Positions 1-64,000 of a stretch of DNA of 64,000 nt are shown here, piece by piece (positions within the stretch are counted from its first letter, which is position 1; each line of letters opens with the position of its first letter). This stretch comes from Baekduia alba (GTDB lineage: Bacteria; Actinomycetota; Thermoleophilia; Solirubrobacterales; Solirubrobacteraceae). The position numbers and the translations under genes are program-made. The notes beneath the pieces are model-generated. The model saw nothing but the letters and a program-made list of their open reading frames with translations. It ran no database searches and was not told the DNA's origin. The DNA lies in contig NZ_CP114013.1 in assembly GCF_028416635.1 (NCBI RefSeq), forward strand, positions 1,178,001 to 1,242,000. The letters run 5' to 3'.

Positions 1-166
1 GGTCGCGATCGTCTCGGAGGAGACGTCGGCCGCGACCGAGCAGGTCGCTGCTTCCGCCGAGCAGACCGCCGCCGCGACGCAGGAGATCGTGTCCGCGGCG
101 GACACGCTGGCGGGCACCGCCGAGGAGCTCTCGCGGCTGGTCGGGCGCTTCACGCTGACGGCGTGA
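1..166 (+). CDS. methyl-accepting chemotaxis protein, C-terminal end (partial)
   Basis: Only the last 54 codons are in the window, read from base 2. The peptide is alpha-helical and full of Ala, Glu and Gln in a heptad pattern (SEETSAATEQVAASAEQTAA and onward), as in the signalling coiled coil of chemotaxis receptors near its C-terminal methylation helix. Such receptors sit in the inner membrane and control CheA. The last 17 bases overlap the convergent membrane-protein gene. Sensor domain and start lie outside the window, so the stimulus cannot be judged. Confidence 0.72.
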   Translation, partial: VAIVSEETSAATEQVAASAEQTAAATQEIVSAADTLAGTAEELSRLVGRFTLTA

Positions 167-1136
167 CCTGCGACGCGCCATCCGCCTCGCCGGCGGGTCG
201 CGCGACGTCCAGGTTGGGTTGACCGCGCCGCAGGCGCACCCGCGCCCAGACGTGGTCGCCGCCCGCCCAGGTCGCGAAGCACAGGCCGCCGACCGTGCCC
301 GTGACGGTCATCAGCACGCCGGCGGCCGCGGCGGCCGCGGGCCCCTCGCTGCCGAGGATCAGCACCGCCGCCGCGGCGCCCACGCCCGGGCCGAGCGGCA
401 GCTGGCCGAGCGTGACCACGGCGATGAGCACCGCGATCGCGTCGAAGAACGACGCGTCGACGCCCACCGCGTGCAGCAGCATCCAGTTGCGGAAGATCTG
501 CGCGAAGACGGCAGCCAGGACGAGGGCGACCACGCGACCGCCGCCGCTGAGGCTGCGCAGCACGGCGAGCCCGCGCCAGACCTTGCGGCCCTCGCGCGCG
601 GCCAGGTGGCGCAGGCCGGCGCTCACGGTGCCGATCACGGCCACGACGATGACCGGCAGCCACCACGGCAGGCCCAGCGGGCCGATCAGGGTGAACGACG
701 TCAGCGCCGCCAGGCTCGCCTCGACCGCGAGGATCGGGAACTCGGCCGCGATCAGCGTCGGGACCTGCGGGCTGACCGTCGGCGACGAGCGGCGCAGCGC
801 AGCGATCCGCGCGGCGACGCCGAGCTGGCCGTTGAGCACGCTCCCGACCACCTGCATGCTCGACGCGCGGTAGAGGATCCGGCGCGCGACGGTCCCGCCC
901 GCGGCCTCGATCGACAGGTGCCACGCCTCGGTGCGCGAGAGCAGCGCGACGACCTGGAGCAGCGCCGCGACGAGGAGGATCGTCAGCGGCGCGCTGGAGA
1001 GGGCGGTGGTGAACTCGTCGCGCCGCCCCGCGAGGGCGGCGACGAGCGCGCCCGCAGTGAGCACGGAGCCGAGGATCGTGATCACCGCCCGGTGACGACG
1101 ACCGAACGCGCGCAGTGAGGATCGCTCCGCGCTCAC
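150..1136 (-). CDS. integral membrane protein, lysylphosphatidylglycerol synthase TM-region (UPF0104) type
   Basis: A 328-residue protein with about eight hydrophobic segments, beginning near residues 16-35 and ending in an Ala/Gly-rich helix pair (LGQLPLGPGVGAAAAVLILG). This pattern resembles the flippase-like membrane region of the MprF/UPF0104 family, without the soluble aminoacyl-transferase domain. Members move or modify lipids, but the substrate here is unknown. The GTG start is fixed by a GTGA overlap with the stop of the upstream STAS gene, so the two are probably translated together. The hydrophilic C-terminal tail is short. The family call rests on topology and the GxGPGVG-like motif and is moderately sure. 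Confidence 0.78.
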   Translation of the reverse strand: MSAERSSLRAFGRRHRAVITILGSVLTAGALVAALAGRRDEFTTALSSAPLTILLVAALLQVVALLSRTEAWHLSIEAAGGTVARRILYRASSMQVVGSVLNGQLGVAARIAALRRSSPTVSPQVPTLIAAEFPILAVEASLAALTSFTLIGPLGLPWWLPVIVVAVIGTVSAGLRHLAAREGRKVWRGLAVLRSLSGGGRVVALVLAAVFAQIFRNWMLLHAVGVDASFFDAIAVLIAVVTLGQLPLGPGVGAAAAVLILGSEGPAAAAAAGVLMTVTGTVGGLCFATWAGGDHVWARVRLRRGQPNLDVARPAGEADGASQVTPSA

Positions 1137-1528
1137 CGGCCCGAGTAGCACGTCGGCGGCGCGAGGTCCTGCGGATCGTCGACGAGGACGAGCTGCTGGT
1201 CGACGCCGGTGAGCGCGAGCAGGCGGTCGATCGCCGGCGTGCCGCGCACGACGGCCAGGTTGTGGTTGCTGGTGCGCGCGTTCTCGTGCTGCTTGATCAG
1301 CTCGCGCAGGCCCGGCAGGTCCATGAACGTCAGGCCGCGCAGATCGAGGACCACGTGCCGCACGCCGGTCGCGCCCGGGTCGAGGGCGCCGATGACCTCG
1401 GCGACCTTCGAGATCGTGACCAGCTCGAGCTCGCCGCGCAGGGCGACGAGCGCGGTCCGGCCGCTGTGGAGGATCTCGACGGCCAGCGGATCGGCGGGGT
1501 GCGGCGGGAGACGGTCTCGATCGGCCAT
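1133..1528 (-). CDS. STAS-domain protein (anti-sigma factor antagonist-like)
   Basis: A 131-residue protein that is essentially one STAS domain: strand-rich start (TALVALRGELELVTISKVAE), then VVLDLRGLTFMDLPGLREL, then a C-terminal helix. STAS proteins of the SpoIIAA/RsbV type bind anti-sigma kinases and are switched by phosphorylation of a Ser in a DSSG-like motif. Here that motif reads DLPGL, so the acceptor Ser is replaced by Pro and classical phospho-switching looks impossible. The gene overlaps the downstream membrane-protein gene by four bases (GTGA). It could be a constitutive antagonist or a STAS partner of that membrane protein. No kinase gene is adjacent; an RsbW-like ATPase lies far away at 35529. 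Confidence 0.85.
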   Translation of the reverse strand: MADRDRLPPHPADPLAVEILHSGRTALVALRGELELVTISKVAEVIGALDPGATGVRHVVLDLRGLTFMDLPGLRELIKQHENARTSNHNLAVVRGTPAIDRLLALTGVDQQLVLVDDPQDLAPPTCYSGR

Positions 1529-1537
1529 GGCAGGGGT

Positions 1538-2383
1538 TCAGACCGGCTGCGCCGCGCCGTTGGGCGCCGGCGCGGGCGCCGGCGGGGCGGACGGCGTTCC
1601 GGCCTGCTCGCCGACGGCAGCGGTCTCGCGGGCCAGGAACGCGCCGAGCTCCTGGATGGTGCTCATGAGCGGCGCCGGGAACACGACCGTGGAGTTCTTG
1701 TCGACCGAGATCTCGACGAGCGTCTGCAGGTTGCGCAGCTGGAGTGCCAGCGGGTGGGCCATCATCACGTCGGACGCGTTGGCCAGCTCGCCCGCGGCGA
1801 GCGCCTCGCCCTCGGCCGCGATGATCTTCGCGCGCTTCTCGCGCTCGGCCTCGGCCTGCCGCGCCATCGCGCGCTTCATGCTGTCGGGCAACTGGATGTC
1901 CTTGAGCTCGACGACCGTGACCTCGATGCCCCACTCCTCGGTCTGGACGTCGAGGATCTCGCGGATGTTCTGGTTGATGGCGTCGGTCTGCGACAGGGTC
2001 TCGTCGAGCGTGTGGCGGCCGACGACGGCGCGCAGCGTGGTCTGGGCGATCTGGTTGATCGCCGAGCCGACGTTCTCGATCGCGACGACCGAGCGGATCG
2101 CGTCGGCGACGCGGTAGTAGGCGACCGCCGAGACGTCGACGCTGACGTTGTCGCGGGTGATGATCCCCTGGGACTCGATCGGCATCGTGACGATCCGCAG
2201 CGAGACGGTGTGGACGCGGTCGACGCCGGGCGAGATGCGGATGAGCCCCGGCCCGCGGGCCTCGCTCCCGACGCGTCCGAGCCGGAAGACCACGGCGCGC
2301 TCGTACTGCTTGAGGATCCGGACCGACGACGCCAGCCAGATCAGGCCCACCACCACCAACGCGGCGATCACGTACATGATCAT
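1538..2383 (-). CDS. SPFH/band 7 (slipin-type) membrane protein
   Basis: A 281-residue protein with one N-terminal membrane helix (about residues 4-22), then the band 7 fold starting [17 protein letters not shown] and continuing through the slipin signature ([44 protein letters not shown]). A charged helix ([21 protein letters not shown]) mediates oligomerisation in the family. The last 30 residues are Pro/Ala-rich and probably disordered. Slipins form large ring assemblies at membrane microdomains. The usual NfeD-type partner is not next to it; the STAS gene follows 9 bases downstream on the same strand. The upstream 101-base gap to the debranching enzyme holds nothing recognised. Confidence 0.9.
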
Positions 2384-2484
2384 GGTTGCCTTCCCGCCGG
2401 CGCTGCCGGCGACCGGCCAGGGGCGAGGGTCGGTGTTCCCGTGTCGACCGGAGGGCGCGGACGCCGGAAGCCAACGCCGTCATG

Positions 2485-4485
2485 CTAGCGCTCGGGGTCG
2501 CGGTGCAGCGTCGCCTCGCGGCCGCCGGCAGGCAGCGTCGCGGAGGCCCGCGGCTGCCCGGGCTCGAGCCCCAGCAGCGTCGTCAGCAGCAGCAGCGGCG
2601 CGCCGGCCGCCCACGCCTGCGGTCGCGACGCCGTCGGGAACGCGACCGGGACGCCGGTCACCTGCGCCGGGTAGCCGGCGAAGACCTCGGGCAGGCGGTG
2701 CTCGAAGTGCGGCGCGGCGGCGAGGATCGCGCCGCCGACGGCGGCCGCCGCCTCGTCGTGGCCGTAGCGCGCGAGGCCCGCGACGATCATCGAGTTCTCG
2801 TGCGGCCACACGGTGCCCGTGTGGTACCCCAGCGGGTTGTAGCCGCCCTCGCGGCTGCCCAGCGTGCGCACGCCCCAGCCGGAGAAGAGCTCCTCGCCGA
2901 GCAGCCGCCCGGCGATCGCCGCGGACTCCTCAGCGTTGGGGAGCCCCGACCACAGCAGGTGGCCGATGTTGGAGGACAACCCGTCGACCTGGCGCTTGTC
3001 GCCGTCGAGCGCCAGCGCGTGGCATCCGCGCTCGGGCATCCAGAAGTCGCGGCGCACGCGGGCGCGCAGGACGTCGGCCTGCTCGTCCAGGCGGCGGGCC
3101 AGCGGCGCGTCGCCCCACACCTCGCGCGCCAACCGCGCGCAGCGCCGCCGCGCGTCGTAGACGTAGCCCTGGATCTCGCAGGTCGCGATCGGCCCGCGCG
3201 CCAGCGTGCCGTCGGCGAACTGCATCGAGTCCCAGCTGTCCTTCCAGCACTGGTTCAGCAGGCCGGTCTCCACGTTGCGGCGCTGGTACTCGACGTAGCC
3301 GTCGCCGTCGATGTCGCCGCTGTCCTCGATCCAGAACAGCGCGGCGCGCGCGTGCGGCTCGAGCGCGCGGACCAGGTCGTCGTCCCCGGTCCAGCGGTGG
3401 TACTCGTCCAACAACACCAGGAACAGCGGGGTCGCGTCGGCGCTGCCGAAGTAGGGCGAATGCGGCCGGCGCCCGCTGGCGGTCAGCTCGCCGAAGCGCA
3501 GCTCGTGCAGGATCTTGCCGGGCTCCTGCTCGTGGAAGTCGTCGCGCGTCGTCGCCTGGCGCGCGGCGAGCACCCGCAGCGTCGTCGCCGCCAGCCCGGG
3601 GAGGTAGGGCAATGCCTGCAGGCTGGTGATGAGGCTGTCGCGGCCGAACAGCGCCATGAACCACGGCAGACCGGCTGCCGGGAGCGTCGCGGGGTCGCCG
3701 AGGTCGGGGTGCAGGCGCAGCGCGGCGAGGTCGGTCAGGCTGGCGCGGTAGGTCCGCCCGAGGGTGTGGTCCTCGGTCTCCAGGACCGGCGCCTGCGCGA
3801 GCCACTCCTCCAACTCCATGGCCTTGGTCGCGCGCTGCGCCTCGAGGCTCCCGCGCGGGGCCGCGCGGGTCGCGAAGGCGACGCCGGGCTGGCGCGAGCA
3901 GGGCGTGATCGTGAACGTCGCGGTCCAGCTCTCGCCAGGAGCGAGCAGCAAGCTGTACGCCAACCCGCCGCCGGTGAAGCGCGCCGGCGGATCGGTCCCG
4001 ACGGCGACGGAGCGCTCGAAGCCGTCGCGCTCGTAGCTGAGCGTCAGCGTGCCGGTGGCGTCGTCGTGGTGCCAGGTGATGTCGCGGTCGGCGTCGGCGC
4101 CGTCCTTGACCTCGAACAGGTCGGCGAAGTCGGTGTCGACCGCGAGCCGCACGCCGACCTCGCTCGGAGCGTGGCGGTGGCTGACGATCGTCAGCTCCTC
4201 GATCCAGGCCTCGTCGAGCAGCCGCCGGCGCATCACCGAGTAGGGCGCCTGCTCCTCCGGCGCGACGTCGGGCGTGAGGAAGAACTGGGCCAGGAAGTGC
4301 GTGTCCTGGTCGAGCCCGAGCAGGGTCAGCGGCGTGCTGTCCACCGCCAGCTCCCAGCGCGAGACGAAGCGCGTGTCGTTCGCGAAGAAGCCGTGCTCGC
4401 GCCCGTTGCCGGGCCGGACGTCGCCGGTGCGGTCGCCGACGACGAACGTGCTGCCCTCCAGGACGCTGACCGTGCGCTCAGCCAC
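2485..4485 (-). CDS. glycogen debranching enzyme-like amylo-alpha-1,6-glucosidase
   Basis: A 666-residue protein. The N-terminal part (about 5-200) is the beta-sandwich of the bacterial glycogen-debranching N-terminal domain (STFVVGDRTGDVRPG, HGFFANDTRFVSRWEL). From about 270 to 640 runs an alpha/alpha toroid glycosidase domain (GLPWFMALFGRDSLITSLQA, WKDSWDSMQFADG, GYNPLGYHTGTVWPHENSMI). The family hydrolyses alpha-1,6 branch points or related alpha-glucosides; the exact substrate is not visible. It is probably cytoplasmic, with no signal peptide. The GTG start lies 8 bases inside the upstream glycosyltransferase gene, so the two are coupled and likely act on the same glucan or trehalose-related polymer. 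Length is normal for this subfamily. Confidence 0.88.
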   Translation of the reverse strand: MAERTVSVLEGSTFVVGDRTGDVRPGNGREHGFFANDTRFVSRWELAVDSTPLTLLGLDQDTHFLAQFFLTPDVAPEEQAPYSVMRRRLLDEAWIEELTIVSHRHAPSEVGVRLAVDTDFADLFEVKDGADADRDITWHHDDATGTLTLSYERDGFERSVAVGTDPPARFTGGGLAYSLLLAPGESWTATFTITPCSRQPGVAFATRAAPRGSLEAQRATKAMELEEWLAQAPVLETEDHTLGRTYRASLTDLAALRLHPDLGDPATLPAAGLPWFMALFGRDSLITSLQALPYLPGLAATTLRVLAARQATTRDDFHEQEPGKILHELRFGELTASGRRPHSPYFGSADATPLFLVLLDEYHRWTGDDDLVRALEPHARAALFWIEDSGDIDGDGYVEYQRRNVETGLLNQCWKDSWDSMQFADGTLARGPIATCEIQGYVYDARRRCARLAREVWGDAPLARRLDEQADVLRARVRRDFWMPERGCHALALDGDKRQVDGLSSNIGHLLWSGLPNAEESAAIAGRLLGEELFSGWGVRTLGSREGGYNPLGYHTGTVWPHENSMIVAGLARYGHDEAAAAVGGAILAAAPHFEHRLPEVFAGYPAQVTGVPVAFPTASRPQAWAAGAPLLLLTTLLGLEPGQPRASATLPAGGREATLHRDPER

Positions 4486-5638
4486 GGGCGGCGGCCGGCA
4501 CGACCGGGTGGGCGGCGACCGACGTGTACAACTCGGCGTAGGCCGACGCGATCACCGCGGCGTCGCAGTGGTCGACGACCCAGTCGCGGCACGCGCGGGC
4601 TGACAGCGCCGGCAGCCGGGCGACCGCCGCGGCCATCTCGCCCTCGTCGGCGACCAGGAAGCCGGTGACGCCGTCGACGACGACCTCCGGCGCGGCGCCC
4701 TCGCCGAAGGCGACGACCGGCGTCCCGCAGGCCAGCGCCTCGATCATGACCATGCCGAACGGCTCGGCCCAGCGGATCGGCATCAGCAGGCCGCGCGCGC
4801 CGGCGAACAGCGCGCGCTTGGTCGCGCCGCCGACCTCGCCGACGAAGCGCACGCGGTCGCCGTCGACATGCGGGGCGACCTCGGCGGCGAAGAACGCCTC
4901 CTGCCCGGGCTGGATGACGCCGGCCAGCACGAGCGGCACGCCGGCCTCGCGGGCGGCGGCGATCGCGCGGTGCGGTCCCTTCTCGGCGTTCATCCGGCCG
5001 ACCCAGAGCAGGTACTCGTCCTTGGTCTCGCGCAGCGGCCAGGCGGCGACGTCGACCGGGTTGCGGATGATCGCGTCGGCCACCACGCCGTTGGGCGCGG
5101 AGCGCAGCTGCGCGGCGCTGATGGCGACCAGCGCGGCCTTGCGGCCGTGGCCGGCGTAGAACGGGCCGGTGCCCGGGTCGAAGGGCCCGTGCAGCGTGTG
5201 GACGAACGGCGTGTCGAGCCGGTCGGCCAGCGCGAGCGCGGTGAAGCCGGAGTGGTCGTGGACCACGTCGAACGCGCGCGCTCCGTCGTGCGGCTCGATG
5301 GCGGCGAACGCGCGGGCGACATGGTCGGACTCGTACAGCGCGCGCTCGATCTCGTGCGGGTGGGCGACGTCGAGCAGCGGCGTGACGCGCGCGGCCGACA
5401 CCGAGCCGGGGGCGCAGAAGAGCGTGACGTCGTGGCCGAGCGCGACGAGCGCCTCGGTGAGCGCGCTGACGACGGACTCGACGCCGCCATAGCCGGGTGG
5501 CGGCACCGCGATCCACGGCGGCGCGAGCATGGCGATCCGCAGCGGCGCCGGAACGGTGGAGGGCAGCGACGACGTCGCGGGGATGCCGTCTCGGCGCGGT
5601 GTGCGCGACGAGCGGCCGGGGCTGGTGACGGGGGTCAT
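4478..5638 (-). CDS. glycosyltransferase family 4 (GT-B fold)
   Basis: A 386-residue GT-B enzyme. The N-terminal Rossmann half opens with RIAMLAPPWIAVPPPGYGG, the Gly-rich loop of family 4, and contains DVVHDHSGFTAL. The C-terminal half has LLWVGRMNAEKGPHRAI and the donor-site motif PFGMVMIEALACGTPVVAF with the EX7E glutamates. Members transfer a sugar from a nucleotide donor, often onto glycans or lipids. The ATG start is preceded by an AGGAAGGG ribosome site, so the roughly 30-residue polar N-terminal extension is probably real. It overlaps the debranching-enzyme gene by 8 bases, which suggests joint work in storage polysaccharide metabolism. The sugar donor cannot be read from sequence. 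Confidence 0.9.
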   Translation of the reverse strand: MTPVTSPGRSSRTPRRDGIPATSSLPSTVPAPLRIAMLAPPWIAVPPPGYGGVESVVSALTEALVALGHDVTLFCAPGSVSAARVTPLLDVAHPHEIERALYESDHVARAFAAIEPHDGARAFDVVHDHSGFTALALADRLDTPFVHTLHGPFDPGTGPFYAGHGRKAALVAISAAQLRSAPNGVVADAIIRNPVDVAAWPLRETKDEYLLWVGRMNAEKGPHRAIAAAREAGVPLVLAGVIQPGQEAFFAAEVAPHVDGDRVRFVGEVGGATKRALFAGARGLLMPIRWAEPFGMVMIEALACGTPVVAFGEGAAPEVVVDGVTGFLVADEGEMAAAVARLPALSARACRDWVVDHCDAAVIASAYAELYTSVAAHPVVPAAARG

Positions 5639-5713
5639 GCGACCCTTCCTCTTGGGTGCCCGGATGCCGGCCCGCGCGGGCGCCGAGGAGCGTGGGTGGT
5701 GCTGACGGTGCTG

Positions 5714-5911
5714 CTACTGATCCAGCGGTGTGGTGCGTCGCGCCTGGGCGCGCGACAGCTCGCTGCGGGCCTGGCTCGAGCGCTGCTCGAGGTCGGAGCG
5801 GCGCTTGGTCGGCGGGCCTTCGGGCGCGCCGTCGGGACCGTCCTCGGCGTCGAGGCGGCTGCGGCGGATCTTGGCCATGGCGCGCAGGATCACGAGATGC
5901 GCGTCGGTCAT
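5714..5911 (-). CDS. small basic protein of unknown function
   Basis: A 65-residue, Arg- and Ser-rich protein (MTDAHLVILRAMAKIRRSRL at the start, then an acidic patch and a basic tail with QARSELSRAQARR). I do not recognise a family. The ATG overlaps the stop of the upstream zinc-ribbon gene as ATGA, and the reading frame keeps GC at third positions, both of which support translation. A helical C-terminal half could bind nucleic acid or a protein partner, but this is only suggested by charge. The longer reading frame upstream in this frame is the shadow of the neighbouring gene. Confidence 0.55.
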   Translation of the reverse strand: MTDAHLVILRAMAKIRRSRLDAEDGPDGAPEGPPTKRRSDLEQRSSQARSELSRAQARRTTPLDQ

Positions 5912-6132
5912 GACGACGGCTCGGCCGGCCGGATCGCGGCAGAGCGCGCCAGGGCCTGCTCGACGGCGACGTCTTCGACGTCGAGGTCGGCGGTGCCGAA
6001 CAGCTTGAACCCCATCAGCGCGCTCGCCGGAAGGGCCTGCAGCGGTCCTGCGCAGAACGGGCAGGACGCGAGAGACGCGGCGCTTGCGCCTGGAAAGCGC
6101 AGCCGGCACGTTGCACACGAGCTTCGGGTCAT
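5908..6132 (-). CDS. small zinc-ribbon protein
   Basis: A 74-residue protein whose first 25 residues hold two CxxC knuckles (CATC and CPFC) about 17 residues apart, the usual spacing of a zinc ribbon. The rest is a short hydrophobic and acidic stretch (GFKLFGTADLDVEDVAVEQA). The ATG is chosen because GAAAGG lies seven bases upstream; a longer form in the same frame lacks a ribosome site. A TACACT box about 18 bases upstream of the start could be its -10 element. Its stop overlaps the start of the next gene (ATGA). Function unknown; a nucleic-acid or protein-binding role is typical of such ribbons. Confidence 0.6.
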   Translation of the reverse strand: MTRSSCATCRLRFPGASAASLASCPFCAGPLQALPASALMGFKLFGTADLDVEDVAVEQALARSAAIRPAEPSS

Positions 6133-6239
6133 GACGACCCTTTCGTTGGGAACTCTCAGTGTAGCCCGGCTGAACCATCGGTCCGGACGATGCCTCGCAT
6201 TGACAGCGTCGATCTGCAGCATGTGTGCACAGTTGGTCG

Positions 6240-6353
6240 TATGCCACGCAGATTGGGTCCGCAGGCAGCGAGGGGACCGTCGACCTCGGCGCCGTGCCGG
6301 CCGCGGTGACCGTGACGGTGGCGCGGGTGGTGATCGGGGCGCCGAAGCGCTGA
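6240..6353 (+). pseudogene. possible C-terminal remnant of an unidentified gene
   Basis: Within the 227-base gap between the zinc-ribbon and oxidase genes, one + frame ending at 6353 reads as protein-like sequence (GTVDLGAVPAAVTVTVARVV) with GC at nearly every third base and no start codon of its own. It looks like the tail of a lost gene, perhaps a secreted beta-rich protein. The evidence is codon pattern only. Confidence 0.25.
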
Positions 6354-6359
6354 CGAGCG

Positions 6360-6791
6360 CTAGTGACCCCGGAGCCGGGTGAGCTCGATGTCCAACACGG
6401 TGGAGTAGCGCGCGCCGAACTGCTCCGGCGTCAGGCCGATCGCCTCCATGCGGTCGCGGTACTTCTCGACGTAGCCGTCGAGCTGGGGCTCGGCCGTCTT
6501 GACGGTCGCCCGGCCGGACAGGACGACGACGTCGCCGCCGACGCCGTCGCCCTCGAAGTTGAGGGAGACGTGCGGGTTGGCCTGGAGGTGGGCGGCGCGC
6601 TTGGCGGTCGGCAGGCTCTGGATCCGGAGGCCGCTCGCGCCGTCCCAGAGGAACCAGACGGGCGTGGGCAGGGGCGCGCCGCTCGGCGCCACGCTGGTCA
6701 ACCAGACGATGACGTCGTCACGCAGATGGGCCGCCGCGCGCGCCCCGAAGTCGGTGGTCTCGTCGATCTCGATCGTCACGCCTCCGATCAT
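6360..6791 (-). CDS. pyridoxamine 5'-phosphate oxidase family (split-barrel FMN/F420-type) protein
   Basis: A 143-residue single split-barrel domain. Signature segments are VIVWLTSVAPSGAPLPTPVW near residues 25-44, LPTAKRAAHLQANPHVSLNF in the middle, and the conserved end GYVEKYRDRMEAIGLTPEQF. This matches the actinobacterial subgroup of general stress/F420-dependent oxidoreductase-like proteins of about 130-145 residues (the Rv3369 type). The ligand may be FMN or F420 and the substrate is unknown. The internal ATG at 6791 is preferred because the first eight codons of the longer frame have no ribosome site and family members begin near here. It is divergent from the decayed SDR gene, 17 bases away. 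Confidence 0.85.
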   Translation of the reverse strand: MIGGVTIEIDETTDFGARAAAHLRDDVIVWLTSVAPSGAPLPTPVWFLWDGASGLRIQSLPTAKRAAHLQANPHVSLNFEGDGVGGDVVVLSGRATVKTAEPQLDGYVEKYRDRMEAIGLTPEQFGARYSTVLDIELTRLRGH

Positions 6792-6808
6792 GCGCCACCC
6801 TGGAGGGC

Positions 6809-7321
6809 ATGGCAACCGCCTCTGAGCAACGCGTCGCGTTGGTGACCGGTGGCGCGCGCGGCCTCGGCGTCGAGGTCTGCCGGCAGCTCGCCTAGGCCGG
6901 CCACACCGACGCCCGCGCGATCCCTGCCGACCTCGCCCGCGTGCAGCGCGCGTTGGACACCAACCTGTTCGGCGCGTGGCGCACCGCGCAGGCGTTCTCA
7001 GCGCACCTGCGCGCGTCCGGCCACGGCCGGCTCGTCAACGTGTCGTCCGGCGCCGGCCAGATCAGCGACATGGGCGGCGGCCTCCCGGCCTATCACCTCT
7101 CCAAGCTCGCGCTCAACGGCCTGACGCGCATGCTCGCCGCCGAGCTGCGCGCCGACGGCGTCCTCGTCAACGCGGTCTGCCCGAGCTGGACCGACACCGA
7201 TATCGGCCAGGGCGGTCGCCCCGTCGCCGACGGCGCCCGCTCGGTCACCTGGGCCTGCCTCCTGGACGACGACGGCCCGACCGGCGGCTTCTTCCGAGAT
7301 GGCCGGCCGCTGCCGTGGTGA
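6809..7321 (+). pseudogene. short-chain dehydrogenase (SDR), disrupted
   Basis: The frame opens with a normal SDR start (RVALVTGGARGLGVEVCRQL, the TGxxxGxG cofactor loop), meets an in-frame TAG at 6893-6895, and resumes with LDTNLFGAWRTAQAFSAHL, then VNVSSGAGQISDMGGG, the YxxxK active site (YHLSKLALNGLTRML) and VNAVCPSWTDTD. The second Rossmann strand, the NNAG region and roughly 60 residues between them are missing. Both the stop and the deletion argue that it is dead, though the downstream part could still be read from ATG 6941. Most complete SDRs are about 240-250 residues; this has 170 codons. It is divergent from the oxidase gene. Confidence 0.85.
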
Positions 7322-7390
7322 CGGGCGGCTCTCAGCCGCTCCTCAGCAGCTCTTTCGGACCGCCTCATCTGCGCGCGGGATCGTGGCGCC

Positions 7391-7783
7391 ATGGTCACGA
7401 GAACGCGAAGTCGTTGTGAGATCGGCGCACCGCGGCGTGCGGAGCTGCCGGCGCGGCGGGTCGCGTGCCGGCCGTCGGGGCGGGTCGCGTGCCGGCCGTC
7501 GGGGCGGGTGTTCGTCGAGCGCCTGTACATCGCGGTCGCCGAGGAGGACGGCGACACGAGCATCGACGTGCTCGATCGCAGTGGCACGTTCGTCGCGCGG
7601 TTCGTCGTCGGCGACCGGTACGCCGCCGCGGACGCGCTGCTGCGCGACGCGACCGGGCACGCGCCGCGGCCGGCGACGGCGGAGGCGTTCGCCGCCGACC
7701 TGCTCGACGGGCTCCCGGACGACGGCGTCGCCATCTCCTCCAGCGAGGTCTGCGCCTGGCTGCTGCTGCGCGCCATCGGTTAA
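7391..7783 (+). CDS. hypothetical protein with duplicated N-terminal octapeptide
   Basis: A 130-residue protein with no family I recognise. Residues about 40-130 look like a compact alpha/beta domain (RLYIAVAEEDGDTSIDVLDR, then VARFVVGDRYAAADALLRDA). The N-terminal 40 residues are Arg-rich and contain RVACRPSG twice, from a 24-base tandem duplication. The true start may be GTG 7509, just after the repeats, which would leave only the folded part. The stop codon TAA at 7781-7783 lies inside the operator-like repeat upstream of the ArsR gene, so the two genes are closely spaced but probably have separate promoters. Confidence 0.5.
   Translation: MVTRTRSRCEIGAPRRAELPARRVACRPSGRVACRPSGRVFVERLYIAVAEEDGDTSIDVLDRSGTFVARFVVGDRYAAADALLRDATGHAPRPATAEAFAADLLDGLPDDGVAISSSEVCAWLLLRAIG
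7457..7509 (+). repeat. 24-base tandem duplication
   Basis: A 24-base unit beginning CGGGTCGCGTGCC is present exactly twice (7457-7480, 7481-7504), followed by five bases of a third copy. Its length keeps the reading frame. The identity of the copies suggests a recent slippage event. Confidence 0.9.
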
Positions 7784-7836
7784 GCGATCGCTTGACTTTC
7801 GTGCCGGAGGCGCGTAACAGTTAAGCGAGTGCTTCA
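7780..7836 (+). promoter_or_regulatory. promoter and twin operator of the ArsR/SRPBCC operon
   Basis: Two related 16-base boxes, TTAAGCGATCGCTTGA (7780-7795, nearly palindromic) and TTAAGCGAGTGCTTCA (7821-7836), lie about 41 bases apart. Between them TTGACT (7792-7797) and TAACAG (7815-7820) are 17 bases apart, a plausible -35/-10 pair. The second box covers the GTG start at 7829, so the mRNA would be leaderless or nearly so. Autorepression by the ArsR product is the obvious reading but is inferred. Confidence 0.6.
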
Positions 7837-8173
7837 GCAATCGGACCCGCTCGATCGCGTCTTCCAGGCCCTCGCCGATCCGACCCGCCGGTCGATGGTC
7901 GAGCGCCTGACGCGGGGGCCGGCGTCGGTGAGCGAGCTCGCCGCGCCGTTGTCGATGTCCTTGCCCGCGGTGGTCCAGCACGTCCAGGTGCTGGAGGGGT
8001 CGGGCCTGGTGACGACGGAGAAGGTCGGTCGCGTCCGGACGTGCACGATCGCCCCGGAGGCGCTGCGCGGCGCGGAGCACTGGTTCAGCGAGCGGCGGAC
8101 GACGTGGGAGCGTCGCCTCGACCGGCTCGACGCGCTCCTCTCAGACGGAGCCGACGAAAGGACAGCATCATGA
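7829..8173 (+). CDS. ArsR-family winged-helix regulator (SRPBCC-linked type)
   Basis: A 114-residue winged-helix protein: VFQALADPTRRSMVERLTRG is the classic ArsR first helix pair, SVSELAAPLSMSLPAVVQHV is the recognition helix-turn-helix, and LEGSGLVTTEKVGRVRTC forms the wing. The C-terminal WFSERRTTWERRLDRLDALL helix is typical of the ArsR subgroup encoded next to SRPBCC/AHSA1 genes. No metal-binding cysteine motif is visible, so it is unlikely to sense metals. It starts at a GTG inside an operator-like repeat. Its stop overlaps the next start as ATGA, so the regulator and the SRPBCC protein are made together. Confidence 0.9.
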   Translation: MLQQSDPLDRVFQALADPTRRSMVERLTRGPASVSELAAPLSMSLPAVVQHVQVLEGSGLVTTEKVGRVRTCTIAPEALRGAEHWFSERRTTWERRLDRLDALLSDGADERTAS

Positions 8174-8649
8174 CCTCGCAGGAGCAGACGCGGCGTTCGG
8201 CCGTCCACCACAGCTTCACGATCGAGCGGACGCTCGGCGCGGCCCCGGCCAGGGTCTTCGGCGCCTTCGCCGACCTCGACCTCAAGAACCAGTGGTTCGT
8301 CGCGCCCGAGGGGTGGGAGGACGGCCCGCGCACGCTGGACTTCCGCGTCGGCGGGACCGAGACGTCGCGCGGCAACCCGCCCGGCGGTCCGACGTTCACC
8401 TACGAGGCGACGTTCCAGGAGATCGTCCCGGACGAGCGCATCGTCTCGACCTACATCATGCACATGGACGGGCGCCTGATCTCGGTCTCGCTGACGACCG
8501 TCGAGCTGGAGCCGGCCACCGGTGGCGGCACGGTGCTGACGTTCACCGAGCAGGACGTGTACCTCGACGGCGGCGACACGCCGGAGGCGCGCGAGGGCGG
8601 CGTGACGTCCCACGTCGACAAGCTCGCCGCGCTGGTCGACTCGGGTTAG
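8170..8649 (+). CDS. SRPBCC (AHSA1-like) domain protein
   Basis: A 159-residue START/Bet v1-like domain. Diagnostic stretches are FTIERTLGAAPARVFGAFAD, then FRVGGTETSRGNPPGGPTFT, PDERIVSTYIMHMDGRLISV and TVLTFTEQDVYLDGG, with a final helix ending DKLAALVDSG. Proteins of this group hold a hydrophobic ligand in a cavity; in bacteria they are nearly always co-transcribed with the preceding ArsR type. The ligand is unknown. Here the start overlaps the regulator stop (ATGA). The stop region also carries the TAGGGT box placed just before the next gene. Confidence 0.9.
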   Translation: MTSQEQTRRSAVHHSFTIERTLGAAPARVFGAFADLDLKNQWFVAPEGWEDGPRTLDFRVGGTETSRGNPPGGPTFTYEATFQEIVPDERIVSTYIMHMDGRLISVSLTTVELEPATGGGTVLTFTEQDVYLDGGDTPEAREGGVTSHVDKLAALVDSG

Positions 8650-8652
8650 GGT
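8647..8652 (+). promoter_or_regulatory. -10-like box TAGGGT before the SDR gene
   Basis: TAGGGT overlaps the stop of the SRPBCC gene and ends five bases before the ATG at 8658, a spacing that would give a leaderless mRNA. It matches the TAnnnT pattern seen before other start codons in this window. No clear -35 is seen. Confidence 0.35.
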
Positions 8653-8657
8653 GGTGC

Positions 8658-9428
8658 ATGGAGCTCGAGCTGCAGGGCAAGGTCGCCGTCGTCACGGGCG
8701 GGAGCAAGGGCATCGGGTTGGCGGTCGCGCAGACGCTGGCCGCGGAGGGGGTCGCGGTCGTGGTCGGCGCGCGCAGCGTGGAGCAGCTGCCGGAGATCGA
8801 CGGCGTGAGCGGCTTCGCGGTCGACCTGTCCTCGGCCGGTGGGCCGGCGGCGCTCGTCGCCCACGCGGCGGAGCGGCACGGCGGCGCGATCGACATCCTG
8901 GTCAACAACGTCGGCGGCGCGCCGGTGCGGCTGGAGGGCTTCCTCGCGATCGACGACGACGCGTTCGCCGCGACCATGAACCTCAACTTCTACTCGGCGC
9001 TGCGCGCGATCCGGGCCGTGCTGCCCGGGATGATCGAGCGCGGGTCGGGCGCGATCGTCAACGTCGCGTCGGTCAACGCGTTCCTCGCCGATCCCAACGT
9101 CATCGACTACAGCGCGGCGAAGGCGGCGCTGGTCAACGCGTCGAAGTCGCTGTCGCAGGAGCTCGGCCCCAAGGGCGTCCGGATCAACGACGTCTCGCCG
9201 GGACCGGTGGCGACCGACCTGTGGCTGGGCGACGCGGGCGTCGCGGCCCAGGTCGCCGCGGCCGGCGGCGGCGACGCGAAGGCCGGCGCCGAGGCGGCGA
9301 TGGTCACCGGCCGCTTCACCACGCCCCAGGAGGTCGCGACGCTCGTCGCGCTGCTCGCCTCGCCGCGCACCGCGAACGTCACCGGCTCGCAGTACGTGAT
9401 CGACGGCGGATTGGTGAAGACGCTCTAG
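8658..9428 (+). CDS. SDR-family oxidoreductase
   Basis: A complete 256-residue classical SDR: cofactor loop VAVVTGGSKGIGLAVAQTLA, NNVGG in place of NNAG, catalytic Ser in AIVNVASVNA, and YSAAKAALVNASKSL with the YxxxK pair, ending in SQYVIDGGLVKTL typical of the FabG-like group. It would reduce or oxidise a carbonyl/alcohol with NAD(P)H; the Gly-rich loop has no strong hint of which. There is a roughly 20-residue Ala/Gly-rich stretch (about 195-215) in the substrate lid. Its TAG stop shares a CTAG with the convergent small gene at 9425. The intact protein contrasts with the decayed SDR at 6809. Confidence 0.92.
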   Translation: MELELQGKVAVVTGGSKGIGLAVAQTLAAEGVAVVVGARSVEQLPEIDGVSGFAVDLSSAGGPAALVAHAAERHGGAIDILVNNVGGAPVRLEGFLAIDDDAFAATMNLNFYSALRAIRAVLPGMIERGSGAIVNVASVNAFLADPNVIDYSAAKAALVNASKSLSQELGPKGVRINDVSPGPVATDLWLGDAGVAAQVAAAGGGDAKAGAEAAMVTGRFTTPQEVATLVALLASPRTANVTGSQYVIDGGLVKTL

Positions 9429-9625
9429 GCGGCCAGGCGGATCGGCGCGTCGTGGACGACCGCGCCGCCGTATTCGAAGCGCTCGAGCGCGATCACGTGG
9501 CCGCGGCGGCGCACCTCGACGAGGACGCCCCAGCGGCGCTCGTGCACGCGGAGCTCGGCGCCCGGATGGCCCCGGCGCAGGAGGTTGATCTCCCGGGCCT
9601 GCTCGAGGGTGAGCTCTGCGTCCAT
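9425..9625 (-). CDS. hypothetical small protein
   Basis: A 66-residue protein (LTLEQAREINLLRRGHPGAE, then RRWGVLVEVRRRGHVIALER). It has one predicted helix followed by two or three strands, with many Arg. No family recognised. The ATG at 9625 is preferred over the longer frame, which runs into the promoter of the chromate transporter gene. Its TAG stop is the complement of the TAG stop of the convergent SDR gene, both inside one CTAG. Confidence 0.55.
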   Translation of the reverse strand: MDAELTLEQAREINLLRRGHPGAELRVHERRWGVLVEVRRRGHVIALERFEYGGAVVHDAPIRLAA

Positions 9626-9704
9626 GAGCACATGATCGGTCGCGCTGCTGAAGACCTGATGTGAAGAGGCTGAAGCGCACCTCAAGATGGACGGGAGGCC
9701 GACG

Positions 9705-9710
9705 TAGGAT
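9705..9710 (+). promoter_or_regulatory. -10-like box TAGGAT before the chromate transporter gene
   Basis: TAGGAT ends six bases before the GTG start at 9717, so the transcript would be leaderless or nearly so. The same hexamer sits six bases before the MerR gene at 44504. Confidence 0.4.
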
Positions 9711-9716
9711 GCTCCC

Positions 9717-10829
9717 GTGCCGCCGCCGCTGACCACGATCGCGCGTGAATGGGGGCGGATCGGCTGCGTCGGGTTCGGCGGGCCGCCGGCCCACATCGCC
9801 CTGCTGCGCGAGCTCTGCGTGGACCGCCGGCGGTGGATCGCCCCCGACGAGTTCGAGGACGCGATCGCGGCCGTGAACCTGCTGCCGGGCCCGGCGTCGA
9901 CGCAGCTGTCGGTGTACTGCGCCTATCGGGTGCGCGGGCGGCTGGGCGCGCTCGTGGGCGGGTTGTGCTTCATCCTGCCCGGGCTGGTGCTGATCCTCGC
10001 GCTGGCCGCCGCGTTCCTGGCCGACGACCCGCCGGCGTGGCTGCAGGGCGCGGGGGCGGGGGCGGGCGCCGCGGTGGCGGCGGTGGCGGTCCGGGCCGGG
10101 GTCGACCTGATCCGGCCGAGCTGGACGCGCGGTCGCATCCCCTACATCTTGCTCGGCGCGCTGGCGGCGGCGACGCTCGGGCCGTGGCTGGTGATCGTGC
10201 TGCTGGCGTGCGGCCTCGCGTCGCTGGCGCTGCGGCTGCGCGCCGCGGGCGTCTTCGCGCCGCCGCTGTTCCTGGCGGTCGCCACCGCCGGTTCCGGCGG
10301 CCTCGGCGCGCTGTGCTGGACCGCGCTGAAGGTCGGCGCGCTCTCCTACGGCGGCGGCTTCGTGATCATCCCGCTGATGCAGGCCGACGCGGTCCAGACC
10401 CACCACTGGATGACCGACGCGCAGTTCCTCAACGCGGTCGCCCTCGGCCAGGTCACGCCCGGTCCGGTCGTGCACACGGTGGCGGTCGTCGGCTACGCGG
10501 TCGCCGGCGTCGGCGGCGGCCTGCTCGCCGCGCTCATCGCCTTCTCGCCGTCGTTCCTCTTCGTGCTCGGCGGCGCCGACCGCTTCCACGACCTGCTGCG
10601 CAACCAACACGCGCGCGCCTTCATCGACGGCGCCGCGCCGGCCGCGCTCGGCGCGATCCTCGGCTCCGCGATCCCCCTGGCGGCCGCCCTGACCGAGTGG
10701 TGGCAGGCCGCGATCCTCGCCGCCTCCGCGCTCCTCCTCCTCGCCCTCCGCGCCGGCGTCGTCCCGACCCTCCTCGTCGCCGGCACGACCGGCGCGCTCA
10801 TCGCGCTGGCCGGTGGGCCACTGCCATAG
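9717..10829 (+). CDS. chrA: chromate transporter (CHR family)
   Basis: A 370-residue membrane protein with two homologous halves. The first opens with IGCVGFGGPPAHIALLRELC and AAVNLLPGPASTQLSVYCAY; the second carries the matching FALGGG-like segment KVGALSYGGGFVIIPLMQAD and VALGQVTPGPVVHTVAVVGY. These are the CHR-domain signatures of ChrA, which exports chromate by proton antiport, though some members transport other anions. Length is slightly under the usual 390-400. A TAGGAT box sits just upstream of the GTG start. The 3' end overlaps the convergent MerR gene by 32 bases. Chromate as the substrate is inferred from family only. Confidence 0.9.
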   Translation: MPPPLTTIAREWGRIGCVGFGGPPAHIALLRELCVDRRRWIAPDEFEDAIAAVNLLPGPASTQLSVYCAYRVRGRLGALVGGLCFILPGLVLILALAAAFLADDPPAWLQGAGAGAGAAVAAVAVRAGVDLIRPSWTRGRIPYILLGALAAATLGPWLVIVLLACGLASLALRLRAAGVFAPPLFLAVATAGSGGLGALCWTALKVGALSYGGGFVIIPLMQADAVQTHHWMTDAQFLNAVALGQVTPGPVVHTVAVVGYAVAGVGGGLLAALIAFSPSFLFVLGGADRFHDLLRNQHARAFIDGAAPAALGAILGSAIPLAAALTEWWQAAILAASALLLLALRAGVVPTLLVAGTTGALIALAGGPLP

Positions 10830-11070
10830 GCCGCCGTGCCGCGAGGCGTTCGCGCAGCTCCGACAGCTCGCGGATCTCGGCCAAGGACAGGCCCGCCTCG
10901 CGGGCCTCGGCGATGCCGCGGATGCGGTCGAGGACGCTGATCGGGTAGCGGAGCTGACGGCCGATGCGCAGCGGGTGCGGGAGGAGGCCGGCGCGTTCGT
11001 AGTAGCGGATGTGGGAGACCGCGAACTCGGTGCGGCGGGCGACCTCGGCGACGGTGATGTGCTCTTCCAT
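10798..11070 (-). CDS. MerR-family regulator, short form
   Basis: A 90-residue protein with the MerR winged helix (EHITVAEVARRTEFAVSHIR, then YYERAGLLPHPLRIGRQLRY) and the start of the dimerisation helix (GLSLAEIRELSELRERL). There is no C-terminal effector domain and no Cys, so it cannot bind metal in the CueR/MerR manner. Full MerR proteins are 120-300 residues, so this is a minimal version. It is convergent with the chromate transporter and overlaps it by 32 bases. The 89-base upstream gap to the ArsR gene has TTGAGTGAAT directly before the start, with no confident promoter. Confidence 0.85.
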   Translation of the reverse strand: MEEHITVAEVARRTEFAVSHIRYYERAGLLPHPLRIGRQLRYPISVLDRIRGIAEAREAGLSLAEIRELSELRERLAARRPMAVAHRPAR

Positions 11071-11159
11071 GATTCACTCAAATGACCCTTAGCGATCCTT
11101 GGCCCTGAGCATGATAGGCCCGAATCAGGAGCAAGGGAAGGTGGGTCTGGCCGGGTTGG

Positions 11160-11426
11160 CTAGGGCTGGAGCGCGCGCAGGCGCGCGGCGATCTCGACCC
11201 AGCCCGTCGAGGTCGCGGACAGGCGGTCGGGCACGGCGGCGTCGGCGACCAGCTCGGCGCTGCGCAGCGTCGCGACGTGCTCGTCGACCGTGGCGCGCTC
11301 GACGCCGAGGGCAGTCGCCAGCTCGGCCGGCGACCGCTCGCCGTGCTCCTCGAGCGCAACCAGCAGCGCGAGGCGGACCGGGTGGGCCACGGCCTGCAGC
11401 AGCTGGGCGGAGACGGGCTCGGCCAT
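11160..11426 (-). CDS. ArsR-like winged-helix regulator
   Basis: An 88-residue winged-helix protein: VSAQLLQAVAHPVRLALLVA, then SPAELATALGVERATVDEHV as the helix-turn-helix, and a short wing. It is smaller than typical ArsR proteins and has no metal-site cysteines. The ATG at 11426 is preferred to the longer frame because the upstream part would run through the divergent promoter. It is divergent from a second winged-helix gene at 11527, about 100 bases away, so the two may share a control region or regulate each other. Target unknown. Confidence 0.78.
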   Translation of the reverse strand: MAEPVSAQLLQAVAHPVRLALLVALEEHGERSPAELATALGVERATVDEHVATLRSAELVADAAVPDRLSATSTGWVEIAARLRALQP

Positions 11427-11526
11427 GCCGCTGACGATAGCCTGACTGTGAAGTATTTGCTGAACAGTCGCCGCCGATACGGGCGCAGCGCGCCGGTGGA
11501 CGCCGTAGGCTCGCGGCATCAGCGAG

Positions 11527-11817
11527 ATGCTCGACCCAGACTTCCTGTCCGCCCTCGGCCATCCGGCCCGGCTGCGGGCGCTCGTGTTCCTCGAGGCGCG
11601 CCCCGCGTCCTCGCGGGAGATCGCGGGCGAGGTCGGACTGTCGCCGAGCGCGACCGCCTACCACGTGCGCAAGCTGCACGAGGTCGGCCTCATCGAGCCG
11701 GTCGACACGCGCCAGCGGCGCGCGTTCGAGGAGCGGGTGTGGCGCACGCGCTCCCGCGGCTGGGCGAAGCTCGCCAAGCACCTGGCCGAGACCGCGCAGC
11801 GCTCGAACGGCAGCTGA
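11527..11817 (+). CDS. ArsR-like winged-helix regulator
   Basis: A 96-residue protein that is one winged-helix domain: FLSALGHPARLRALVFLEAR, then SREIAGEVGLSPSATAYHVR as helix-turn-helix and LHEVGLIEPVDTRQRRAFEE as the wing, ending in a basic helix (WAKLAKHLAETAQ). No ligand-binding domain or cysteine site is present. The ATG has a TAGGCT box 15 bases upstream (11506-11511). It is divergent from the related gene at 11160, and the two are similar enough in layout to be distant paralogues. A candidate terminator hairpin follows nine bases after the stop. Confidence 0.82.
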   Translation: MLDPDFLSALGHPARLRALVFLEARPASSREIAGEVGLSPSATAYHVRKLHEVGLIEPVDTRQRRAFEERVWRTRSRGWAKLAKHLAETAQRSNGS

Positions 11818-11825
11818 GCGTCGTC

Positions 11826-11840
11826 GAGCCGGTTCGGCTC
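11826..11840 (+). terminator. hairpin after the ArsR-like gene
   Basis: GAGCCG and CGGCTC pair perfectly around a GTT loop, starting nine bases after the stop codon at 11817. There is no T run, as is usual in very GC-rich actinobacteria, so termination strength is uncertain. Confidence 0.4.
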
Positions 11841-11911
11841 GCACCGAGCCTTTAAGGCCTCCCGCAGCCCGATCCGGTCACGCTGTCGGATCCAAGCCGA
11901 AGCTGTCCGCC

Positions 11912-11917
11912 TACGGT
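11912..11917 (+). promoter_or_regulatory. -10-like box TACGGT before the HTH gene at 11928
   Basis: TACGGT ends ten bases before the GTG start. It fits the TAnnnT pattern seen at other gene starts in this window. Confidence 0.3.
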
Positions 11918-11927
11918 CGCGTCCCAC

Positions 11928-12248
11928 GTGCTCGACCAGGAGGAGACCCGCCGGCGGATCCGCGCCGCCATGGCTCTCGCCGGCATCTCCAGTTGGGAGG
12001 AGCTGGCCGAGCGCACGCCGCTCAGCCGCTCGACGCTGAAGGACCTCGGGACCGAGCGCCGCCGCGCGGAGGAGACCCATCTGCGCGTCATCGCCGCCGC
12101 CTGCGACGTGCCCTACGAGTGGTTCACGGTGCCCGACCTGCGCCAGGTCGTCGTGCGCGAGGACGAGGACGAGCCGTCGATCGGCGAGCGCCTCGAGGCG
12201 CTGGAGCGCGCGGTCTCCGCCCTCGCGCGGCGCGGCCGCAAGTCCTGA
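11928..12248 (+). CDS. small XRE-like helix-turn-helix protein
   Basis: A 106-residue protein. Residues about 8-60 look like a lambda-repressor-type HTH (RIRAAMALAGISSWEELAER, then PLSRSTLKDLGTERRRAEET) followed by IAAACDVPYEWFTVPDL, a phrase common in XRE regulators. The C-terminal 35 residues form an acidic linker and a helix (GERLEALERAVSALARRGRK) that may dimerise. The GTG start is preceded by a TACGGT box. It was probably linked to the decayed acyl-CoA dehydrogenase that follows 27 bases downstream, but nothing proves that. Target unknown. Confidence 0.75.
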   Translation: MLDQEETRRRIRAAMALAGISSWEELAERTPLSRSTLKDLGTERRRAEETHLRVIAAACDVPYEWFTVPDLRQVVVREDEDEPSIGERLEALERAVSALARRGRKS

Positions 12249-12275
12249 ACGCGCGCAGCGGGTACAGGCCAGCCG

Positions 12276-12891
12276 ATGGCTGAGCTCGCTGCCGCGGTGA
12301 AGAGGTTCGTCGACGACGTCGTGCTGCCCGGCGTCGGCGTCGCCGACCTCGCGCCGGCGTGCACGCTCTCGCAGGGCTGGATGTCCCCTAAACGCCCACC
12401 ACGCGCCGGGCGCCGAGGTGCTCGGTGACGGCCGCGGGTCCGGCGCGCGTCAGATGCTCGACGCGCTCGACGTCGGGCGCGCCAACGTCGCCTGCCGCGC
12501 GCGCGGCATCGTCGACCGCGCGCTGGTCTGCGCGGTCGACGAGGCGACCGGCCGCGCGATCGGCGACGGCGTCCTGGGCGACCACACCCACGCCCAGCTG
12601 CGGGTCGGCGAGCTGACCGCGCGCCGCGCCGCCGTCTCGGCGCTGGTCGACGTCGCCGCCCGCGCGGTGGACGCGCGCGCCGATGACGCCCGCGAGCTGG
12701 CGACGGCCGCCAAGGTCGTGGCGTCCGACACCGCGGTCTGGGCCGTCGACCGCGCCGCGCGCCTGGCCGCGTCGCGCTCCTTCGCCGCTGGCGACGAGCT
12801 CGCGCGCCTGCGCCGCGACGCGCCCCAGACCCAGATCGGCGCGGGCGCCAACGACGCGTTGTTGATGACGTTGGCGAAGCCGGCGCTCTAG
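12276..12891 (+). pseudogene. acyl-CoA dehydrogenase, deleted and frameshifted remnant
   Basis: Two pieces in different frames. The first (ATG 12276, ending at 12428) begins LAAAVKRFVDDVVLPG, like the N-terminal helix of acyl-CoA dehydrogenases, and soon becomes nonsense. The second (from 12418) reads GARQMLDALDVGRANVACRA, then RGIVDRALVCAVDEA, TAAKVVASDTAVWAVDRAA and ARLRRDAPQTQIGAGANDAL, the C-terminal helical domain with the conserved RDA-x-I-x-G end. The middle of the protein, including the FAD and acyl-binding beta domain, is gone. Intact enzymes are about 380 residues; only about 185 codons remain. The stop shares a CTAG with the convergent metallopeptidase gene. Confidence 0.75.
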
Positions 12892-13889
12892 ACGGAGCGG
12901 ACGGTCGCGCCCCGCGCGATCACCCCGTCGACGAACGCCAGCTTGTCCACCACCGGCCCGGTCAGCACGAACGGGTAGAGGTCGTCGAAGCCGAGGCTGC
13001 GGTTGATCGCGTTCAAGGCGTAGGTCAACCCGAGCCAGTCGCTCAGTTCGGCGCGCAGCCCGCCGGCCTCCGGGTCGATCGGTTCGGCGTGCAGGTCCGG
13101 CCGGCCCGCGGGACCCTCGACGCGCAGGCCGTAGGACGCGGCGGTCTGCAGCGTGTCGTGGAGGTGCAGCACGTGTGCGAACGTCTCGGCCCAGTCCTCG
13201 GACGGGTGCATCGTCGCGTAGGCGCTGACGTGCTCGGCCGCCCAGTCGTCCGGCGGGCCGTCGCGGTAATGGCGGTCCAGCGCGGCCTGGTAGTCCTCGG
13301 TCTCGTCGCCGAACAGCGCCCGCGCCGCCGCCCGCGTCGCGTCATCGTCGACCAGCAGCGGGAAGTAGAAGTGCCCGACCTCGTGGCGGAAGTGGCCGAG
13401 CAGCGTCCGGTAGGGCTCGCCCATGTCGATCCGGCGCTGCTCGCGGCGGGCGTCGTCGGACTCGGCGAGGTCGAGCGTGACGATCCCGTCGGCGTGCCCG
13501 GTCGTCACCGCGTCGCGCGTGCTGGAGAGCAGGTCGAACCCCAGGCCGCCCGGCCGGTCGAACCACGCCGGGATCGGCAGCTTCAACTCGCCCAGCTCGT
13601 AGACCAGCCGGCGCTTGGCGCGCTCGGCGTCGACCCATTCGGCCAGCGCGACCGGGTCGTCGTCGGCCGGCCGCACGCGCGTGAGCGCGCAGGCCGCGCA
13701 GAACGACCCGAAGCTCGGCGCCAGGCCGTTGCAGCCGATCGCGGCGCGGTTGGCGCACCACGGCACGTCGGCCCCGGCGCGCAGCTCGCGCGCGTCCCAG
13801 TCGAAGCCCAGCGACGAGCCGCAGCGCAGGCACACCGTGTTGTCGAAGAACACCAGCTGTCCGCAGACGCCGCAGGTGAAAGAACGCAA
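12888..13889 (-). CDS. putative zinc-binding metallopeptidase with N-terminal zinc ribbon
   Basis: A 333-residue protein. Residues 6-65 contain paired cysteine knuckles (CGVC, CLRC, then CNG and CAAC), a zinc-ribbon region. In the middle sits HFRHEVGHFYFPLLVDD, an HExxH-like motif (HEVGH) with a following Glu/His-rich stretch (HPSEDWAETFAHVLHLHDTL) that could supply the third ligand. This matches the family of putative zinc-binding metallopeptidases of about 330-380 residues found in many bacteria. Location is probably cytoplasmic, since there is no signal peptide. Substrates are unknown. The gene follows the divergent side of the Pip remnant, whose stop is at 13890, immediately upstream on the same strand. 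Confidence 0.85.
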   Translation of the reverse strand: MRSFTCGVCGQLVFFDNTVCLRCGSSLGFDWDARELRAGADVPWCANRAAIGCNGLAPSFGSFCAACALTRVRPADDDPVALAEWVDAERAKRRLVYELGELKLPIPAWFDRPGGLGFDLLSSTRDAVTTGHADGIVTLDLAESDDARREQRRIDMGEPYRTLLGHFRHEVGHFYFPLLVDDDATRAAARALFGDETEDYQAALDRHYRDGPPDDWAAEHVSAYATMHPSEDWAETFAHVLHLHDTLQTAASYGLRVEGPAGRPDLHAEPIDPEAGGLRAELSDWLGLTYALNAINRSLGFDDLYPFVLTGPVVDKLAFVDGVIARGATVRSV

Positions 13890-14396
13890 TCAGATCTCCA
13901 GTTCGGGCTTGAGGCGGGTGATCGTCCACTGCCGGCGGCGCGCGACCGCCCGGGTGGTCACGGCGAGGGCGCCGACGAGGAGCCCGACCAACACGATGAT
14001 GTGGAGCACCAGCCGGTCGGTCTCGCCGCCGCTGATGGCGTAGCGGAACGCGTCGATGGTGTAGGTCATCGGCAGGATCGGGTGCAGGACGTCGAAGAAG
14101 CCCGGCGCGATCTGCACGGGGTACAGGACCCCGCTGCCGCCGAGCTGGAGCACCAGGAGCACGAGGATGACGACCGAGCCGACCGCGTCGAGGCCCGCGC
14201 GCAGGGTGTGCAGCAGCGCGGTGAACGCCCAGATCGCCAGCCACAGCAAGGCCAACCACAACACCGGCCGGTCGGCGTGCAGGCCGAGCAGGACCTCCAG
14301 CACGCCGAACATGAGCGTCGCGGCGGCCGTGCCGATCAGCGCGGCGGGCAGCCAGCCGCCGGCGGAGACGGTCGCCGAGCGCAGCGTCGAGCCCAT
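13890..14396 (-). pseudogene. YhgE/Pip-type membrane protein, C-terminal fragment
   Basis: A 168-residue reading frame with about five membrane helices (WLPAALIGTAAATLMFGVLE, LWLALLWLAIWAFTALLHTL, GSVVILVLLVLQLGGSG, then HIIVLVGLLVGALAV) and the family phrase LYPVQIAPGFFDVLHPILPM followed by TYTIDAFRYAISGG. This is the C-terminal ABC-2-like domain of YhgE/Pip proteins, which are usually 600-800 residues with a long extracellular region. That N-terminal part is absent; upstream DNA is the TetR gene. It lies 36 bases after the TetR stop, the usual order of regulator and Pip gene. It may be a dead remnant or a minimal membrane protein; the intact frame leaves both open. Confidence 0.6.
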
Positions 14397-14431
14397 TGCC
14401 TCGGAGAACCGGCGGACCGCCCGGAGGCCGG

Positions 14432-15145
14432 TCAGTGCCCGTCGGCCTGCTTCGCGCGCGCCATCGACTCCCACTCCTTGTGGTACAGGTACGCCCGGAA
14501 CGCGAGGCGCGTCAGGTCCGCCTCGAGGTCGGGGAGCGTCTCGACCTCGCCGCGGCGGATCGCCGCGTAGACGACCTCCAGGATCCCGCCGGTGACGAAC
14601 ATCGGCGTCGTCTCCGACAGCCAGCGCTCGGCGCCCGGCTGCGAGCGCGGGATCTGGTCGACGACCGGGAAGAACGCCTCGATCGCGGCGTCGCGGCGCG
14701 CGAGCCCCTTCGGCCCGGACCCGAGCACCTCGACGATGCACATGCGCGCGAACGCCGGCTCGGCGGCCAGGAACCGCAGGAACTCGCCGAGCAGCGCGCT
14801 GACCCGGTCCTCCCACGAGGCGTCGGCGACCGCGAGCAGCCCCTTCGCCATCCTGCCCATCAGCAGCTGGGTGATCGCGTCGTAGGCGGCGAGGAAGCAG
14901 TCCTCCTTGTCGGTGAACAGCTCGTAGAAGGTCTTGCGCGACACGCCGGCGTACTCGGTGATGTCCGCGACGCGCGTGCCCGCGTAGCCCTTCTCGGCCA
15001 CGACGTTGGCGATCGCGTCCAGGAGCCGCTCGCGCTGGTTGGACGCGATGAACGCGCGCGACAGCCCGTGGCGACCCTTGGGCAGGTGCTGCGTGACCGG
15101 GTGGCCGGAGAGCGGGAGGCCCGGATCCTCGCCGTCGGCGCTCAT
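14432..15145 (-). CDS. TetR/AcrR-family regulator
   Basis: A 237-residue regulator. A roughly 35-residue polar extension precedes the TetR DNA-binding domain (RERLLDAIANVVAEKGYAGT, then VADITEYAGVSRKTFYELFT). The C-terminal two-thirds is all-helical and ends LTRLAFRAYLYHKEWESMAR. TetR genes of this kind commonly precede YhgE/Pip genes and repress them; here only a Pip fragment remains downstream. Its ATG overlaps the stop of the uracil phosphoribosyltransferase gene (ATGA), so it is now read from the upp promoter. The ligand is unknown. Confidence 0.88.
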   Translation of the reverse strand: MSADGEDPGLPLSGHPVTQHLPKGRHGLSRAFIASNQRERLLDAIANVVAEKGYAGTRVADITEYAGVSRKTFYELFTDKEDCFLAAYDAITQLLMGRMAKGLLAVADASWEDRVSALLGEFLRFLAAEPAFARMCIVEVLGSGPKGLARRDAAIEAFFPVVDQIPRSQPGAERWLSETTPMFVTGGILEVVYAAIRRGEVETLPDLEADLTRLAFRAYLYHKEWESMARAKQADGH

Positions 15146-15768
15146 CAGTCCGTGCCGAAGAGCCGGTCGCCGGCGTCGCCGAGGCCGGGTCGGATGTAGC
15201 CGCGCTCGTCGAGGCCGCGATCCAGGACCGCGACGGTGATCGGCACGTCCGGGTGCGCGGCGCGGACGACCGCGACGCCCTCGGGCGCGGCGATCAGGTT
15301 CACGAGCCGCAGATCGGTGGCGCCGGCGGCGCGCATGCGCGCCAGCGCGGCGTTGGCGCTGCCGCCGGTGGCGAGCATCGGGTCGACGACGAAGACGGTC
15401 GCCGTCGCGATGCCCGCGGGCAGCGACTCGTAGTAGTCCTCGGGCTGGAGCGTCTCCTCGTTGCGCCGCATCCCGAGATGCCCCACCGAGGCATCGGGGA
15501 CGAAGCGGAGGAAGCCGTCGACCATGCCCAGCCCGGCGCGCAGCACCGCGATGACCATGATGTCGGTCGGCCGCGCGCCGGTGGTCTGCTCCAGCGGCGT
15601 CTCGACGTCGACCTGGGCGACCGGCACGTCGCGCAGCGCCTCGTAGGCGAGCATCGACGACGCATCGGCCATCGCGGTCCGGAACGACGCGCGTGTCGTG
15701 CTCACGGCGCGCAGCTCGGTGACGGCGCGGGCCATCACGGGGTGGTCGATGACGCGGAGGCCTTCCAT
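15145..15768 (-). CDS. upp: uracil phosphoribosyltransferase
   Basis: A 207-residue enzyme that makes UMP and pyrophosphate from uracil and PRPP in pyrimidine salvage. The full set of Upp signatures is present: TTRASFRTAMADASSMLAYE, VIAVLRAGLGMVDGFLRFVP, the PRPP loop FVVDPMLATGGSANAAL, and the uracil-binding end RGYIRPGLGDAGDRLFGTD. Length is normal. The ATG at 15768 is preferred; a TAACGT box lies ten bases before it. It is divergent from the CYTH-cytidine deaminase gene, which feeds uridine and uracil to it. Its stop overlaps the TetR start, an odd coupling of a salvage enzyme to a regulator. Confidence 0.95.
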   Translation of the reverse strand: MEGLRVIDHPVMARAVTELRAVSTTRASFRTAMADASSMLAYEALRDVPVAQVDVETPLEQTTGARPTDIMVIAVLRAGLGMVDGFLRFVPDASVGHLGMRRNEETLQPEDYYESLPAGIATATVFVVDPMLATGGSANAALARMRAAGATDLRLVNLIAAPEGVAVVRAAHPDVPITVAVLDRGLDERGYIRPGLGDAGDRLFGTD

Positions 15769-15778
15769 CGGTGCGCTG

Positions 15779-15784
15779 ACGTTA
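15779..15784 (-). promoter_or_regulatory. -10-like box TAACGT before upp
   Basis: On the minus strand TAACGT ends ten bases before the upp ATG. It lies in the 73-base divergent region shared with the CYTH-cytidine deaminase gene, which has TAGTAC at 15824-15829 on the other strand. Confidence 0.35.
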
Positions 15785-15841
15785 TCCGAGGCGGACCACC
15801 TTCGGGGATGTCGGATTCGCACGTAGTACGTTGGCCCACCG

Positions 15842-16768
15842 ATGGCCCCACACCGCAACGTCGAGCTCAAGGCCCGCGACCAGGACCCCGAGAGCACGCT
15901 CCGTGCGGCGCTCGCCCACGGCGCGCAGGATCACGGCGTCCTCCAGCAGGTCGACACCTACTTCGCCGCCCGCGAGGGCCGGCTCAAGCTCCGCGAGGAA
16001 CGGCGCGACGGCGCCGAGCCGGAGGCGACGCTGATCGCCTACGCGCGCGCCGACGCGGCCGCCGCGCGGACCAGCGCCTACCACCTGGTCGACGTCCCGG
16101 ACCCGGGAGCGCTCACCGCGGCGCTCGACGCGGCGCTCGGGACCGTCGTCGTGGTCCAGAAGCTCCGCCGACTCCTGCTCTGGGAGGACGTGCGGATCCA
16201 CCTCGACGAGGTCCAGGACCTGGGCACGTTCGTCGAGCTGGAGGCCGTCGCGCCGGCGGACTCCGACCTCGGCGACGAGCACCGCAAGGTCGCCGAGCTG
16301 CGCGCGGTCCTGAAGCTGGAGGACGAGCGCGTCGAGCCGCGAGGCTACGCCGCGCTGCTGCTGGCCGGCGGCGCCGCGACGCCGCGCCTGGTCGACCTCG
16401 CCCGCACCGCGATGGACCGTGCCTACGCGCCGTACTCCAACTTCCACGTCGGCGTCGCGCTGCGCGACGAGACCGGCGCGCTGCATGCCGGCGCCAACGT
16501 CGAGAACGGCGCCTACCCGCAGGGCAACTGCGCCGAGGCGTCGGCGATCGGAGCGCTCGTCGCCGGCGGCGGGCACCGGATCGCCGAGGCCGTCGTCATG
16601 GCCGACACCGCCCTGATCGTCCCCTGCGGCGGCTGCCGCCAGCGCCTGTCGGAGTTCGCGGGCCCTGACACCCCGATCCACCTGGCCGGCCCCGAGGGCG
16701 TGCGCCGGACCGTGACCCTCGCCGAGCTGCTCCCGCTCGCGTTCGACCTGGAGGACGCTGCGAAATGA
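15842..16768 (+). CDS. CYTH domain fused to cytidine deaminase
   Basis: A single 308-residue frame with two complete domains. Residues 1-179 are a CYTH (class IV adenylyl cyclase/triphosphatase tunnel) domain: RNVELKARD near the start, QQVDTYFAAREGRLKLREER, LRRLLLWEDVRIHLDEVQDL and GTFVELEAVAP. Residues 180-308 are cytidine deaminase: MDRAYAPYSNFHVGVALRDE, NVENGAYPQG, the zinc and catalytic motif NCAEASAI and the second zinc site PCGGCRQRL. The deaminase half converts (deoxy)cytidine to (deoxy)uridine; the CYTH half may hydrolyse a triphosphate or be catalytically silent. The join has no stop, no internal ribosome site, and the only internal ATG would cut the first helix of the deaminase, so the fusion looks genuine. 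Confidence 0.9.
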   Translation: MAPHRNVELKARDQDPESTLRAALAHGAQDHGVLQQVDTYFAAREGRLKLREERRDGAEPEATLIAYARADAAAARTSAYHLVDVPDPGALTAALDAALGTVVVVQKLRRLLLWEDVRIHLDEVQDLGTFVELEAVAPADSDLGDEHRKVAELRAVLKLEDERVEPRGYAALLLAGGAATPRLVDLARTAMDRAYAPYSNFHVGVALRDETGALHAGANVENGAYPQGNCAEASAIGALVAGGGHRIAEAVVMADTALIVPCGGCRQRLSEFAGPDTPIHLAGPEGVRRTVTLAELLPLAFDLEDAAK

Positions 16769-16854
16769 CTCGCGCACAGCGCTCGCATTCCGAGGCGGTG
16801 GCTCGCCTGGCGGCTCGCCACCGCGGCCTTCGTCCCTCGGAGGCCTGCGCATGA
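16765..16854 (+). CDS. 29-residue open reading frame coupled on both sides
   Basis: Between the cytidine deaminase fusion and the purine nucleoside phosphorylase gene lies a 29-codon frame (MTRAQRSHSEAVARLAARHR and nine more residues). Its ATG overlaps the upstream stop as ATGA and its own TGA overlaps the next ATG as ATGA, so ribosomes could pass through all three genes. The DNA also holds an inverted repeat (GCGGTGGC and GCCACCGC, about 16795-16824). No family is recognised. It may be a real peptide, a translational coupler, or a structured spacer. I saw no strong ribosome site of its own. Confidence 0.4.
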   Translation: MTRAQRSHSEAVARLAARHRGLRPSEACA

Positions 16855-17660
16855 CCGCCGCCGACGTGATCCGCGAGGCCGCGGGCGCCGATGCGCCCGC
16901 GCCGCGGCTCGCCCTCGTCCTGGGCTCCGGCCTCGGCGGGCTGGCCGAGGCCGTGCAGGACGCCACCGCGATCCCCTACAAGGATCTGCCCGGCTTCCCG
17001 GTCGGGTCGGTCGCCGGCCATGCCGGCCGGCTCGTGCTCGGCACGCTGGAGGGCACGCCCGTCGTCGTCCTCCAGGGCCGCGCCCACCTGTACGAGGGCA
17101 TCCCGGCGTCCGACCTCGCCGTCCCGGTGCGCACCGTCCGGGCGCTCGGCGCCGAGACGCTGGTCCTGACCAACGCGGCGGGCTCGATCAACCCGGCCGC
17201 CGGGCCGGGCGCGATCATGGCGCTGACCGACCACATCAACATGATGGGCGCCAACCCGCTGGCCGGTCCGAACGACGACCGCATCGGCCCGCGGTTCGTG
17301 GGCCTGGGCGACATCTACGACACCGACCTCCGCGGCGCGCTGCACCGCTGCGCGCAGGCCGAGGGCGTCGTGCTGCACGAGGGCGTCTACCTCGCGGTGC
17401 TCGGCCCGTCGTTCGAGACGCCGGCCGAGATCCGCGCGTTCCGCACGCTCGGCGCCGACGCCGTCGGCATGTCGACGGTCCCGGAGGCGATCGTCGCCCG
17501 CCACTGCGGGCTGCGCGTCGCCGCGGTGTCGGCGATCACGAACCTCGCCGAAGGCCTCGGCGCGGAGCCGCTGTCACACGAGCACACGCTGAAGAACGCC
17601 GCGATCGCCGCGCAGGACCTCCAGCGCGTCCTGTCGCGCTTCGTAAAGGAGTACAACTAG
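16851..17660 (+). CDS. punA: purine nucleoside phosphorylase, trimeric class
   Basis: A 269-residue enzyme that splits inosine, guanosine and their deoxy forms with phosphate into base and (deoxy)ribose 1-phosphate. Family II signatures are seen: LALVLGSGLGGLAEAV with the phosphate-site Ser, PVVVLQGRAHLYEGI, LVLTNAAGSINPA, VGMSTVPEAIVARHCGL and ITNLAEGL with the purine-site Asn. Length is typical. The start overlaps the preceding 29-codon frame (ATGA), and the thymidine phosphorylase ATG follows the stop directly, so this is the middle of a tight salvage operon. The alternative call, 5'-methylthioadenosine phosphorylase, is less likely from the NLA motif and the operon. Confidence 0.93.
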   Translation: MTAADVIREAAGADAPAPRLALVLGSGLGGLAEAVQDATAIPYKDLPGFPVGSVAGHAGRLVLGTLEGTPVVVLQGRAHLYEGIPASDLAVPVRTVRALGAETLVLTNAAGSINPAAGPGAIMALTDHINMMGANPLAGPNDDRIGPRFVGLGDIYDTDLRGALHRCAQAEGVVLHEGVYLAVLGPSFETPAEIRAFRTLGADAVGMSTVPEAIVARHCGLRVAAVSAITNLAEGLGAEPLSHEHTLKNAAIAAQDLQRVLSRFVKEYN

Positions 17661-18968
17661 ATGGCCGTTCGAGCCACCAAGGAGCTGCTGCGCGACAAGC
17701 GCGACGGCAAGGCGCTGACGCCCGACGAGCTGCGCTGGATCGCGTCGGGCATCGGCGACGGCACGCTCAGCGACGCGCAGTGCGCGGCGTTCGCGATGGC
17801 CGTGTTCTTCCGCGGCCTGGACGCCGAGGAGCTGCCGGCCTTCACGCTCGGCATGCGCGACAGCGGCACGGTCCTGGACTGGTCGGACATCGACAAGCCG
17901 GTGCTCGACAAGCACTCGACCGGCGGCGTGGGCGACAAGGTGTCGCTGATCCTCGCGCCGCTGATCGCCGCGTGCGGCGGCGCGACGCCGATGATCTCGG
18001 GCCGCGGCCTGGGCCACACCGGCGGCACGCTGGACAAGCTGGAGGCGATCCCGGGCTACGACGCGACGCCGTCGGGCCCGCTGATGGGCGAGGTGGTCCG
18101 CGCGGTGGGCTGCGTGATCGGCGGCCAGACCGACGACCTCGCGCCCGCCGACCGCAAGCTCTACGGCATCCGCGACGCGACCGGCAGCGTCGAGGCGATC
18201 CCGCTGATCGTCTCCTCGATCCTGTCCAAGAAGCTCGCGGCCGGGCTCGGCGGGCTCGTCATGGACGTCAAGCACGGCAACGGCGCGTTCATGGCGGAGT
18301 ACGACGACGCGCGCGCGCTCGCGCGAGCGCTGGTCGACGTCGCGGTCGCGGCCGGGCTGCCGACCGTGGCGCTGCTGACCGACATGAACCAGGTGCTCGG
18401 CGCGACCGCCGGCAACGCGCTCGAGGTCCGCGAGTCGATCGAGATCCTCAACAACGACCCGGACGCCGACCCACGCCTGGTCGAGGTCACGCTGGAGCTC
18501 ACCCGCGCGCTGCTCGACCTCGGTGGGATCGGGGACCGCGACCCCGAGGAGGCGCTGCGCTCCGGCGCCGCGGCCGAGCGCTTCGGCGCGATGGTCGCCG
18601 CCCTGGGCGGGCCGAGCGACATCATGGACAACTACGACGCGCATCTCGACCGGGCGCCGGTCGTCCGCGAGGTCTTCCCCGACGAGGACGGCGTCGTCGG
18701 CGCCCACGACACGCGCGCGCTGGGCATCGCCGTGATGAACCTCGGCGGCGGCCGCAAGGTCGAGAGCGACGTCATCGACATGGCCGTCGGCCTCGACGCG
18801 GTCGCCGGCCCCGGCGCGGACGTCGCGCGCGGCGGCCGCCCGCTGGCGATCGTGCACGCGCGCGACGAGGCGGGCGCCGACGCGGCGGAGGCCGCGGTGC
18901 GGGCCGCGATCACCGTCGGCGACTCCGCGCCGGACCCGTCCCCGATCGTGGCGGAGGTGCTGCGATGA
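17661..18968 (+). CDS. deoA: thymidine phosphorylase
   Basis: A 435-residue enzyme that splits thymidine (and deoxyuridine) with phosphate into base and deoxyribose 1-phosphate. The N-terminal helical part (LTPDELRWIASGIGDGTLSD) leads into the signature KHSTGGVGDKVSLILAPLIA, then ISGRGLGHTGGTLDKLEAIP; later VMDVKHGNGAFMAEYDDARA and GLPTVALLTDMNQVLG fit pyrimidine phosphorylases. Length is normal. Some family members also use uridine. It begins immediately after the punA stop and its own stop overlaps the adenosine deaminase start (ATGA), so the three genes are translated as one unit. Confidence 0.95.
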   Translation: MAVRATKELLRDKRDGKALTPDELRWIASGIGDGTLSDAQCAAFAMAVFFRGLDAEELPAFTLGMRDSGTVLDWSDIDKPVLDKHSTGGVGDKVSLILAPLIAACGGATPMISGRGLGHTGGTLDKLEAIPGYDATPSGPLMGEVVRAVGCVIGGQTDDLAPADRKLYGIRDATGSVEAIPLIVSSILSKKLAAGLGGLVMDVKHGNGAFMAEYDDARALARALVDVAVAAGLPTVALLTDMNQVLGATAGNALEVRESIEILNNDPDADPRLVEVTLELTRALLDLGGIGDRDPEEALRSGAAAERFGAMVAALGGPSDIMDNYDAHLDRAPVVREVFPDEDGVVGAHDTRALGIAVMNLGGGRKVESDVIDMAVGLDAVAGPGADVARGGRPLAIVHARDEAGADAAEAAVRAAITVGDSAPDPSPIVAEVLR

Positions 18969-19957
18969 CCACCGACGTCCTGAGCGTCCCCAAGGCCGAG
19001 TTGCACGTCCACCTCGAGGGCACCGCCACGCCGGACCTCGTCGCGCGCCTCGCGCGGCGCAACGGCATCGCGCTGCCCGACGACCTGTTCCGCGACGACG
19101 GCACCTTCGCCTGGGTCGACTTCCTGGACTTCCTGAGGTCCTACGACAAGGCCGCGTCGGCGATCCGCACCGGCGCCGACTACCGCGACGTCACCTACGA
19201 GTACCTGAGCGCGTGCGCGGCGGAGGGCGCCGTGTACGTCGAGCTGATCGCCAGCCTCGACCACGGCCGGCACGTCGGCCTGGCCGACGAGGAGCACCTG
19301 GCCGGCATCGCGCAGGGGATCGACGACGCCCGGCGCGACCACGGCATCGTCGGCCGCATCATCTCCTCGATCGTCCGCAACTTCGGCGTGGCCGACTGCG
19401 AGGACGTCGCGCGGCGCACCGTGGCCCTCGACCACCCCTACGTGGTCGGCTTCAACATGGCCGGCGACGAGGCCGGCTTCCCGGCCGGCGACTACGCCCG
19501 CGCGTTCGCGATCGCGGCCGACGCGGGCCTGGGCTGCTCGGTCCACGCGGGCGAGCACGCGGGGCCGGAATCGATCCGCGCCGCGCTGAAGCTGCCCGGC
19601 GTCGTGCGAATTTCTCACGGTGTTCGGGCGGTCGAGGACCCCAGACTGGTCGAAGAGCTCGCGGCGCGCGAGATCGTCCTCGAGGTGTGCCCGACGTCCA
19701 ACGTCGTGCTCGGCGTCTTCCCGACCTACGAGGACCATCCGCTGGGCGCGCTGCGCGCCGCCGGGGTCCCGGTCACGTTGGGATCAGACGACCCGCCGTA
19801 TTTCGGGACGACGATCGGCCGCGAGTACGAACTGGCCCACGAACGGCTCGGATGCACGCTCGACGACCTCCGGGCGATCACCGAAACCGCGCTCGATGCG
19901 GCCTTCTCGGACACAGAAGGTGTGGTCAACCGACCTGACCGCCGAACGGACCTGTAG
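18965..19957 (+). CDS. add: adenosine deaminase
   Basis: A 330-residue TIM-barrel deaminase that converts (deoxy)adenosine to (deoxy)inosine for the phosphorylase upstream. Metal ligands are visible as ELHVHLEGTA at the start, SVHAGEHAGPESIRAAL in the middle, RISHGVRAV, and SDDPPYFGTT near the C-terminus. The DDPPYF phrase is also near that of adenine deaminases of the same fold, so adenine remains a possible substrate, but the operon favours nucleosides. The ATG overlaps the deoA stop. The coding sequence ends 75 bases before the solute-binding lipoprotein gene, which may have its own promoter. Confidence 0.9.
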   Translation: MTTDVLSVPKAELHVHLEGTATPDLVARLARRNGIALPDDLFRDDGTFAWVDFLDFLRSYDKAASAIRTGADYRDVTYEYLSACAAEGAVYVELIASLDHGRHVGLADEEHLAGIAQGIDDARRDHGIVGRIISSIVRNFGVADCEDVARRTVALDHPYVVGFNMAGDEAGFPAGDYARAFAIAADAGLGCSVHAGEHAGPESIRAALKLPGVVRISHGVRAVEDPRLVEELAAREIVLEVCPTSNVVLGVFPTYEDHPLGALRAAGVPVTLGSDDPPYFGTTIGREYELAHERLGCTLDDLRAITETALDAAFSDTEGVVNRPDRRTDL

Positions 19958-20032
19958 CCTGCGCGCGCGGCCAGGGTCGGCCGCGCTGTCCCTCAGCAGT
20001 CCCGTTCAATCCCAGAGGGAGTTCTCTCGCAA

Positions 20033-21103
20033 GTGCGCGCACGTTCCACTCGCCGAGCCATCGCCGCTATCGGCATGGCAGGCATCCTGATCACCGCGGC
20101 AGGCTGCGGCTCCGACGACGACAGCAGCAGCACGTCGTCGTCCTCGGGCACCGCCTCGACCGCGGCCGCTCCGGCCAAGAAGTCGATCAAGGTCGGTCTC
20201 GTGACCGACATCGGCGGCCTCAACGACCGCTCGTTCAACTCGCTGGCCAACCAGGGCCTCGAGACGGCGAAGTCCTCGCTCGGCATCGAGGGCCGAGTGC
20301 TGACCTCGAAGTCCAACGCGGACTACGTCCCGAACCTGTCCACGCTGGCCCAGCAGAAGTACGACCTCGTCATCGGCGTCGGCTTCCTGATGGCCGATGC
20401 GGTCGGCACCGTCGCCAAGAAGTTCCCGGACACCAAGTTCGCGATCATCGACGTCGACGCGACCGGCCTGAAGGGCAAGCCGACCAACGTCGAGGGCCTG
20501 CTCTTCAAGGAGCAGCAGTCCGGCTACCTGGCGGGCTACCTCGCCGGCCTGTACGCCAAGGACAACAACATCAAGACGATCTCGTCCGTCGGCGGTCAGA
20601 AGATCCCGCCGGTCGACCACTACATCGCGGGCTACCAGGCCGGCGCCAAGGCGGCCGACCCGGGCATCAAGACGCTCAACGCCTACTCCCAGGACTTCGT
20701 CGACCAGGCGAAGTGCAAGGAGATCGCGCTGAACCAGATCGCCCAGGGCTCCGGCGTCGTGTTCCAGGTCGCCGGCCAGTGTGGCCTCGGCGCGCTGGAC
20801 GCCGCCAAGGAGAAGGGCAAGCAGGGCATCGGCGTCGACGCCGACCAGGCCTACCTCGGCGCCCACATCCTGACCTCGGCCATCAAGAAGGTCGACGTCG
20901 CGGTGACGGACACGGTCAAGCAGGTCCAGGCCGACAAGTTCACCGGTGGCGCCAACACCACGTTCGAGGTCTCGAACGGTGGCGCGGGCATCGGCAAGAT
21001 CGGCGCGGCCGGCACGAAGTACCAGTCGCAGATCGACGAGGTCACGGCCAAGTTGAAGGACGGCACCATCACGCCGCCCGACACCGTCACGGCCTCCAAG
21101 TAG
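20033..21103 (+). CDS. BMP-family nucleoside-binding lipoprotein of an ABC importer
   Basis: A 356-residue lipoprotein. The signal peptide ends in the lipobox LITAAGC with Cys at residue 25, followed by a Ser/Asp-rich linker and the BMP/PnrA fold (KVGLVTDIGGLNDRSFNSLA, then VIGVGFLMADAVGTVAKKFP and GVVFQVAGQCGLGALDAAKE). PnrA-like proteins bind purine and pyrimidine nucleosides. It would sit on the outer face of the membrane and hand nucleosides to the permeases encoded downstream. The GTG start follows GGGAG at a spacing of about 11. The neighbours for nucleoside breakdown on both sides strongly support the substrate class. Confidence 0.93.
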   Translation: MRARSTRRAIAAIGMAGILITAAGCGSDDDSSSTSSSSGTASTAAAPAKKSIKVGLVTDIGGLNDRSFNSLANQGLETAKSSLGIEGRVLTSKSNADYVPNLSTLAQQKYDLVIGVGFLMADAVGTVAKKFPDTKFAIIDVDATGLKGKPTNVEGLLFKEQQSGYLAGYLAGLYAKDNNIKTISSVGGQKIPPVDHYIAGYQAGAKAADPGIKTLNAYSQDFVDQAKCKEIALNQIAQGSGVVFQVAGQCGLGALDAAKEKGKQGIGVDADQAYLGAHILTSAIKKVDVAVTDTVKQVQADKFTGGANTTFEVSNGGAGIGKIGAAGTKYQSQIDEVTAKLKDGTITPPDTVTASK

Positions 21104-21120
21104 GACCACGGTCCACGTCG

Positions 21121-21126
21121 TACGCT
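21121..21126 (+). promoter_or_regulatory. -10-like box TACGCT before the ABC ATPase gene
   Basis: TACGCT ends seven bases before the GTG at 21134, in the 30-base gap after the binding-protein gene. It may allow separate transcription of the ATPase and permease genes. Confidence 0.28.
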
Positions 21127-21133
21127 GGCGGCT

Positions 21134-22672
21134 GTGACGCCAACGGAAGCATCTGGTGCCGCGGGGCTCGCTCTCGAGCTCCGCGGCATCACCAAGCGCT
21201 TCGGCGCGCTGACGGCCAACGACGCCGTCGACCTCCAGCTGCGGCGTGGGGAGATCCACGCCCTGCTGGGGGAGAACGGCGCCGGCAAGTCCACGTTGAT
21301 GAACGTGGTCTACGGGATGCTCACGCCCGACGAGGGCGAGATCCTGGTCGACGGCCAGACGACGACGGTGTCGTCGCCCCGCGACGCGATGGACCAGGGC
21401 ATCGGCATGGTGTTCCAGCACTTCATGCTGATCCCGGTCCTGACCGTGGCCGAGAACCTCGTGCTCGGCGCCGAGGGGCCGTCGAAGCGCGGGTTGCTCG
21501 ACCTCGCCGGGGCCAAGCGCCGGACGCGCGAGCTGAGCGAGCGCTACGGGTTGAAGGTCGACCCCGACGCGCGCGTCTCGGACGTGTCGGTCGGCCAGCA
21601 GCAGCGCATCGAGATCCTGCGCGCGCTCGACCGCGGCGCGAAGATCCTGGTGCTCGACGAGCCGACGGCGGTCCTCACGGCGCAGGAGACGGCCGAGCTG
21701 ACCGAGGTCCTGCGCGGGCTGCGCGACGGCGGCACGTCGGTCGTCTTCATCACCCACAAGCTTCATGAGGTCCTCGAGGTCGCCGACCGCGTCACCGTGC
21801 TGCGGCGCGGCAAGACCGTCGGGACGATCGACACCGCGGGCGCCGACGAGGCGTCGCTGGCCCGGATGATGGTCGGGCGCGACGTCGTCCTACGCGTCGA
21901 GAAGGAGCCGGGCACGCCCGGCGAGGCGCTGCTGGAGATCGACGCCGTCCACGCGATCGACGACCGCGGCCTGCCCGCCGTCGACGGCGTGTCGCTGACC
22001 GTCGCGGCCGGTGAGATCGTCGCCGTGGCCGGCATCGACGGCAACGGCCAGTCCGAGCTGATCGACGCGATCGCCGGCCTGCGCCCGGTCACGTCGGGCG
22101 CCGTGCGCCTGCGGGGCACCGACATCACCAACTGCTCGCCGCGCCAGGCACGCGAGGCCGGCGTCGGCCACATCGCCGAGGACCGCCACGCGCGCGGCCT
22201 CGTGCTCGACTTCTCGCTGGCGGAGAACCTCGCGCTCAACGACTACCGCCACGGCACCAAGATGGGGTTGCTGAACCCGCGACGCATGCTCGACGGCGCC
22301 AAGCGCCTGCTGACCGAGTTCGACGTGCGCGGCGGCGAGCCGGCCACGCCGGCCCGCTCGCTGTCGGGCGGCAATCAGCAGAAGGTCGTGATCGCGCGCG
22401 AGGTGTCCGGCAACCCGGACGCGCTGATCGCCGCGCAGCCGACGCGCGGGCTGGACGTCGGCGCGATCGAGTTCGTGCACCGGCGGCTGCTCGCGGAGCG
22501 CGACGCCGGCCGCGCCATCCTGCTGTTCTCGCTGGAGCTCGAAGAGGTGCGGGCGCTGGCCGACCGCATCCTGGTGATCTACGACGGGCGGATCGTCGGC
22601 GAGCTGCCGCCGACCGCCTCCGACGAGGAGCTGGGCCTGCTGATGACCGGCTCGGGGAGCGCGCGGGCATGA
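21134..22672 (+). CDS. nucleoside ABC importer, duplicated ATPase subunit
   Basis: A 512-residue protein with two ABC domains. The first has Walker [10 protein letters not shown] near residue 45, signature [15 protein letters not shown] and Walker [14 protein letters not shown]. The second has a degenerate Walker A ([10 protein letters not shown], without Lys), signature [14 protein letters not shown] and [18 protein letters not shown]. This asymmetric pattern is the norm for ATPases of the BMP/ribose type. It drives uptake through the two permeases that follow. Its stop overlaps the first permease start (ATGA). Length is normal for the YufO/NupA-like group. Confidence 0.95.
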
Positions 22673-23907
22673 GCGAGCAGACGCCGCCCGTCCCGCCGAA
22701 CGACCTCGGGCCGCAGGGCGCGACCGTCGGCGCGCGCATGGGCATCGCGATGAAGGCCGGCGGCATCGTCGCGCCGATCCTCACGGTGCTCTTCGCGTTC
22801 CTGATCGGCGGGCTGGTCGTGCTGATCACGGGCCACAACCCGATCGACACCTACAAGGCGATCTTCGACGGCACCGGCCTGCAGTGGCTGTTCCCGTGGA
22901 CGACGGGCGCCGACCGCGACACCGCGGCGATCAACCTCCAGCAGACGCTGCTCGTGACCGGGCCGCTGATCCTGCTCGGGCTCGCCGTCGGCTACGCGTT
23001 CCGCGCCGGCCTGTTCAACATCGGCGGCCAGGGCCAGTACATCGTCGGCTCGATCGTCGCGGTGTGGTCGGGCTCGTCGTGGGCCGGGATGCCGCACGTG
23101 CTGCACGTCGTGCTGTGCATGATCCTGGCGACGCTGGCGGGCGCGTTCTGGGCCGGGATCTCGGGCTTCCTGCGCGCGGTGACCGGCGCCAACGAGGTCA
23201 TCACCACCATCATGCTCAACTGGATCGCGATCTGGCTGGGCGTCTACCTCTTCTCGCTCGGCGGGCCGCTGCAGAACGACGCGCAGCCCGACGTCCCGAT
23301 CTCCAACGACGTCGTGTCGGGCGCCAAGCTCCACGTCTTCTGGGGCGACCCGGAGTTGCAGGGCCTGCACATCGGCATCTTCGTCGCGCTGGCCGCGGCG
23401 TTCGTCTACTGGATCCTGCTGAACCGGTCGACGAAGGGCTACGAGGCGCGCGCGGTCGGCTTCAACCCGGAGGCCGCGCGCTACTCGGGCATCAAGGTCG
23501 GCCGCACGTACGTGCTGGTCATGGCCACCTGCGGCGCGCTCGCCGGCCTGGCCGGGTCGCTGGACGTCCTCGGCTGGCAGTTCCACCTGGCGACCAACGA
23601 CATCCAGGGGACGCAGCTGGCGTTCTACGGGATCGCCGTCGCGCTGCTGGGCCGCAACACGGCGATCGGGACGTGTGTCGCGGCGCTGCTTTTCGGGGCG
23701 CTGTTGAACGGCACGTCGGTGCGCAACCTCGACCCGGCGGTGTTCGAGCCGGAGCTCGCGCAGAACCTGACGACGGTGATCCAGGGCCTCGTCGTGCTGT
23801 TCGTCAGCGCCGACGTCCTGATCCTGATGATCTACAACAAGCTCCGGATCCGGCGCAAGCGGCCGCCCGGGGCGACGGCCGGCGAGCCCGTCGAGGTGGC
23901 CGCATGA
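22669..23907 (+). CDS. nucleoside ABC importer, permease 1
   Basis: A 412-residue membrane protein of the branched-chain/ribose-type permease fold, YufP-like. After a roughly 30-residue cytoplasmic lead come about ten helices; the family phrases [20 protein letters not shown] with [14 protein letters not shown] and [20 protein letters not shown] are present, then [20 protein letters not shown]. It has the extended extracellular loop found in the first permease of this importer type. It starts inside the ATPase stop and overlaps permease 2 by four bases, so the subunits are translated together. Confidence 0.93.
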
Positions 23908-25142
23908 GCGGGACCGAGTCGATCGTCAAGGGGCTGCGCTCCTCGGGCGGCGAGCCGGGCGCCGACGGGCCGGTCACGCGCGAGCGCTGGCTCGGCTGGC
24001 TGGGCATCGCGCTCGGCCTGATCGCGTTCCTGATCACGCTGCCGCCGTTCGAGGTCCGCACGGCGGTGCCGTCCTACCTGATCGCGCTGATCGCGCTGAC
24101 GCTCGGCGTGTCCTCGATCCTGGGCGGCGAGAAGCGCGTGGGCGGCGGGGCGGTCGCCGCGGCGCTGTTCGGCGCGTTGGGCGCCTTCGCCGCGTCGCAC
24201 TCCGGCGTGTCGCACCTGGAGGTCGTGGTCTCCTGGAGCGCGCTGACCGCCGCGATGCTGCGCTACGCGACGCCGCTGACCTTCGCCGCGCTGGGCGGCC
24301 TGGTGTCGGAGCGCTCCGGCGTCGTCAACATCGCGCTCGAGGGCATGATGCTGATGGGCGCGTTCTTCGCGGCCTACGGCGCCGACAAGACCGGCTCGTG
24401 GGTCGGTGGCCTGCTGATCGGCATGCTGGCCGGCATGGCGCTCGCGGCGATCCACGCGATCTTCGCGATCTCGCTGCGGTCCGACCAGATCGTCGTCGGC
24501 ACCGGCCTGAACTTCCTCGCGCTGGGCCTGACGGGCTACATGTACGTCGACACCTACGGCGCCAACGGCACGCCCGACAACCTGCCGTCGGTCCCGGAGG
24601 TCAACCTCCCGACGGACTCGCTCGGGTTCATCGGGCAGGCGATCTCGCAGCTGAACCTCCTGGTGTGGGGCTCGCTGGTGGCGGTCGTCCTGGTGTGGAT
24701 CGTGGTCTTCCGCTCGCGGCTGGGCCTGCGGCTGCGGTCGGTGGGCGAGAACCCGCGCGCGGCGGAGACCGTCGGCATCAGCGTGTTCGCGATCCGCTAC
24801 GGCGCGGTGATCGCGTCGGGCGCGCTGGCCGCGCTGGGCGGCGCGTTCCTGTCGATCGGCTTCGTGCACTCGTTCTCGCAGAACATGACCGCGGGGCGCG
24901 GGTTCATCGCGCTGGCGGCGCTGATCTTCGGACGCTGGCGGCCGGGTGGCCTGCTGGCGGCGACGCTGCTGTTCGGCTTCTCCAGCGCGCTGGCGCAGCG
25001 CCTGCCGGAGTTCTCGCCGCAGCTCGCGACGCTGTTCCAGGCGCTGCCGTACGTGTTGACGCTGATCGCCGTGGCGGGCGTGGTCGGGCGCTCGACGCCG
25101 CCGGCCGCCGACGGCGTGCCGTACACGCGCGAAGGGAAGTGA
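23904..25142 (+). CDS. nucleoside ABC importer, permease 2
   Basis: A 412-residue permease, YufQ-like. It begins with a roughly 30-residue polar stretch, then three helices that are extra relative to the core (residues about 30-95), followed by the core fold (RYATPLTFAALGGLVSERSG, then VVNIALEGMMLMGAFFAAYG, and LRSDQIVVGTGLNFLALGLT). The later segment RFIRP-like GFIALAALIFGRWRPGGLLA matches the family. The ATG overlaps the permease 1 stop. The stop is followed by a 103-base gap containing a strong hairpin before the deoC start. The extra N-terminal helices are common in actinobacterial members. Confidence 0.92.
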   Translation: MSGTESIVKGLRSSGGEPGADGPVTRERWLGWLGIALGLIAFLITLPPFEVRTAVPSYLIALIALTLGVSSILGGEKRVGGGAVAAALFGALGAFAASHSGVSHLEVVVSWSALTAAMLRYATPLTFAALGGLVSERSGVVNIALEGMMLMGAFFAAYGADKTGSWVGGLLIGMLAGMALAAIHAIFAISLRSDQIVVGTGLNFLALGLTGYMYVDTYGANGTPDNLPSVPEVNLPTDSLGFIGQAISQLNLLVWGSLVAVVLVWIVVFRSRLGLRLRSVGENPRAAETVGISVFAIRYGAVIASGALAALGGAFLSIGFVHSFSQNMTAGRGFIALAALIFGRWRPGGLLAATLLFGFSSALAQRLPEFSPQLATLFQALPYVLTLIAVAGVVGRSTPPAADGVPYTREGK

Positions 25143-25206
25143 CCACGCCGCCAGGCGTCGGGCGCCGCGGGTTCGGCCCTGTGGCCCGGCACCCGCTGCG
25201 AAACGA

Positions 25207-25243
25207 GCCCCCTGGGCGAGGCTTCGCCCTCTACCCTGGGGGC
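25207..25243 (+). promoter_or_regulatory. nested hairpin between permease and deoC
   Basis: An inner stem GGGCGA/TCGCCC (25214-25229, loop GGCT) is enclosed by GCCCCC (25207-25212) and GGGGGC (25238-25243). The outer right arm lies three bases before the deoC ATG at 25246 and includes the only purine-rich stretch there, so pairing could hide it from ribosomes. It could equally act as a weak terminator. Confidence 0.4.
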
Positions 25244-25245
25244 AT

Positions 25246-26139
25246 ATGACCTCTATGAGGACGCTTCCGCACGTCGATCGGGTGGGGGTTGCAGAGCGCG
25301 TCGCCGCGCTGGGCAAGCGCTCGATCAAGGGCGATGCCAAGCGCCAAGGGCTGCTGCTCGCGATCTCGATGCTCGACCTGACGACGCTCGAGGGCGCGGA
25401 CACGCCGGGCAAGGTGCGCCAGCTGGCGGCCAAGGCCGTGACGCCCTCGCCGGCCTATCCGGAGATGCCGTCGTGCGCCGCGGTGTGCGTCTACCCGGCG
25501 ATGGTGAGCGTCGCCCGCGACGCGGTGGCGGGCACGGGCGTGCACGTGGCGTCGGTCGCGACCGGGTTCCCGGCGGGGCAGACGCCGCTGGCGACGCGGC
25601 TCGAAGAGGTGCGGCTGGCGGTCGCCGACGGCGCCGACGAGATCGACATGGTCATCTCACGCGACGCCTACCTGCGCGGCGACGACGCGGTCGTCCGGTC
25701 CGAGATCGAGGCGGTCAAGGACGCGTGCGGCGACGCGCACCTGAAGGTCATCCTGGAGACCGTCGAGCTGGGGTCCTACGACCACGTCCGGCACGCGTCG
25801 ATGCTCGCGATGGACGCGGGCGCCGACTTCATCAAGACGTCGACCGGCAAGGCGGCGGAGGGCGCGACGCCCGGGGTCATCCTGGTGATGTTGGAGGCCA
25901 TCCGCGACTACGTCGAGCGGACGGGCCGCGTCGTGGGGATGAAGCCCGCGGGCGGCGTCTCGACGTCGAAGGCCGCGCTGGGCGTGCTGGTCCTGGTGAA
26001 GGAGACGCTCGGCGACGAGTGGCTGACGCCCGACCTCCTGCGGATCGGCGCGTCGAGCGTGTTGAACGACCTGCTGCTGCAGTACGCCAAGACCGAGAGC
26101 GGCCGCTACGGGCGCGCCGAGGACTTCTCGAAGGAGTAG
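25246..26139 (+). CDS. deoC: deoxyribose-phosphate aldolase
   Basis: A 297-residue class I aldolase that splits 2-deoxyribose 5-phosphate into acetaldehyde and glyceraldehyde 3-phosphate. Signatures: AISMLDLTTLEGADTPGKVR, VCVYPAMVSVARDA, VASVATGFPAGQTPLATRLE, the Asp/Lys catalytic strand HLKVILETVEL, Schiff-base Lys in ADFIKTSTGKAAEGATP and GMKPAGGVSTSKAALGVLVL. It belongs to the longer (about 300-residue) DeoC group. It takes the deoxyribose phosphate arising from thymidine and deoxyinosine breakdown upstream, once the 1-phosphate has been isomerised; no phosphopentomutase gene is in the window. The aldehyde dehydrogenase follows at once. Confidence 0.95.
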   Translation: MTSMRTLPHVDRVGVAERVAALGKRSIKGDAKRQGLLLAISMLDLTTLEGADTPGKVRQLAAKAVTPSPAYPEMPSCAAVCVYPAMVSVARDAVAGTGVHVASVATGFPAGQTPLATRLEEVRLAVADGADEIDMVISRDAYLRGDDAVVRSEIEAVKDACGDAHLKVILETVELGSYDHVRHASMLAMDAGADFIKTSTGKAAEGATPGVILVMLEAIRDYVERTGRVVGMKPAGGVSTSKAALGVLVLVKETLGDEWLTPDLLRIGASSVLNDLLLQYAKTESGRYGRAEDFSKE

Positions 26140-26147
26140 TGATCGCG

Positions 26148-27695
26148 GTGAGCGAGACGACGACCGAACGCGACGGCGCGGCGGCGGCCGGCAACGGCCA
26201 TGCGTCGCCCAACGGCGCGGGCGCCGGGGCGGGCGCGGCGACGCGCACGCCGATCAGGTGGGACTACTCGCCGGCGCCGGAGTCGACGGACCACGTCCGG
26301 CTGCGCGACCGCTACGGGCTGTTCATCGGTGGGGAGTTCGTCGAGGCCGACGCATACGCGCCGACGATCAACCCGGCGACCGAGGAGCCGCTGGCCGAGA
26401 TCGCGCAGGCGTCGGCCGCCGACGTGGCGCGGGCCGTGGACGCGGCCCGTGCGGCCGCTCCGGGGTGGGCGGCGCTGTCGGGGCTGGAGCGCGGCAAGTA
26501 CGTCTTCCGGATCGCGCGGCTCATCCAGGAGCGCGCGCGGGAGCTGGCGATCGTCGAGACGCTGGACGGCGGCAAGCCGATCAAGGAGTCGCGCGACATC
26601 GACATCCCGCTGGCGGCGGCCCACTTCTTCTATTACGCGGGCTGGGCGGACAAGCTCGCCTACGGGGTTCCGGTCCCGCCCGCCCGCGGCGCGGTGCGCC
26701 CGCGCGGGGTCGTCGGCCAGGTCATCCCCTGGAACTTCCCGTTGCTGATGGCCGCGTGGAAGCTGGCGCCGGCGCTGGCGACCGGGAACACCGCGGTGCT
26801 CAAGCCGGCCGACACGACGCCGCTGACGGCGCTGCTGCTCGCCGAGATCCTGCAGGAGGCCGAGCTGCCGGACGGCGTCGTGAACATCGTCCCGGGGGAT
26901 GGGTCGGCGGGCGCCGCGTTGGTCCGCGGCGCGGTCGACAAGGTCGCGTTCACGGGGTCGACGGCGGTCGGCCGTGACATCCAGGCGGCGCTCGCGGGAC
27001 GCGACGTCGGGCTGACGTTGGAGCTCGGCGGCAAGAGCGCCAACATCGTCTTCGAGGACGCGGCGCTGGAGCAGGCCGTCGAGGGGATCGTCCAGGGGAT
27101 CTTCTTCAACCAGGGCCACGTGTGCTGCGCGGGCTCGCGGCTGCTCGTCCAGGAGTCGGTGGCCGAGCAGGTCGTCGATCGGCTGTGGGCACGGATGCAG
27201 AGCCTGCGCGTCGGCGATCCGCTGGACAAGAACACGGACGTGGGCGCGATCAACTCCGCGGCGCAGCTGTCGCGCATCGGCGAGCTCGTGGCCGCCGGCG
27301 TCGAGGAGGGCGCGGGGCTGCGGCAGGTGTCGTGCTCGTTGCCCGATCGCGGCTTCTGGTTCGCGCCCGCGCTGTTCACGGAGGCGTCGCCGGCGCACCG
27401 CGTGTCGCGCGAGGAGATCTTCGGGCCGGTGCTGACCGTGACGACGTTCCGGACGCACGCCGAGGCCGTCGAGAAGGCCAACAACTCGCCCTACGGGCTG
27501 GCGGCCGGGATCTGGACGGACAAGGGCTCGAAGGCCTTCGAGGTCGCGGCGCAGCTGCGGTCCGGCGTCGTGTGGCAGAACACCTACAACCACTTCGACC
27601 CGACGGCGGCGTTCGGCGGGTTCAAGGAGTCCGGCTTCGGCCGGGAGGGCGGCGCGGCGGGCCTGCGCCCGTACGTGAAGGTGGAGGGCGAGTGA
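26148..27695 (+). CDS. NAD(P)-dependent aldehyde dehydrogenase
   Basis: A 515-residue aldehyde dehydrogenase. A 30-residue Ala/Gly-rich lead precedes the fold (YGLFIGGEFVEADAYAPTIN). Visible are VVGQVIPWNFPLLMAAWKLA, the cofactor Lys in NTAVLKPADTTPL, catalytic Glu in LELGGKSANIVFED, catalytic Cys in NQGHVCCAGSRLLV (about residue 326) and EEIFGPVLTVTTF. With deoC just upstream, acetaldehyde is the likely substrate, giving acetate. The GTG at 26148 is chosen because AAGGAG lies 11 bases before it; an earlier GTG at 26139 has almost no spacing. The stop touches the start of the next gene. Confidence 0.93.
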   Translation: MSETTTERDGAAAAGNGHASPNGAGAGAGAATRTPIRWDYSPAPESTDHVRLRDRYGLFIGGEFVEADAYAPTINPATEEPLAEIAQASAADVARAVDAARAAAPGWAALSGLERGKYVFRIARLIQERARELAIVETLDGGKPIKESRDIDIPLAAAHFFYYAGWADKLAYGVPVPPARGAVRPRGVVGQVIPWNFPLLMAAWKLAPALATGNTAVLKPADTTPLTALLLAEILQEAELPDGVVNIVPGDGSAGAALVRGAVDKVAFTGSTAVGRDIQAALAGRDVGLTLELGGKSANIVFEDAALEQAVEGIVQGIFFNQGHVCCAGSRLLVQESVAEQVVDRLWARMQSLRVGDPLDKNTDVGAINSAAQLSRIGELVAAGVEEGAGLRQVSCSLPDRGFWFAPALFTEASPAHRVSREEIFGPVLTVTTFRTHAEAVEKANNSPYGLAAGIWTDKGSKAFEVAAQLRSGVVWQNTYNHFDPTAAFGGFKESGFGREGGAAGLRPYVKVEGE

Positions 27696-28468
27696 TGCGC
27701 GTCGCCGTGGCCAAGACCTACAAGTTGTATGTCGGCGGCGCCTTCGTGCGCTCGGAGTCGGGGAGACACGACCAGGTGAACGGTGCCAACGTCCCGCGCG
27801 GGTCCCGCAAGGACGTGCGCGATGCCGTCAAGATCGCGCGCGGCGCGGCCGGAGGGTGGGGCAGGCGGACCGCCTACAACCGCGGCCAGATCCTGTACCG
27901 GGCCGCCGAGGCGCTGGAGTCGCGCGCCGGGGAGTTCGGCGACGACGTGGGCGAGGCGATCGACACGTTCGTCCACTACGCCGGCTGGACCGACAAGCTG
28001 CACGCGGTCCTCGGGACCGTGAACCCGGTCGCGGCGCCGTTCCTGTCCATGTCGACGCCGGAGCCGACGGGCGTGGTGGCCGTGTTGCTGGGGTCCTCCG
28101 CCTCCTTGCCGTCGCTGGTCGAGTCGATCGCCGCGCCCCTGGCCGCCGGCAACGTCGTCGTCGTCCAACTGCCGGAGTCCGACCCGCTGCCGGGCCTGGA
28201 CCTCGGCGAGGTTCTCGGCGTGAGCGACATCCCGGCCGGCGTGGTGAACCTGCTCTCCGGCCGCGCCTCCGAGCTGGTCCCCGCACTGGCGGCGCACCGC
28301 GACGTGAACGCGATCATCGACGCGACGGACGACGCCGAGCTGTCCAAGCAGATCGACACCTTCGCCTCGGAGACGCTCAAGCGCGTCCTGCGCACCGAGT
28401 CCGACCCCCTCGACCTCCTCGCGGCGCTGACCGAGATCCGAACCGTCTGGCACCCGATCGGGGCTTGA
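27695..28468 (+). CDS. half-length aldehyde dehydrogenase homologue without catalytic domain
   Basis: A 257-residue protein that aligns by eye with the N-terminal NAD-binding half of the preceding enzyme (YKLYVGGAFVRSESGRHDQV, TPEPTGVVAVLLGSSASLPS, SIAAPLAAGNVVVVQLPESD, PAGVVNLLSGRASELVPALA). It stops before the LELGG Glu and the catalytic Cys, and the cofactor Lys position reads VQLPES. It therefore cannot be an aldehyde dehydrogenase on its own. Its ATG overlaps the upstream stop (TGATG), so the two are made together. The open frame and GC-ending codons argue it is a maintained partner subunit, perhaps binding the full enzyme or a cofactor. Confidence 0.85.
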   Translation: MRVAVAKTYKLYVGGAFVRSESGRHDQVNGANVPRGSRKDVRDAVKIARGAAGGWGRRTAYNRGQILYRAAEALESRAGEFGDDVGEAIDTFVHYAGWTDKLHAVLGTVNPVAAPFLSMSTPEPTGVVAVLLGSSASLPSLVESIAAPLAAGNVVVVQLPESDPLPGLDLGEVLGVSDIPAGVVNLLSGRASELVPALAAHRDVNAIIDATDDAELSKQIDTFASETLKRVLRTESDPLDLLAALTEIRTVWHPIGA

Positions 28469-28715
28469 CGGACCGGCGCGGTCAGCGGCCTCGACACCGC
28501 CGGTTACCGCCGTCGCCTCCGGCGCCCTCAGCACACGCGCCCATACGTTCGAGGCGGGTGCGACGGTCCTCGCCGCGATCAGCCATATCGGTGCCGCCGG
28601 CCGGACACCACCGGTCGTCACTGCCTCTGGCGGCGCCCCCGCTGTCGGTCCTCCGTCGGCCTCACTTCAGCGCTCGCGCGCACGTCACCTCTCTCCGGGG
28701 CCGAGGCGATGATGA

Positions 28716-30557
28716 ATGATCGCTAGTATGATACGCGTGCCGAGGACACAGCTATCATTTCTCGATCATACGTACGGCGACTCGGTCGCCCTCGCAGAGT
28801 CCGTCATCCGCGGCATCGGTGACGACTGGGAGGCATCCAAGCGCGAGCTCCAGCGCCTCGACTTCAAGGAGTCCCCGGACACCGCGCTGCCGCTCGAGGT
28901 CAAGGCAAAGCGGAACCTCGGGAAGCTTCGCAAAGAGTTCTTGGGGCTCATCTCGGAGACAGCGGCCTGCCTCGCAAATGCCCAAGGAGGCGTCATCGTC
29001 ATCGGCATTCGCGACAAAGCCCCGTCGCGTGAGGAGGCCATCCAGGGTGTGTCGATGGCCTACACCGCAGAAGGCCTACGGCTTGCGGTCTACTCCGGCA
29101 CTTCTCCGTCGCTGACGGTCGCGGTCCAGGAACGAACGGTCGATGGACGGCGACTGCTGCTCGTCGATGTTCCTATTGGTGCCGTCGTCCACGCGACGAC
29201 TGGCGGTGCATACAAATGGCGGGTTGAGGATCGCTGCGAGCCGATCGGACCCGACACGATGCGCTCCATCTCGGCGGCTCGAGGCACGTACGACTGGAGT
29301 GCTGAGCTATCAGACTTCGGCCCGGACGCGCTATCCGCGGCGGCGCTCGCGGCGGCGGCGGACCGCCTCCGCGACGTCGGCCAAGACGACCTCGCACGGC
29401 AAGCCGAAGAGGATCGCGAGCAGTTCCTCCGATCGTGTGAGCTTCTCGAGCGGGGCCACGTTCTTCGAGCGGGCATCCTGCTTTACGGCGGGGAGAGGGC
29501 GCTTACGAGTCTCGTGCCCGACTGGGGCGCGATCGTCACCACCGCCTCGAGTGCTGGCAGCGAAGGAGCTGTCCTGCTCCGGCGCGAAGACGCGCGGCGA
29601 CGGCCGCTCGTGCTGCTGATCGACGACATCCTCGCCCGCCTCGCAGGGGTCACGCAGACAGATGCCTTCCGGGTCGGCTCGGCTGAGGTCAGGCTGATCG
29701 ACTTCGAACCCGACGTCGTCCGAGAACTGGTGGCCAACGCCTTCGCCCACCGTGATTGGGAGCAGCCCGGGATGGTGGACATCGGACACTCGCCCGACGC
29801 ACTCGTCGTGGCAAGTCCGGGAGATCTGCTGCCGACATTGCACGCCGATCGCCTTTTGCGCGAAAGTGCACAGCGCAACCGCGTCCTGTCGCGGGAGGTA
29901 ACCCGTCTTCGCATCGCCGAGGGTGCGGGCATGGGGTTCGACCGGGTCTACCGATCGCTCGCTGCCGCCGGGAAGGAGCCGCCACGAATCCACGTGGGCC
30001 CTCGATTCACCGTCGTGGTACCGGGCGGTCAGGGAGACCGAGCCTTCGCCCGTTTCTTGCGAAGCGAGGAATTCCCAGAGCCGCGCCTCGCCGGCGACCT
30101 CGACGTGCTCTTGACGCTCTCGATCCTCCGTGCACGGTCATCGATCACGGCCGCGACGGTCGGGCCGAGCATCCAGCGCGACCCAGATTTCGCGGACGAC
30201 GTGCTTCGCAGGATGCATACCGCCGGTCTCATCGAGCCGACACGCTCCACGGCCGCGCGACGGCGTCCGTCCTATCGGCTCAGCGCCAAGACCGCCGCGG
30301 CACTGCGCCCGGCGCTGAGCTACCGAATCGGCACGATCGACATGGATGACGCGAAGCTCCTCCGCCATCTGAAACGACACCGCAGAATCGCCAACGAGGA
30401 CGTGCGCAATTACCTCGAATGCGATGTGGCTACTGCTCGGAACCGATTGACACGCCTTCGCAACAGGGGCTACATCAAGATCGATCCGGATGGCCCGAAA
30501 CGCGGCCCGTTGGTCGAATACGTCGCGACCGAGAAGGTCGATGGCATCGAGGCATGA
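28716..30557 (+). CDS. AlbA_2-domain ATP-binding helix-turn-helix protein (COG2865-like)
   Basis: A 613-residue protein. Residues about 40-190 form an AlbA_2/Schlafen-like domain (LDFKESPD, then LISETAACLANAQGGVIVIG and RDKAPSREEA). About 290-420 is a GHKL-like ATPase segment (DVVRELVANAFAHRDWEQPG, then DALVVASPGDLLPTLHADRL and NRVLSREVTRLRIAEGAGMG). The C-terminal part holds winged helices (LLRHLKRHRRIANEDVRNYL). Proteins of this type are predicted regulators, some linked to defence or mobile DNA. Base use is clearly less GC-rich than the neighbours (more T- and A-ending codons), suggesting transfer. ATGs at 28716 and 28728 and a GTG at 28737 are all possible starts; a TATGAT box at 28727 makes the last worth considering. 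Confidence 0.85.
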   Translation: MIASMIRVPRTQLSFLDHTYGDSVALAESVIRGIGDDWEASKRELQRLDFKESPDTALPLEVKAKRNLGKLRKEFLGLISETAACLANAQGGVIVIGIRDKAPSREEAIQGVSMAYTAEGLRLAVYSGTSPSLTVAVQERTVDGRRLLLVDVPIGAVVHATTGGAYKWRVEDRCEPIGPDTMRSISAARGTYDWSAELSDFGPDALSAAALAAAADRLRDVGQDDLARQAEEDREQFLRSCELLERGHVLRAGILLYGGERALTSLVPDWGAIVTTASSAGSEGAVLLRREDARRRPLVLLIDDILARLAGVTQTDAFRVGSAEVRLIDFEPDVVRELVANAFAHRDWEQPGMVDIGHSPDALVVASPGDLLPTLHADRLLRESAQRNRVLSREVTRLRIAEGAGMGFDRVYRSLAAAGKEPPRIHVGPRFTVVVPGGQGDRAFARFLRSEEFPEPRLAGDLDVLLTLSILRARSSITAATVGPSIQRDPDFADDVLRRMHTAGLIEPTRSTAARRRPSYRLSAKTAAALRPALSYRIGTIDMDDAKLLRHLKRHRRIANEDVRNYLECDVATARNRLTRLRNRGYIKIDPDGPKRGPLVEYVATEKVDGIEA

Positions 30558-30564
30558 CGCACCG

Positions 30565-30909
30565 TTACTTCAGCGCCTGTGCGCAGGCGATGCAGAGGAT
30601 CGACTCGGGGGCGAAGCGCAGCCGGGCCTCCGCGATCTCGGCGCCGCAGTTGTCGCACACGCCGTAGGTCCCGTCGTCCAGCTTCTCCAGGGCGCGCAGG
30701 ACGCGGATCTGGGAGGTCTCGAGGGTGGAGCCGACGCCGACGTCGGTCAGGCGGCGCACGGCTTCGGTCGTGCCGTCGCCGACGCGCTTGCCGAAGGAGA
30801 TGCCGGAGCCGCGTTCGGGTGCGGCGGACATGTCGGTGAGGCGGACGTCGAGGGCGGCGGCGCGCTCGCCCAGGACCTGCTCGATCGCGGCTCGCTCGGT
30901 TGCGTCCAT
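30565..30909 (-). CDS. DksA/TraR-type C4 zinc-finger protein
   Basis: A 114-residue protein with a helical coiled-coil region (MDATERAAIEQVLGERAAAL, and SQIRVLRALEKLDDGTYGVC) and a C4 zinc finger (CDNCGAEIAEARLRF, ESILCIACAQALK). DksA-like proteins enter the RNA polymerase secondary channel or bind nucleic acid. The actinobacterial members of about 110-120 residues are poorly studied. The coiled-coil tip acidic pair that is needed in E. coli DksA is not obvious here. The gene is downstream of the MFS transporter on the same strand with a 107-base gap and converges with the AlbA_2 gene, only 7 bases apart. Confidence 0.88.
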   Translation of the reverse strand: MDATERAAIEQVLGERAAALDVRLTDMSAAPERGSGISFGKRVGDGTTEAVRRLTDVGVGSTLETSQIRVLRALEKLDDGTYGVCDNCGAEIAEARLRFAPESILCIACAQALK

Positions 30910-31016
30910 GCCGTGGTCCTACCCGCGATCGGCCGGAACGCCATCGCGCGCCGCGACCCACCACCACAGGGGTCACGGCGCGCGTGCGGTCCCGGCGGCC
31001 GAGGCCGCCGAAGGGT

Positions 31017-32510
31017 CTAGGACACCGAGCGGAGCGCCGCGGCGCGTGCCCGGATCCGCGCGACCGCCACCGAGGGCAGCGGGGCGCGCATCACGAGCAG
31101 GACCACCGACAGGCCGAGGGCGAGGAAGATCGCCGAGCCGGCCACCGCGGAGCTGACGGCGTGCGCGAGCGCGTGGCTCGCCGAGCCGCCGGCCGAGCGC
31201 TGCGCCGAGGCGAACACCGTCACCAGGATCCCGAGGCCCAGCGAGCCGCCGAGCTGGTGGGCGACGTTGACCACGCCGGACGCGGCGCCGGCGTCGTCGG
31301 GCTGCACGCCCGCGATGCCCGCGGCGGTCAGCGGCGTCAGCGCGGCACCCATCCCGATGCCCATCAACACCATGGGGATCGCGATCCCGGGGAAGAACGC
31401 GGTCGTCTCGCTCAGCCGGCTCAGCCACGCCATCCCGACGAGGTCGAGCGCGAGGCCGCCGATCAGCAGCGTCGACGAGCCGAGCCGGCCGGCCAGCCGC
31501 GGCACGACCTGGACCATCGAGAACATGACGAGCGTCATCGGCAGGAACGCGATGCCGGCCTTCAGCGGGCTGTAGCCGGCCACGCCCTGCAGGTACTGCG
31601 TCAGGAAGAAGAACATCCCGAACATCGCGCCGACCACGAGGATGCGAGCGATGTAGGCGCCGGACCGCTCGCGCGAGGCGAACAGGCGCAGCGGCGTGAT
31701 CGGCTGCTCGGCCCGGCGCTCGTTGAGCACGAAGGCCACCAACAACACGATGCCGGCCGCGAACGAGGCCATCGTGACGTCGTCGCCCCAGCCGTCGGAC
31801 GCGGCGCGGACGAAGCCGTAGACGACCGCGCTCATGCCGAGCGTCGAGGTCAGCGCGCCGGTGAGGTCGAAGCGCCCGGGGCGCTTGACGGTCTCCGGCA
31901 GGACGCGCGGAGCGGCGTACATCATCAACAAGCCGATCGGGACGTTGATGAACAGGCCCCAGCGCCACGAGACCCAGTCGGTCAGCATGCCGCCGAGCAC
32001 GAGGCCGGCGCTGCCGCCGCCACCGGCGACGGCCGAGTAGGCGGCCAGCGCGCGGGTGCGCTCGTGGCCCTCGGGGAAGCTCGTGGTCAGCAGCGCGAGC
32101 GCGGACGGCGCGGCGATCGCGGCGCCCACGCCCTGCAGCGCGCGGGCGGCGAGCAGCCAGGTCGAGGACTGCGCCAGCCCGGCGAGCAGCGAGGCGAACG
32201 TGAAGATGCCGATCCCGACGACGAAGACGCGCCGCCGGCCGAGGATGTCGCCGGCGCGGGCGCCGAGCAGCAGCAGCCCGCCGAAGGTCAAGGTGTAGGC
32301 GCTCTGGACCCACGACAGGTTCGCCGTGGAGAAGTCGAGTGCGGTGTGGATCCGCGGCAGCGCGGTGATGATCACCGACACGTCGAGGACGATCATCAGG
32401 TACGTCGCGAGGATGATCCCCAGGACGAGGGCGGGGTTGTGGGAGGGGCCAGAAGAGGCGTGCGTCGTCGTTCGGCGCGCAGGGCCGCGCCGGAGCGGGG
32501 AGATGCTCAT
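31017..32510 (-). CDS. MFS multidrug efflux transporter, DHA2 (EmrB/QacA) type
   Basis: A 497-residue protein with about 14 membrane helices. Family signatures: LATYLMIVLDVSVIITALPR in helix 1, GARAGDILGRRRVFVVGIGI between helices 2 and 3, and LQGVGAAIAAPSALALLTTS (motif C region). It would export drugs or other hydrophobic compounds with proton antiport. A ribosome site AAGGAG lies 13 bases before the ATG. A TetR gene is divergent, and three palindromes lie between them, one directly beside the likely -10 on this strand. Control by that TetR protein is the simplest reading. Confidence 0.93.
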   Translation of the reverse strand: MSISPLRRGPARRTTTHASSGPSHNPALVLGIILATYLMIVLDVSVIITALPRIHTALDFSTANLSWVQSAYTLTFGGLLLLGARAGDILGRRRVFVVGIGIFTFASLLAGLAQSSTWLLAARALQGVGAAIAAPSALALLTTSFPEGHERTRALAAYSAVAGGGGSAGLVLGGMLTDWVSWRWGLFINVPIGLLMMYAAPRVLPETVKRPGRFDLTGALTSTLGMSAVVYGFVRAASDGWGDDVTMASFAAGIVLLVAFVLNERRAEQPITPLRLFASRERSGAYIARILVVGAMFGMFFFLTQYLQGVAGYSPLKAGIAFLPMTLVMFSMVQVVPRLAGRLGSSTLLIGGLALDLVGMAWLSRLSETTAFFPGIAIPMVLMGIGMGAALTPLTAAGIAGVQPDDAGAASGVVNVAHQLGGSLGLGILVTVFASAQRSAGGSASHALAHAVSSAVAGSAIFLALGLSVVLLVMRAPLPSVAVARIRARAAALRSVS

Positions 32511-32554
32511 GGGGGAGAGGTGCTCCTTGAGATCGTGCGGGAGGGCGCTAAACT

Positions 32555-32625
32555 GGAGGCGTCCTCCGGAAAAGATGCGGAGGTAGCCTCCGCTTCTAAG
32601 AGAACTATAGCGGAGGGGCCCTCCG
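32555..32625. promoter_or_regulatory. triple palindromic operator between MFS and TetR genes
   Basis: Three related palindromes: GGAGGCGTCCTCC (32555-32567), GCGGAGGTAGCCTCCGC (32577-32593) and CGGAGGGGCCCTCCG (32611-32625), sharing the half-site CGGAGG. The first lies beside a likely -10 for the MFS gene; the other two flank TATAGC (32606-32611), the likely -10 of the TetR gene. The centres are about 24 and 33 bases apart. Binding of the TetR product to all three is inferred. Confidence 0.7.
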
Positions 32626-32654
32626 TTTTGCAACACTGGTTGGAGGCGGGTCAG

Positions 32655-33248
32655 ATGAGCGACACGACCACGATCACCGAGCACCAGGTCACCGGCCTGC
32701 GCCAGCGGCCCAAGCGGGTCGACGCGCGCCGCAACTACGAGGCGCTGCTGTCGGCCGCCGCGGAGGCGTTCACCGAGAACGGCACCGCCGCGTCGCTGGA
32801 GGACATCGCCCGCCGCGCGGGCGTCGGCATCGGCACGCTCTACCGCCACTTCCCGACGCGTCAAGCGCTCCTGGAGGCCGTCTACATCGACGAGGTCGAG
32901 GAGATGAGCGCCAAGGCCAACGACCTCGGCGACCTCGAGCCGTGGGACGCGCTCGTCACCTGGCTGCGCCAGTTCGTCCGCTACGCCGCGACCAAGCGCG
33001 CGCTGGCCGACGAGCTGCTCAACACGATCGACGCCGAGGCGCCGGTCTTCGTCTCCTGCCGCTCGGCGATCACCGAGGCGGGGGACATGCTGCTGATCCG
33101 CGCCCAGGACGCCGGCGAGGCGCGCAAGGACACCAACTTCACCGACGTCGGCCGGATGGTCGCCGGGATCGCGTCGATCAAGACGGCGGATCCGGGCCAG
33201 ATCGAGCGCATCCTGGACATGGCGCTCGACGGGCTGCGCGCCCGCTGA
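32655..33248 (+). CDS. TetR-family repressor of the adjacent efflux transporter
   Basis: A 197-residue TetR protein. The DNA-binding domain is residues about 22-70 (ARRNYEALLSAAAEAFTENG, then SLEDIARRAGVGIGTLYRHF). The C-terminal helical part carries WLRQFVRYAATKRALADELL and a Cys-containing stretch (PVFVSCRSAITEAGDMLLIR), close to the actinobacterial TetR group that ends in SBP-like helical domains. It is divergent from the MFS gene with three palindromes between, so it probably represses both and responds to a compound the pump exports. The ATG at 32655 is favoured over the much longer frame, which has no independent support. Confidence 0.92.
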   Translation: MSDTTTITEHQVTGLRQRPKRVDARRNYEALLSAAAEAFTENGTAASLEDIARRAGVGIGTLYRHFPTRQALLEAVYIDEVEEMSAKANDLGDLEPWDALVTWLRQFVRYAATKRALADELLNTIDAEAPVFVSCRSAITEAGDMLLIRAQDAGEARKDTNFTDVGRMVAGIASIKTADPGQIERILDMALDGLRAR

Positions 33249-33300
33249 GCGCCCGCCGCCGACAGCCCGCCGGCACCACCCCCGCCGCCAGGAGCAGTGG

Positions 33301-33444
33301 ATGACCAACGGGGGACCGCTCCGGTCGCGACTCCTTCAGCTCGGGCACCGTCGGGCCGCGGTACATCGCCGGATCGGTGCCCAGGCTCTCGTCGGGCGAG
33401 TCGAAGTGCGTCTGCGTCGGGTGCGCGAGCGGGTCACCCGGACG
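33301..33444 (-). pseudogene. coding-like fragment of unknown origin
   Basis: The 284-base gap after the TetR gene contains, on the minus strand, about 45 codons with strong GC-ending bias (THFDSPDESLGTDPAMYRGP, then TVPELKESRPERSP). I do not recognise the family. The frame loses its character on both sides, so it looks like a broken gene piece. The rest of the gap shows nothing further except the TAGTGT box before the beta-propeller gene. Confidence 0.25.
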
Positions 33445-33519
33445 TTGCGGGCTGGTGACCGTTCGGTGACCTGTCCGCGCGAGGACGAGCGGCGCTGTGA
33501 CGGAACCGGCCGAGCGCCG

Positions 33520-33525
33520 TAGTGT
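33520..33525 (+). promoter_or_regulatory. -10-like box TAGTGT before the beta-propeller gene
   Basis: TAGTGT ends seven bases before the ATG at 33533. TGTGAC at 33496-33501 lies 18 bases further upstream and could be the -35 element. Confidence 0.4.
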
Positions 33526-33532
33526 CGGCACG

Positions 33533-35455
33533 ATGCCCCGCCGCCTCGCCGTCCTCGCCCTCGTCGCCACTGCCCTCGCCGTGCCCGCCATGCCCGCCGC
33601 GCCGGCGGGCGCCAAGGCGCCGCGCGCGCAGCTCGTCGCGTTCGACTCGTGCCGCGCGCTCGTGGGTTACGCGCACCGCTACGCCGCGCGGGCCGGCGGC
33701 GTCGGCGTCCCGGTCCGCGCCCTCGGCGCCGCGCCCGAGACGCTCGAACGGCCGGTGCAGAAGACCACCGACAACGGGTCGGTCACGCCGACGGCGGCGC
33801 CGCAGGAGACGAGCGCGGTCGCCGGCGACACGGGCACGTCGTTCTCGGGCACCAACGTGCAGGAGCTCGGGATCGACGAGCCCGACGTCGTCAAGACCGA
33901 CGGCCAGCACGTCTACGCGATCGCCGACGGCGTCCTGCGGATCCTCGACGTCACCGGCGACGCGCCGCGGATCGTCGGGACGCTGAAGCTGGACGACGAC
34001 GCCGGCCAGCAGCTGCTGCTGCGCGGAACGCGCGTGCTGGTGATCGCGACGCGGTCCACCTACCGCGGCGGCCCGATCCCGATCGACGGCGGCCCCGTCG
34101 TCAAGGCCGCGATCGCGCCCGCCCCCGGCGGCGCCGCGACCACGCAGCTGACCGAGGTCGACGTCACCGACCCCGCCGCGCCGAAGGTCGCGCGCACGAT
34201 GACGCTCGACGGCGCGTTCGTCGACGCGCGCATGACCGGCGCCACCGCGCGCGTGGTCGTCAGCTCCACGCCCGCGCCGACCGGCGCCGTCCCGCTCGCC
34301 GGCTCGCCGCTGCGCACGTTCGTCCCGGCCACGACGATCAAGTCGAAGATCACGGGGCGCACCTACCGCCGCGGCGTCGTGCCCTGCGGCGACGTCCGCC
34401 GGCCCGACGCGTTCGCCGGGCTCGGGCTGCTGACGGTGCTCACCGTCGACCTCGACAAGGGCCTGTACGACGTCGACCGTGACGCGGTCATGGCCGGCGC
34501 CCAGGACGTGTACGGGTCGGGCACGAGCCTCTACGTCGCGTCGCAGAAGTACGTCCCGGGCCTGAGCGACGCCGGCGACGTCCCGGGCTCGATGCGCACC
34601 GAGATCCACCGCTTCGACGCGTCCAAGCCGGGGGAGACGACGTACGCCGGCTCGGGGACCGTCCCCGGCTTCGTGGTCAACTCCTATGCCTTGAGCGAGG
34701 CCGACGGCGCGCTGCGGGTCGCGTCGACCGACGAGCCGTCGTGGCTGCCCGAGGGCGGCGAGGCGTCGCCGGCGCAGTCCTACGTGACGGTGCTCAAGCC
34801 CGGCGACGGCGGCGCGCTGAGCCAGGTGGGCCAGGTCGGCGGCCTGGGCAAGGGCCAGCGGATCTACGGCGTGCGCTTCGTCGGGCCCGTCGGCTACGTA
34901 GTGACGTTCCGCCAGATGGACCCGCTCTACACCGTGGACTTGGGCGACCCGGCCGCGCCGCGCGTCGTCGGCGAGCTCGAGATCCCCGGCTACTCCGCGT
35001 ACCTGCACCCGCTGGCGGACGGGCTCCTGCTCGGCGTCGGGCAGGAGGCGACGGCGGACGGCCGCCCGCAGGGCACCCAGGTCTCGGTCTTCGACGTCTC
35101 CGACCTCGCGCATCCCAAGCGCGTCCAGCACCTCGTCTTCGGCAAGGGCAGCTCGGACGCCGAGTTCGACCCGCACGCGTTCCTGTGGTGGGCGCCGACC
35201 CAGACCGCGGTGATCCCGCTGAGCACCTACGACGAGGCGACGCGGACGAGCTTCACCGGCGCCGTGGGCCTGCACGCCGCGGCCGACGCGCTGGGCGAGA
35301 TCGGGCGTGTGACGCACGGCAGCGGCGAGGAGGTCGCGCCGATCGCCCGCTCGCTGGTCATCGGCGACCGGCTGTACACGCTCAGCTATCTGGGGCTCGG
35401 GGCCAATCGCCTCGACACGCTCGCGCCGCTGTCGTTCACCGCGTTCTCCGGATGA
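33533..35455 (+). CDS. secreted beta-propeller domain protein
   Basis: A 640-residue exported protein. A signal peptide (RRLAVLALVATALAVPAMPA, cleavage near residue 27) is followed by a short helical part and a linker, then the large propeller that characterises the PF09826-type secreted proteins: VQELGIDEPDVVKTDGQHVY, IADGVLRILDVTGDAPRIVG, repeated VDVTDP-like and DVSDLAHPKRVQHL blades, and IYGVRFVGPVGYVVTFRQMD. Archaea and bacteria carry such proteins at the cell surface; some have protease or adhesion links, but the function is unknown. A TAGTGT box stands just before the start. The ATG at 33533 begins the signal peptide; the earlier in-frame start would spoil it. Confidence 0.88.
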   Translation: MPRRLAVLALVATALAVPAMPAAPAGAKAPRAQLVAFDSCRALVGYAHRYAARAGGVGVPVRALGAAPETLERPVQKTTDNGSVTPTAAPQETSAVAGDTGTSFSGTNVQELGIDEPDVVKTDGQHVYAIADGVLRILDVTGDAPRIVGTLKLDDDAGQQLLLRGTRVLVIATRSTYRGGPIPIDGGPVVKAAIAPAPGGAATTQLTEVDVTDPAAPKVARTMTLDGAFVDARMTGATARVVVSSTPAPTGAVPLAGSPLRTFVPATTIKSKITGRTYRRGVVPCGDVRRPDAFAGLGLLTVLTVDLDKGLYDVDRDAVMAGAQDVYGSGTSLYVASQKYVPGLSDAGDVPGSMRTEIHRFDASKPGETTYAGSGTVPGFVVNSYALSEADGALRVASTDEPSWLPEGGEASPAQSYVTVLKPGDGGALSQVGQVGGLGKGQRIYGVRFVGPVGYVVTFRQMDPLYTVDLGDPAAPRVVGELEIPGYSAYLHPLADGLLLGVGQEATADGRPQGTQVSVFDVSDLAHPKRVQHLVFGKGSSDAEFDPHAFLWWAPTQTAVIPLSTYDEATRTSFTGAVGLHAAADALGEIGRVTHGSGEEVAPIARSLVIGDRLYTLSYLGLGANRLDTLAPLSFTAFSG

Positions 35456-35528
35456 CGTTCCCGGCGCGCCGATGCCGAGATCCGCGCGTTGCGCGCATGG
35501 TCCCGCCGCACGCGGGCACACCGGTGCC

Positions 35529-35924
35529 ATGGCGCCCGAGCCCGCGACCTGGTTGGTCTCGGCCACCCCAGAGCAGATCTCCGTCCTGCGCACCGAAGTG
35601 ACGGCGTACGCGCAGCGGGTGGGGATCGCCGACGGCCGCCTGCCGGACGTCCGCCTCGCCGTCTCCGAGGCCGCGACCAACGCCGTGCTGCACGCCTACC
35701 GCGACCGCGACCCTGGCCACATCCGGGTCGACGCGCACGTGCAGGATGACGGCCACCTGCGGATCGTGGTCGAGGACGACGGCTTCGGCCCGCTGCCGCG
35801 CCCCGACTCGCCCGGCCTCGGCCTCGGGCTGCCCACGATCGCCTCGGTCGCCGACGCCGTCGAGCTCTCGGCCGGCTCCGCCGCGGGCGCGCGCCTGTCG
35901 ATGCTCTTCGCGACCGGCGGCTAG
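35529..35924 (+). CDS. anti-sigma factor-type ATP-binding protein (RsbW-like)
   Basis: A 131-residue GHKL ATPase domain. The N box is VSEAATNAVLHAYRDRD, the G1 box VEDDGFGPLPRPDSP and the G2 box GLGLGLPTIASVAD. Such small proteins bind and inhibit sigma factors or phosphorylate STAS antagonists. No sigma or STAS gene is next to it; a STAS protein lacking the acceptor Ser is encoded at 1133. The ATG at 35529 is chosen because the frame upstream of it is low in coding character. The TAG stop is part of the CTAG that was duplicated by the adjacent IS element, so the insertion left this protein unchanged. Confidence 0.87.
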   Translation: MAPEPATWLVSATPEQISVLRTEVTAYAQRVGIADGRLPDVRLAVSEAATNAVLHAYRDRDPGHIRVDAHVQDDGHLRIVVEDDGFGPLPRPDSPGLGLGLPTIASVADAVELSAGSAAGARLSMLFATGG

Positions 35925-36640
35925 CTGTAAGTCCCGAGCAGGTTGTTCAGGCGGGTGATGGGTGTTTGTCGCCCGATGCCTGCGTGTTTGCGGCGATGGT
36001 TGTAGGTGAACAGCCAGCCGTCAAGGGCGGCGGCGCGGTCTGCGCTGTTGGTGTAGATCGCGCCGTAGGCCCAGCCGCCGAGCATGGTCCGGATGAAGCG
36101 TTCTGCCTTGCCGTTGGTCTGGGGTCGGTAGGGCCGGGTGCGTAGGTGCTTGAGCCCGAGCGTTTTGCAGGCGATGGCGTGGATGGTGGAGCGGTAGGCG
36201 CTGCCGTTGTCGGTCATGACCGCTTCGACGGTCATGCCGTGGCTTTCAAAGAACGCGATCGCGCGGCGCAGAAACCCGATCGCGGTGATCGCTTTCTCGT
36301 CTTCGAGGACCTCGACGTAGGCCAGGCGCGTGGCGTCGTCGATCGCGACATGAACGAACTCCCAGCCCAGCTGGTCGGCCTTGCGGTGATAGCCGGCCTG
36401 TCGCTTGCCCGTCAGGCCGGTGATCCGGTGTCCGACCCGGGCGATCCGCCCGAGCTTTTTGATGTCGATGTGGATCAGCTCGCCGGGCCGCGCTCGCTCG
36501 TAGCGCCGGGCGGGCTCCAAGCCCAGCCGTCCCAACCGGCCCATGTCGATCGAGCTCAGGATGCCCGAGACCGTCGAGAGCGCCATGCCGAGAACATCGG
36601 CGATCTCGGGGCCGGTCATCCGCAACCGTCGCACAACCAC
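35921..36640 (-). CDS. IS481-family transposase, N-terminally shortened
   Basis: A roughly 237-residue DDE transposase. It keeps one HTH (RMTGPEIADVLGMALSTVSG) and the whole catalytic domain: PGELIHIDIKKLGRI with the first Asp, AVMTDNGSAYRST with the second and TNGKAERFIRTMLGGW with the Glu, then YNHRRKHAGIGRQTPITRLN. Full proteins have about 320 residues, so the first HTH of some 75 residues is absent and activity is doubtful. GGAGG lies nine bases before GTG 36634, an alternative start to GTG 36640. The stop codon TAG comes from the duplicated CTAG target, outside the element itself. Confidence 0.88.
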   Translation of the reverse strand: MVVRRLRMTGPEIADVLGMALSTVSGILSSIDMGRLGRLGLEPARRYERARPGELIHIDIKKLGRIARVGHRITGLTGKRQAGYHRKADQLGWEFVHVAIDDATRLAYVEVLEDEKAITAIGFLRRAIAFFESHGMTVEAVMTDNGSAYRSTIHAIACKTLGLKHLRTRPYRPQTNGKAERFIRTMLGGWAYGAIYTNSADRAAALDGWLFTYNHRRKHAGIGRQTPITRLNNLLGTYS

Positions 36641-36685
36641 CAGCCTCCAAGGAGGCCCGGATGAACAACGTCCTCAGGAACTACA
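35926..36685. mobile_element. IS481-family insertion sequence, short form
   Basis: A 760-base element with imperfect inverted repeats: 35926-35949 (TGTAAGTCCCGAGCAGGTTG...) and the complement of 36662-36685 (TGTAGTTCCTGAGGACGTTG...), 19 of 24 matching. It is flanked by identical GCTAGC hexamers (35920-35925 and 36686-36691), a six-base target duplication of the NCTAGN kind known for IS481. Typical family members exceed 950 bases, so internal sequence at the transposase 5' end is missing. The insertion lies exactly in the CTAG that formerly held the stops of two convergent genes. Confidence 0.88.
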
Positions 36686-36686
36686 G

Positions 36687-37559
36687 CTAGCCGACCGGCG
36701 CTCCGGCACGCTCGGGGTCGGCCGCCGCGACGCCCGTCGGCCCTTCCGGCTGGGCCGCGTGCAGCGCGACCCCGGCGGCCACGGCGGCGACGCCGAGCAC
36801 CTCGGCCGCGCTCGGGATCTGGGTCAGGACGACGACGCCGATGACCGTGGCGATGGCCGGCAGCAGCGACACCATCAGGCTGTAGGTCGCGCGCGGCAGC
36901 CGCGTCAGCGCGAGCTGGTCGCAGACGTAGGGGATGACCGACGAGCTGATGCCGACGCCCACCGCGGCCAGCAGCGCGACCGGGTCGGCGAAGACCGGCG
37001 CCGCCGCCCAGCCCGCGATCGGCGTGACGACCACGGCCGCCACGAGCATCGACGCGCCCAGGCCGTCGACGCCGTCCAGCGCCGGGCGCTTGGCGACGCG
37101 GTCGGCCAGCACGATGTAGGACGCGAAAAGGCCGGCGTTGGCGAAGGCGAAGGCCAGGCCGGTCGCGCCGCCGGCCAGGTGGATCCCGGTGAGCGCGTAG
37201 ACCCCGCCGATGGCGAGCAGCAGCGCGGCGAGGTTGCGCGGGGTCCGGGCGCCGAGCGCGGCCAGCGCGATGACCGGGAAGAACTCGATCGCCGCCACGG
37301 TCCCCAGGTGGAGGCGGTCGATCGCGAGGTAGAAGCAGCAGTTCATCAGCGCCAGGCAGGCGCCCCAGGCCAGGATCAGCCGCGCGTCGTCGCCCCGCAG
37401 GTCGATGCGCCGCCACGGCCGGCGCCACGCCGCGAAGATCAGCGCCGCCGTCGCGATCCGCAGCCACGCGACGCCGAGGACGTCGACGCGGGCGAACAGG
37501 AGGACCGCGAAGGCGGGCCCGAGGTAGTGGAAGGTGGCGCTGACAGCGAAGTACCGCAT
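36687..37559 (-). CDS. EamA/RhtA-type exporter
   Basis: A 290-residue protein with ten predicted membrane helices in two EamA repeats. It opens MRYFAVSATFHYLGPAFAVL, contains WGACLALMNCCFYLAIDRLH and LGTVAAIEFFPVIALAALGA in the first repeat and SSVIPYVCDQLALTRLPRAT with SLMVSLLPAIATVIGVVVL in the second, matching RhtA-like threonine/homoserine exporters. An AsnC-family gene is divergent, 64 bases away, which supports amino-acid export under its control. The ATG at 37559 is chosen because the longer frame is unlike the family. The TAG stop is in the right-hand CTAG copy made by the IS insertion. Confidence 0.9.
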   Translation of the reverse strand: MRYFAVSATFHYLGPAFAVLLFARVDVLGVAWLRIATAALIFAAWRRPWRRIDLRGDDARLILAWGACLALMNCCFYLAIDRLHLGTVAAIEFFPVIALAALGARTPRNLAALLLAIGGVYALTGIHLAGGATGLAFAFANAGLFASYIVLADRVAKRPALDGVDGLGASMLVAAVVVTPIAGWAAAPVFADPVALLAAVGVGISSSVIPYVCDQLALTRLPRATYSLMVSLLPAIATVIGVVVLTQIPSAAEVLGVAAVAAGVALHAAQPEGPTGVAAADPERAGAPVG

Positions 37560-37610
37560 GCCGCAACACGATCCTCGGTCGGACCCCTGTTCGGAAGGGG
37601 CGATCGACGG

Positions 37611-37616
37611 TATCGT
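37611..37616 (+). promoter_or_regulatory. -10-like box TATCGT before the AsnC gene
   Basis: TATCGT ends seven bases before the ATG at 37624, in the 64-base divergent region shared with the EamA exporter gene. Confidence 0.4.
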
Positions 37617-37623
37617 CGTTGGC

Positions 37624-38100
37624 ATGCCTGCGAATGGACGGCTGAACGGGCTCGACGACGTCGATCGTGATCTGCTGGTCCAACTGCAGGACGACGCGCG
37701 GCTCAGCCTCGCCGAGCTCGGCCGCCGCGTCGGCCTCTCGTCGCCCGCCGTGGCCGAGCGCGTCCGGCGCCTCACCGACGAGGGCGTCATCCGCGGCTTC
37801 AGCGCCGACGTCGACCCGCGCGCGCTCGGCTACGCGCTGAGCGCGATCGTCCGGATCCGGCCGGCGCCGCGGCAGATCGCGAAGGTCGCCGACCTCGCGC
37901 GATCGACGCCCGAGGTGGTCGAGTGCCATCGGATCACGGGGGAGGACTGCTTCTTCATGAAGGTCCACGTCCGCGACGTCGAGCACCTCGAGGCCGTCAT
38001 CGACCGCTTCACGGTCTTCGGGCAGACCACGACGTCGGTGATGCAGACCTCGCCCGTGCCGCGCCGCGGCGTCGCGGTCGCGGCCGGGAGCGAGTCCTAG
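37624..38100 (+). CDS. Lrp/AsnC-family regulator
   Basis: A 158-residue protein. The N-terminal HTH (LDDVDRDLLVQLQDDARLSL, then AELGRRVGLSSPAVAERVRR) is followed by the RAM ligand domain (GYALSAIVRIRPAPRQIAKV, VVECHRITGEDCFFMKVHVR). Lrp/AsnC proteins sense amino acids and often control exporters, as expected for the divergent EamA gene. The ATG at 37624 fits the family length; the longer frame would read through the promoter. Its TAG stop shares a CTAG with the stop of the convergent GNAT gene. Confidence 0.92.
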   Translation: MPANGRLNGLDDVDRDLLVQLQDDARLSLAELGRRVGLSSPAVAERVRRLTDEGVIRGFSADVDPRALGYALSAIVRIRPAPRQIAKVADLARSTPEVVECHRITGEDCFFMKVHVRDVEHLEAVIDRFTVFGQTTTSVMQTSPVPRRGVAVAAGSES

Positions 38101-38621
38101 GACAACCGGCGCTCGAGGATCGCACCGGGCCAGCCCTTGACCTCGAACGAGCCCGTGCGGGTGAAGCCGAGGCGCTCGTACTGCGCCGGCAGGCCGGGGA
38201 CGCCCGCCCAGCAGTCGACGCGCAGCTGCTCGGCGCCCGCCGCGCGCGCCTCGGCCTCGGCGGTGGCGATCAGCGCCGCGCCGACGCCGCGCCGACGGTA
38301 GGCCGCGTTGACGAGCAGGACCATCACGTACAGCTCGGGGCGCTCCGGCGGCGGCACGTAGGGCATGTGCTCGCCGACGACCATCGCGCCGGCCGGCAGC
38401 GCGTCCGGCGCCGCCCCGGGGTCGCGCGCGAAGCGCAGCCCGCCGCCGGCGGCCCACTCGTCCGCGCGCGCGGACGAGGACGGCCGCTCCGACCAGGGCT
38501 CCGAGCCCCACTGCGCGGTCTGGTCGCGCGCGACCAGCCACGCGACCGCGTCGTCGAACAGCGCCAGGAGCGTCGGCGCGTCGCCGGGCCCGCCGGCCAC
38601 GACCTCGATCTCGTCGGTCAT
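38097..38621 (-). CDS. GNAT-family N-acetyltransferase
   Basis: A 174-residue protein with the acetyl-CoA loop AAYRRRGVGAALIATAEAEA near residue 115 and the C-terminal strand QYERLGFTRTGSFEVKGWPG. Upstream lie the variable substrate-side helices (PTLLALFDDAVAWLVARDQT) that occur in the group acting on small amines or antibiotics, but the substrate cannot be named. The ATG lies 12 bases after the stop of the methyltransferase gene upstream, so it is the last gene of a three-gene run (helicase, methyltransferase, GNAT). It converges with the AsnC gene through a shared CTAG. Confidence 0.88.
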   Translation of the reverse strand: MTDEIEVVAGGPGDAPTLLALFDDAVAWLVARDQTAQWGSEPWSERPSSSARADEWAAGGGLRFARDPGAAPDALPAGAMVVGEHMPYVPPPERPELYVMVLLVNAAYRRRGVGAALIATAEAEARAAGAEQLRVDCWAGVPGLPAQYERLGFTRTGSFEVKGWPGAILERRLS

Positions 38622-38632
38622 CGGCCGCTCCC

Positions 38633-39844
38633 TCAGGCGGGGCGCGTGCAGAGCACCTGGAACACGGAGATGAACCCCGTCTCGAAGCCGCGCCGCGCGG
38701 TGCGCAGGTACAGCCGCCAGACGCGCACGCGCTCCTCGCCGCCGAGCTCGATCGCGCGCGGCAGGTTGGCGTCGAAGTTGTCGGCCCAGTGCTTCAGCGT
38801 CTCCGCGTAGTCCATGCGGAAGCCCTCGACGTGCGTGGGCTCGAGGCCGGCGCGCTCGACCGCCGTGAGGATGCGCGAGACGTGCAGCGGCGCGCCGTCG
38901 GGGAAGACGTAGCGCTCCGAGAACGGTCCGGCCTCCGGGTCGGTGTGGCGCAGGCGGCCGATGCCGTGGTTGAGCAGGCGGCCGCCCGGCTTGAGGAAGT
39001 CGCGCAGCGCGACCGCGTAGTTGTCGATGTTGCCGGAGCCGACGTGCTCGACCATGCCGATCGACGAGATCGCGTCGAACGGCTCGGCGTTCAGCTCGCG
39101 CCAGTCCATCACCTTGATCTCGACGCGGTCGCCGACGCCGGCCTCGTCCGCGCGTTGACGGGCCAGCTCGGCCTGCGGCTCGGACAGCGTGATGCCGGTG
39201 ACGTGCACGCCGTGCTCGCGCGCCGCGTGGATCGCGAACGCGCCCCAACCGCAGCCCACGTCCAGGACCCGCTCGCCCTCCTTGAGCCCGAGCTTGGTGC
39301 AGACGAGCTCGCGCTTGGTCCACTGCGCCTCTTCGAGCGTCTTGGCCCCGCGCGAGAAGATCGCGCACGAGTACGTCATCGTCGGGTCGAGGAAGAGCGC
39401 GAAGTACTCGTTGGAGACGTCGTAGTGATGGCGGACGGCCGCCTTGTCGCGCTCGATGCTGTGCCGCCGGCCCTGCGGGATCAGCTCCGCCTGCGGCGGC
39501 TTGGGCGGCGCGACCAGGCCGGTCGAGCGCAGCGCGGCGGCGGCGAGCTTCGCCTTCGTCCTGGTGTCGAACGACGGCGGCTTCCAGGTGTCGAGCAGGT
39601 CCAGCGTGGCGTCGAGGTCGTCGACGTCGAGCGCGCCGGAGACGTAGGCGCGGCCGATGCCGAGCTGGCCGGGTGCGCGCAGCGCGTGGGCGAGCGCGAG
39701 CGGCGACTTGACGCGGAAGGTCGTCATCGACGAGCCGTTGGTGGACGGGAGCGTGCTGCCGTCCCAGAACGCGACCTCGAAGGGCCGCTCTGGGAGCGCA
39801 CGCCCAAGCTCCTCGCGGAGCGGAGCGGGACGGGAGAAGGCCAT
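38633..39844 (-). CDS. cyclopropane-fatty-acyl-phospholipid synthase-type methyltransferase
   Basis: A 403-residue class I methyltransferase. The N-terminal 130 residues are the lipid-binding helical part (SPLALAHALRAPGQLGIGRA, YVSGALDVDDLDATLDLLD). The catalytic domain follows with HHYDVSNEYFALFLDPTMTY, the SAM motif RVLDVGCGWGAFAIHAAREH, GITLSEPQAELARQRADEAG, the catalytic-site SSIGMVEHVG and NIDNYAVALRDFLKPGGRLL. Members add a methylene bridge or methyl group to unsaturated membrane lipids from S-adenosylmethionine. Length is normal. The gene is 22 bases downstream of the helicase gene and just before GNAT, probably one transcript. Confidence 0.92.
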   Translation of the reverse strand: MAFSRPAPLREELGRALPERPFEVAFWDGSTLPSTNGSSMTTFRVKSPLALAHALRAPGQLGIGRAYVSGALDVDDLDATLDLLDTWKPPSFDTRTKAKLAAAALRSTGLVAPPKPPQAELIPQGRRHSIERDKAAVRHHYDVSNEYFALFLDPTMTYSCAIFSRGAKTLEEAQWTKRELVCTKLGLKEGERVLDVGCGWGAFAIHAAREHGVHVTGITLSEPQAELARQRADEAGVGDRVEIKVMDWRELNAEPFDAISSIGMVEHVGSGNIDNYAVALRDFLKPGGRLLNHGIGRLRHTDPEAGPFSERYVFPDGAPLHVSRILTAVERAGLEPTHVEGFRMDYAETLKHWADNFDANLPRAIELGGEERVRVWRLYLRTARRGFETGFISVFQVLCTRPA

Positions 39845-39866
39845 CCCCGCAACCTAGCGGCCGCGG

Positions 39867-42035
39867 CTACGCGACCGGCCGCAGGTGCCGGTAGGGCTCG
39901 TCGCCGCGCAGCACGCGGATGACGCCCTCGACGACGTTCTCGCCGTCGATGCGCTTGCCGTCGGTCACGGCGTCGACGATCCCGCGCTTGCGCTCGACCA
40001 GCTCGGCCATCGTCTCGTCGATCGTGTCGGCGGCCAGCAGGTACCAGGCGGTGACCGAGTCGGTCTGGCCGATGCGGTGCGTGCGGTCCTCGGCCTGGTC
40101 GTGCAGCGCCGGCGTCCACTCGAGCTCGAGGAACGCGACGTTGGAGGCGCGCGTGAGCGTGATGCCCTGGGCGGCGACGCGGGTGGCGCACACGATGAGC
40201 TGCGGGCCGTCCGGCGTCTGGAACTCGCGCACGGACTCCTCGCGCGCCTCGATCTTGTCGCGGCCGAAGAGGTGCAGCGCGTCGGGGAAGCGCTCGAGCA
40301 CCGCCTCCTGGACCTCGCGGTGGCGGGCGAAGACCACGAGCGGCTCGCCGGAGGCGAGGAAGTCGTGGATCCACGCCAGCGCGGCGGTGAGCTTGCCGCG
40401 CGCCGCCAGGCGCTGCAGCGCGCCGAGCTGGGCCAGGCGCTCCGCGCGCAGCGTCGCGGCGATCTTCGCGTTGAGGTCGCCGAGCTCCAGCGGCTGGGAG
40501 CGCAGCCACTCGACCACGTCGCGCTCGGCGACGCGGTACTCGCGCTCGTTGTCCAGCGACACCGGGACGACGACCCGGCGCTTGGCCGGCAGCTGCGGCA
40601 GCACCTCGCTCTTGAGGCGGCGCACGAAGCACGAGCGGCGCAGGTGCCAGTGCAGGCGCTCCTCGGTCAGCACGCCCTGGAACTGGCGGGAGAAGCGCGC
40701 GCCGGACCCGAACTCGTCCAGCCGGCCGATGATCCGCAGCTGCGAGATCAGCTCCTCCGCGTGGTTGAGCACCGGCGTGCCGGTCAGCGCCACGCGCAGC
40801 CCGCCCTGCACCACGGACTCCGACAGCTTGCGGACCGCCTGCGTGCGCTTGGCGCGCGGGTTCTTGCAGTAATGGGACTCGTCGACGATCACGGCCGCGG
40901 GCCGCAGCCGGGCCAGCGTCTCGTAGTGCTTGCCGACGACTTCGTAGTTGAGGATGGTGATGTCGCCGGTCTTCGGGACCGCGACGCCGCCCTCGACGAT
41001 CGTGACCGAGCGGTGCGGCAGCCACTTCTTGGTCTCGCGCAGCCAGTTGAGCTTCAGCGACGCGGGGCAGATCACGATGGCCGGGAACGCGTCGTCGGCC
41101 TCCATCGTCGCGAGCGCCTGGACGGTCTTGCCCAGGCCCTGCTCGTCGGAGAGGAACGCGCGCCGCGCGTCGAGCAGGTAGCGCACGCCGGCCCACTGGA
41201 ACGGCTGCAGCTCGCCGCCCATGCGCTCGGCCACCTCGGTGAGGGGATCGCCTTCGGTCGCCTTGGACCGGCGGATCTGCGCCTGGGCCTCGGCGGCCTC
41301 CTCGCGCAGGTCCTCCAGCGCGGCCTCGGCCGGCGCGTCGACGTGGACGCCGTGCGCGGCCAGGAAGCCGTCGAGGTGCGTGACGACCCACGGGTCCAGC
41401 GGCAGCGATCGGCCGCCGTCCGACGTGCCGGGCAGCCGCTCGAAGGCGTCGCCGATCGTCGGGTCCCACAGCGTCTCCAGGAGGAACGACTCGCCGTCGA
41501 CGTTGACGTTGAGCGCCAGCCGCGCGGGTGGCGCCTCGCCACCGTGCTCGAGCGCGAGCACGCAGCGCATCGCCGCGCCGTCCAGCTTCGCGCCGCGCGC
41601 CTCGCCCAGGGCCTCCGCCCCGGCTCGTGTCAGCGGCGCGAGCAGCACGCCCTCGACCTCGACCGATCCCTCCAACAACGCCTCGGGCACCGTGCCCGCG
41701 CGCGTGTCGAGGACCCACCAGCCCCGGCCGTCGTAGCGCGTGGTGCGCACCCGGCCGACCCAGCGCTCGCCGACGCCGCGCAGCCAGATGTCGATCTGCG
41801 CGGACGACGTCAGCTTCGGGAAGCGCTTGAGCACCTCCGCGACGTGGACCGCGGCCCAGTCGTCGACGGGCGCCCACCACTCGCGCGTGTCCCAGTCGAA
41901 GCGCCGGTGCGGGATCTGGCGGACGACCGCGACGATGTGCGGGTCGTAGGGGAAGCCGAGGACCACGATCGGCTTGCCGTCGGGGCCCCGGCGCATGTCG
42001 ACGTTGGGGCGGTCGGAGGCGGCGGCCAGTTCCAC
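39867..42035 (-). CDS. SNF2-family helicase, SMARCAL1-like
   Basis: A 722-residue protein. The first 80 residues resemble a HARP-like domain (VLGFPYDPHIVAVVRQIPHR, RFDWDTREWWAPVDDWAAVH). A central spacer leads to the SNF2 ATPase: FLSDEQGLGKTVQALATMEA (Walker A), AVIVDESHYCKNPRAKRTQA (DESH in place of DEAH), RVALTGTPVLNHAEELISQL, and the second RecA domain with VVFARHREVQEAVLERF and EDRTHRIGQTDSVTAWYLLA. Eukaryotic SMARCAL1 anneals DNA strands at stalled forks; bacterial homologues are little studied. No nuclease or methylase lies adjacent, so a restriction or phage-defence operon is not evident. The GTG start is close to a GGAGG; ATG 41999 is an alternative. Confidence 0.9.
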   Translation of the reverse strand: MELAAASDRPNVDMRRGPDGKPIVVLGFPYDPHIVAVVRQIPHRRFDWDTREWWAPVDDWAAVHVAEVLKRFPKLTSSAQIDIWLRGVGERWVGRVRTTRYDGRGWWVLDTRAGTVPEALLEGSVEVEGVLLAPLTRAGAEALGEARGAKLDGAAMRCVLALEHGGEAPPARLALNVNVDGESFLLETLWDPTIGDAFERLPGTSDGGRSLPLDPWVVTHLDGFLAAHGVHVDAPAEAALEDLREEAAEAQAQIRRSKATEGDPLTEVAERMGGELQPFQWAGVRYLLDARRAFLSDEQGLGKTVQALATMEADDAFPAIVICPASLKLNWLRETKKWLPHRSVTIVEGGVAVPKTGDITILNYEVVGKHYETLARLRPAAVIVDESHYCKNPRAKRTQAVRKLSESVVQGGLRVALTGTPVLNHAEELISQLRIIGRLDEFGSGARFSRQFQGVLTEERLHWHLRRSCFVRRLKSEVLPQLPAKRRVVVPVSLDNEREYRVAERDVVEWLRSQPLELGDLNAKIAATLRAERLAQLGALQRLAARGKLTAALAWIHDFLASGEPLVVFARHREVQEAVLERFPDALHLFGRDKIEAREESVREFQTPDGPQLIVCATRVAAQGITLTRASNVAFLELEWTPALHDQAEDRTHRIGQTDSVTAWYLLAADTIDETMAELVERKRGIVDAVTDGKRIDGENVVEGVIRVLRGDEPYRHLRPVA

Positions 42036-42074
42036 CCCCTCCAGCCTATCGGCCGCGCGGCACGGATCTCGTGC

Positions 42075-42524
42075 CTAGCTCGGCAGGGACGAGCCGGCGA
42101 AGGCGAAGAACCAGACGCCGAACAGGACGAAGGCGCAGCCGACCGAGATCAGCATGACCTGCTCGAGCACGCCGCGGTCGTTGGCCGCCTTGCGCTCGCC
42201 GCGCATCGAGCGGTTCCACGTCGCGTGGTCGCGCTTGGTCGTCAGCCGGCCGGTCACCCGCATGTGCATGCGGTTGACGACGCCCAGGAACTTCCCGATG
42301 GCGACCGCCGTGAGGACCATGCCGACCAGCACCAGCACGTATGGCCCGAGGCTCGGCTGGCTGGAGCTCGTCATCCGCGAGGCGATCCACAGCCACACGA
42401 CCGGCGACACCAGCCACATGACGATCGACCCCGCGGCCATGACGAGCACCAGGCCGAAGCCCGCCAGATGGCGGTGCGGCCCTACGGACGAGTCGGTGGT
42501 CTGCGGTCCTGCGTGGGTGCTCAT
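42075..42524 (-). CDS. hypothetical membrane protein
   Basis: A 149-residue protein with three predicted membrane helices: FGLVLVMAAGSIVMWLVSPV around residue 25, LGPYVLVLVGMVLTAVAIGK in the middle, and LISVGCAFVLFGVWFFAFAG at the C-terminus. Between the second and third is a basic cytoplasmic loop (RMHMRVTGRLTTKRDHATWN). No family recognised. It follows the large His-rich membrane protein gene by 41 bases on the same strand, so the two may be a unit. The ATG at 42524 is preferred because the longer frame reads into the upstream gene. Confidence 0.7.
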   Translation of the reverse strand: MSTHAGPQTTDSSVGPHRHLAGFGLVLVMAAGSIVMWLVSPVVWLWIASRMTSSSQPSLGPYVLVLVGMVLTAVAIGKFLGVVNRMHMRVTGRLTTKRDHATWNRSMRGERKAANDRGVLEQVMLISVGCAFVLFGVWFFAFAGSSLPS

Positions 42525-42565
42525 GGCTCGACGTCCCTCCCCTGGGAGTCGTTTGTACCCGTTTT

Positions 42566-44452
42566 TCAGGATCCTGGCGCGCTGGCCACGCGGCCGCCAC
42601 CGGACGCGAAGCGGCCCTCGCGGTCCCCGGCCGTCCGCGTCGGCTGGGCGGGCGGCGCGCCGGTGGGCGTGCCGTCGCCGCTTGCGCGGGCTACACGGGC
42701 GACGCCCCAGGCCAGCGACGCCATGAAGATCAGCGACAGCGCGAGCACCACCAGGCAGGCCACGGTCCACAGCCAGCCCGGGATGTCGTCCTTGCGCTCA
42801 CGCTGCAGCAGCTCGTGGTCGGCGACGAACGGCCGGGTGAAGTGGGCGCTGGCCGGGACCAGCTTGGCGCCCGGGATCGCGCTGTCGGCGGGCATGTAGA
42901 TCGGGACGCCCATGATCGAGCGGCCGTTCTGCACGCGCAGCACGGTCTTCCAGTCGCCGTAGACCGGAGCCGGGGTGCGGAGCTCGTAGACGCCCTCGCC
43001 GACGCGCTTGAGGCGGTCGACCTTCATGCCGCCGCTCTGCCACGAGGTGACGGTGACCCAGGTCGCGTCGTCGGCCGTGTCGCGCGGGGAGAGCCGGACG
43101 GTGCCGACGACGTGCCGATGCGCGGCGTCGCCGCCGTCGTCGCGCAGGCTGACCGTCGCGGTCTGGCCGGCCGGCTTGGTGGTCGACAGGCCGTAGGCGG
43201 TGAGCGCGGCGATGGCGACGAACGCGGCGATCGCCGCGGTGCGCGCGGCCGCCGGGCTGGGCAGCTGGAAGCGCAGGCCCGCGCCGAGCAGCCCGCCGAG
43301 GACGCCGCCGGTGGCGCCGGCGATCGGGGTGACGATGAGCGCCTCGGGGACGATCCCGTCCGACCACGGCAGCGGGAACACCGCGCCGACCCACAGCCAC
43401 TCGACCGCGAGGCCGACGGTGCCGCAGAGCACGCCGCCGACCACGCCGAGGGCGATCGGCCGGTTGCGGCCCAGGGCCAGGCCGGCGGCCTCGACGCACA
43501 GCGCCTCGGCCAGGTAGAGCGGGAGCGTCGGCGAGCTCTCGCCGAAGACGTCGCCGACGATGAAGGCGATCGCGCCGCGGACGGCGAGGAACATCAGCGC
43601 GGTGGCCAGCGCGCCGCCCTTGCCGATCCACACGCGAGCGGCGGTGAGCGCCATGCCGGCGGCCAGCGCGATCAACATGGGGTGGAACACCATGCGGAAC
43701 TGCGGGACGCCGAAGTCGAACTCGCCCTGGAAGGTCGAGAGGCCGATGAGCAGGCCGCCCATCAGGCCGACGCGGCGCAGCGCGACCATGAGCTGCGCGT
43801 CGCTCAGGCGGTCGGTCTTCACGCCGCGGAAGGCCAGGCCTTCGGCGAGCAGGATGGCCTGGCCGATGAGCGTCAGGCCGGCGCCGCCGAAGAGCATCAG
43901 GTGCGTCGGGCCCCAGAGCGTCACGTCCTGGCCGAAGATGCGGTGCCACATGTCGTCGAGCGGGAACCCGAGCAGCGCGAAGCCGCCGCAGGCCGCGGTC
44001 AGCACGCCGCCGACCGGGACGTACCAGTCGCGCGTGATCTTGATGGCGGCGGGACCGGGCTTCTCCTCGGGCAGCGCCAGCGCGAGGCAGCCGGACGCGA
44101 AGACGCCGTAGAGGCCGACGAGGATCAGGTAGTGGGCCGGGTTGGCCAGCGGCCCGGGGTCGCGGCCCTGGTCGATGTGCAGGGAGATGTCCCAGTACAT
44201 GCCGAGCAGCGCGATGAGCAGGCTGCCGCCGCCCACGCCGAGCGGCAGCGCGGCCCAGCCGGGCAGGCCGGACACGCGCTCGGAGAACGCGGCGAGACGG
44301 CGCAGCGGGCCGTCCTGGCCGGGGTGCTTGCGGTAGCCGAGGATCCCGATCATCAGGACCGCGGTCGCGATGCCCGCCATGCCCGTCGCGATCGCGACCT
44401 GGTCGAGCGCGGCTCCGCCCGCAGGCTCAGACGCAGCGAAAAAGAGTGCCAT
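42566..44452 (-). CDS. large polytopic membrane protein with conserved His/Asp motifs, unknown function
   Basis: A 628-residue protein with about 13 membrane helices in the first 440 residues. Polar motifs sit at the helix ends: MYWDISLHIDQGRDPGPLAN followed by PAHYLILVGLYG, then LDDMWHRIFGQDVTLWGPTH, and RMVFHPMLIALAAG. The repeated His and Asp look like metal ligands. Residues about 455-565 form a beta-rich extracytoplasmic domain (YELRTPAPVYGDWKTVLRVQ, MGVPIYMPADSAIPGAKLVP, FTRPFVADHELLQRERKDD) like FixH/YtkA-type domains, then a last helix. I do not know the family. A MerR gene is divergent, 51 bases away. Confidence 0.75.
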   Translation of the reverse strand: MALFFAASEPAGGAALDQVAIATGMAGIATAVLMIGILGYRKHPGQDGPLRRLAAFSERVSGLPGWAALPLGVGGGSLLIALLGMYWDISLHIDQGRDPGPLANPAHYLILVGLYGVFASGCLALALPEEKPGPAAIKITRDWYVPVGGVLTAACGGFALLGFPLDDMWHRIFGQDVTLWGPTHLMLFGGAGLTLIGQAILLAEGLAFRGVKTDRLSDAQLMVALRRVGLMGGLLIGLSTFQGEFDFGVPQFRMVFHPMLIALAAGMALTAARVWIGKGGALATALMFLAVRGAIAFIVGDVFGESSPTLPLYLAEALCVEAAGLALGRNRPIALGVVGGVLCGTVGLAVEWLWVGAVFPLPWSDGIVPEALIVTPIAGATGGVLGGLLGAGLRFQLPSPAAARTAAIAAFVAIAALTAYGLSTTKPAGQTATVSLRDDGGDAAHRHVVGTVRLSPRDTADDATWVTVTSWQSGGMKVDRLKRVGEGVYELRTPAPVYGDWKTVLRVQNGRSIMGVPIYMPADSAIPGAKLVPASAHFTRPFVADHELLQRERKDDIPGWLWTVACLVVLALSLIFMASLAWGVARVARASGDGTPTGAPPAQPTRTAGDREGRFASGGGRVASAPGS

Positions 44453-44459
44453 GGGGAAA

Positions 44460-44497
44460 TGTTACACCGATCCATGTCACATGAAACGCGGTAGGAT
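44460..44497 (+). promoter_or_regulatory. twin TGTnACA boxes and TAGGAT -10 before the MerR gene
   Basis: TGTTACA (44460-44466) and TGTCACA (44475-44481) are two copies of a small palindrome, 15 bases apart, in the 51-base divergent region. TAGGAT (44492-44497) ends six bases before the GTG start at 44504, which implies a leaderless mRNA. Binding by the MerR protein is a guess. Confidence 0.45.
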
Positions 44498-44503
44498 CGT
44501 GGT

Positions 44504-45274
44504 GTGTCCGATGTCACGGAGGCACCCGAGCGCACGATCGACGATGGCGACCTGACCATCGACGAGCTCGCCCAGCGCACGGGGATGACCGTCCGCAACA
44601 TCCGGGCGCACCAGTCCCGCGGCCTGCTGCCGCCCCCTGAGGTGCGCGGCCGGACCGGCTACTACGGCCAGGCCCACCTGGATCGCATCGAGCTGATCCG
44701 CGAGATGCAGGGCCAGGGCTTCAACCTGGAGGCCATCCGCCGCCTGGTCGACGCGGCGCCGGGATCGAGCGAGGAGCCGCTGCGCTTCCTCCGCGCCGTC
44801 GCCGAGCCCTACACCGAGGACCAGCCCGAGGTGCTGAGCGCCGACGACCTCGCCGCGCGCTGGGGGACGACCGACACCGCGCTGCTGCGGCGCGCGATCA
44901 AGTTGGGGCTGTTGCGCCCGCTGGGCGACGGGTCGTTCGAGGACGTCACGCCGCGGCTCACGCGCGCGGGCAAGGAGCTCGAGCGCCTCGGCATCCCGGC
45001 CGAGACGGCGATGCAGCTCGCCGGCACGATCCGCAAGCACGCCGACGGCGTCGCCCGCGCCTACGTGAAGCTGTTCGTCGAAGAGGTGTGGAAGCCCTTC
45101 GAGGCCGCCGGCGCGCCCGAGGAGCGCTGGCCCGAGGTCCGCGACGCGCTGGAGCGCCTACGCCCGCTGGCCGCCGACACGCTCCTGGCGATCTTCGGCG
45201 TCGCGATGGCCGACGCCTCCGAGCAGGCGTTCGGCCGCGAGATCGAACGCCTCCAGCGCCGCAAGAAGCACTAG
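44504..45274 (+). CDS. MerR-family regulator with C-terminal helical domain
   Basis: A 256-residue protein. Residues about 17-85 are the MerR winged helix and dimer helix (LTIDELAQRTGMTVRNIRAH, GRTGYYGQAHLDRIELIREM). After a linker there is a second helical region (LSADDLAARWGTTDTALLRR, and LFVEEVWKPFEAAGAPEERW) typical of actinobacterial MerR proteins that bind organic ligands; no Cys pair for metals is present. It starts at GTG 44504 with a TAGGAT box six bases upstream. It is divergent from the large membrane protein gene and is its likely regulator. A hairpin follows 11 bases after the stop. Confidence 0.88.
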   Translation: MSDVTEAPERTIDDGDLTIDELAQRTGMTVRNIRAHQSRGLLPPPEVRGRTGYYGQAHLDRIELIREMQGQGFNLEAIRRLVDAAPGSSEEPLRFLRAVAEPYTEDQPEVLSADDLAARWGTTDTALLRRAIKLGLLRPLGDGSFEDVTPRLTRAGKELERLGIPAETAMQLAGTIRKHADGVARAYVKLFVEEVWKPFEAAGAPEERWPEVRDALERLRPLAADTLLAIFGVAMADASEQAFGREIERLQRRKKH

Positions 45275-45285
45275 CCAGACGATCC

Positions 45286-45300
45286 GGCGGGGCGCCCGCC
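45286..45300 (+). terminator. hairpin after the MerR gene
   Basis: GGCGGG and CCCGCC pair around a GCG loop, 11 bases after the stop at 45274. No T run follows. The nearest gene on the other strand ends at 45363. Confidence 0.4.
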
Positions 45301-45362
45301 CGCGCCTGACGGTCGCCAACGCGCTTCACGTGCGGGCGCACGCCGACGCCGCGCCGGCGACG

Positions 45363-46079
45363 TCAGCCATGGGCGTGCGCGCCGCAGGATCGCCTGGCCG
45401 CGTCGGTGAAGGCGGTGATCAGCGGGGAGAGGGGCTCGCCGGCGAGGGTGCCGACCTGTGGGTGGAAGAGGGTGGCCATCAGGAACGGGTGGCCGGGGAG
45501 CTCGAGGGCCGCGGCGCCGACGTCCTGCGCGCGGGCGGCGATCCGGACGCCGGCGCGCTCCAGGGCCTCGGCCGCGGCGTCGGTCGGCGCGAAGCCGCAG
45601 ACGAAGTGGCCGGCGAACGGCTCGGTCCCGAGCAGCTCGGCCAGGCGCGTGCCGGGTGTGCAGGTCACGGTCCGGCGCTCGCCGTCGACGCGGCAATCCA
45701 GCGGCGCGATGAACGGGTCCGCGGCGTCGGGGTCGGACTCGGCGTGCCGCGGGTCCTCGACGCCGGCGAGCGCGGCGCCCAGCTCGAGCGCGATGTGCTG
45801 GTAGCCGCCGCAGGTCCCGAGCAGCGGGACCCCGCCGGCGCGGGCGCGGCCGATCGCCGCCAGCAGCGCGTCGACGTCGCGGTAAGGCCCGCCGGGCGCG
45901 ATCCAGAGGCCGTCGACCGAGCCGGGCGCGCCGAGCTCCGCGGCCTCGGGCGCGTCGGTCTCGACCCAACCCGCGTCGAACCCCTGCTCGCGCAGCCGCG
46001 CCAGCACGGCGTCGATCTCCAGGTGCGTCGGGTACGACGGGGTGTGGTCGCCCAGGACGGTGATGCGAGTCGCGCTCAT
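45363..46079 (-). CDS. CTP-synthase C-terminal-like glutamine amidotransferase
   Basis: A 238-residue class I glutamine amidotransferase-like domain without the synthetase part. It starts RITVLGDHTPSYPTHLEIDA, has GLWIAPGGPYRDVDALLAAI, the nucleophile elbow PLLGTCGGYQHIALELGAAL with Cys encoded by TGC, and near the end LMATLFHPQVGTLAGEPLSP with the His (the paired Glu is not obvious). This matches the stand-alone family annotated as CTP synthase C-terminal region-related (seleno)proteins; here the Sec position is Cys. Its partner and product are unknown, and the missing Glu makes hydrolysis of glutamine uncertain. It is separated from the sigma-factor pair by 39 bases. Confidence 0.85.
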   Translation of the reverse strand: MSATRITVLGDHTPSYPTHLEIDAVLARLREQGFDAGWVETDAPEAAELGAPGSVDGLWIAPGGPYRDVDALLAAIGRARAGGVPLLGTCGGYQHIALELGAALAGVEDPRHAESDPDAADPFIAPLDCRVDGERRTVTCTPGTRLAELLGTEPFAGHFVCGFAPTDAAAEALERAGVRIAARAQDVGAAALELPGHPFLMATLFHPQVGTLAGEPLSPLITAFTDAARRSCGAHAHG

Positions 46080-46118
46080 GTGACGAGAGACGTCGCGGGG
46101 CGGCCGGACCGGACGCGG

Positions 46119-46832
46119 CTAGCCCGAAGGCTGCAAGGTGATGGTCTTGCGCTCGGCGCCGCGCGTGACGCGCAGCTCGTGGTCGGCGAACGCGTTGGCG
46201 CCGTCGGCCACCATGAGGTAGGTCCCGTCGGGCGCGACGTCGATCGGCTGCAGGTCGCCGTCGCGGCCGACCGCCAGCTCGGTCACCGTGCGGTCGACCA
46301 TGCCGAAGAGGAGCGTGCGCTGCGCGTTGTCGATGGTGTCGCCGCGGACGATGGCGGCGACGTGCGCCTGCGCGAGGTCCGCGCAGTTGTTGGCGACGTC
46401 GTCCGGGTAGTCGCGGAACTGGCCGTTGGCCACGCGGCCGACGTGGCCGCCGACGCGGCGGCCCGCCACCGCGCAGGTCGCGCCCGTGTCGTTGGAGAAC
46501 ACGCGCATGCCCCATCGCGCGCCGGCGACCGCGGGGTCGGCCGCCGTGGCCTGCGCGACGCGGCGGTCGGCCGGCGCGCGGGTCACGCCCCGGCCGGGGT
46601 CGCTGTCGTGGTGCAGCGGTGGCGCGTCGGAGACGAACACCTTCGTGCCGACCGCGATCCCGCCGCCGACGACGAGGAACGCCAGCACCGCGCCGAGCGC
46701 CGGGCCCGGCACGTGCTGGATCCACGTCCGCCGCCGCACCTGGCGCTCGACCTTGGCCCTCCGCTCTCCGGCCTGGCGGAACTGCTCGTACAGCTCATGG
46801 GTCGAGCGACGATCCGGCGGGATGTCCCTCAC
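46119..46832 (-). CDS. membrane-anchored protein encoded with ECF sigma factor (possible anti-sigma factor)
   Basis: A 237-residue protein. A basic cytoplasmic part (residues 1-37, STHELYEQFRQAGERRAKVE) is followed by one membrane helix (GPALGAVLAFLVVGGGIAVG) and an outer domain from about 100 (RWGMRVFSNDTGATCAVAGR, DVANNCADLAQAHVAAIVRG, TLLFGMVDRTVTELAVG). The outer domain aligns by eye with that of the secreted protein at 47953, with both Cys conserved. No zinc anti-sigma motif is visible, so an anti-sigma role is inferred only from the coupled ECF gene (ATGA overlap). Confidence 0.75.
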   Translation of the reverse strand: MRDIPPDRRSTHELYEQFRQAGERRAKVERQVRRRTWIQHVPGPALGAVLAFLVVGGGIAVGTKVFVSDAPPLHHDSDPGRGVTRAPADRRVAQATAADPAVAGARWGMRVFSNDTGATCAVAGRRVGGHVGRVANGQFRDYPDDVANNCADLAQAHVAAIVRGDTIDNAQRTLLFGMVDRTVTELAVGRDGDLQPIDVAPDGTYLMVADGANAFADHELRVTRGAERKTITLQPSG

Positions 46833-47431
46833 GTCAGCAGGCTCTCGGACGCGGCGACCGTGTCGAGGGTCCGCGCGAGGTCGCGCAACGCGCGGGACAC
46901 GCGGATTCGGATGGCGCCGGCACTTGCTCCAAGCAGCTCACCGATCTCATCGTATGGGCGATGCTCGACCACCCGCAACCGCAGGACCTCGCGCTGGTCT
47001 TCGGAGAGCGTGGCGAGCGCGCGCTCGAGGATCGGGCGGAAGCGCTCGAGGTCGGCGAGGTCCTCGATGCGGTCGAACTCCTCGGGCGCGAGCCGCGGGA
47101 CCTCGGCGCCGATGCGCTCCAGGTGCCGGCGCTCGACCCGGCCGCGATCGCGCCAGCGGTAGAGCTGGTGGCGGGCGATCGTCCACATCCACTGGCGGCC
47201 CTCGTCCTCGGTGGCGCCCCTGAAGCCCTCGATCCCGGCGAGCATCTCGGCGAACGTCTCGGCCATCAGGTCGAAGGCGACCTCGGGGTCGAGGGTCTGG
47301 CGGACGAGGTAGCGCAGCACCTGGTCGTGGTAGGCGAGGTAGACGTCGCCGAACGTGCTCGGGTCGTTCCGAGCCCGCACGAACAGGGACGGGCAACTGC
47401 CGCTCCGTAGCCGGACGATGCCGCTGCGCAT
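46829..47431 (-). CDS. ECF-type RNA polymerase sigma factor
   Basis: A roughly 200-residue sigma-70 family protein with region 2 (VYLAYHDQVLRYLVRQTLDP, DLMAETFAEMLAGIEGFRGA, QWMWTIARHQLYRWRDRGRV) and region 4 (ALATLSEDQREVLRLRVVEH, RPYDEIGELLGASAGAIRIR). ECF factors direct polymerase to a small set of promoters and are usually held by a membrane partner, here the coupled downstream gene. The start is uncertain: ATG 47431 is used; ATG 47461 and GTG 47380 are also in frame and none has a strong ribosome site. Genes divergent from it encode two exported proteins. Confidence 0.85.
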   Translation of the reverse strand: MRSGIVRLRSGSCPSLFVRARNDPSTFGDVYLAYHDQVLRYLVRQTLDPEVAFDLMAETFAEMLAGIEGFRGATEDEGRQWMWTIARHQLYRWRDRGRVERRHLERIGAEVPRLAPEEFDRIEDLADLERFRPILERALATLSEDQREVLRLRVVEHRPYDEIGELLGASAGAIRIRVSRALRDLARTLDTVAASESLLT

Positions 47432-47565
47432 CCTGCGCGAGGCCCTCACGGCGGGAAACATCTCAGACCGGGAGTGGTTCGGCGCAGAAGTTCACTCCGG
47501 CGCTGAAACAGATTCCTGCGCTGCCGCCCTATTCCACCACCCCCGATGGAATGGAGCGTTCCCCG

Positions 47566-47949
47566 ATGTCCCACAGGATGGGCTTGTCCTATGGCGTCCT
47601 GCTGCTCGCCCTGCTCTGCGCCGTGAGCTTCGGCGCGATCGTGCGCGTCGCGGTCGGCTACGACGACGCGCACGTCACCTGCGTCGAGCACGGCTTCTAC
47701 GGCGGCGGATCGACCACCGACAGCAGCTTCTTCGCCAGGGTCTACGACGGCTGCAGCACGACCTACAAGCGCTGCGCCATCACGAGCTACGGCGTCGAGA
47801 GGGGCTACGCCGAGATCTACACCGGGGGCCTCTGCAACGCGTGGTCGCAGACCTGGGGCAGCTACACCGAGTGCGCGGGCGGCGCCAAGGTGTACGCGCC
47901 GGCGGCGTTCAGCCAGCACACGCACTCCTACAGCCCGTACTGCGGGTAG
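47566..47949 (+). CDS. small secreted cysteine-rich protein
   Basis: A 127-residue protein with a signal peptide or N-terminal anchor (LSYGVLLLALLCAVSFGAIV) and a mature part rich in Tyr, Gly, Ser and Thr with six Cys (HVTCVEHGFYGGGSTTDSSF, VYDGCSTTYKRCAITSYGVE, GGLCNAWSQTWGSYTECAGG, final PYCG). Even cysteine number suggests three disulfides outside the cell. No family recognised. GGAG lies nine bases before the ATG. It precedes the exported paired-domain gene by 3 bases and is divergent from the sigma-factor gene, so it is a candidate target of that regulator. Confidence 0.65.
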   Translation: MSHRMGLSYGVLLLALLCAVSFGAIVRVAVGYDDAHVTCVEHGFYGGGSTTDSSFFARVYDGCSTTYKRCAITSYGVERGYAEIYTGGLCNAWSQTWGSYTECAGGAKVYAPAAFSQHTHSYSPYCG

Positions 47950-47952
47950 CCG

Positions 47953-48582
47953 ATGCGCGCGCTTCGCTTCACGATCGCCCTCGTGCTCGCCATCGTCGTC
48001 GGCATCGCCGGCGCGTCGGCCGTCATCGGGTCGCCGGGCCCGACCAGCGAGATGGGTCCCGAGGCCGTCCAGCCGGACGGCACCGGCGCCGCCATCGCCG
48101 CCACCGCCGCCGATCCCGCGGCCGCCCATGCCCGCAGCGCGGCCGTGGCCCCGTCCTGGGCCGTCCGCGTCTACCGCTCACAGGCGGGCTACACCTGCCC
48201 GGACGCTGGCCGCTCGCTTGACGGGGACTTCGGGCGCGTCGACGGCGACGGGTCGTTCCACCCGCTCGCGCTGGGGGCGTCGGGCAACTGCATCGACCTG
48301 ACCGAGGACCAGTACTCGATCGACGTCAGCCACTACCCGGCCAACGAGGAGCGGGGCGCGAGGGCGGTCGTCTTCGGCGTCGTCACGCCGGCGGTCCGGT
48401 CGGTCGCCGTCACGGTCGACGGGACGCGGACCGACCTGGAGATCGCCGACGGCGCGTTCGTGACCGCCCTCGACGACGCCGACGCCGGCAGCACGCAGGT
48501 CGACGTCACGCTCGCCGACGGGACCACCAAGACCCAGGCGCTCCGGCCGAGCACCCTGGTCGCCGACGGCGCGCAGCCCTAG
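47953..48582 (+). CDS. exported protein sharing its outer domain with the sigma-linked membrane protein
   Basis: A 209-residue protein with an N-terminal signal or anchor (LRFTIALVLAIVVGIAGASA) and a linker, then a domain from about 68 (WAVRVYRSQAGYTCPDAGRS, GASGNCIDLTEDQYSIDVSH, ARAVVFGVVTPAVRSVAVTV, LEIADGAFVTALDDADAG). Matching features with the protein at 46119 are W-x-x-RV, TC-x-x-AGR, GRV-x-G, NC-x-DL and a FG-x-V strand. I know no named family. It starts 3 bases after the cysteine-rich gene, so the two are co-transcribed. It could be a decoy, ligand or effector of the membrane protein, but this is a guess. Confidence 0.75.
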   Translation: MRALRFTIALVLAIVVGIAGASAVIGSPGPTSEMGPEAVQPDGTGAAIAATAADPAAAHARSAAVAPSWAVRVYRSQAGYTCPDAGRSLDGDFGRVDGDGSFHPLALGASGNCIDLTEDQYSIDVSHYPANEERGARAVVFGVVTPAVRSVAVTVDGTRTDLEIADGAFVTALDDADAGSTQVDVTLADGTTKTQALRPSTLVADGAQP

Positions 48583-48601
48583 GCGAGCGGCAAGGGTCTC
48601 G

Positions 48602-48916
48602 ATGGCGGCGATCGCGCAGAAGACGCTGGAGCTCGCGGGCGGGCTGATGGACCCGCTCCGCCTGCGGGTCCTGCTCGCGCTCGACGACCGGCCGAGCACG
48701 GCGACGCAGCTGTCGAAGGCCCTCGACGCGCCCTACGACAAGGTCAACTGGGCGGTCAAGCAGCTCGTCAAGGGCGGGCTCGTGGAGCTGAAGGTCGTCG
48801 AGCCCGCGGCGAGCGGCATGGTCATGCAGAAGGTGTACGCGGCCCGGCACCGGGGCTGGGCTGCCCTGGTGCCGGTCCTCGACGCCATCGTGGCGAGTCG
48901 GGCGACCGAACCGTGA
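48602..48916 (+). CDS. ArsR/HTH winged-helix protein
   Basis: A 104-residue winged-helix protein (LELAGGLMDPLRLRVLLALD, then STATQLSKALDAPYDKVNWA and VKQLVKGGLVELKVVEPAAS). It ends in a basic helix (GWAALVPVLDAIVASRATEP). No metal-site cysteines. Members of this type regulate nearby genes; the target here is unknown. It starts 20 bases after the exported-domain gene, so it may belong to that operon. Its last 95 bases overlap a convergent zinc-ribbon gene on the other strand. Confidence 0.75.
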   Translation: MAAIAQKTLELAGGLMDPLRLRVLLALDDRPSTATQLSKALDAPYDKVNWAVKQLVKGGLVELKVVEPAASGMVMQKVYAARHRGWAALVPVLDAIVASRATEP

Positions 48917-49181
48917 TGACGACGTGCGCGGGCCGCGTCGGCGCGCCGAGCGACAGGAAGTCCCGCACGCGGCCGCCGGTCCCGCAGAACGGGCACGCGA
49001 TCCCGGCCGACGGCGCGAGCCGGTGCGGCCCGGGCGAGATCGGCGCGTCGCACCTCGGGCACGCGAGCGTCCCGACGGCGAGCGTGGCGGAGCGCGCGAC
49101 CCGGCGGATCTCCTCAGGGCCACCGAGGCCGCTGACGCGATCCGGGTCTCCGGCGCCACCGCCCCGGGAGAACAAGCTCAC
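48822..49181 (-). CDS. zinc-ribbon protein, antisense overlap with the HTH gene
   Basis: A 119-residue protein with a zinc ribbon at residues about 40-70: LACPRCDAPISPGPH and then ACPFCGTGG, the two CxxC knuckles being some 20 residues apart. The stretch around it (EEIRRVARSATLAVGTLACP, RDFLSLGAPTRPAHVVITVR) reads as good coding sequence. The last 35 residues are Pro/Arg-rich and lie opposite the HTH gene, so they may be an unconstrained tail. No family recognised. The start is 26 bases after the hydrolase stop on the same strand. Confidence 0.6.
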   Translation of the reverse strand: MSLFSRGGGAGDPDRVSGLGGPEEIRRVARSATLAVGTLACPRCDAPISPGPHRLAPSAGIACPFCGTGGRVRDFLSLGAPTRPAHVVITVRSPDSPRWRRGPAPGQPSPGAGPRTPSA

Positions 49182-49206
49182 CAGCGTGATCCTCCGTGCC
49201 GGACGA

Positions 49207-50124
49207 TCACGCCGCCTTGACAGCCGGCGTGTCGCCGGTCGCCACGTCGGCGGTGTGGGCGTGCTGCGCGATGGCCCCGATGATCTGGGGCCAGGCGTCC
49301 TTGGGCAGGTCGTGGCCCATCCCGGGGATGGTGATGAGGCGGGCGCCGTCGATCGCCTTCGCGGTCGCGCGGCCGCCGGAGGGCGCGACGAGCTTGTCGG
49401 CGTCGCCGTGGATGACGAGCGTCGGCGCCTGCACGGCGCGCAGCTCGCGGCGGCGGTCGCCCGAGGCGATGATCGCGCCGAGCTGGCGGGCGGTCCCGGC
49501 CGGCGAGGCGCCGCGGTCGAAGGACAGGGCGATCATCTCGCGCAGCTCGAGGTCGTCGCGCTCGAAGCCCGGGGAGCCGATCGTGGTCCACGTCTTGATG
49601 CCGCGCTCGATGAAGCCGTCGCGGTCGCTCGGCGCCGACCCCAGCACCACCGGGTAGGTCTTCAGCGCCGGCTGGCCGCTGAAGCGCGCGCCCGTGTTGG
49701 ACATGATCGACGTCAGCGACCGCACGCGCGTGGGGTGCCGGGCGGCGACGGTCTGGGCGATCATGCCGCCCATCGACACGCCGACGACGTGCGCGCGCTC
49801 GATCTCCAGCGCGTCCATCAGCCCGACGGTGTCGAGCGCCATGTCGCTCAGCTTGTAGGCCGGGCGCGCGATGCGGCGCAGCGCGATCTCGTGGAGCTTG
49901 GGCACCGGCTTGCCGTCGACGCGCGTCGAGCGCCCGGTGTCGCGGTTGTCGAAGCGCACGACGAAGAAGCCGTCGGCGGCGAGCTGCTCGCAGAAGCGCG
50001 TGTCCCACGCGACCATCTGCGTCCCGAGGCCCATGATCAGCACCATCGGCGGCGCGGTGGGGTCGCCGAACGTCTCGTAGCACAGGGTGATGCCGTTGCC
50101 GACCTCGGCGAAGCGCTCGTCCAT
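49207..50124 (-). CDS. alpha/beta-fold hydrolase
   Basis: A 305-residue alpha/beta hydrolase with the catalytic set visible: nucleophile Ser in VVGVSMGGMIAQTVAARHPT, acid Asp in LVIHGDADKLVAPSGG and His in TIPGMGHDLPKDAWP. The oxyanion strand is VLIMGLGTQMVAWDTRFCEQ and the cap region lies between about 130 and 200. It resembles the actinobacterial group of lipase/haloalkane-dehalogenase-like hydrolases, but the substrate is not readable. Location is probably cytoplasmic. It is 12 bases downstream of the CHASE2/HD-GYP gene stop on the same strand, which may place it in that transcript. Confidence 0.9.
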   Translation of the reverse strand: MDERFAEVGNGITLCYETFGDPTAPPMVLIMGLGTQMVAWDTRFCEQLAADGFFVVRFDNRDTGRSTRVDGKPVPKLHEIALRRIARPAYKLSDMALDTVGLMDALEIERAHVVGVSMGGMIAQTVAARHPTRVRSLTSIMSNTGARFSGQPALKTYPVVLGSAPSDRDGFIERGIKTWTTIGSPGFERDDLELREMIALSFDRGASPAGTARQLGAIIASGDRRRELRAVQAPTLVIHGDADKLVAPSGGRATAKAIDGARLITIPGMGHDLPKDAWPQIIGAIAQHAHTADVATGDTPAVKAA

Positions 50125-50136
50125 CGTCCGAGACTA

Positions 50137-51900
50137 CTAAGCGGCCAGCGACAGCGGGGGAGGCTCGTCGGCGCCGCCGCGCGCGCCGGCCAGCGGCAGG
50201 AACAGGTCGACCAGCTCGGGGTCGAAGTGGCGGCCGCGCTGGCCGCGGATCTCGTCGAGCGCCTGCTCCAGCGTCCACGCGTCCTTGTAGGGGCGCTTGG
50301 AGCGCAGCGCGTCGAAGACGTCGCAGAGCGCCACGATGCGCCCGACCAGGGGGATCTCGGTGCCGCGCAGCCCGGCCGGGTAGCCGGAGCCGTCCCAGCG
50401 CTCGTGGTGCGTGCGCGCGATCTCCTCGCCGAGCTGGACCAGCGGCGACGGCGACCCCGACAGCATCGACGCGCCGATCTCCGCGTGCGTCTTCATGATC
50501 GCCCACTCCTCCGCGTCCAGCCGGCCCGGCTTGAGCAGGACGCGGTCCGGGATGCCGATCTTGCCGACGTCGTGGAGCACCGACGCGAGCCGCAGCGTCT
50601 CGGCGTCGCGCGCGCTGAACCCGGCGGCCAGCGCCAGGCTCTCGCACAGCACGCCGATCCGCTCGACGTGCTCGCCGGTGTCCTCGTCGCGCCACTCGGC
50701 GGCCAGGGCCAGGCGGCGGACGACCTCGAGCTGCGTCTCCTCCAGCTCCGCCGTGCGCTCGCGCACCGCCTGCTCGAGCGCCGCGTTGTGGCGCGAGACG
50801 CGATGGCGCTCGCGGCGCTCGGTCAGGTACGACGCGGTCACGGTCCCGACGGCGCTCAGCGCCAGGCCGGCGAGCGGCGCGACGACCGGCAGGATCCAGC
50901 CCTGGACGAACGCGAGGTAGGCGACGCCGACGTAGACGACGGCCAGCACCGGCGCGGTCAGCACCGACAGCGTGCGCAGGCGCAGCGCGGCGGCGGCCGG
51001 CGCGAGCGCGAGCAGCAGGATCGCCAGCACGCTGGCCCAGCCCGGGGCGGTGTGCAGCGGCAAGCCGTGCAGGACGGTCCACAGCGCGTTGGCCTGGACC
51101 TCGGGCCCGGACATCAGCTCGTCGCGGACCGTCGGCGTGGGGTGGACGTCCTGGCCGGTCGGCGCCGTCATGCCGACGACGACGACCTTGCCGCGCACCG
51201 CCGAGGCGGGCAGGTGCCGGTCGCGGACGTCGGAGAAGTGGTAGGTCGGGATCGTGCCGGGCGGCCCGCGGAAGTCGATCCAGGCGCCGCGCTTCTCGAA
51301 GGCCTTCAGGTCGACCTTCCGGCCCAGCGAGCGGGCGGCCGCGACCGCGATCGTCGCGACGCCGTCGCGCGACGGCTCCATCTTGGCGATCTCGCCGCCG
51401 GCCAGGATCGGGAACGACGCCATCGCCGCCCTGGCGCCGACGCGCGCGAGGTTCTCGTCGCCGCCGAGCACGTTGGTGTGGCCGTGCGCGTCGGTCTCGG
51501 TCGTCGCGAGGATCGTCCCCGGGAAGCGCCCGATCGCGTCGTACAGCGCCATGTCCTCGGTCGGGCTGGTGGCCTCCGTGAACTGGACGTCGTAGATGAC
51601 CTTCTTGGCGCCGAGCCGGTGCAGCTCGTCGAGCACCTGCGCGTGCCAGGTGCGCGGGTAGGGCCAGCGGCGCTGGTCGGCGTAGTCGGAGAACGTCTCG
51701 GCGTCGATGCCGACGACCGCGAGGTCGTTGGGCGGGACGGCCGGCCGGACGCGGAAGCGCAGCGAGACGGTCGTGTCCTCCAGCGAGCGCGCCGCGTGCG
51801 TCGTCCACATCCCGATGCCGGCGATCGCCGCGACGACGCCGGCCAGCAGGACGGCGCGCGCGTGGACGGGCCAGGTGCGGGGGCGCAGCAGCGCGGGCAC
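50137..51900 (-). CDS. CHASE2 sensor with HD-GYP phosphodiesterase domain
   Basis: A 587-residue membrane protein. One N-terminal helix, then the extracytoplasmic CHASE2 domain (residues about 45-285; DLAVVGIDAETFSDYADQRR, VIYDVQFTEATSPTEDMALY, RGKVVVVGMTAPTGQD), three further helices (about 290-370), a coiled stretch and an HD-GYP domain (EVVRRLALAAEWRDEDTGEH, LASVLHDVGKIGIPDRVLLK, HHERWDGSGYPAGLRGTEIP). HD-GYP enzymes degrade cyclic di-GMP, so outside signals would change that messenger. The gene follows a FecR-like secreted protein gene by 6 bases, a pairing often seen with CHASE2 proteins. Confidence 0.92.
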   Translation of the reverse strand: MPALLRPRTWPVHARAVLLAGVVAAIAGIGMWTTHAARSLEDTTVSLRFRVRPAVPPNDLAVVGIDAETFSDYADQRRWPYPRTWHAQVLDELHRLGAKKVIYDVQFTEATSPTEDMALYDAIGRFPGTILATTETDAHGHTNVLGGDENLARVGARAAMASFPILAGGEIAKMEPSRDGVATIAVAAARSLGRKVDLKAFEKRGAWIDFRGPPGTIPTYHFSDVRDRHLPASAVRGKVVVVGMTAPTGQDVHPTPTVRDELMSGPEVQANALWTVLHGLPLHTAPGWASVLAILLLALAPAAAALRLRTLSVLTAPVLAVVYVGVAYLAFVQGWILPVVAPLAGLALSAVGTVTASYLTERRERHRVSRHNAALEQAVRERTAELEETQLEVVRRLALAAEWRDEDTGEHVERIGVLCESLALAAGFSARDAETLRLASVLHDVGKIGIPDRVLLKPGRLDAEEWAIMKTHAEIGASMLSGSPSPLVQLGEEIARTHHERWDGSGYPAGLRGTEIPLVGRIVALCDVFDALRSKRPYKDAWTLEQALDEIRGQRGRHFDPELVDLFLPLAGARGGADEPPPLSLAA

Positions 51901-51906
51901 GGGCTC

Positions 51907-53178
51907 CTACGGCGCGACGCGCGCCAGGTAGTTGTGGCCCTTGGTCACGACGACGGTCCTGCCGCGCCCGAGGTCGCGCACGGCGACGGCGCCGGCGGTG
52001 ACGGTGGTGCGCGTGCCGGCGCAGGTGTCCTGGGTCTGCCAGCGCGTGCCGCGGACGGTCGCGACGCTGCCGCGGCCGCGGGTCTCGAAGCGGCCGTTGT
52101 GGTCCGAGCCCCAGAGCGAGCGGGCCGGCGCCTTCTTCTTCGTGACGGCCTTGGCGGCGTGCGCCCGGGCCCGGGTCCGCGCGGTCGTCGCGGCGCAGGA
52201 CGAGAAGTCGCCGCCGCGCAGCACGAGCTGCGTCAGGCCGCGGGCGGCCGTGCCCTGGCGGACCTCGAAGATGCCGCCCCAGAAGCGGCCGGTCTGCGTC
52301 GTGCCCTTCGTGTCCAGCGCGGACGTGAGCTCGACGGTCCCGGCGCGCGTGTCGATCAGCGTGCCGGTCGGGACAACCTTGGCGGCGCTGAGGTCGAGGA
52401 GCGCGCCGGTCGGCGAGGTCGCGACGACCCTGCCGGCGACCGCTGCGATGGCGATGGTCCGGCCCAGGACGGGCGTGACGTCGGCGGTCGCGGCGCCGGG
52501 CGCGGTCGTCGCGCCGCTGCCGTCGTCGGAGGACGCGCCGTCGCCGCCCGACGGGGAGTCGTCGTCGGACGACTTGTCGTCGTCCTTGGACTTGTCATTG
52601 CTGTTGGTCGGCGACGCGGAGGTCGACGAGCCCGAGCCGCTGCCGTTCGACCCCGAGCCCGAGGAGCCGCTGGAGCCCGAGCCGGTGGAGCCCGGCGAGC
52701 CGCTGCCGCTGCTGCCCGAGCCGCTGCTCCCGCTCGACCCGGAGCCGCTCGATCCGCTCCCACTCGACCCGCTGCCGCTGCCGCTGCCGCTCGGCCTCTG
52801 GGTCCCGAACGCCACGTCCCTGCCGTAGCTCGTCGTCAGCCCGCTCAGCGCGACGGCCCGCACGTGGTAGGTCGTGCCGGCCGCCAGGCCGCCGACGGGA
52901 AGCGTGACGTCCTGCTGGAGGCCGAGGAGCGCGGTCGGGACGGCCCGCGTGGTCGTGCCGTAGTCGGTCGTCGGCCCGTACTGCCAGGTGACGCCGCCGC
53001 CGAGGGCGGATAGCAGGACCGTGGCGCGGAACGTCGCGGCCGAGGTCGAGACGTCCTGCGGGCTGCCGGTGGTGACCGCCACCGTGACGGCGGGTGCCGA
53101 GGCCGGCACCATCGCGAGGGTGGCTGCCGCGGTCGCCAGCGAGGCGACGGCAGCGCGGGTCATCCGTGACGTGCGCAC
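51907..53178 (-). CDS. secreted FecR-like protein with fibronectin-like domain and Gly/Ser linker
   Basis: A 423-residue exported protein with a signal peptide (residues 1-29), a fibronectin-like region (about 35-130; VTTGSPQDVSTSAATFRATV, WQYGPTTDYGTTTRAVPT, TYHVRAVALSG), a roughly 80-residue Ser-Gly repeat and acidic linker, then a FecR-type domain (GTLIDTRAGTVELTSALDTK, GIFEVRQGT, RGSVATVRGTRWQTQDTCAG). FecR domains act outside the membrane in signalling. Together with the CHASE2/HD-GYP gene 6 bases downstream it probably forms an envelope-signal pair. The low-complexity linker is repetitive DNA but lies inside the gene. Confidence 0.87.
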   Translation of the reverse strand: MRTSRMTRAAVASLATAAATLAMVPASAPAVTVAVTTGSPQDVSTSAATFRATVLLSALGGGVTWQYGPTTDYGTTTRAVPTALLGLQQDVTLPVGGLAAGTTYHVRAVALSGLTTSYGRDVAFGTQRPSGSGSGSGSSGSGSSGSGSSGSSGSGSSGSGSPGSTGSGSSGSSGSGSNGSGSGSSTSASPTNSNDKSKDDDKSSDDDSPSGGDGASSDDGSGATTAPGAATADVTPVLGRTIAIAAVAGRVVATSPTGALLDLSAAKVVPTGTLIDTRAGTVELTSALDTKGTTQTGRFWGGIFEVRQGTAARGLTQLVLRGGDFSSCAATTARTRARAHAAKAVTKKKAPARSLWGSDHNGRFETRGRGSVATVRGTRWQTQDTCAGTRTTVTAGAVAVRDLGRGRTVVVTKGHNYLARVAP

Positions 53179-53242
53179 GTAGAAGAAGATCGGCAGCCTC
53201 GCGCCGATCTTCCGGAACCTGGACGGACGTCCGACGCGCGGG

Positions 53243-53872
53243 CTACGCCGCGGCGCGTTCCTGCGCGGCCACGAAGGCCGCCAGCCGCGCGTGACCGCCC
53301 TGCGCCACGGGCTCGCCGTGGGCGAACAGCAGCGCGTCGAAGTCGTCGCGCTCCAGCAGCCGGCGCAGCGCCGCGGTCAGCCCGGCGCGCACGCCCTCCG
53401 GGTCGTCGCCCATGAGCGAGCCCGGGACGTAGGTCAGCTCGCCGTCGCCGTCGCGGATCACCGCGTCGGCGAACAGCAGCACGCCCGGCCCCGCGGCGAT
53501 GTGGAACGCCGTGTCCTCGGGGGTGAGCGCGCCGACCTCCAGCGCCGTGACGCCGGGCGCGACCGTGTCGCCGAAGTCGAACGGCAGCACGTCGGGCTCG
53601 TCGCCGCCCTCGAACTCGTGCAGGCCCGAGCGCTGCGCCTTGATCGCGCAGCCGAAGCGCTCGACGAAGCACGCCGCGTGGCGCAGGTGGTGGCGGTTGG
53701 AGAGCAGGACGGTCTCCGGCCGCCCGTGGCGGGCGACGTCCTCGATCCCCTCCTCGGGCACGCGCGGATCGAACAGCGCGGCGCCCTCCACGTAGAAGTG
53801 GGAGTGCACCGGCTGGCCGATGCCTTCGTGGAAGGACGTCCAGTGAAGGACGCCGGGGAGCACTTCGTCCAT
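53243..53872 (-). CDS. degenerate metallo-beta-lactamase-fold hydrolase
   Basis: A 209-residue protein with the MBL layout: GVLHWTSFHEGIGQPVHSHF, strand ETVLLSNRHHLRHAACFVER, the central TPEDTAFHIAAGPGVLLFAD and the C-terminal LLFAHGEPVAQGGH. The usual HxHxDH zinc motif reads NRHHLRHA, so the metal site is altered and activity is doubtful or changed. Substrate unknown. It is 64 bases after the FecR-like gene on the same strand and 69 bases before the hairpin and MMPL gene. Length is normal for small MBL proteins. It could be a quorum- or hydrolase-like pseudo-enzyme. Confidence 0.8.
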   Translation of the reverse strand: MDEVLPGVLHWTSFHEGIGQPVHSHFYVEGAALFDPRVPEEGIEDVARHGRPETVLLSNRHHLRHAACFVERFGCAIKAQRSGLHEFEGGDEPDVLPFDFGDTVAPGVTALEVGALTPEDTAFHIAAGPGVLLFADAVIRDGDGELTYVPGSLMGDDPEGVRAGLTAALRRLLERDDFDALLFAHGEPVAQGGHARLAAFVAAQERAAA

Positions 53873-53887
53873 GCGCGACGCCTTACC

Positions 53888-53918
53888 CGCCGCGCCGGGT
53901 GCGACACCCGGCGCGGCG
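53888..53918 (-). terminator. strong hairpin after the MMPL gene
   Basis: CGCCGCGCCGGGTG (53888-53901) pairs perfectly with CACCCGGCGCGGCG (53905-53918) around a CGA loop: a 14-base stem. It lies 24 bases beyond the MMPL stop and before the MBL gene on the same strand. No T run. Probably ends the MMPL transcript. Confidence 0.65.
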
Positions 53919-53941
53919 AGCCAGTCAGGCGGCCGTCGTCC

Positions 53942-56239
53942 CTAGACCGGGTCCGGGACGGGGTCGGGGCGCGGGGCCGCCGGACGCTCCTCCGGCGGCT
54001 CGATCGCCAGGTTCGGCAGGCGCCTGTCCAGCCACTTCGGGATGTACCAGGCGGAGCGGCCGAGGATCTCCATGATCGCCGGGACCAGCAGGCACCGGAT
54101 GATCACCGCGTCGAAGAACACCGCGCTCGCCAGCCCAAGGCCGAAGAGCTTGATGATCCGGTCGTCGCCCAGGGCGAACGACGCGAACACCAGCACCATG
54201 ATCGACGCCGCCGCGGTGATGACCTTGCCGGTCGTCTGCAGGCCCCTCGCGACCGCGTTGTGGGCGTCGTTGGTGTGCACCCACTCCTCGTGGACGCGGG
54301 ACATGAGGAAGACCTCGTAGTCCATCGACAACCCGAACACGATGGCGAACATCAGCACCGGCACGAACGACTCGATCGGTCCGGTCCCGATCCCTAGCAG
54401 CGACGCGCCGTGGCCGTCCTGGAAGATCAGCGTGATGAACCCGAGCGCCGCGCCGATCGACAGCAGGTTCATGATCGCGGCCTTGACCGGGATCACGACC
54501 GAGCGGAAGACCACCAACAACAGCAGGGCACTCAGCAACACCACCACCCCGACGAACAGCGGCAGCTTGTCGGCCACCACGCGCGAGAAGTCCTCGTTGG
54601 AGGCGGTGAAGCCGCCCACCTCGACTCTCGCGCCGGTCTTCTGCTCGACCGCGGGCACGACGTCGTCGCGCAGGCGCTTGAGCGTGTCGGTCGTCGCGGC
54701 CTCCTGCGGGCCGGTCTTCGGGAACGCGGTGACCGTCGCGACCTGGCCGTCGGGCGAGATCGCCGGCTGCGACACGGTGGTGAAGTCCTTGTCGGCCTTC
54801 ACCGCGTCGGCCACGGCCTGCGCCGCCGCCTTGTCGCCCTTGTCCTTCAACTCGGTCACGAGCAGGAACGACCCGTTGGTGCCGGCGCCGAAGCCCTCGG
54901 CGATCAGGTCATAGGCCTTGCGCGTGGTCGTGCCGTCCGGGTCCACGCCCGCGTCCGACGAGCCCAGGCGCAGGTTGAGCGCCGGGATCGCCAGGCCGAG
55001 CAGGACGGCGAGCGAGACGATGACCGCGATCCACGGCCGCGCCTGCACGAGCCGGGCCCAGCGCTCCCAGCCGTGGCCCTCCTCGCGGCGGTGCTGGCGC
55101 TTGGCCTCGCGCTTGGCGCGGAAGCCCCTGCCCGGGATGCCGAAGCGCTTCTGGACGCCGTAGAAGCGGAAGCCGCCGCGGCGGTCGTACTCGCGCAGGA
55201 CGCCGTCGAAGAACAGCCCCGAGCCGCCGATGAGCGCCGGGATGATCGTCAGCGCCGAGAACATCACCGCGAGCACCGCGGTCGCCGCGCCGAGCGCGAC
55301 GCCGTGCATGAAGCTCAGCCCCAGCAGCAGCAGGCCGAGCAGGGCGATGACCACCGTGATGGCCGCGAAGAGCACGGTGCGCCCCGCGGTGTCGATGGCC
55401 TTCTCGATCGCGAGGTCGCGATCCATCCCGGCTCGGACCTCGGATCTGAACCGCGTCACCACGAACAGCGAGTAGTCGATCCCGACGCCCAGGCCGATCA
55501 GCGACGCGAGCTGGGCCGCGAAGTCCGGCGTGTCGACGAGGTGGCTGATCAGCGTGATGACGCCGAGCGCCGAGCCGAGGGCGAGCAGCGTCGCGATCAG
55601 CGGCAGGCCCGCCGCGACGAGCGAGCCGAAGGTGATCAGCAGGACGAGCGCCGCGAGGACGATGCCGATGCCCTCGGTGGACGACTGCTCCTCGCCGAAG
55701 CGCACGGCCTCGCCGCCAGGTCCGCCGTGCTCGACCTGGAGCGTGCCGGACCGCGCCGTGAACGCGTCCTTCTGGATGTCCTTCAGCGGATCCAGGTCGA
55801 TGTCGTTCGTGCTCTCCTTGTAGGTGAGCGACGCGACGCCGATCTTGCCGTCCTCGGTCAGCTGGCCGCCTTCGCCGAACGGGCTCGCGACGCTCGCGAC
55901 GTCGTCGTTGGCCTTGACCTTCTTCAGCGACGCCTCGATCGCCTGCTTGTGGGCGGCGTCGGTGAGCGTGCCGGACGTGGCGCGGTAGACGATCTGGTCG
56001 GTGTCGCCCTTGGCGGCCGGGAAGTGCTTGGCCAGCAGGTCGTAGGCGCGCTGGCTCTCGGTGCCGGGCAGCCGGAAGCTCGAGATCTCCTTGACGCCGA
56101 CCGACGAGGAGATCACCTGGATGGCGATCAGCGCGAAGACCCACGCGAGGAACGTGCGCCATCGATGCCTGTTGCAGACCCGTGCGAGGCGCACGAACCG
56201 CGAGTCTTGGGGAGTTTGGGGAGAGGTCATGCCCTCCAT
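53942..56239 (-). CDS. MMPL-family transporter (RND superfamily)
   Basis: A 765-residue membrane protein with two sets of helices and two large outer loops. Signatures: WRTFLAWVFALIAIQVISSS in helix 1, LASLIGLGVGIDYSLFVVTR with the FRSEVRAGM-like follow-on in the first domain, and FVPVLMFAIVFGLSMDYEVF with HEEWVHTNDAHNAVARGLQT and FFDAVIIRCLLVPAIMEILG in the second. MMPL proteins export lipids or drugs with proton flow. The C-terminus is a Pro-rich tail. ATG 56239 and 56230 are both possible. A strong hairpin follows the gene. It is preceded by a GT2-like gene on the same strand 45 bases away. Confidence 0.93.
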   Translation of the reverse strand: MEGMTSPQTPQDSRFVRLARVCNRHRWRTFLAWVFALIAIQVISSSVGVKEISSFRLPGTESQRAYDLLAKHFPAAKGDTDQIVYRATSGTLTDAAHKQAIEASLKKVKANDDVASVASPFGEGGQLTEDGKIGVASLTYKESTNDIDLDPLKDIQKDAFTARSGTLQVEHGGPGGEAVRFGEEQSSTEGIGIVLAALVLLITFGSLVAAGLPLIATLLALGSALGVITLISHLVDTPDFAAQLASLIGLGVGIDYSLFVVTRFRSEVRAGMDRDLAIEKAIDTAGRTVLFAAITVVIALLGLLLLGLSFMHGVALGAATAVLAVMFSALTIIPALIGGSGLFFDGVLREYDRRGGFRFYGVQKRFGIPGRGFRAKREAKRQHRREEGHGWERWARLVQARPWIAVIVSLAVLLGLAIPALNLRLGSSDAGVDPDGTTTRKAYDLIAEGFGAGTNGSFLLVTELKDKGDKAAAQAVADAVKADKDFTTVSQPAISPDGQVATVTAFPKTGPQEAATTDTLKRLRDDVVPAVEQKTGARVEVGGFTASNEDFSRVVADKLPLFVGVVVLLSALLLLVVFRSVVIPVKAAIMNLLSIGAALGFITLIFQDGHGASLLGIGTGPIESFVPVLMFAIVFGLSMDYEVFLMSRVHEEWVHTNDAHNAVARGLQTTGKVITAAASIMVLVFASFALGDDRIIKLFGLGLASAVFFDAVIIRCLLVPAIMEILGRSAWYIPKWLDRRLPNLAIEPPEERPAAPRPDPVPDPV

Positions 56240-56284
56240 CCTCTTCGATTTCGAGGACGGAGGCCATCTCGACGTCTGCTCATT

Positions 56285-57055
56285 TCAGCCGAGGTCGTCC
56301 CGGACGACGGTCCGGCGGGCGCGCGGAAGCCAGTGGACGAGGGCGTTTCCGGACCAGGGACGGCGCTGCGCCAAGGTCGTCCGGTGTCTGGTCAAGCGCG
56401 GTCGGCGCGTGGCTCCGCCGCGGCCCGCCCGGGCGTCGCGGTGCGCGGGCGCGTCGGCGACGGCGAGCAGGCGCCAGCCCTCGATCGTCGCGCGGCGCGC
56501 GAGGTCCGCCACCGCGGCGCTGCCGCGCAGCTCCGGGTCGAAACCGCCGAGGTCGAGGAAGCCGCGGCGCCGCAGGACCACGACGCCCGGGACCGCGGGC
56601 GCGGCCCAGAGCGCGTCGTGGTCGCGCTCCAGCGCGTCGGTCAGGCGCTTGAGCGTGCCGGGCGCGGGGCGGGTGGCGGCGTCGAGCAGCGCGAGGTACT
56701 CGCCGGTGGCCTCGTCGGCGACGAGGTCGCTGGCCGCGGCGGTGCCGAGGCGCCGCGGCGCGGTGAGCAGCGTGCGGCGCGCGAGCCGGTGGTGGTCGCC
56801 GAGCGTCTGGCGCGCGGCGCGCGCGGTGGGCGGCGCGGCCGCGTCGACGAAGACGAGCGCGCCGCCGCACCAGCCCGGCGAGAGGTCGGCGGCCAGCGCG
56901 GCCTGCAGCGCGGCGAGCTGCCAGGGCGCCTGGCGGGTGACGACGATCGCGACGTCGACCTCGTCGAGCAGGTCGTGGACGGCGCCGGCGCGGCGCGAAG
57001 GCGACCGGGGCGCGACGTCGGGCGGCTGTGATGGCGAACGCGATGGCGGCAGCAC
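56285..57055 (-). CDS. degenerate GT2-like glycosyltransferase
   Basis: A 256-residue protein whose central part follows the GT-A fold of family 2 (VDVAIVVTRQAPWQLAALQA, then ALVFVDAAAPPTARAARQTL, DLVADEATGEYLALLDAATR, and VVVLRRRGFLDLGGFDPELR). In place of the DxD motif it has LLDAATRPAPG and it lacks the usual ED/QxxRW ends. It may be inactive or an unusual branch. The N-terminus is Pro/Ser/Arg-rich. Substrate unknown. It lies between the MMPL gene and the DUF3891 gene on the same strand. The long C-terminal Arg-rich tail may be disordered. Confidence 0.7.
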   Translation of the reverse strand: MLPPSRSPSQPPDVAPRSPSRRAGAVHDLLDEVDVAIVVTRQAPWQLAALQAALAADLSPGWCGGALVFVDAAAPPTARAARQTLGDHHRLARRTLLTAPRRLGTAAASDLVADEATGEYLALLDAATRPAPGTLKRLTDALERDHDALWAAPAVPGVVVLRRRGFLDLGGFDPELRGSAAVADLARRATIEGWRLLAVADAPAHRDARAGRGGATRRPRLTRHRTTLAQRRPWSGNALVHWLPRARRTVVRDDLG

Positions 57056-57089
57056 GTCGTTCCCAAGCGTTGCCGGAACCTGACGATCT

Positions 57090-57869
57090 CTAACCCGGTG
57101 CTTCGAGGCGGACCTCGACGGTGAGCACCGGTGCGCGGTCCAGGGCGGCGTGCAGCGCCGGCTCGTCCGCGCTCGGACCGTCCAGGCGTCGGCCCTCGGC
57201 GCGGACGACGACGTGCGGCGCGGCGAACGGCCACGGGTCCAAGGTGTAGGTGTCGGGGGCGCTGCGGGTCAGCGTGAGCGGGACGCGGACGCTGCCCGCG
57301 CCGGCGGCCGTCGCCGGCGCGCCCGGCCCCGCGTGCGGCCCGCGCTCGTCGCGGCAGAGCGCGAGCGACAGGTCGTCCCACACGGCGACGAGCGCCCGGT
57401 TGCGCGCGAGCTCGTCGTCGGCGACGCCGAGCTGCGCGGTCAGCTCCTCCTGCAGCGCGCGCTGGCCGCCGAGGTACTCGTCCACCGCCCGGAGGATCCC
57501 CGGGTCGTCGGTCTTCGGCGGGAACCGCTCGTACAGGCCGGTGCCGTGCAGGGACACCAACAACGCCGCGTAGCGCGACTGGCTCAGGACGCGCTCCGGC
57601 GCGGCCGTCCACAGCGCGAGGTGCGTGCGGCGGTCCAGCTCGAAGAACTGCCGCGGCAGCCCCGTGTCGGGGTGGCGCTCGGGCCGGAGGTCCCAGGCGG
57701 CCATCCCGATGTCGTGCTGCACGGCGCCGAGGACGACCTCCTCCCGCGGCTCGGGCGCCGCGAAGCGCTCGTTGCCCCAGGCGCGCGCGAGCTGCCCGGC
57801 GAGCCAGGCGTGCGAGGCCTGGCCGATGGCGACGACGCCGCGGCCGTCGCCATCGGGGCGCAGGATCAT
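57090..57869 (-). CDS. DUF3891-family protein
   Basis: A 259-residue protein with the DUF3891 pattern: RGVVAIGQASHAWLAGQLAR at the start, VVLGAVQHDIGMAAWDLRPE with an HD-like His-Asp pair, PRQFFELDRRTHLALWTAAP, and YAALLVSLHGTGLYERFPPK with a second His. The middle is helical, the last 90 residues strand-rich. The HD-like residues suggest a metal-dependent hydrolase, but nothing is known of the reaction. It is 13 bases downstream of the acidic-protein gene. The ATG at 57869 is chosen because the longer frame is a shadow of that gene. Confidence 0.87.
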   Translation of the reverse strand: MILRPDGDGRGVVAIGQASHAWLAGQLARAWGNERFAAPEPREEVVLGAVQHDIGMAAWDLRPERHPDTGLPRQFFELDRRTHLALWTAAPERVLSQSRYAALLVSLHGTGLYERFPPKTDDPGILRAVDEYLGGQRALQEELTAQLGVADDELARNRALVAVWDDLSLALCRDERGPHAGPGAPATAAGAGSVRVPLTLTRSAPDTYTLDPWPFAAPHVVVRAEGRRLDGPSADEPALHAALDRAPVLTVEVRLEAPG

Positions 57870-57882
57870 GCGCGTCGACCGC

Positions 57883-58395
57883 CTAGCGGCGGTCGGTGTC
57901 GTCCTCGTCGAGCTCCGAGACGCGCTCCTCGTCGGCCTCGCCGTCGACCACGGTGGCCTCGTCGGCCTCGACCTCGGGCGTGAAGGCGTCGCCGATCGGC
58001 TCGGCGCGGCCGTCGCCGTGGGTCGCGTTCTCGATGAGCTGGTCCTCGGCGGCCTCGAAGCCCTCGGACTCGCCGCCGCCGGCCTCGTAGGCGGCCTCGA
58101 AGGCCTCGTCGCCGTGGGCGTCGTCCAGGCGCGGACCGCCGATGTCGCGCGCCTCGGCCGCCGCCGCGGCCTCTTCGGCCGCGACGAAGTCGTCGTCGGT
58201 GTGGACGACGGGCTTGGGCGGTTCCGGCGTGGCGGCGACCGGTGGCGCCGGCGCCGCGGGTGCGGGCGCCGGAGCCGGCGTGGGCGCTGCCGGGGCGGGC
58301 GCGGCGGCGCGGCCGGCGCGGCGCTTGCGGGCGAACGCGGCGCCGCCGGCGGCGAGGCCGCCGAGGGCGAGAAGTCTCTTGGGGATGCGGGGCAT
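57883..58395 (-). CDS. hypothetical protein with Ala/Pro linker and acidic tail
   Basis: A 170-residue protein: a short hydrophobic and basic start (PKRLLALGGLAAGGAAFARK) that may tether it to the membrane, an Ala-Pro-rich linker (residues about 28-60), then an acidic half with few hydrophobics (FVAAEEAAAAAEARDIGGPR, ADEATVVDGEADEERVSELD). Probably mostly unfolded. No family recognised. It is divergent from the small acidic protein at 58474, 78 bases away, and is followed by the DUF3891 gene. Confidence 0.65.
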   Translation of the reverse strand: MPRIPKRLLALGGLAAGGAAFARKRRAGRAAAPAPAAPTPAPAPAPAAPAPPVAATPEPPKPVVHTDDDFVAAEEAAAAAEARDIGGPRLDDAHGDEAFEAAYEAGGGESEGFEAAEDQLIENATHGDGRAEPIGDAFTPEVEADEATVVDGEADEERVSELDEDDTDRR

Positions 58396-58461
58396 GAGGG
58401 AATCCGTACCCGATCACGGGCCCACGCGAAAGGTCTGCAAGACACATGGGCGACGCGGGGG

Positions 58462-58467
58462 TACCGT
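58462..58467 (+). promoter_or_regulatory. -10-like box TACCGT before the acidic protein gene
   Basis: TACCGT ends six bases before the ATG at 58474. AAGACA (58439-58444) lies 17 bases upstream and could be the -35 element. Confidence 0.42.
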
Positions 58468-58473
58468 CGGACC

Positions 58474-58674
58474 ATGAGCGAGCATCACGGAGCCGACCGC
58501 GTCGGCGGCGGTGAGGCGAGCCTGGGCGACGCCCAGTCCTCCAACCCGCCGGACGACGACGACATGATCTACCCGGACGCCGAGCCACTGGATTCGGACA
58601 CCGACTACGAGGGCGAGGGCGACCCCGCGCCGGAAGAGCGCGACAACGAGGATCCCGCCCCGAACGCGCCGTAG
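58474..58674 (+). CDS. small acidic protein
   Basis: A 66-residue protein dominated by Asp, Glu, Pro and Gly (NPPDDDDMIYPDAEPLDSDT, DYEGEGDPAPEERDNEDPAP), almost certainly unstructured. No family recognised. The frame is supported by the TACCGT box six bases before the ATG and by its position in a divergent pair with another acidic protein. The 108 bases after it hold a direct repeat of its last coding segment and the start region of the GntR gene. Confidence 0.6.
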   Translation: MSEHHGADRVGGGEASLGDAQSSNPPDDDDMIYPDAEPLDSDTDYEGEGDPAPEERDNEDPAPNAP

Positions 58675-58718
58675 CTCCAACCGCCGTTCGGGCGAGAATC
58701 CGGAGGATCCCGCCCCGA
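58648..58718 (+). repeat. 16-base direct repeat GAGGATCCCGCCCCGA
   Basis: Identical 16-base copies at 58648-58663 (end of the acidic protein gene) and 58703-58718 (following gap), 55 bases apart. This may be a small duplication of the gene's 3' end. Confidence 0.7.
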
Positions 58719-58782
58719 GCGGCCCTTGATCGAGGTGTTTCGAGCCCAATAGGTCCGGGGGGCTGACCACGGGCCGGTAGAA

Positions 58783-59574
58783 GTGTATGTTCCCGGCGTG
58801 TTCACGCCGGTGCAGACGCGTCGAACCTTCGAGGAGGCGGCCGAGCAGATCGCGGACAAGGTCCGGGTCGGCGAGCTGCGCGTAGGCGACAAGCTCCCTG
58901 GCGAGCGCGCCCTCGCCGCGCAGATGCAGATCAGCCGCCCGACGCTGCGCGAGGCGGTCAAGGTCCTGGTCGAGGCGGGCCTGCTGGAGGTCCGCCGTGG
59001 CCCCGGCGGCGGGATGTTCGTCGCGACCGACGTCGTCGGCGTCGAGCTCGTGCGCCAGCGCAGCTCCCTGCGCCTCGGCGAGGTCGCGGGCGTGCTCGAG
59101 GCGCGGCGGATGCTCGAGCCGCGGGTCGCGCAGCTGGCCGCCGTCCGCGCCACCGAAGAGGACTTCGCCACGCTGCAGCGGTCGATCGACGCGATGCGCG
59201 GCCTCGTGGACGCCGGCCGTGCGCTCAAGCAGGAGGACCGCTTCCTCCAGCTCGACGTCCAGTTCCACCTCGCGCTCGCGCGAGCCTCGGGCAACGCGAC
59301 GGTCGAGTCGCTGATGCGCGTCCTGTTCCGCCAGCTCGAGATCGCGCGCGACATGGCGATGCACCTGCCGCTGGTCCCCGAGTGGACCATCCAGATCCAC
59401 GAGCGGACCGTCGCGGCCGTGCGCTCCGGCGACCTCGTGGAGGTCGAGGCGGTCATGGACGAGCACGTCGGCCAGCTGGAGAAGACGTGGGAGGAGGAGA
59501 CCGCGCGGGCGCTCGTGCGCCCGCTGCCGGAGTTCCTGCTGCCCGCGAGCGCGCGCACGAAGCCCGCGGCCTGA
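58783..59574 (+). CDS. GntR-family (FCD/FadR-like) regulator
   Basis: A 263-residue regulator. The N-terminal winged helix (EEAAEQIADKVRVGELRVGD, KLPGERALAAQMQISRPTLR, EAVKVLVEAGLLEVRRGPGG) is followed by the all-helical FCD domain (VLEARRMLEPRVAQLAAVRA, LDVQFHLALARASGNATVES, with metal-site His and Asp). FCD regulators respond to organic acids or acyl compounds. GTG 58783 and GTG 58798 are both possible starts; the second lies inside a palindrome, CCGGCGTG-TT-CACGCCGG. It is followed by the indolepyruvate oxidoreductase gene and is its likely controller. Confidence 0.9.
   Translation: MYVPGVFTPVQTRRTFEEAAEQIADKVRVGELRVGDKLPGERALAAQMQISRPTLREAVKVLVEAGLLEVRRGPGGGMFVATDVVGVELVRQRSSLRLGEVAGVLEARRMLEPRVAQLAAVRATEEDFATLQRSIDAMRGLVDAGRALKQEDRFLQLDVQFHLALARASGNATVESLMRVLFRQLEIARDMAMHLPLVPEWTIQIHERTVAAVRSGDLVEVEAVMDEHVGQLEKTWEEETARALVRPLPEFLLPASARTKPAA
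58793..58810 (+). promoter_or_regulatory. palindrome over the GntR start
   Basis: CCGGCGTG and CACGCCGG pair perfectly around TT (58793-58810), covering a possible GTG start at 58798. It could be an autoregulatory operator or a hairpin in the mRNA. Confidence 0.4.
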
Positions 59575-59581
59575 CTGACCG

Positions 59582-59614
59582 GCCGTTTAGAACGGCGAGG
59601 GATGGTGGTAAGGT
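59582..59614 (+). promoter_or_regulatory. promoter of the oxidoreductase gene with overlapping palindrome
   Basis: TTTAGA (59586-59591) and TAAGGT (59609-59614) are 17 bases apart, a plausible -35/-10 pair. The -35 lies within the perfect palindrome GCCGTT-TAG-AACGGC (59582-59596), a likely operator for the upstream GntR protein. A further repeat GACCC/GGGTC lies at 59620-59634. Confidence 0.5.
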
Positions 59615-59669
59615 CGCTTGACCCATTGCGGGTCGGGGACTTGTCCAACGACGGGAGTGAGGGCCGGAC

Positions 59670-62600
59670 GTGCAGCGCACGACGGGAGGCAGCGGGACCC
59701 AGCAGACGACCACCGCGACGCAGGCGGCCGCCGGCCGCTCGACCGCGCCGGTCAAGCTGCACCGTCCCGATGTCGCGCTCAGCGACAAGTACCTGCTGGA
59801 GCAGGGGACGGTCTTCCTGTCGGGCACGCAGGCGCTCGTCCGGATCCTGCTCGACCAGGTGCGCGCCGACCGCCGCCGCGGGCTGAAGACCGGCACGTTC
59901 GTCTCCGGCTACCAGGGCTCGCCGCTCGGCGGCCTGGACAAGGAGATCCTCGGGCTGCGCGACATCGCGACCGACCACGACCTCCATTTCACCGCCGGCC
60001 TCAACGAGGAGCTGGCGGCGACGGCCGTCTACGGCTCGCAGCTCGCGCCGTCGCTCGGCGCGCGCGCCGGCGTCGAGGTCGATGGCGTGACCGGCGTCTG
60101 GTACGGCAAGAACCCGGGCCTGGACCGCGCCGCCGACGCGCTGCGCCACGCCAACTTCGCCGGCACGCACCCGCACGGCGGCGCGCTGGCGCTCGTCGGC
60201 GACGACCCGTCGTGCAAGTCCTCCACCTTGCCGAGCGCCGGCGAGGCGACGCTCGCCGCGCTGCACATGCCGACGTTCTTCCCCGGCACGTTGCAGGAGA
60301 TCCTGGACCTCGGCCTGCACGCGATCGCGTGCTCGCGCGCGTCCGGGCTGTGGAGCGCGATGAAGGTCGTCACGAGCATCGCCGACAGCGCCGGCACCGT
60401 CTCGGTGTGGCCCGAGCGCGTCGGCCCCGTGATCCCGACCGTGGAGTTCGAGGGCGAGATCTACCGCCACGTCCCCAACGGCAACCTCCTCGCGCCCAAG
60501 TCCATGGACTTGGAGCGCACGCTCTTCGGCCCGCGGATGGAGATCGCGCGCCAGTACGCCGCGCTCAACCAGCTCAACCCGGTGTCGGTCCCGACGCGCG
60601 ACGCCTGGCTCGGCGTCGTCGCCGCGGGCAAGGTGTACTACGAGCTCGTCCAGGCGCTCGCCGACCTCGGCCTCGATCAGCGCGCGCTGGAGCGCGCCGG
60701 CATCCGCCTCATGAAGGTCGGGATGCTCTACCCGCACGACCGCGAGGCGTTCCGGGCCTTCGGCCGCGGGCTCGAGGAGGTGCTGGTCGTCGAGGAGAAG
60801 CTGCCGTTCCTCGAGGTCGCGCTGCGCGACGCGCTCTACGGCACCGCCGACGCGCCGCGGATCGTGGGCAAGACCGACGACGCCGGGCGGCCGCTGCTCG
60901 CGCCGGAGTCCGACCTGGACGCCGACGCGATCGCCGTCGCGCTCGCCGCCCGGATGGGGCAGCGCGTGCGCCTCGACTCCGTCGACGCGCGCGTCGCGCT
61001 GATCGAGGCGCGCCGGCAGACCACGCAGCGCACCGTGCCGACGCTCGCGCGCACGCCGATGTTCTGCTCGGGTTGCCCGCACAACACCTCGACGGCCAAC
61101 CCGGACGACGTCCTGCTCGGCGCCGGTATCGGCTGCCACACCATGATCCTGCTCGCGCCCGAGGGCAAGGGCACGATCACCGGCATCACGCAGATGGGCG
61201 GCGAGGGCGCGCAGTTCGTCGGCATGAAGGACTTCACCGGCGACCAGCACTTCGTCCAGAACGTCGGCGACGGCACGTTCCACCACTCGGCCTCGCTGGC
61301 GATCCGCTTCGCCGCCGCGTCGGGCGTCAACGTCACCTACAAGCTGCTCTACAACGACACGGTCGCGATGACCGGCGGCCAGGACGTCATCGGCCAGCTC
61401 AAGATCCCGGAGATGACGCGCTGGCTGGCGCTGGAGGGCGTCAAGCAGATCATCATCACGACCGAGGACCCCAAGCGCTACGGGTCGATGGACCTCGACC
61501 CGATCGCGTCGGTCCGCCACCGCGACGACCTCGCCGAGGCCCAGGCCGAGCTGGCCGCCGTGCCCGGCGTGACCGTCCTGCTGCACGACCAGCACTGCGC
61601 CGCCGAGCTGCGCCGCCTGCGCAAGCGCGGCAAGGCGCCCGAGCCCGAGGAGCGCATCCACGTCAACGAGCGCGTCTGCGAGGGCTGCGGCGACTGCGGC
61701 TCGAAGTCCAACTGCATGTCGGTGCTGCCGGTCGAGACCGAGTTCGGCCGCAAGACGCAGATCCACCAGTCCTCGTGCAACAAGGACTACTCCTGCGTCA
61801 AGGGCGACTGCCCGTCGTTCCTGACGGTGATCCCGGCGCGTGCGGCGAAGACCCCGTCGGGCTACCCGGCCGCGCCGGAGGCCCCGGCGCCGACGCTCAA
61901 GGTCTCCCGCGACGACTTCCTGATGCGGATGCCCGGCGTGGGCGGCACGGGTGTCGTGACGGTCTCGCAGATCCTGCAGATGGCCGCGATGCTCGACGGC
62001 AAGCACTCCTACGGCCTGGACATGACCGGACTGGCGCAGAAGGGCGGCCCGGTCGTCTCCGACGTCCGGATCGCGCGCGACCCGATCGAGGGCTCCAACA
62101 AGGCGGGCGCCGGCGCGGCCGACCTGATCCTCGGGTTCGACGTGCTCGGCGCGGCCAACCCCAACAACCTGCTCGTCGCCGACGCGGCGCGCACGGTGGC
62201 GGTCGTCAACACGCACGCGGTGCCGACGGCGGCGATGGTGACCGACACCGGGGTCACGTTCCCCGCCTTGGAGCGCAACGTCGCGGCGATCGGCAAGGCG
62301 ACGCGCGCCGGCGAGAACGTCTACGTCGACGCCGAGGCGCTGAGCGAAGCGCTGTTCGGCGACCACATGCCGACCAACACGGTGTTGATCGGCGCCGCCT
62401 ACCAGGCGGGCTGCCTGCCGCTGAGCGCCGACGCGCTGGAGCAGGCGATCCGGCTCAACGGCGCGGCGGTCGAGAAGAACCTGGCCGCGTTCGCGTGGGG
62501 GCGCGCGGTCGTCGCCGCGCCCGACCTGGTGCGCGGGGTCCTGGAACGCGGCGTCGCGGAGCTGGGCCACCCGCCCGCCGCCGCGACGCCGCAAGAGCTT

Positions 62601-63317
62601 GACGGCGCGGCGCGCGCGATCGTCGACGCGGCCGGCGCCGAGGGCGAGCTGCGCCGGCTGCTCGAGGTTCGCGTGCCGGAGCTGATCGCCTACGCCGGAG
62701 ACGGCGGGGCGCTGGCGACGCGGTACGTCGAGGACGTCGCCGCGGTGGCGAAGGCCGAGGCCGAGCGCGGCGCGCCCGGCGAGTCCGCGATCGCCGAGGC
62801 CTACGCGCGCGGCCTGTTCAAGTTGATGGCCTACAAGGACGAGTACGAGGTCGCGCGCCTGCACCTCGACACGGTCGAGCGCGCGAAGGTCTCCGGCGAG
62901 TTCGGCCAGAAGGCCAAGGTGTACGTCATGCTCCACCCGCCGCTGCTGCGCGCGCTCGGCATGAAGAACAAGCTCAAGCTGCGTCGCACCGCGGTCCCGA
63001 CGTTCCGGATGCTGCGCGCCATGCGCCGCCTGCGCGGGACCAGGCTCGACCTCTTCGGCCTGCCGCGCGTGCGCCGCGTCGAGCGCGCGCTGCCGGCCGA
63101 GTACCGCGCGCTGGTCGACCGGGCGCTGGAGCGCCTGACGCCCGTGACCCACGCGGCGGTCGCCGAGATCGCCGACCTGCCCGACGTCGTCCGCGGCTAC
63201 GAGGACATCAAGCTCGCCAACGTCGAGCGGTTCCGCACGCGCGCGGCCGAGCTGGAAGAGCGCCTGGCGCACGGCGCGCAGTCCGGCGGCTTCACGCTGC
63301 CGATGGCCCAGGGCTAG
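59670..63317 (+). CDS. indolepyruvate:ferredoxin oxidoreductase family, fused alpha/beta/gamma subunits
   Basis: A 1215-residue enzyme of the 2-oxoacid:ferredoxin oxidoreductase type, which decarboxylates aryl- or branched 2-oxoacids to acyl-CoA with TPP and Fe-S clusters. After a polar 30-residue lead come the pyrimidine-binding domain (GTFVSGYQGSPLGGLDKEIL), domain with RTPMFCSGCPHNTST, the TPP site (LGAGIGCHTMILLAPEGKGT, QNVGDGTFHHSASLAIRFAA), a ferredoxin-like cysteine region (VCEGCGDCGSKSNCMSVLPV, CNKDYSCVKGDCPSF) and the gamma-like domain (MRMPGVGGTGVVTVSQILQM). Large fused members are 1100-1200 residues. Likely role: catabolism of aromatic or branched amino acids. The GTG start follows GGGAGTGAGGG. 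Confidence 0.93.
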   Translation: MQRTTGGSGTQQTTTATQAAAGRSTAPVKLHRPDVALSDKYLLEQGTVFLSGTQALVRILLDQVRADRRRGLKTGTFVSGYQGSPLGGLDKEILGLRDIATDHDLHFTAGLNEELAATAVYGSQLAPSLGARAGVEVDGVTGVWYGKNPGLDRAADALRHANFAGTHPHGGALALVGDDPSCKSSTLPSAGEATLAALHMPTFFPGTLQEILDLGLHAIACSRASGLWSAMKVVTSIADSAGTVSVWPERVGPVIPTVEFEGEIYRHVPNGNLLAPKSMDLERTLFGPRMEIARQYAALNQLNPVSVPTRDAWLGVVAAGKVYYELVQALADLGLDQRALERAGIRLMKVGMLYPHDREAFRAFGRGLEEVLVVEEKLPFLEVALRDALYGTADAPRIVGKTDDAGRPLLAPESDLDADAIAVALAARMGQRVRLDSVDARVALIEARRQTTQRTVPTLARTPMFCSGCPHNTSTANPDDVLLGAGIGCHTMILLAPEGKGTITGITQMGGEGAQFVGMKDFTGDQHFVQNVGDGTFHHSASLAIRFAAASGVNVTYKLLYNDTVAMTGGQDVIGQLKIPEMTRWLALEGVKQIIITTEDPKRYGSMDLDPIASVRHRDDLAEAQAELAAVPGVTVLLHDQHCAAELRRLRKRGKAPEPEERIHVNERVCEGCGDCGSKSNCMSVLPVETEFGRKTQIHQSSCNKDYSCVKGDCPSFLTVIPARAAKTPSGYPAAPEAPAPTLKVSRDDFLMRMPGVGGTGVVTVSQILQMAAMLDGKHSYGLDMTGLAQKGGPVVSDVRIARDPIEGSNKAGAGAADLILGFDVLGAANPNNLLVADAARTVAVVNTHAVPTAAMVTDTGVTFPALERNVAAIGKATRAGENVYVDAEALSEALFGDHMPTNTVLIGAAYQAGCLPLSADALEQAIRLNGAAVEKNLAAFAWGRAVVAAPDLVRGVLERGVAELGHPPAAATPQELDGAARAIVDAAGAEGELRRLLEVRVPELIAYAGDGGALATRYVEDVAAVAKAEAERGAPGESAIAEAYARGLFKLMAYKDEYEVARLHLDTVERAKVSGEFGQKAKVYVMLHPPLLRALGMKNKLKLRRTAVPTFRMLRAMRRLRGTRLDLFGLPRVRRVERALPAEYRALVDRALERLTPVTHAAVAEIADLPDVVRGYEDIKLANVERFRTRAAELEERLAHGAQSGGFTLPMAQG

Positions 63318-63336
63318 GGCTTGGGGCGAGCGTCCA

Positions 63337-63365
63337 GCGACCTCCCCCGAGTCGGGAGAGGTCGC
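63337..63365. terminator. hairpin between oxidoreductase gene and the convergent unknown gene
   Basis: GCGACCTCCCCCGA and TCGGGAGAGGTCGC form a stem of up to 14 bases with one mismatch and a very short loop, between the convergent stops at 63317 and 63386. It can serve both directions. Confidence 0.6.
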
Positions 63366-63385
63366 CGGCGCGCTGTGACGCAGCG

Positions 63386-63964
63386 TCAGTCGTAGAAGGA
63401 CCAGTCGCGACCGTAGTCGCTCTTGGCGAGCTCGAGCTCGAGGTCGGTGATGACCTCGTGCCGCAACGCCGCGTGGAAGGGCACCTCGATCGGCCCGTAC
63501 CACGGTCCGTCGTGACCGGCCTCCTTCAGGAGGGCCACGACAGCCTCGTACGTGAGCCGCCGGGGTTCCTCTTCCAGAACCCGGCGCTGGAACTCCGCTT
63601 CGCGGGCGGCATGGATCTCCGCCCACTCGGCGCGCTCGCGAGCCCAGTGCTCTTGCCGCGCTGCCTCGATCTCCGGCAGCACGGCGCGGGCCTGCTCGAC
63701 GAGCTGGCTGATCTCGACGGCTCGACGAGCGAGCCGGTCGATCCTCAGCTCCTGCAACTCGGCCTTCCAGGAGAGCAGGTCGCCGGTGAACAGCGAGGCT
63801 TCGAGCGCCTCGCCGTCCTGGCGGCCAAACTCGCGGGTCAGCGTGCGACGCAGGTGGCGCCGCATCCCTTCCAGCTCGTCGGCCAGCTCGTCGATCCGGT
63901 AGTCGTGCAGGGACTCCGGTCCCTCGATCGCGCGGGACGCGATCGCGGCACGGATCTCCTGCAT
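63386..63964 (-). CDS. unknown coiled-coil protein, start possibly outside the window
   Basis: A reading frame of at least 192 residues. Most is helical and charged (IDELADELEGMRRHLRRTLT, VEQARAVLPEIEAARQEHWA, RERAEWAEIHAAREAEFQRR), suggesting a coiled coil. The C-terminal part (LLKEAGHDGPWYGPIEVPFH, AALRHEVITDLELELAKSDY) looks folded and Trp/Tyr-rich. I do not recognise the family. Codon use is slightly less GC-rich than neighbours. The frame stays open to the window edge at 64000, so the ATG at 63964 may not be the true start. Confidence 0.6.
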   Translation of the reverse strand: MQEIRAAIASRAIEGPESLHDYRIDELADELEGMRRHLRRTLTREFGRQDGEALEASLFTGDLLSWKAELQELRIDRLARRAVEISQLVEQARAVLPEIEAARQEHWARERAEWAEIHAAREAEFQRRVLEEEPRRLTYEAVVALLKEAGHDGPWYGPIEVPFHAALRHEVITDLELELAKSDYGRDWSFYD

Positions 63965-64000
63965 GACGAGGTCGACGTGCTGACGACGCTCCTGCCGGGC

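What the first reader, a model, noticed from the sequence alone, without database searches (positions are those of the whole stretch)
35920..36691. IS481-type element inserted in a CTAG that held both stop codons of two convergent genes; the duplication restored both
GCTAGC flanks the element on each side. Removing the element and one copy leaves the RsbW-like gene (TAG stop) and the EamA gene (TAG stop) ending in one shared CTAG. The six-base duplication therefore rebuilt both stops, leaving both proteins intact. The transposase also takes its own stop TAG from the target copy. IS481 is known to prefer NCTAGN, so such overlapping stops are ready-made neutral landing sites.
Basis: partly seen in the sequence, partly recalled or inferred. 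Interest (0 to 1): 0.75.

Follow-up and report, generated by a model that had tools for sequence, protein, structure and literature searches.

The report
Jumping gene nested between two stops
A small, internally deleted jumping gene of a known family sits exactly where two neighbouring genes end, and because its favourite landing sequence contains the stop signal of both genes, landing there left both genes with their stops; similar stop-saving landings have been reported before.

Summary
A 760-bp IS481-family element (35926-36685) lies between two GCTAGC copies, and both neighbours (RsbW-like +, EamA -) end in TAG inside CTAG. Joining the flanks puts both stops in one CTAG. One of those copies also sits at a convergent shared CTAG, the other at a single TAG stop.

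The pattern is largely passive. In 464 kb sampled from this genome CTAG occurs 172 times outside IS copies against 1133 expected; 82 of the 172 are TAG stops, 16 of them shared by convergent genes. Of 32 related insertions, 21 fall on TAG stops, 6 of these convergent: not significantly above supply (P=0.08-0.09; 0.05-0.12). The target-supplied transposase stop and the sparing of a target gene's stop are already in print (PMC2516522, PMC6794481; passages read). No same-species empty site was available; three congeners lack a CTAG at this junction, so sharing before insertion is inferred. A known kind with a neat double-stop instance.

The parts
35920..35925 (.). left target duplication GCTAGC; holds the RsbW-like TAG (+, 35922-35924) and the transposase TAG (-, CTA at 35921-35923)
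35926..36685 (-). internally deleted IS481-family element, 760 bp
35921..36640 (-). truncated transposase ORF, 239 aa: DDE (rve/rve_3) core kept, N-terminal leucine-zipper/HTH part lost by an in-frame 273-bp deletion
36633..36685 (-). 5' end of the element (53 bp), 98% identical to the full-length copies; deletion junction at its inner edge
36686..36691 (.). right target duplication GCTAGC; holds the EamA TAG (-, CTA at 36687-36689)
35529..35924 (+). RsbW-like anti-sigma/HATPase_c_2 gene, 131 aa; last residues and stop position match congener G004 (tails differ in G006 and G001)
36687..37559 (-). EamA-type transporter gene, 290 aa; variable C-terminal tail ends at the CTAG
9425..9428 (.). empty convergent shared CTAG in the window (comparison)
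12888..12891 (.). empty convergent shared CTAG in the window (comparison)
38097..38100 (.). empty convergent shared CTAG in the window, 1.4 kb from the insertion (comparison)

Best explanation
An IS481-family element inserted into a GCTAGC in which the RsbW-like gene and the EamA gene already shared their TAG stops. The staggered cut duplicated NCTAGN, so each gene kept a CTAG and hence its stop, and the transposase, which in this group usually has no stop of its own, took its TAG from the copy at its 3' end. The copy (or its parent) lost 273 bp in frame, the DNA-binding N-terminus, and is probably unable to move by itself, though both ends are intact and it could in principle be moved by the two full-length copies. 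Landing at gene ends follows mainly from target sequence: CTAG is rare in this genome and about half of the survivors are TAG stops. Shown: anatomy, duplication, deletion, family, CTAG supply. Inferred: that both genes shared the CTAG before insertion, that both proteins still work, when the deletion happened, and that the copy is immobile on its own.
For: Sequence and ORFs. Two full-length relatives in the genome, one (L008) also at a convergent shared CTAG and one (L007) at a single TAG stop. Transposase stop lies in CTAG in 36 of 43 order-level copies and in 54 of 69 readable loci of a named collection; leaving out 11 readable loci that repeat the order-level set, 47 of 58, one of them (L233) an internal stop. 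Convergent pairs sharing CTAG exist without the element: 16 of 172 non-IS CTAGs in 464 kb of this genome; in congener G003 the EamA relative itself ends at a CTAG shared with a different convergent gene, without the element. Gene ends match unoccupied congener loci: cupin ...PADLPV-stop with the identical TCTAGC (L008 vs G006), peptidase ...II(G/E)-TAG (L007 vs G006), RsbW ...TGG-stop (window vs G004). IS481 family model: full-length copy 282 bits against a cut-off of 224.
Against: Three congeners with the same convergent RsbW/EamA order have TGA for RsbW, no CTAG at the junction, and an EamA frame that runs into RsbW, so the shared CTAG is not seen in any empty relative of this junction; in two of them (G006, G001) the RsbW tail also differs. 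At L008 the congener keeps the cupin CTAG but the GH3 gene ends at its own TGA across a 20-bp spacer missing here, so there the sharing could postdate insertion. L008's two hexamers differ at the first base (TCTAGC/GCTAGC).
Confidence: 0.82

Rival explanations
1. The element inserted into a CTAG that was the stop of only one gene (RsbW); the EamA gene ended elsewhere, and its unconstrained tail later came to use the duplicate CTAG as its stop.
For: The EamA tail is not conserved and in three congeners does not end here; at L008 the congener shows one gene at CTAG and the other with a separate TGA.
Against: Requires a separate later change (an indel shifting the frame or removing a spacer) on the right side; convergent CTAG sharing is common without the element (16 of 172 non-IS CTAGs in 464 kb).
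Confidence: 0.13
2. The element actively prefers stop codons or convergent gene ends beyond its CTAG requirement (can be true together with the best explanation).
For: 21 of 32 order-level insertions at TAG stops and 6 of 32 at convergent shared stops, against 82 and 16 of 172 CTAGs in this genome, or 125 and 20 of 256 in three genomes; at least 2 of 3 own copies convergent, P=0.024 against this genome's CTAG supply.
Against: Fisher P=0.08-0.09 (any stop) and 0.05-0.12 (convergent); in the other set 18 of 36 at stops, only 2 convergent; all 68 together P=0.18 for stops against the three-genome supply; survivor bias works in the same direction.
Confidence: 0.12
3. Pattern produced by selection: insertions into other CTAGs occur but are purged, leaving those at stops and between genes (can be true together with the best explanation).
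For: Only 1 of 32 insertions called inside a gene, and that a weak call.
Against: CTAGs inside genes are already scarce (13 of 172); 1/32 versus 13/172 is not different (P=0.70).
Confidence: 0.3

Closest known systems
TnRErm46 / ISRe46 of Rhodococcus equi (IS481 family; PMC6794481, passages read)
   Same: NCTAGN direct repeats; right repeat gives the transposase its TAG; left repeat gives some target genes (parB) their TAG, so their function is not interrupted
   Different: single target-gene stops in the passages seen; 6.9-kb transposon with cargo; here two convergent genes share the target, and the element is a small deletion derivative
ISLxc2 and ISLxx4 of Leifsonia xyli (IS481 family; PMC2516522, passages read)
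   Same: transposase stop codon lies in the host NCTAGN, said to be as described for other family members
   Different: no statement on target-gene stops in the passages seen
IS481 of Bordetella
   Same: L230 (Bordetella genomosp. 2): TGTGAAGATTCAATAGGT end, GCTAGC on both sides, transposase stop in the target, gene end at the target. That this end is that of IS481 itself is recalled
   Different: about 44% protein identity to the copies here
CTAG overlap of convergent genes (PMC2174442, passages read)
   Same: names CTAG among four tetramers that end two convergent genes
   Different: no mobile element in the passages seen

Membership tests
IS481 family | transposase matches the IS481 family model (NF033577, cut-off 224 bits) | tested here: met
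   full-length copy in the same genome 282.2 bits; the window copy 219.4 bits, just under the cut-off, with profile positions 1-76 unmatched
IS481 family | N-terminal leucine-zipper/HTH part (PF13011 and HTH models) | tested here: not met
   present in the full-length copy, absent from the window copy: the window copy is a defective derivative, not an intact member
IS481 family | DDE integrase core (rve, rve_3) | tested here: met
   window copy hits PF00665 and PF13683; invariant D150, D235 and E271 of alignment A1 are present in the window ORF; that these three are the catalytic residues is recalled
IS481 family | terminal inverted repeats beginning TGT | tested here: met
IS481 family | 6-bp NCTAGN target duplication | tested here: met
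   window hexamers identical; survey; family-wide majority of 6 bp stated in PMC10045372 (passages read)
Active insertion sequence | transposes | not testable with these tools
   needs an assay; dN/dS 0.20 against the full-length copy cannot say whether constraint predates the deletion

The most novel reading that the evidence does not exclude
In genomes that have lost most CTAG, CTAG-targeting elements without a stop codon of their own are steered to gene ends, with a real preference for convergent shared stops beyond CTAG supply, so that the shared CTAG works as a double-sided safe harbour.
Probability: 0.2. Interest if true: 0.5.

Novelty: new member of a known kind. Interest (0 to 1): 0.3.

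Why it matters
It gives a simple, countable reason why some insertion sequences do little harm: their target contains a stop codon on both strands, the target is scarce inside genes, and the duplication rebuilds the stop. The double-stop case and the counts of CTAG supply were not seen in the listings and passages of the paper searches made (open-licence papers only), but the principle was already in print.

Tried and rejected
A 4-bp (CTAG) or 5-bp duplication with a fixed outer base, suggested by L008 (TCTAGC/GCTAGC): rejected, because L012/L096 (GCTAGG on both sides), L073/L074 (CCTAGC) and others share all six bases while the element ends stay the same. First-base-only mismatches (5 of 32) outnumber last-base-only ones (1 of 32) in the order-level set but not in the other set (3 and 4 of 36); unexplained.

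Hairpin targeting: 3 of 32 order-level targets are centred in long inverted repeats (stem score 8 or more), against 1 to 3 of 255 non-IS CTAGs depending on the arm length scored (Fisher P 0.005-0.02, which replaces a comparison that mixed arm lengths), but 0 of 36 targets in the other set. One of several tests, left as a lead. A mild symmetry at the first two flanking bases appears in both sets.

Empty site: looked for in 146 family genomes by EamA (30 of 37 matches inspected, RsbW found beside EamA in 4 including the window's own) and in 7 genus genomes for L008 and L007. Only other species were found. Rfam on L098 and L100: no match. Paper searches gave little of use; one listed PMC5337935 (start of abstract seen only), on CTAG in Salmonella falling largely in intergenic sequence.

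Rows dropped: the order search gave 58 matches in 42 of 232 genomes. I fetched 40 regions, not all matches, plus two full-length own copies; 32 copies were kept, chosen by hand from the pairs because both ends were found. L069, L076, L086, L092, L094, L095, L097, L101, L103, L104, L105 and L106 were left out. L081 and L093 have one mutated hexamer and were kept. In the named set, 12 of 80 loci were left out because their coordinates appear to repeat order-level matches; of the other 68, 36 were classified, 24 unresolved, 8 too short. Gene calls come from my own small codon-model caller; a generic model agreed on 66 of 67 stops in the window.

Full report
What is there. The window carries a 760-bp element at 35926-36685 between two copies of GCTAGC. 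To its left an RsbW-like HATPase_c_2 gene (+) ends in TAG within the left GCTAGC. To its right an EamA-type transporter gene (-) ends in TAG within the right GCTAGC. The element's own ORF (-, 239 aa) is an integrase-core transposase and ends in TAG within the left GCTAGC, so RsbW and the transposase now overlap by four bases, as RsbW and EamA do in the joined flanks.

The copy is defective. The same genome (5.86 Mb, one contig) holds two identical full-length copies of 1033 bp (L007, L008). The window copy is 85% identical to them over 708 bp and 98% over its first 53 bp, and lacks 273 bp between. The deletion is in frame and removes the leucine-zipper/HTH part found in the full-length protein (PF13011 and HTH models), leaving the DDE core. 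The full-length protein scores 282 bits against the IS481 family model (cut-off 224); the deleted one scores 219. dN/dS between them is 0.20 over 236 codons, which cannot date the deletion.

The other two copies. L008 lies between a cupin gene (+) and a GH3 gene (-), both ending in TAG within the flanking CTAG: a second convergent double stop. L007 lies at the TAG of an M24 peptidase gene. So all three copies sit at stops and two at convergent ones. Against this genome's CTAG supply the chance of at least 2 of 3 convergent is 0.024, and of 3 of 3 at any stop 0.11.

Supply of targets. In 464 kb of this genome CTAG occurs 172 times outside the IS copies, against 1133 expected from base composition. 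Of the 172, 66 are at a single TAG stop, 16 at a stop shared by convergent genes, 77 between genes and 13 inside genes, although 88% of the sequence is called as coding. 19 of 73 convergent pairs overlap by four bases at CTAG; 3 of these are transposase-neighbour pairs created by the IS copies. Samples of 200 kb from each of two relatives give 58 and 26 CTAGs against 495 and 502 expected, with 32 and 11 at stops.

Survey. A protein search of 232 genomes of the order found 58 matches in 42 genomes. Of 43 copies read, 36 have the transposase TAG inside CTAG. Of 32 with both ends resolved, 15 are at single stops, 6 at convergent shared stops, 10 between genes and 1 (weak call) in a gene. Compared with supply: any stop 21/32 versus 82/172 (P=0.08) or 125/256 (P=0.09); convergent 6/32 versus 16/172 (P=0.12) or 20/256 (P=0.053); inside genes 1/32 versus 13/172 (P=0.70). 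In a named collection of 80 loci, 69 were readable and 54 of these, from Actinomycetota to Proteobacteria, have the stop in CTAG; without the readable repeats of the order-level set it is 47 of 58, one of them (L233) an internal stop. Of 36 classified insertions there, 16 are at single stops, 2 at convergent stops, 16 between genes, 2 in genes. All 68 together: 39 at stops (P=0.18 against the three-genome supply). So the placement is largely what a CTAG-cutting element would give in such genomes.

Empty sites. No genome of the same species without the element was available. Congeners G006, G004 and G001 have RsbW and EamA adjacent and convergent without the element, but RsbW ends in TGA, no CTAG is present at the junction, and the EamA frame runs into RsbW. 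RsbW ends at the matching codon in G004 (...TGG-stop), but has a different tail in G006 and G001. In G003 the EamA relative ends at a CTAG shared with another convergent gene, not RsbW, and no element is there: the same kind of site, empty. At L008 the congener G006 has the empty TCTAGC at the identical cupin end, but the GH3 gene ends in its own TGA across a 20-bp spacer that is missing here; at L007 the peptidase ends at the matching TAG in G006. These support that the stops were kept in place for RsbW, cupin and peptidase. For EamA and GH3, stopping at CTAG before insertion is inferred.

What is known. PMC2516522 (passages read) states in 2008 that the transposases of ISLxc2 and ISLxx4 have their stop within the host NCTAGN, as in other family members. 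[quoted passage not shown] PMC2174442 (passages read) lists CTAG among four-base convergent overlaps. PMC10045372 (passages read) gives 6 bp as the commonest duplication in the family. PMC11708052 (passages read) reports an IS481-family element in REP sequences of P. fluorescens. The convergent double-stop case was not seen in the listings of searches, which cover open-licence papers only.

Taxonomy. Several order-level regions nearly coincide in coordinates with named records (Solirubrobacter soli, Svornostia abyssi, Solirubrobacteraceae MAGs), so the window most likely belongs to that family; this is an inference.

Verdict. Interest 0.3.

Noticed in passing
L100 3709-5300, L098 3706-5294, L101 (genome G194, by coordinates apparently Svornostia abyssi): An IS110-family element (455-aa DEDD transposase in L100, PF01548/PF02371) interrupts three IS481-type transposases at the same codon of the TDN motif, in two differing IS481 copies, with the same junction sequence: a site-specific nest.
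   Followed up: partly
L091 3935-5302 (genome G228): A second IS110-family element lies inside the 5' part of an IS481-type element that itself sits at a convergent shared CTAG.
   Followed up: partly
L072, L098, L102 target sites: Three insertion targets are the centre of 11-12-bp inverted repeats around CTAG; rare among other CTAGs (1 to 3 of 255 by arm length).
   Followed up: partly
464 kb sample of the window's genome; 200 kb each of G086 and G194: CTAG is depleted about 6.6-fold (172 vs 1133 expected); two relatives show about 8.5- and 19-fold depletion. The cause was not examined.
   Followed up: no
L164 (genome G003), EamA relative: This EamA relative also ends at a CTAG shared with a convergent gene, a different one, with no element there.
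   Followed up: partly
G000:C1:4149582-4149752 (L004/L009): A decayed fragment of about 171 bp of the same transposase without recognisable ends.
   Followed up: no
L106 (G001 C1:4054451-4055931; also L017, L020): Two 3'-end fragments of a related element, about 1.3 kb apart and in opposite match orientations, flank other sequence in G001 and may mark a rearranged or broken copy.
   Followed up: no
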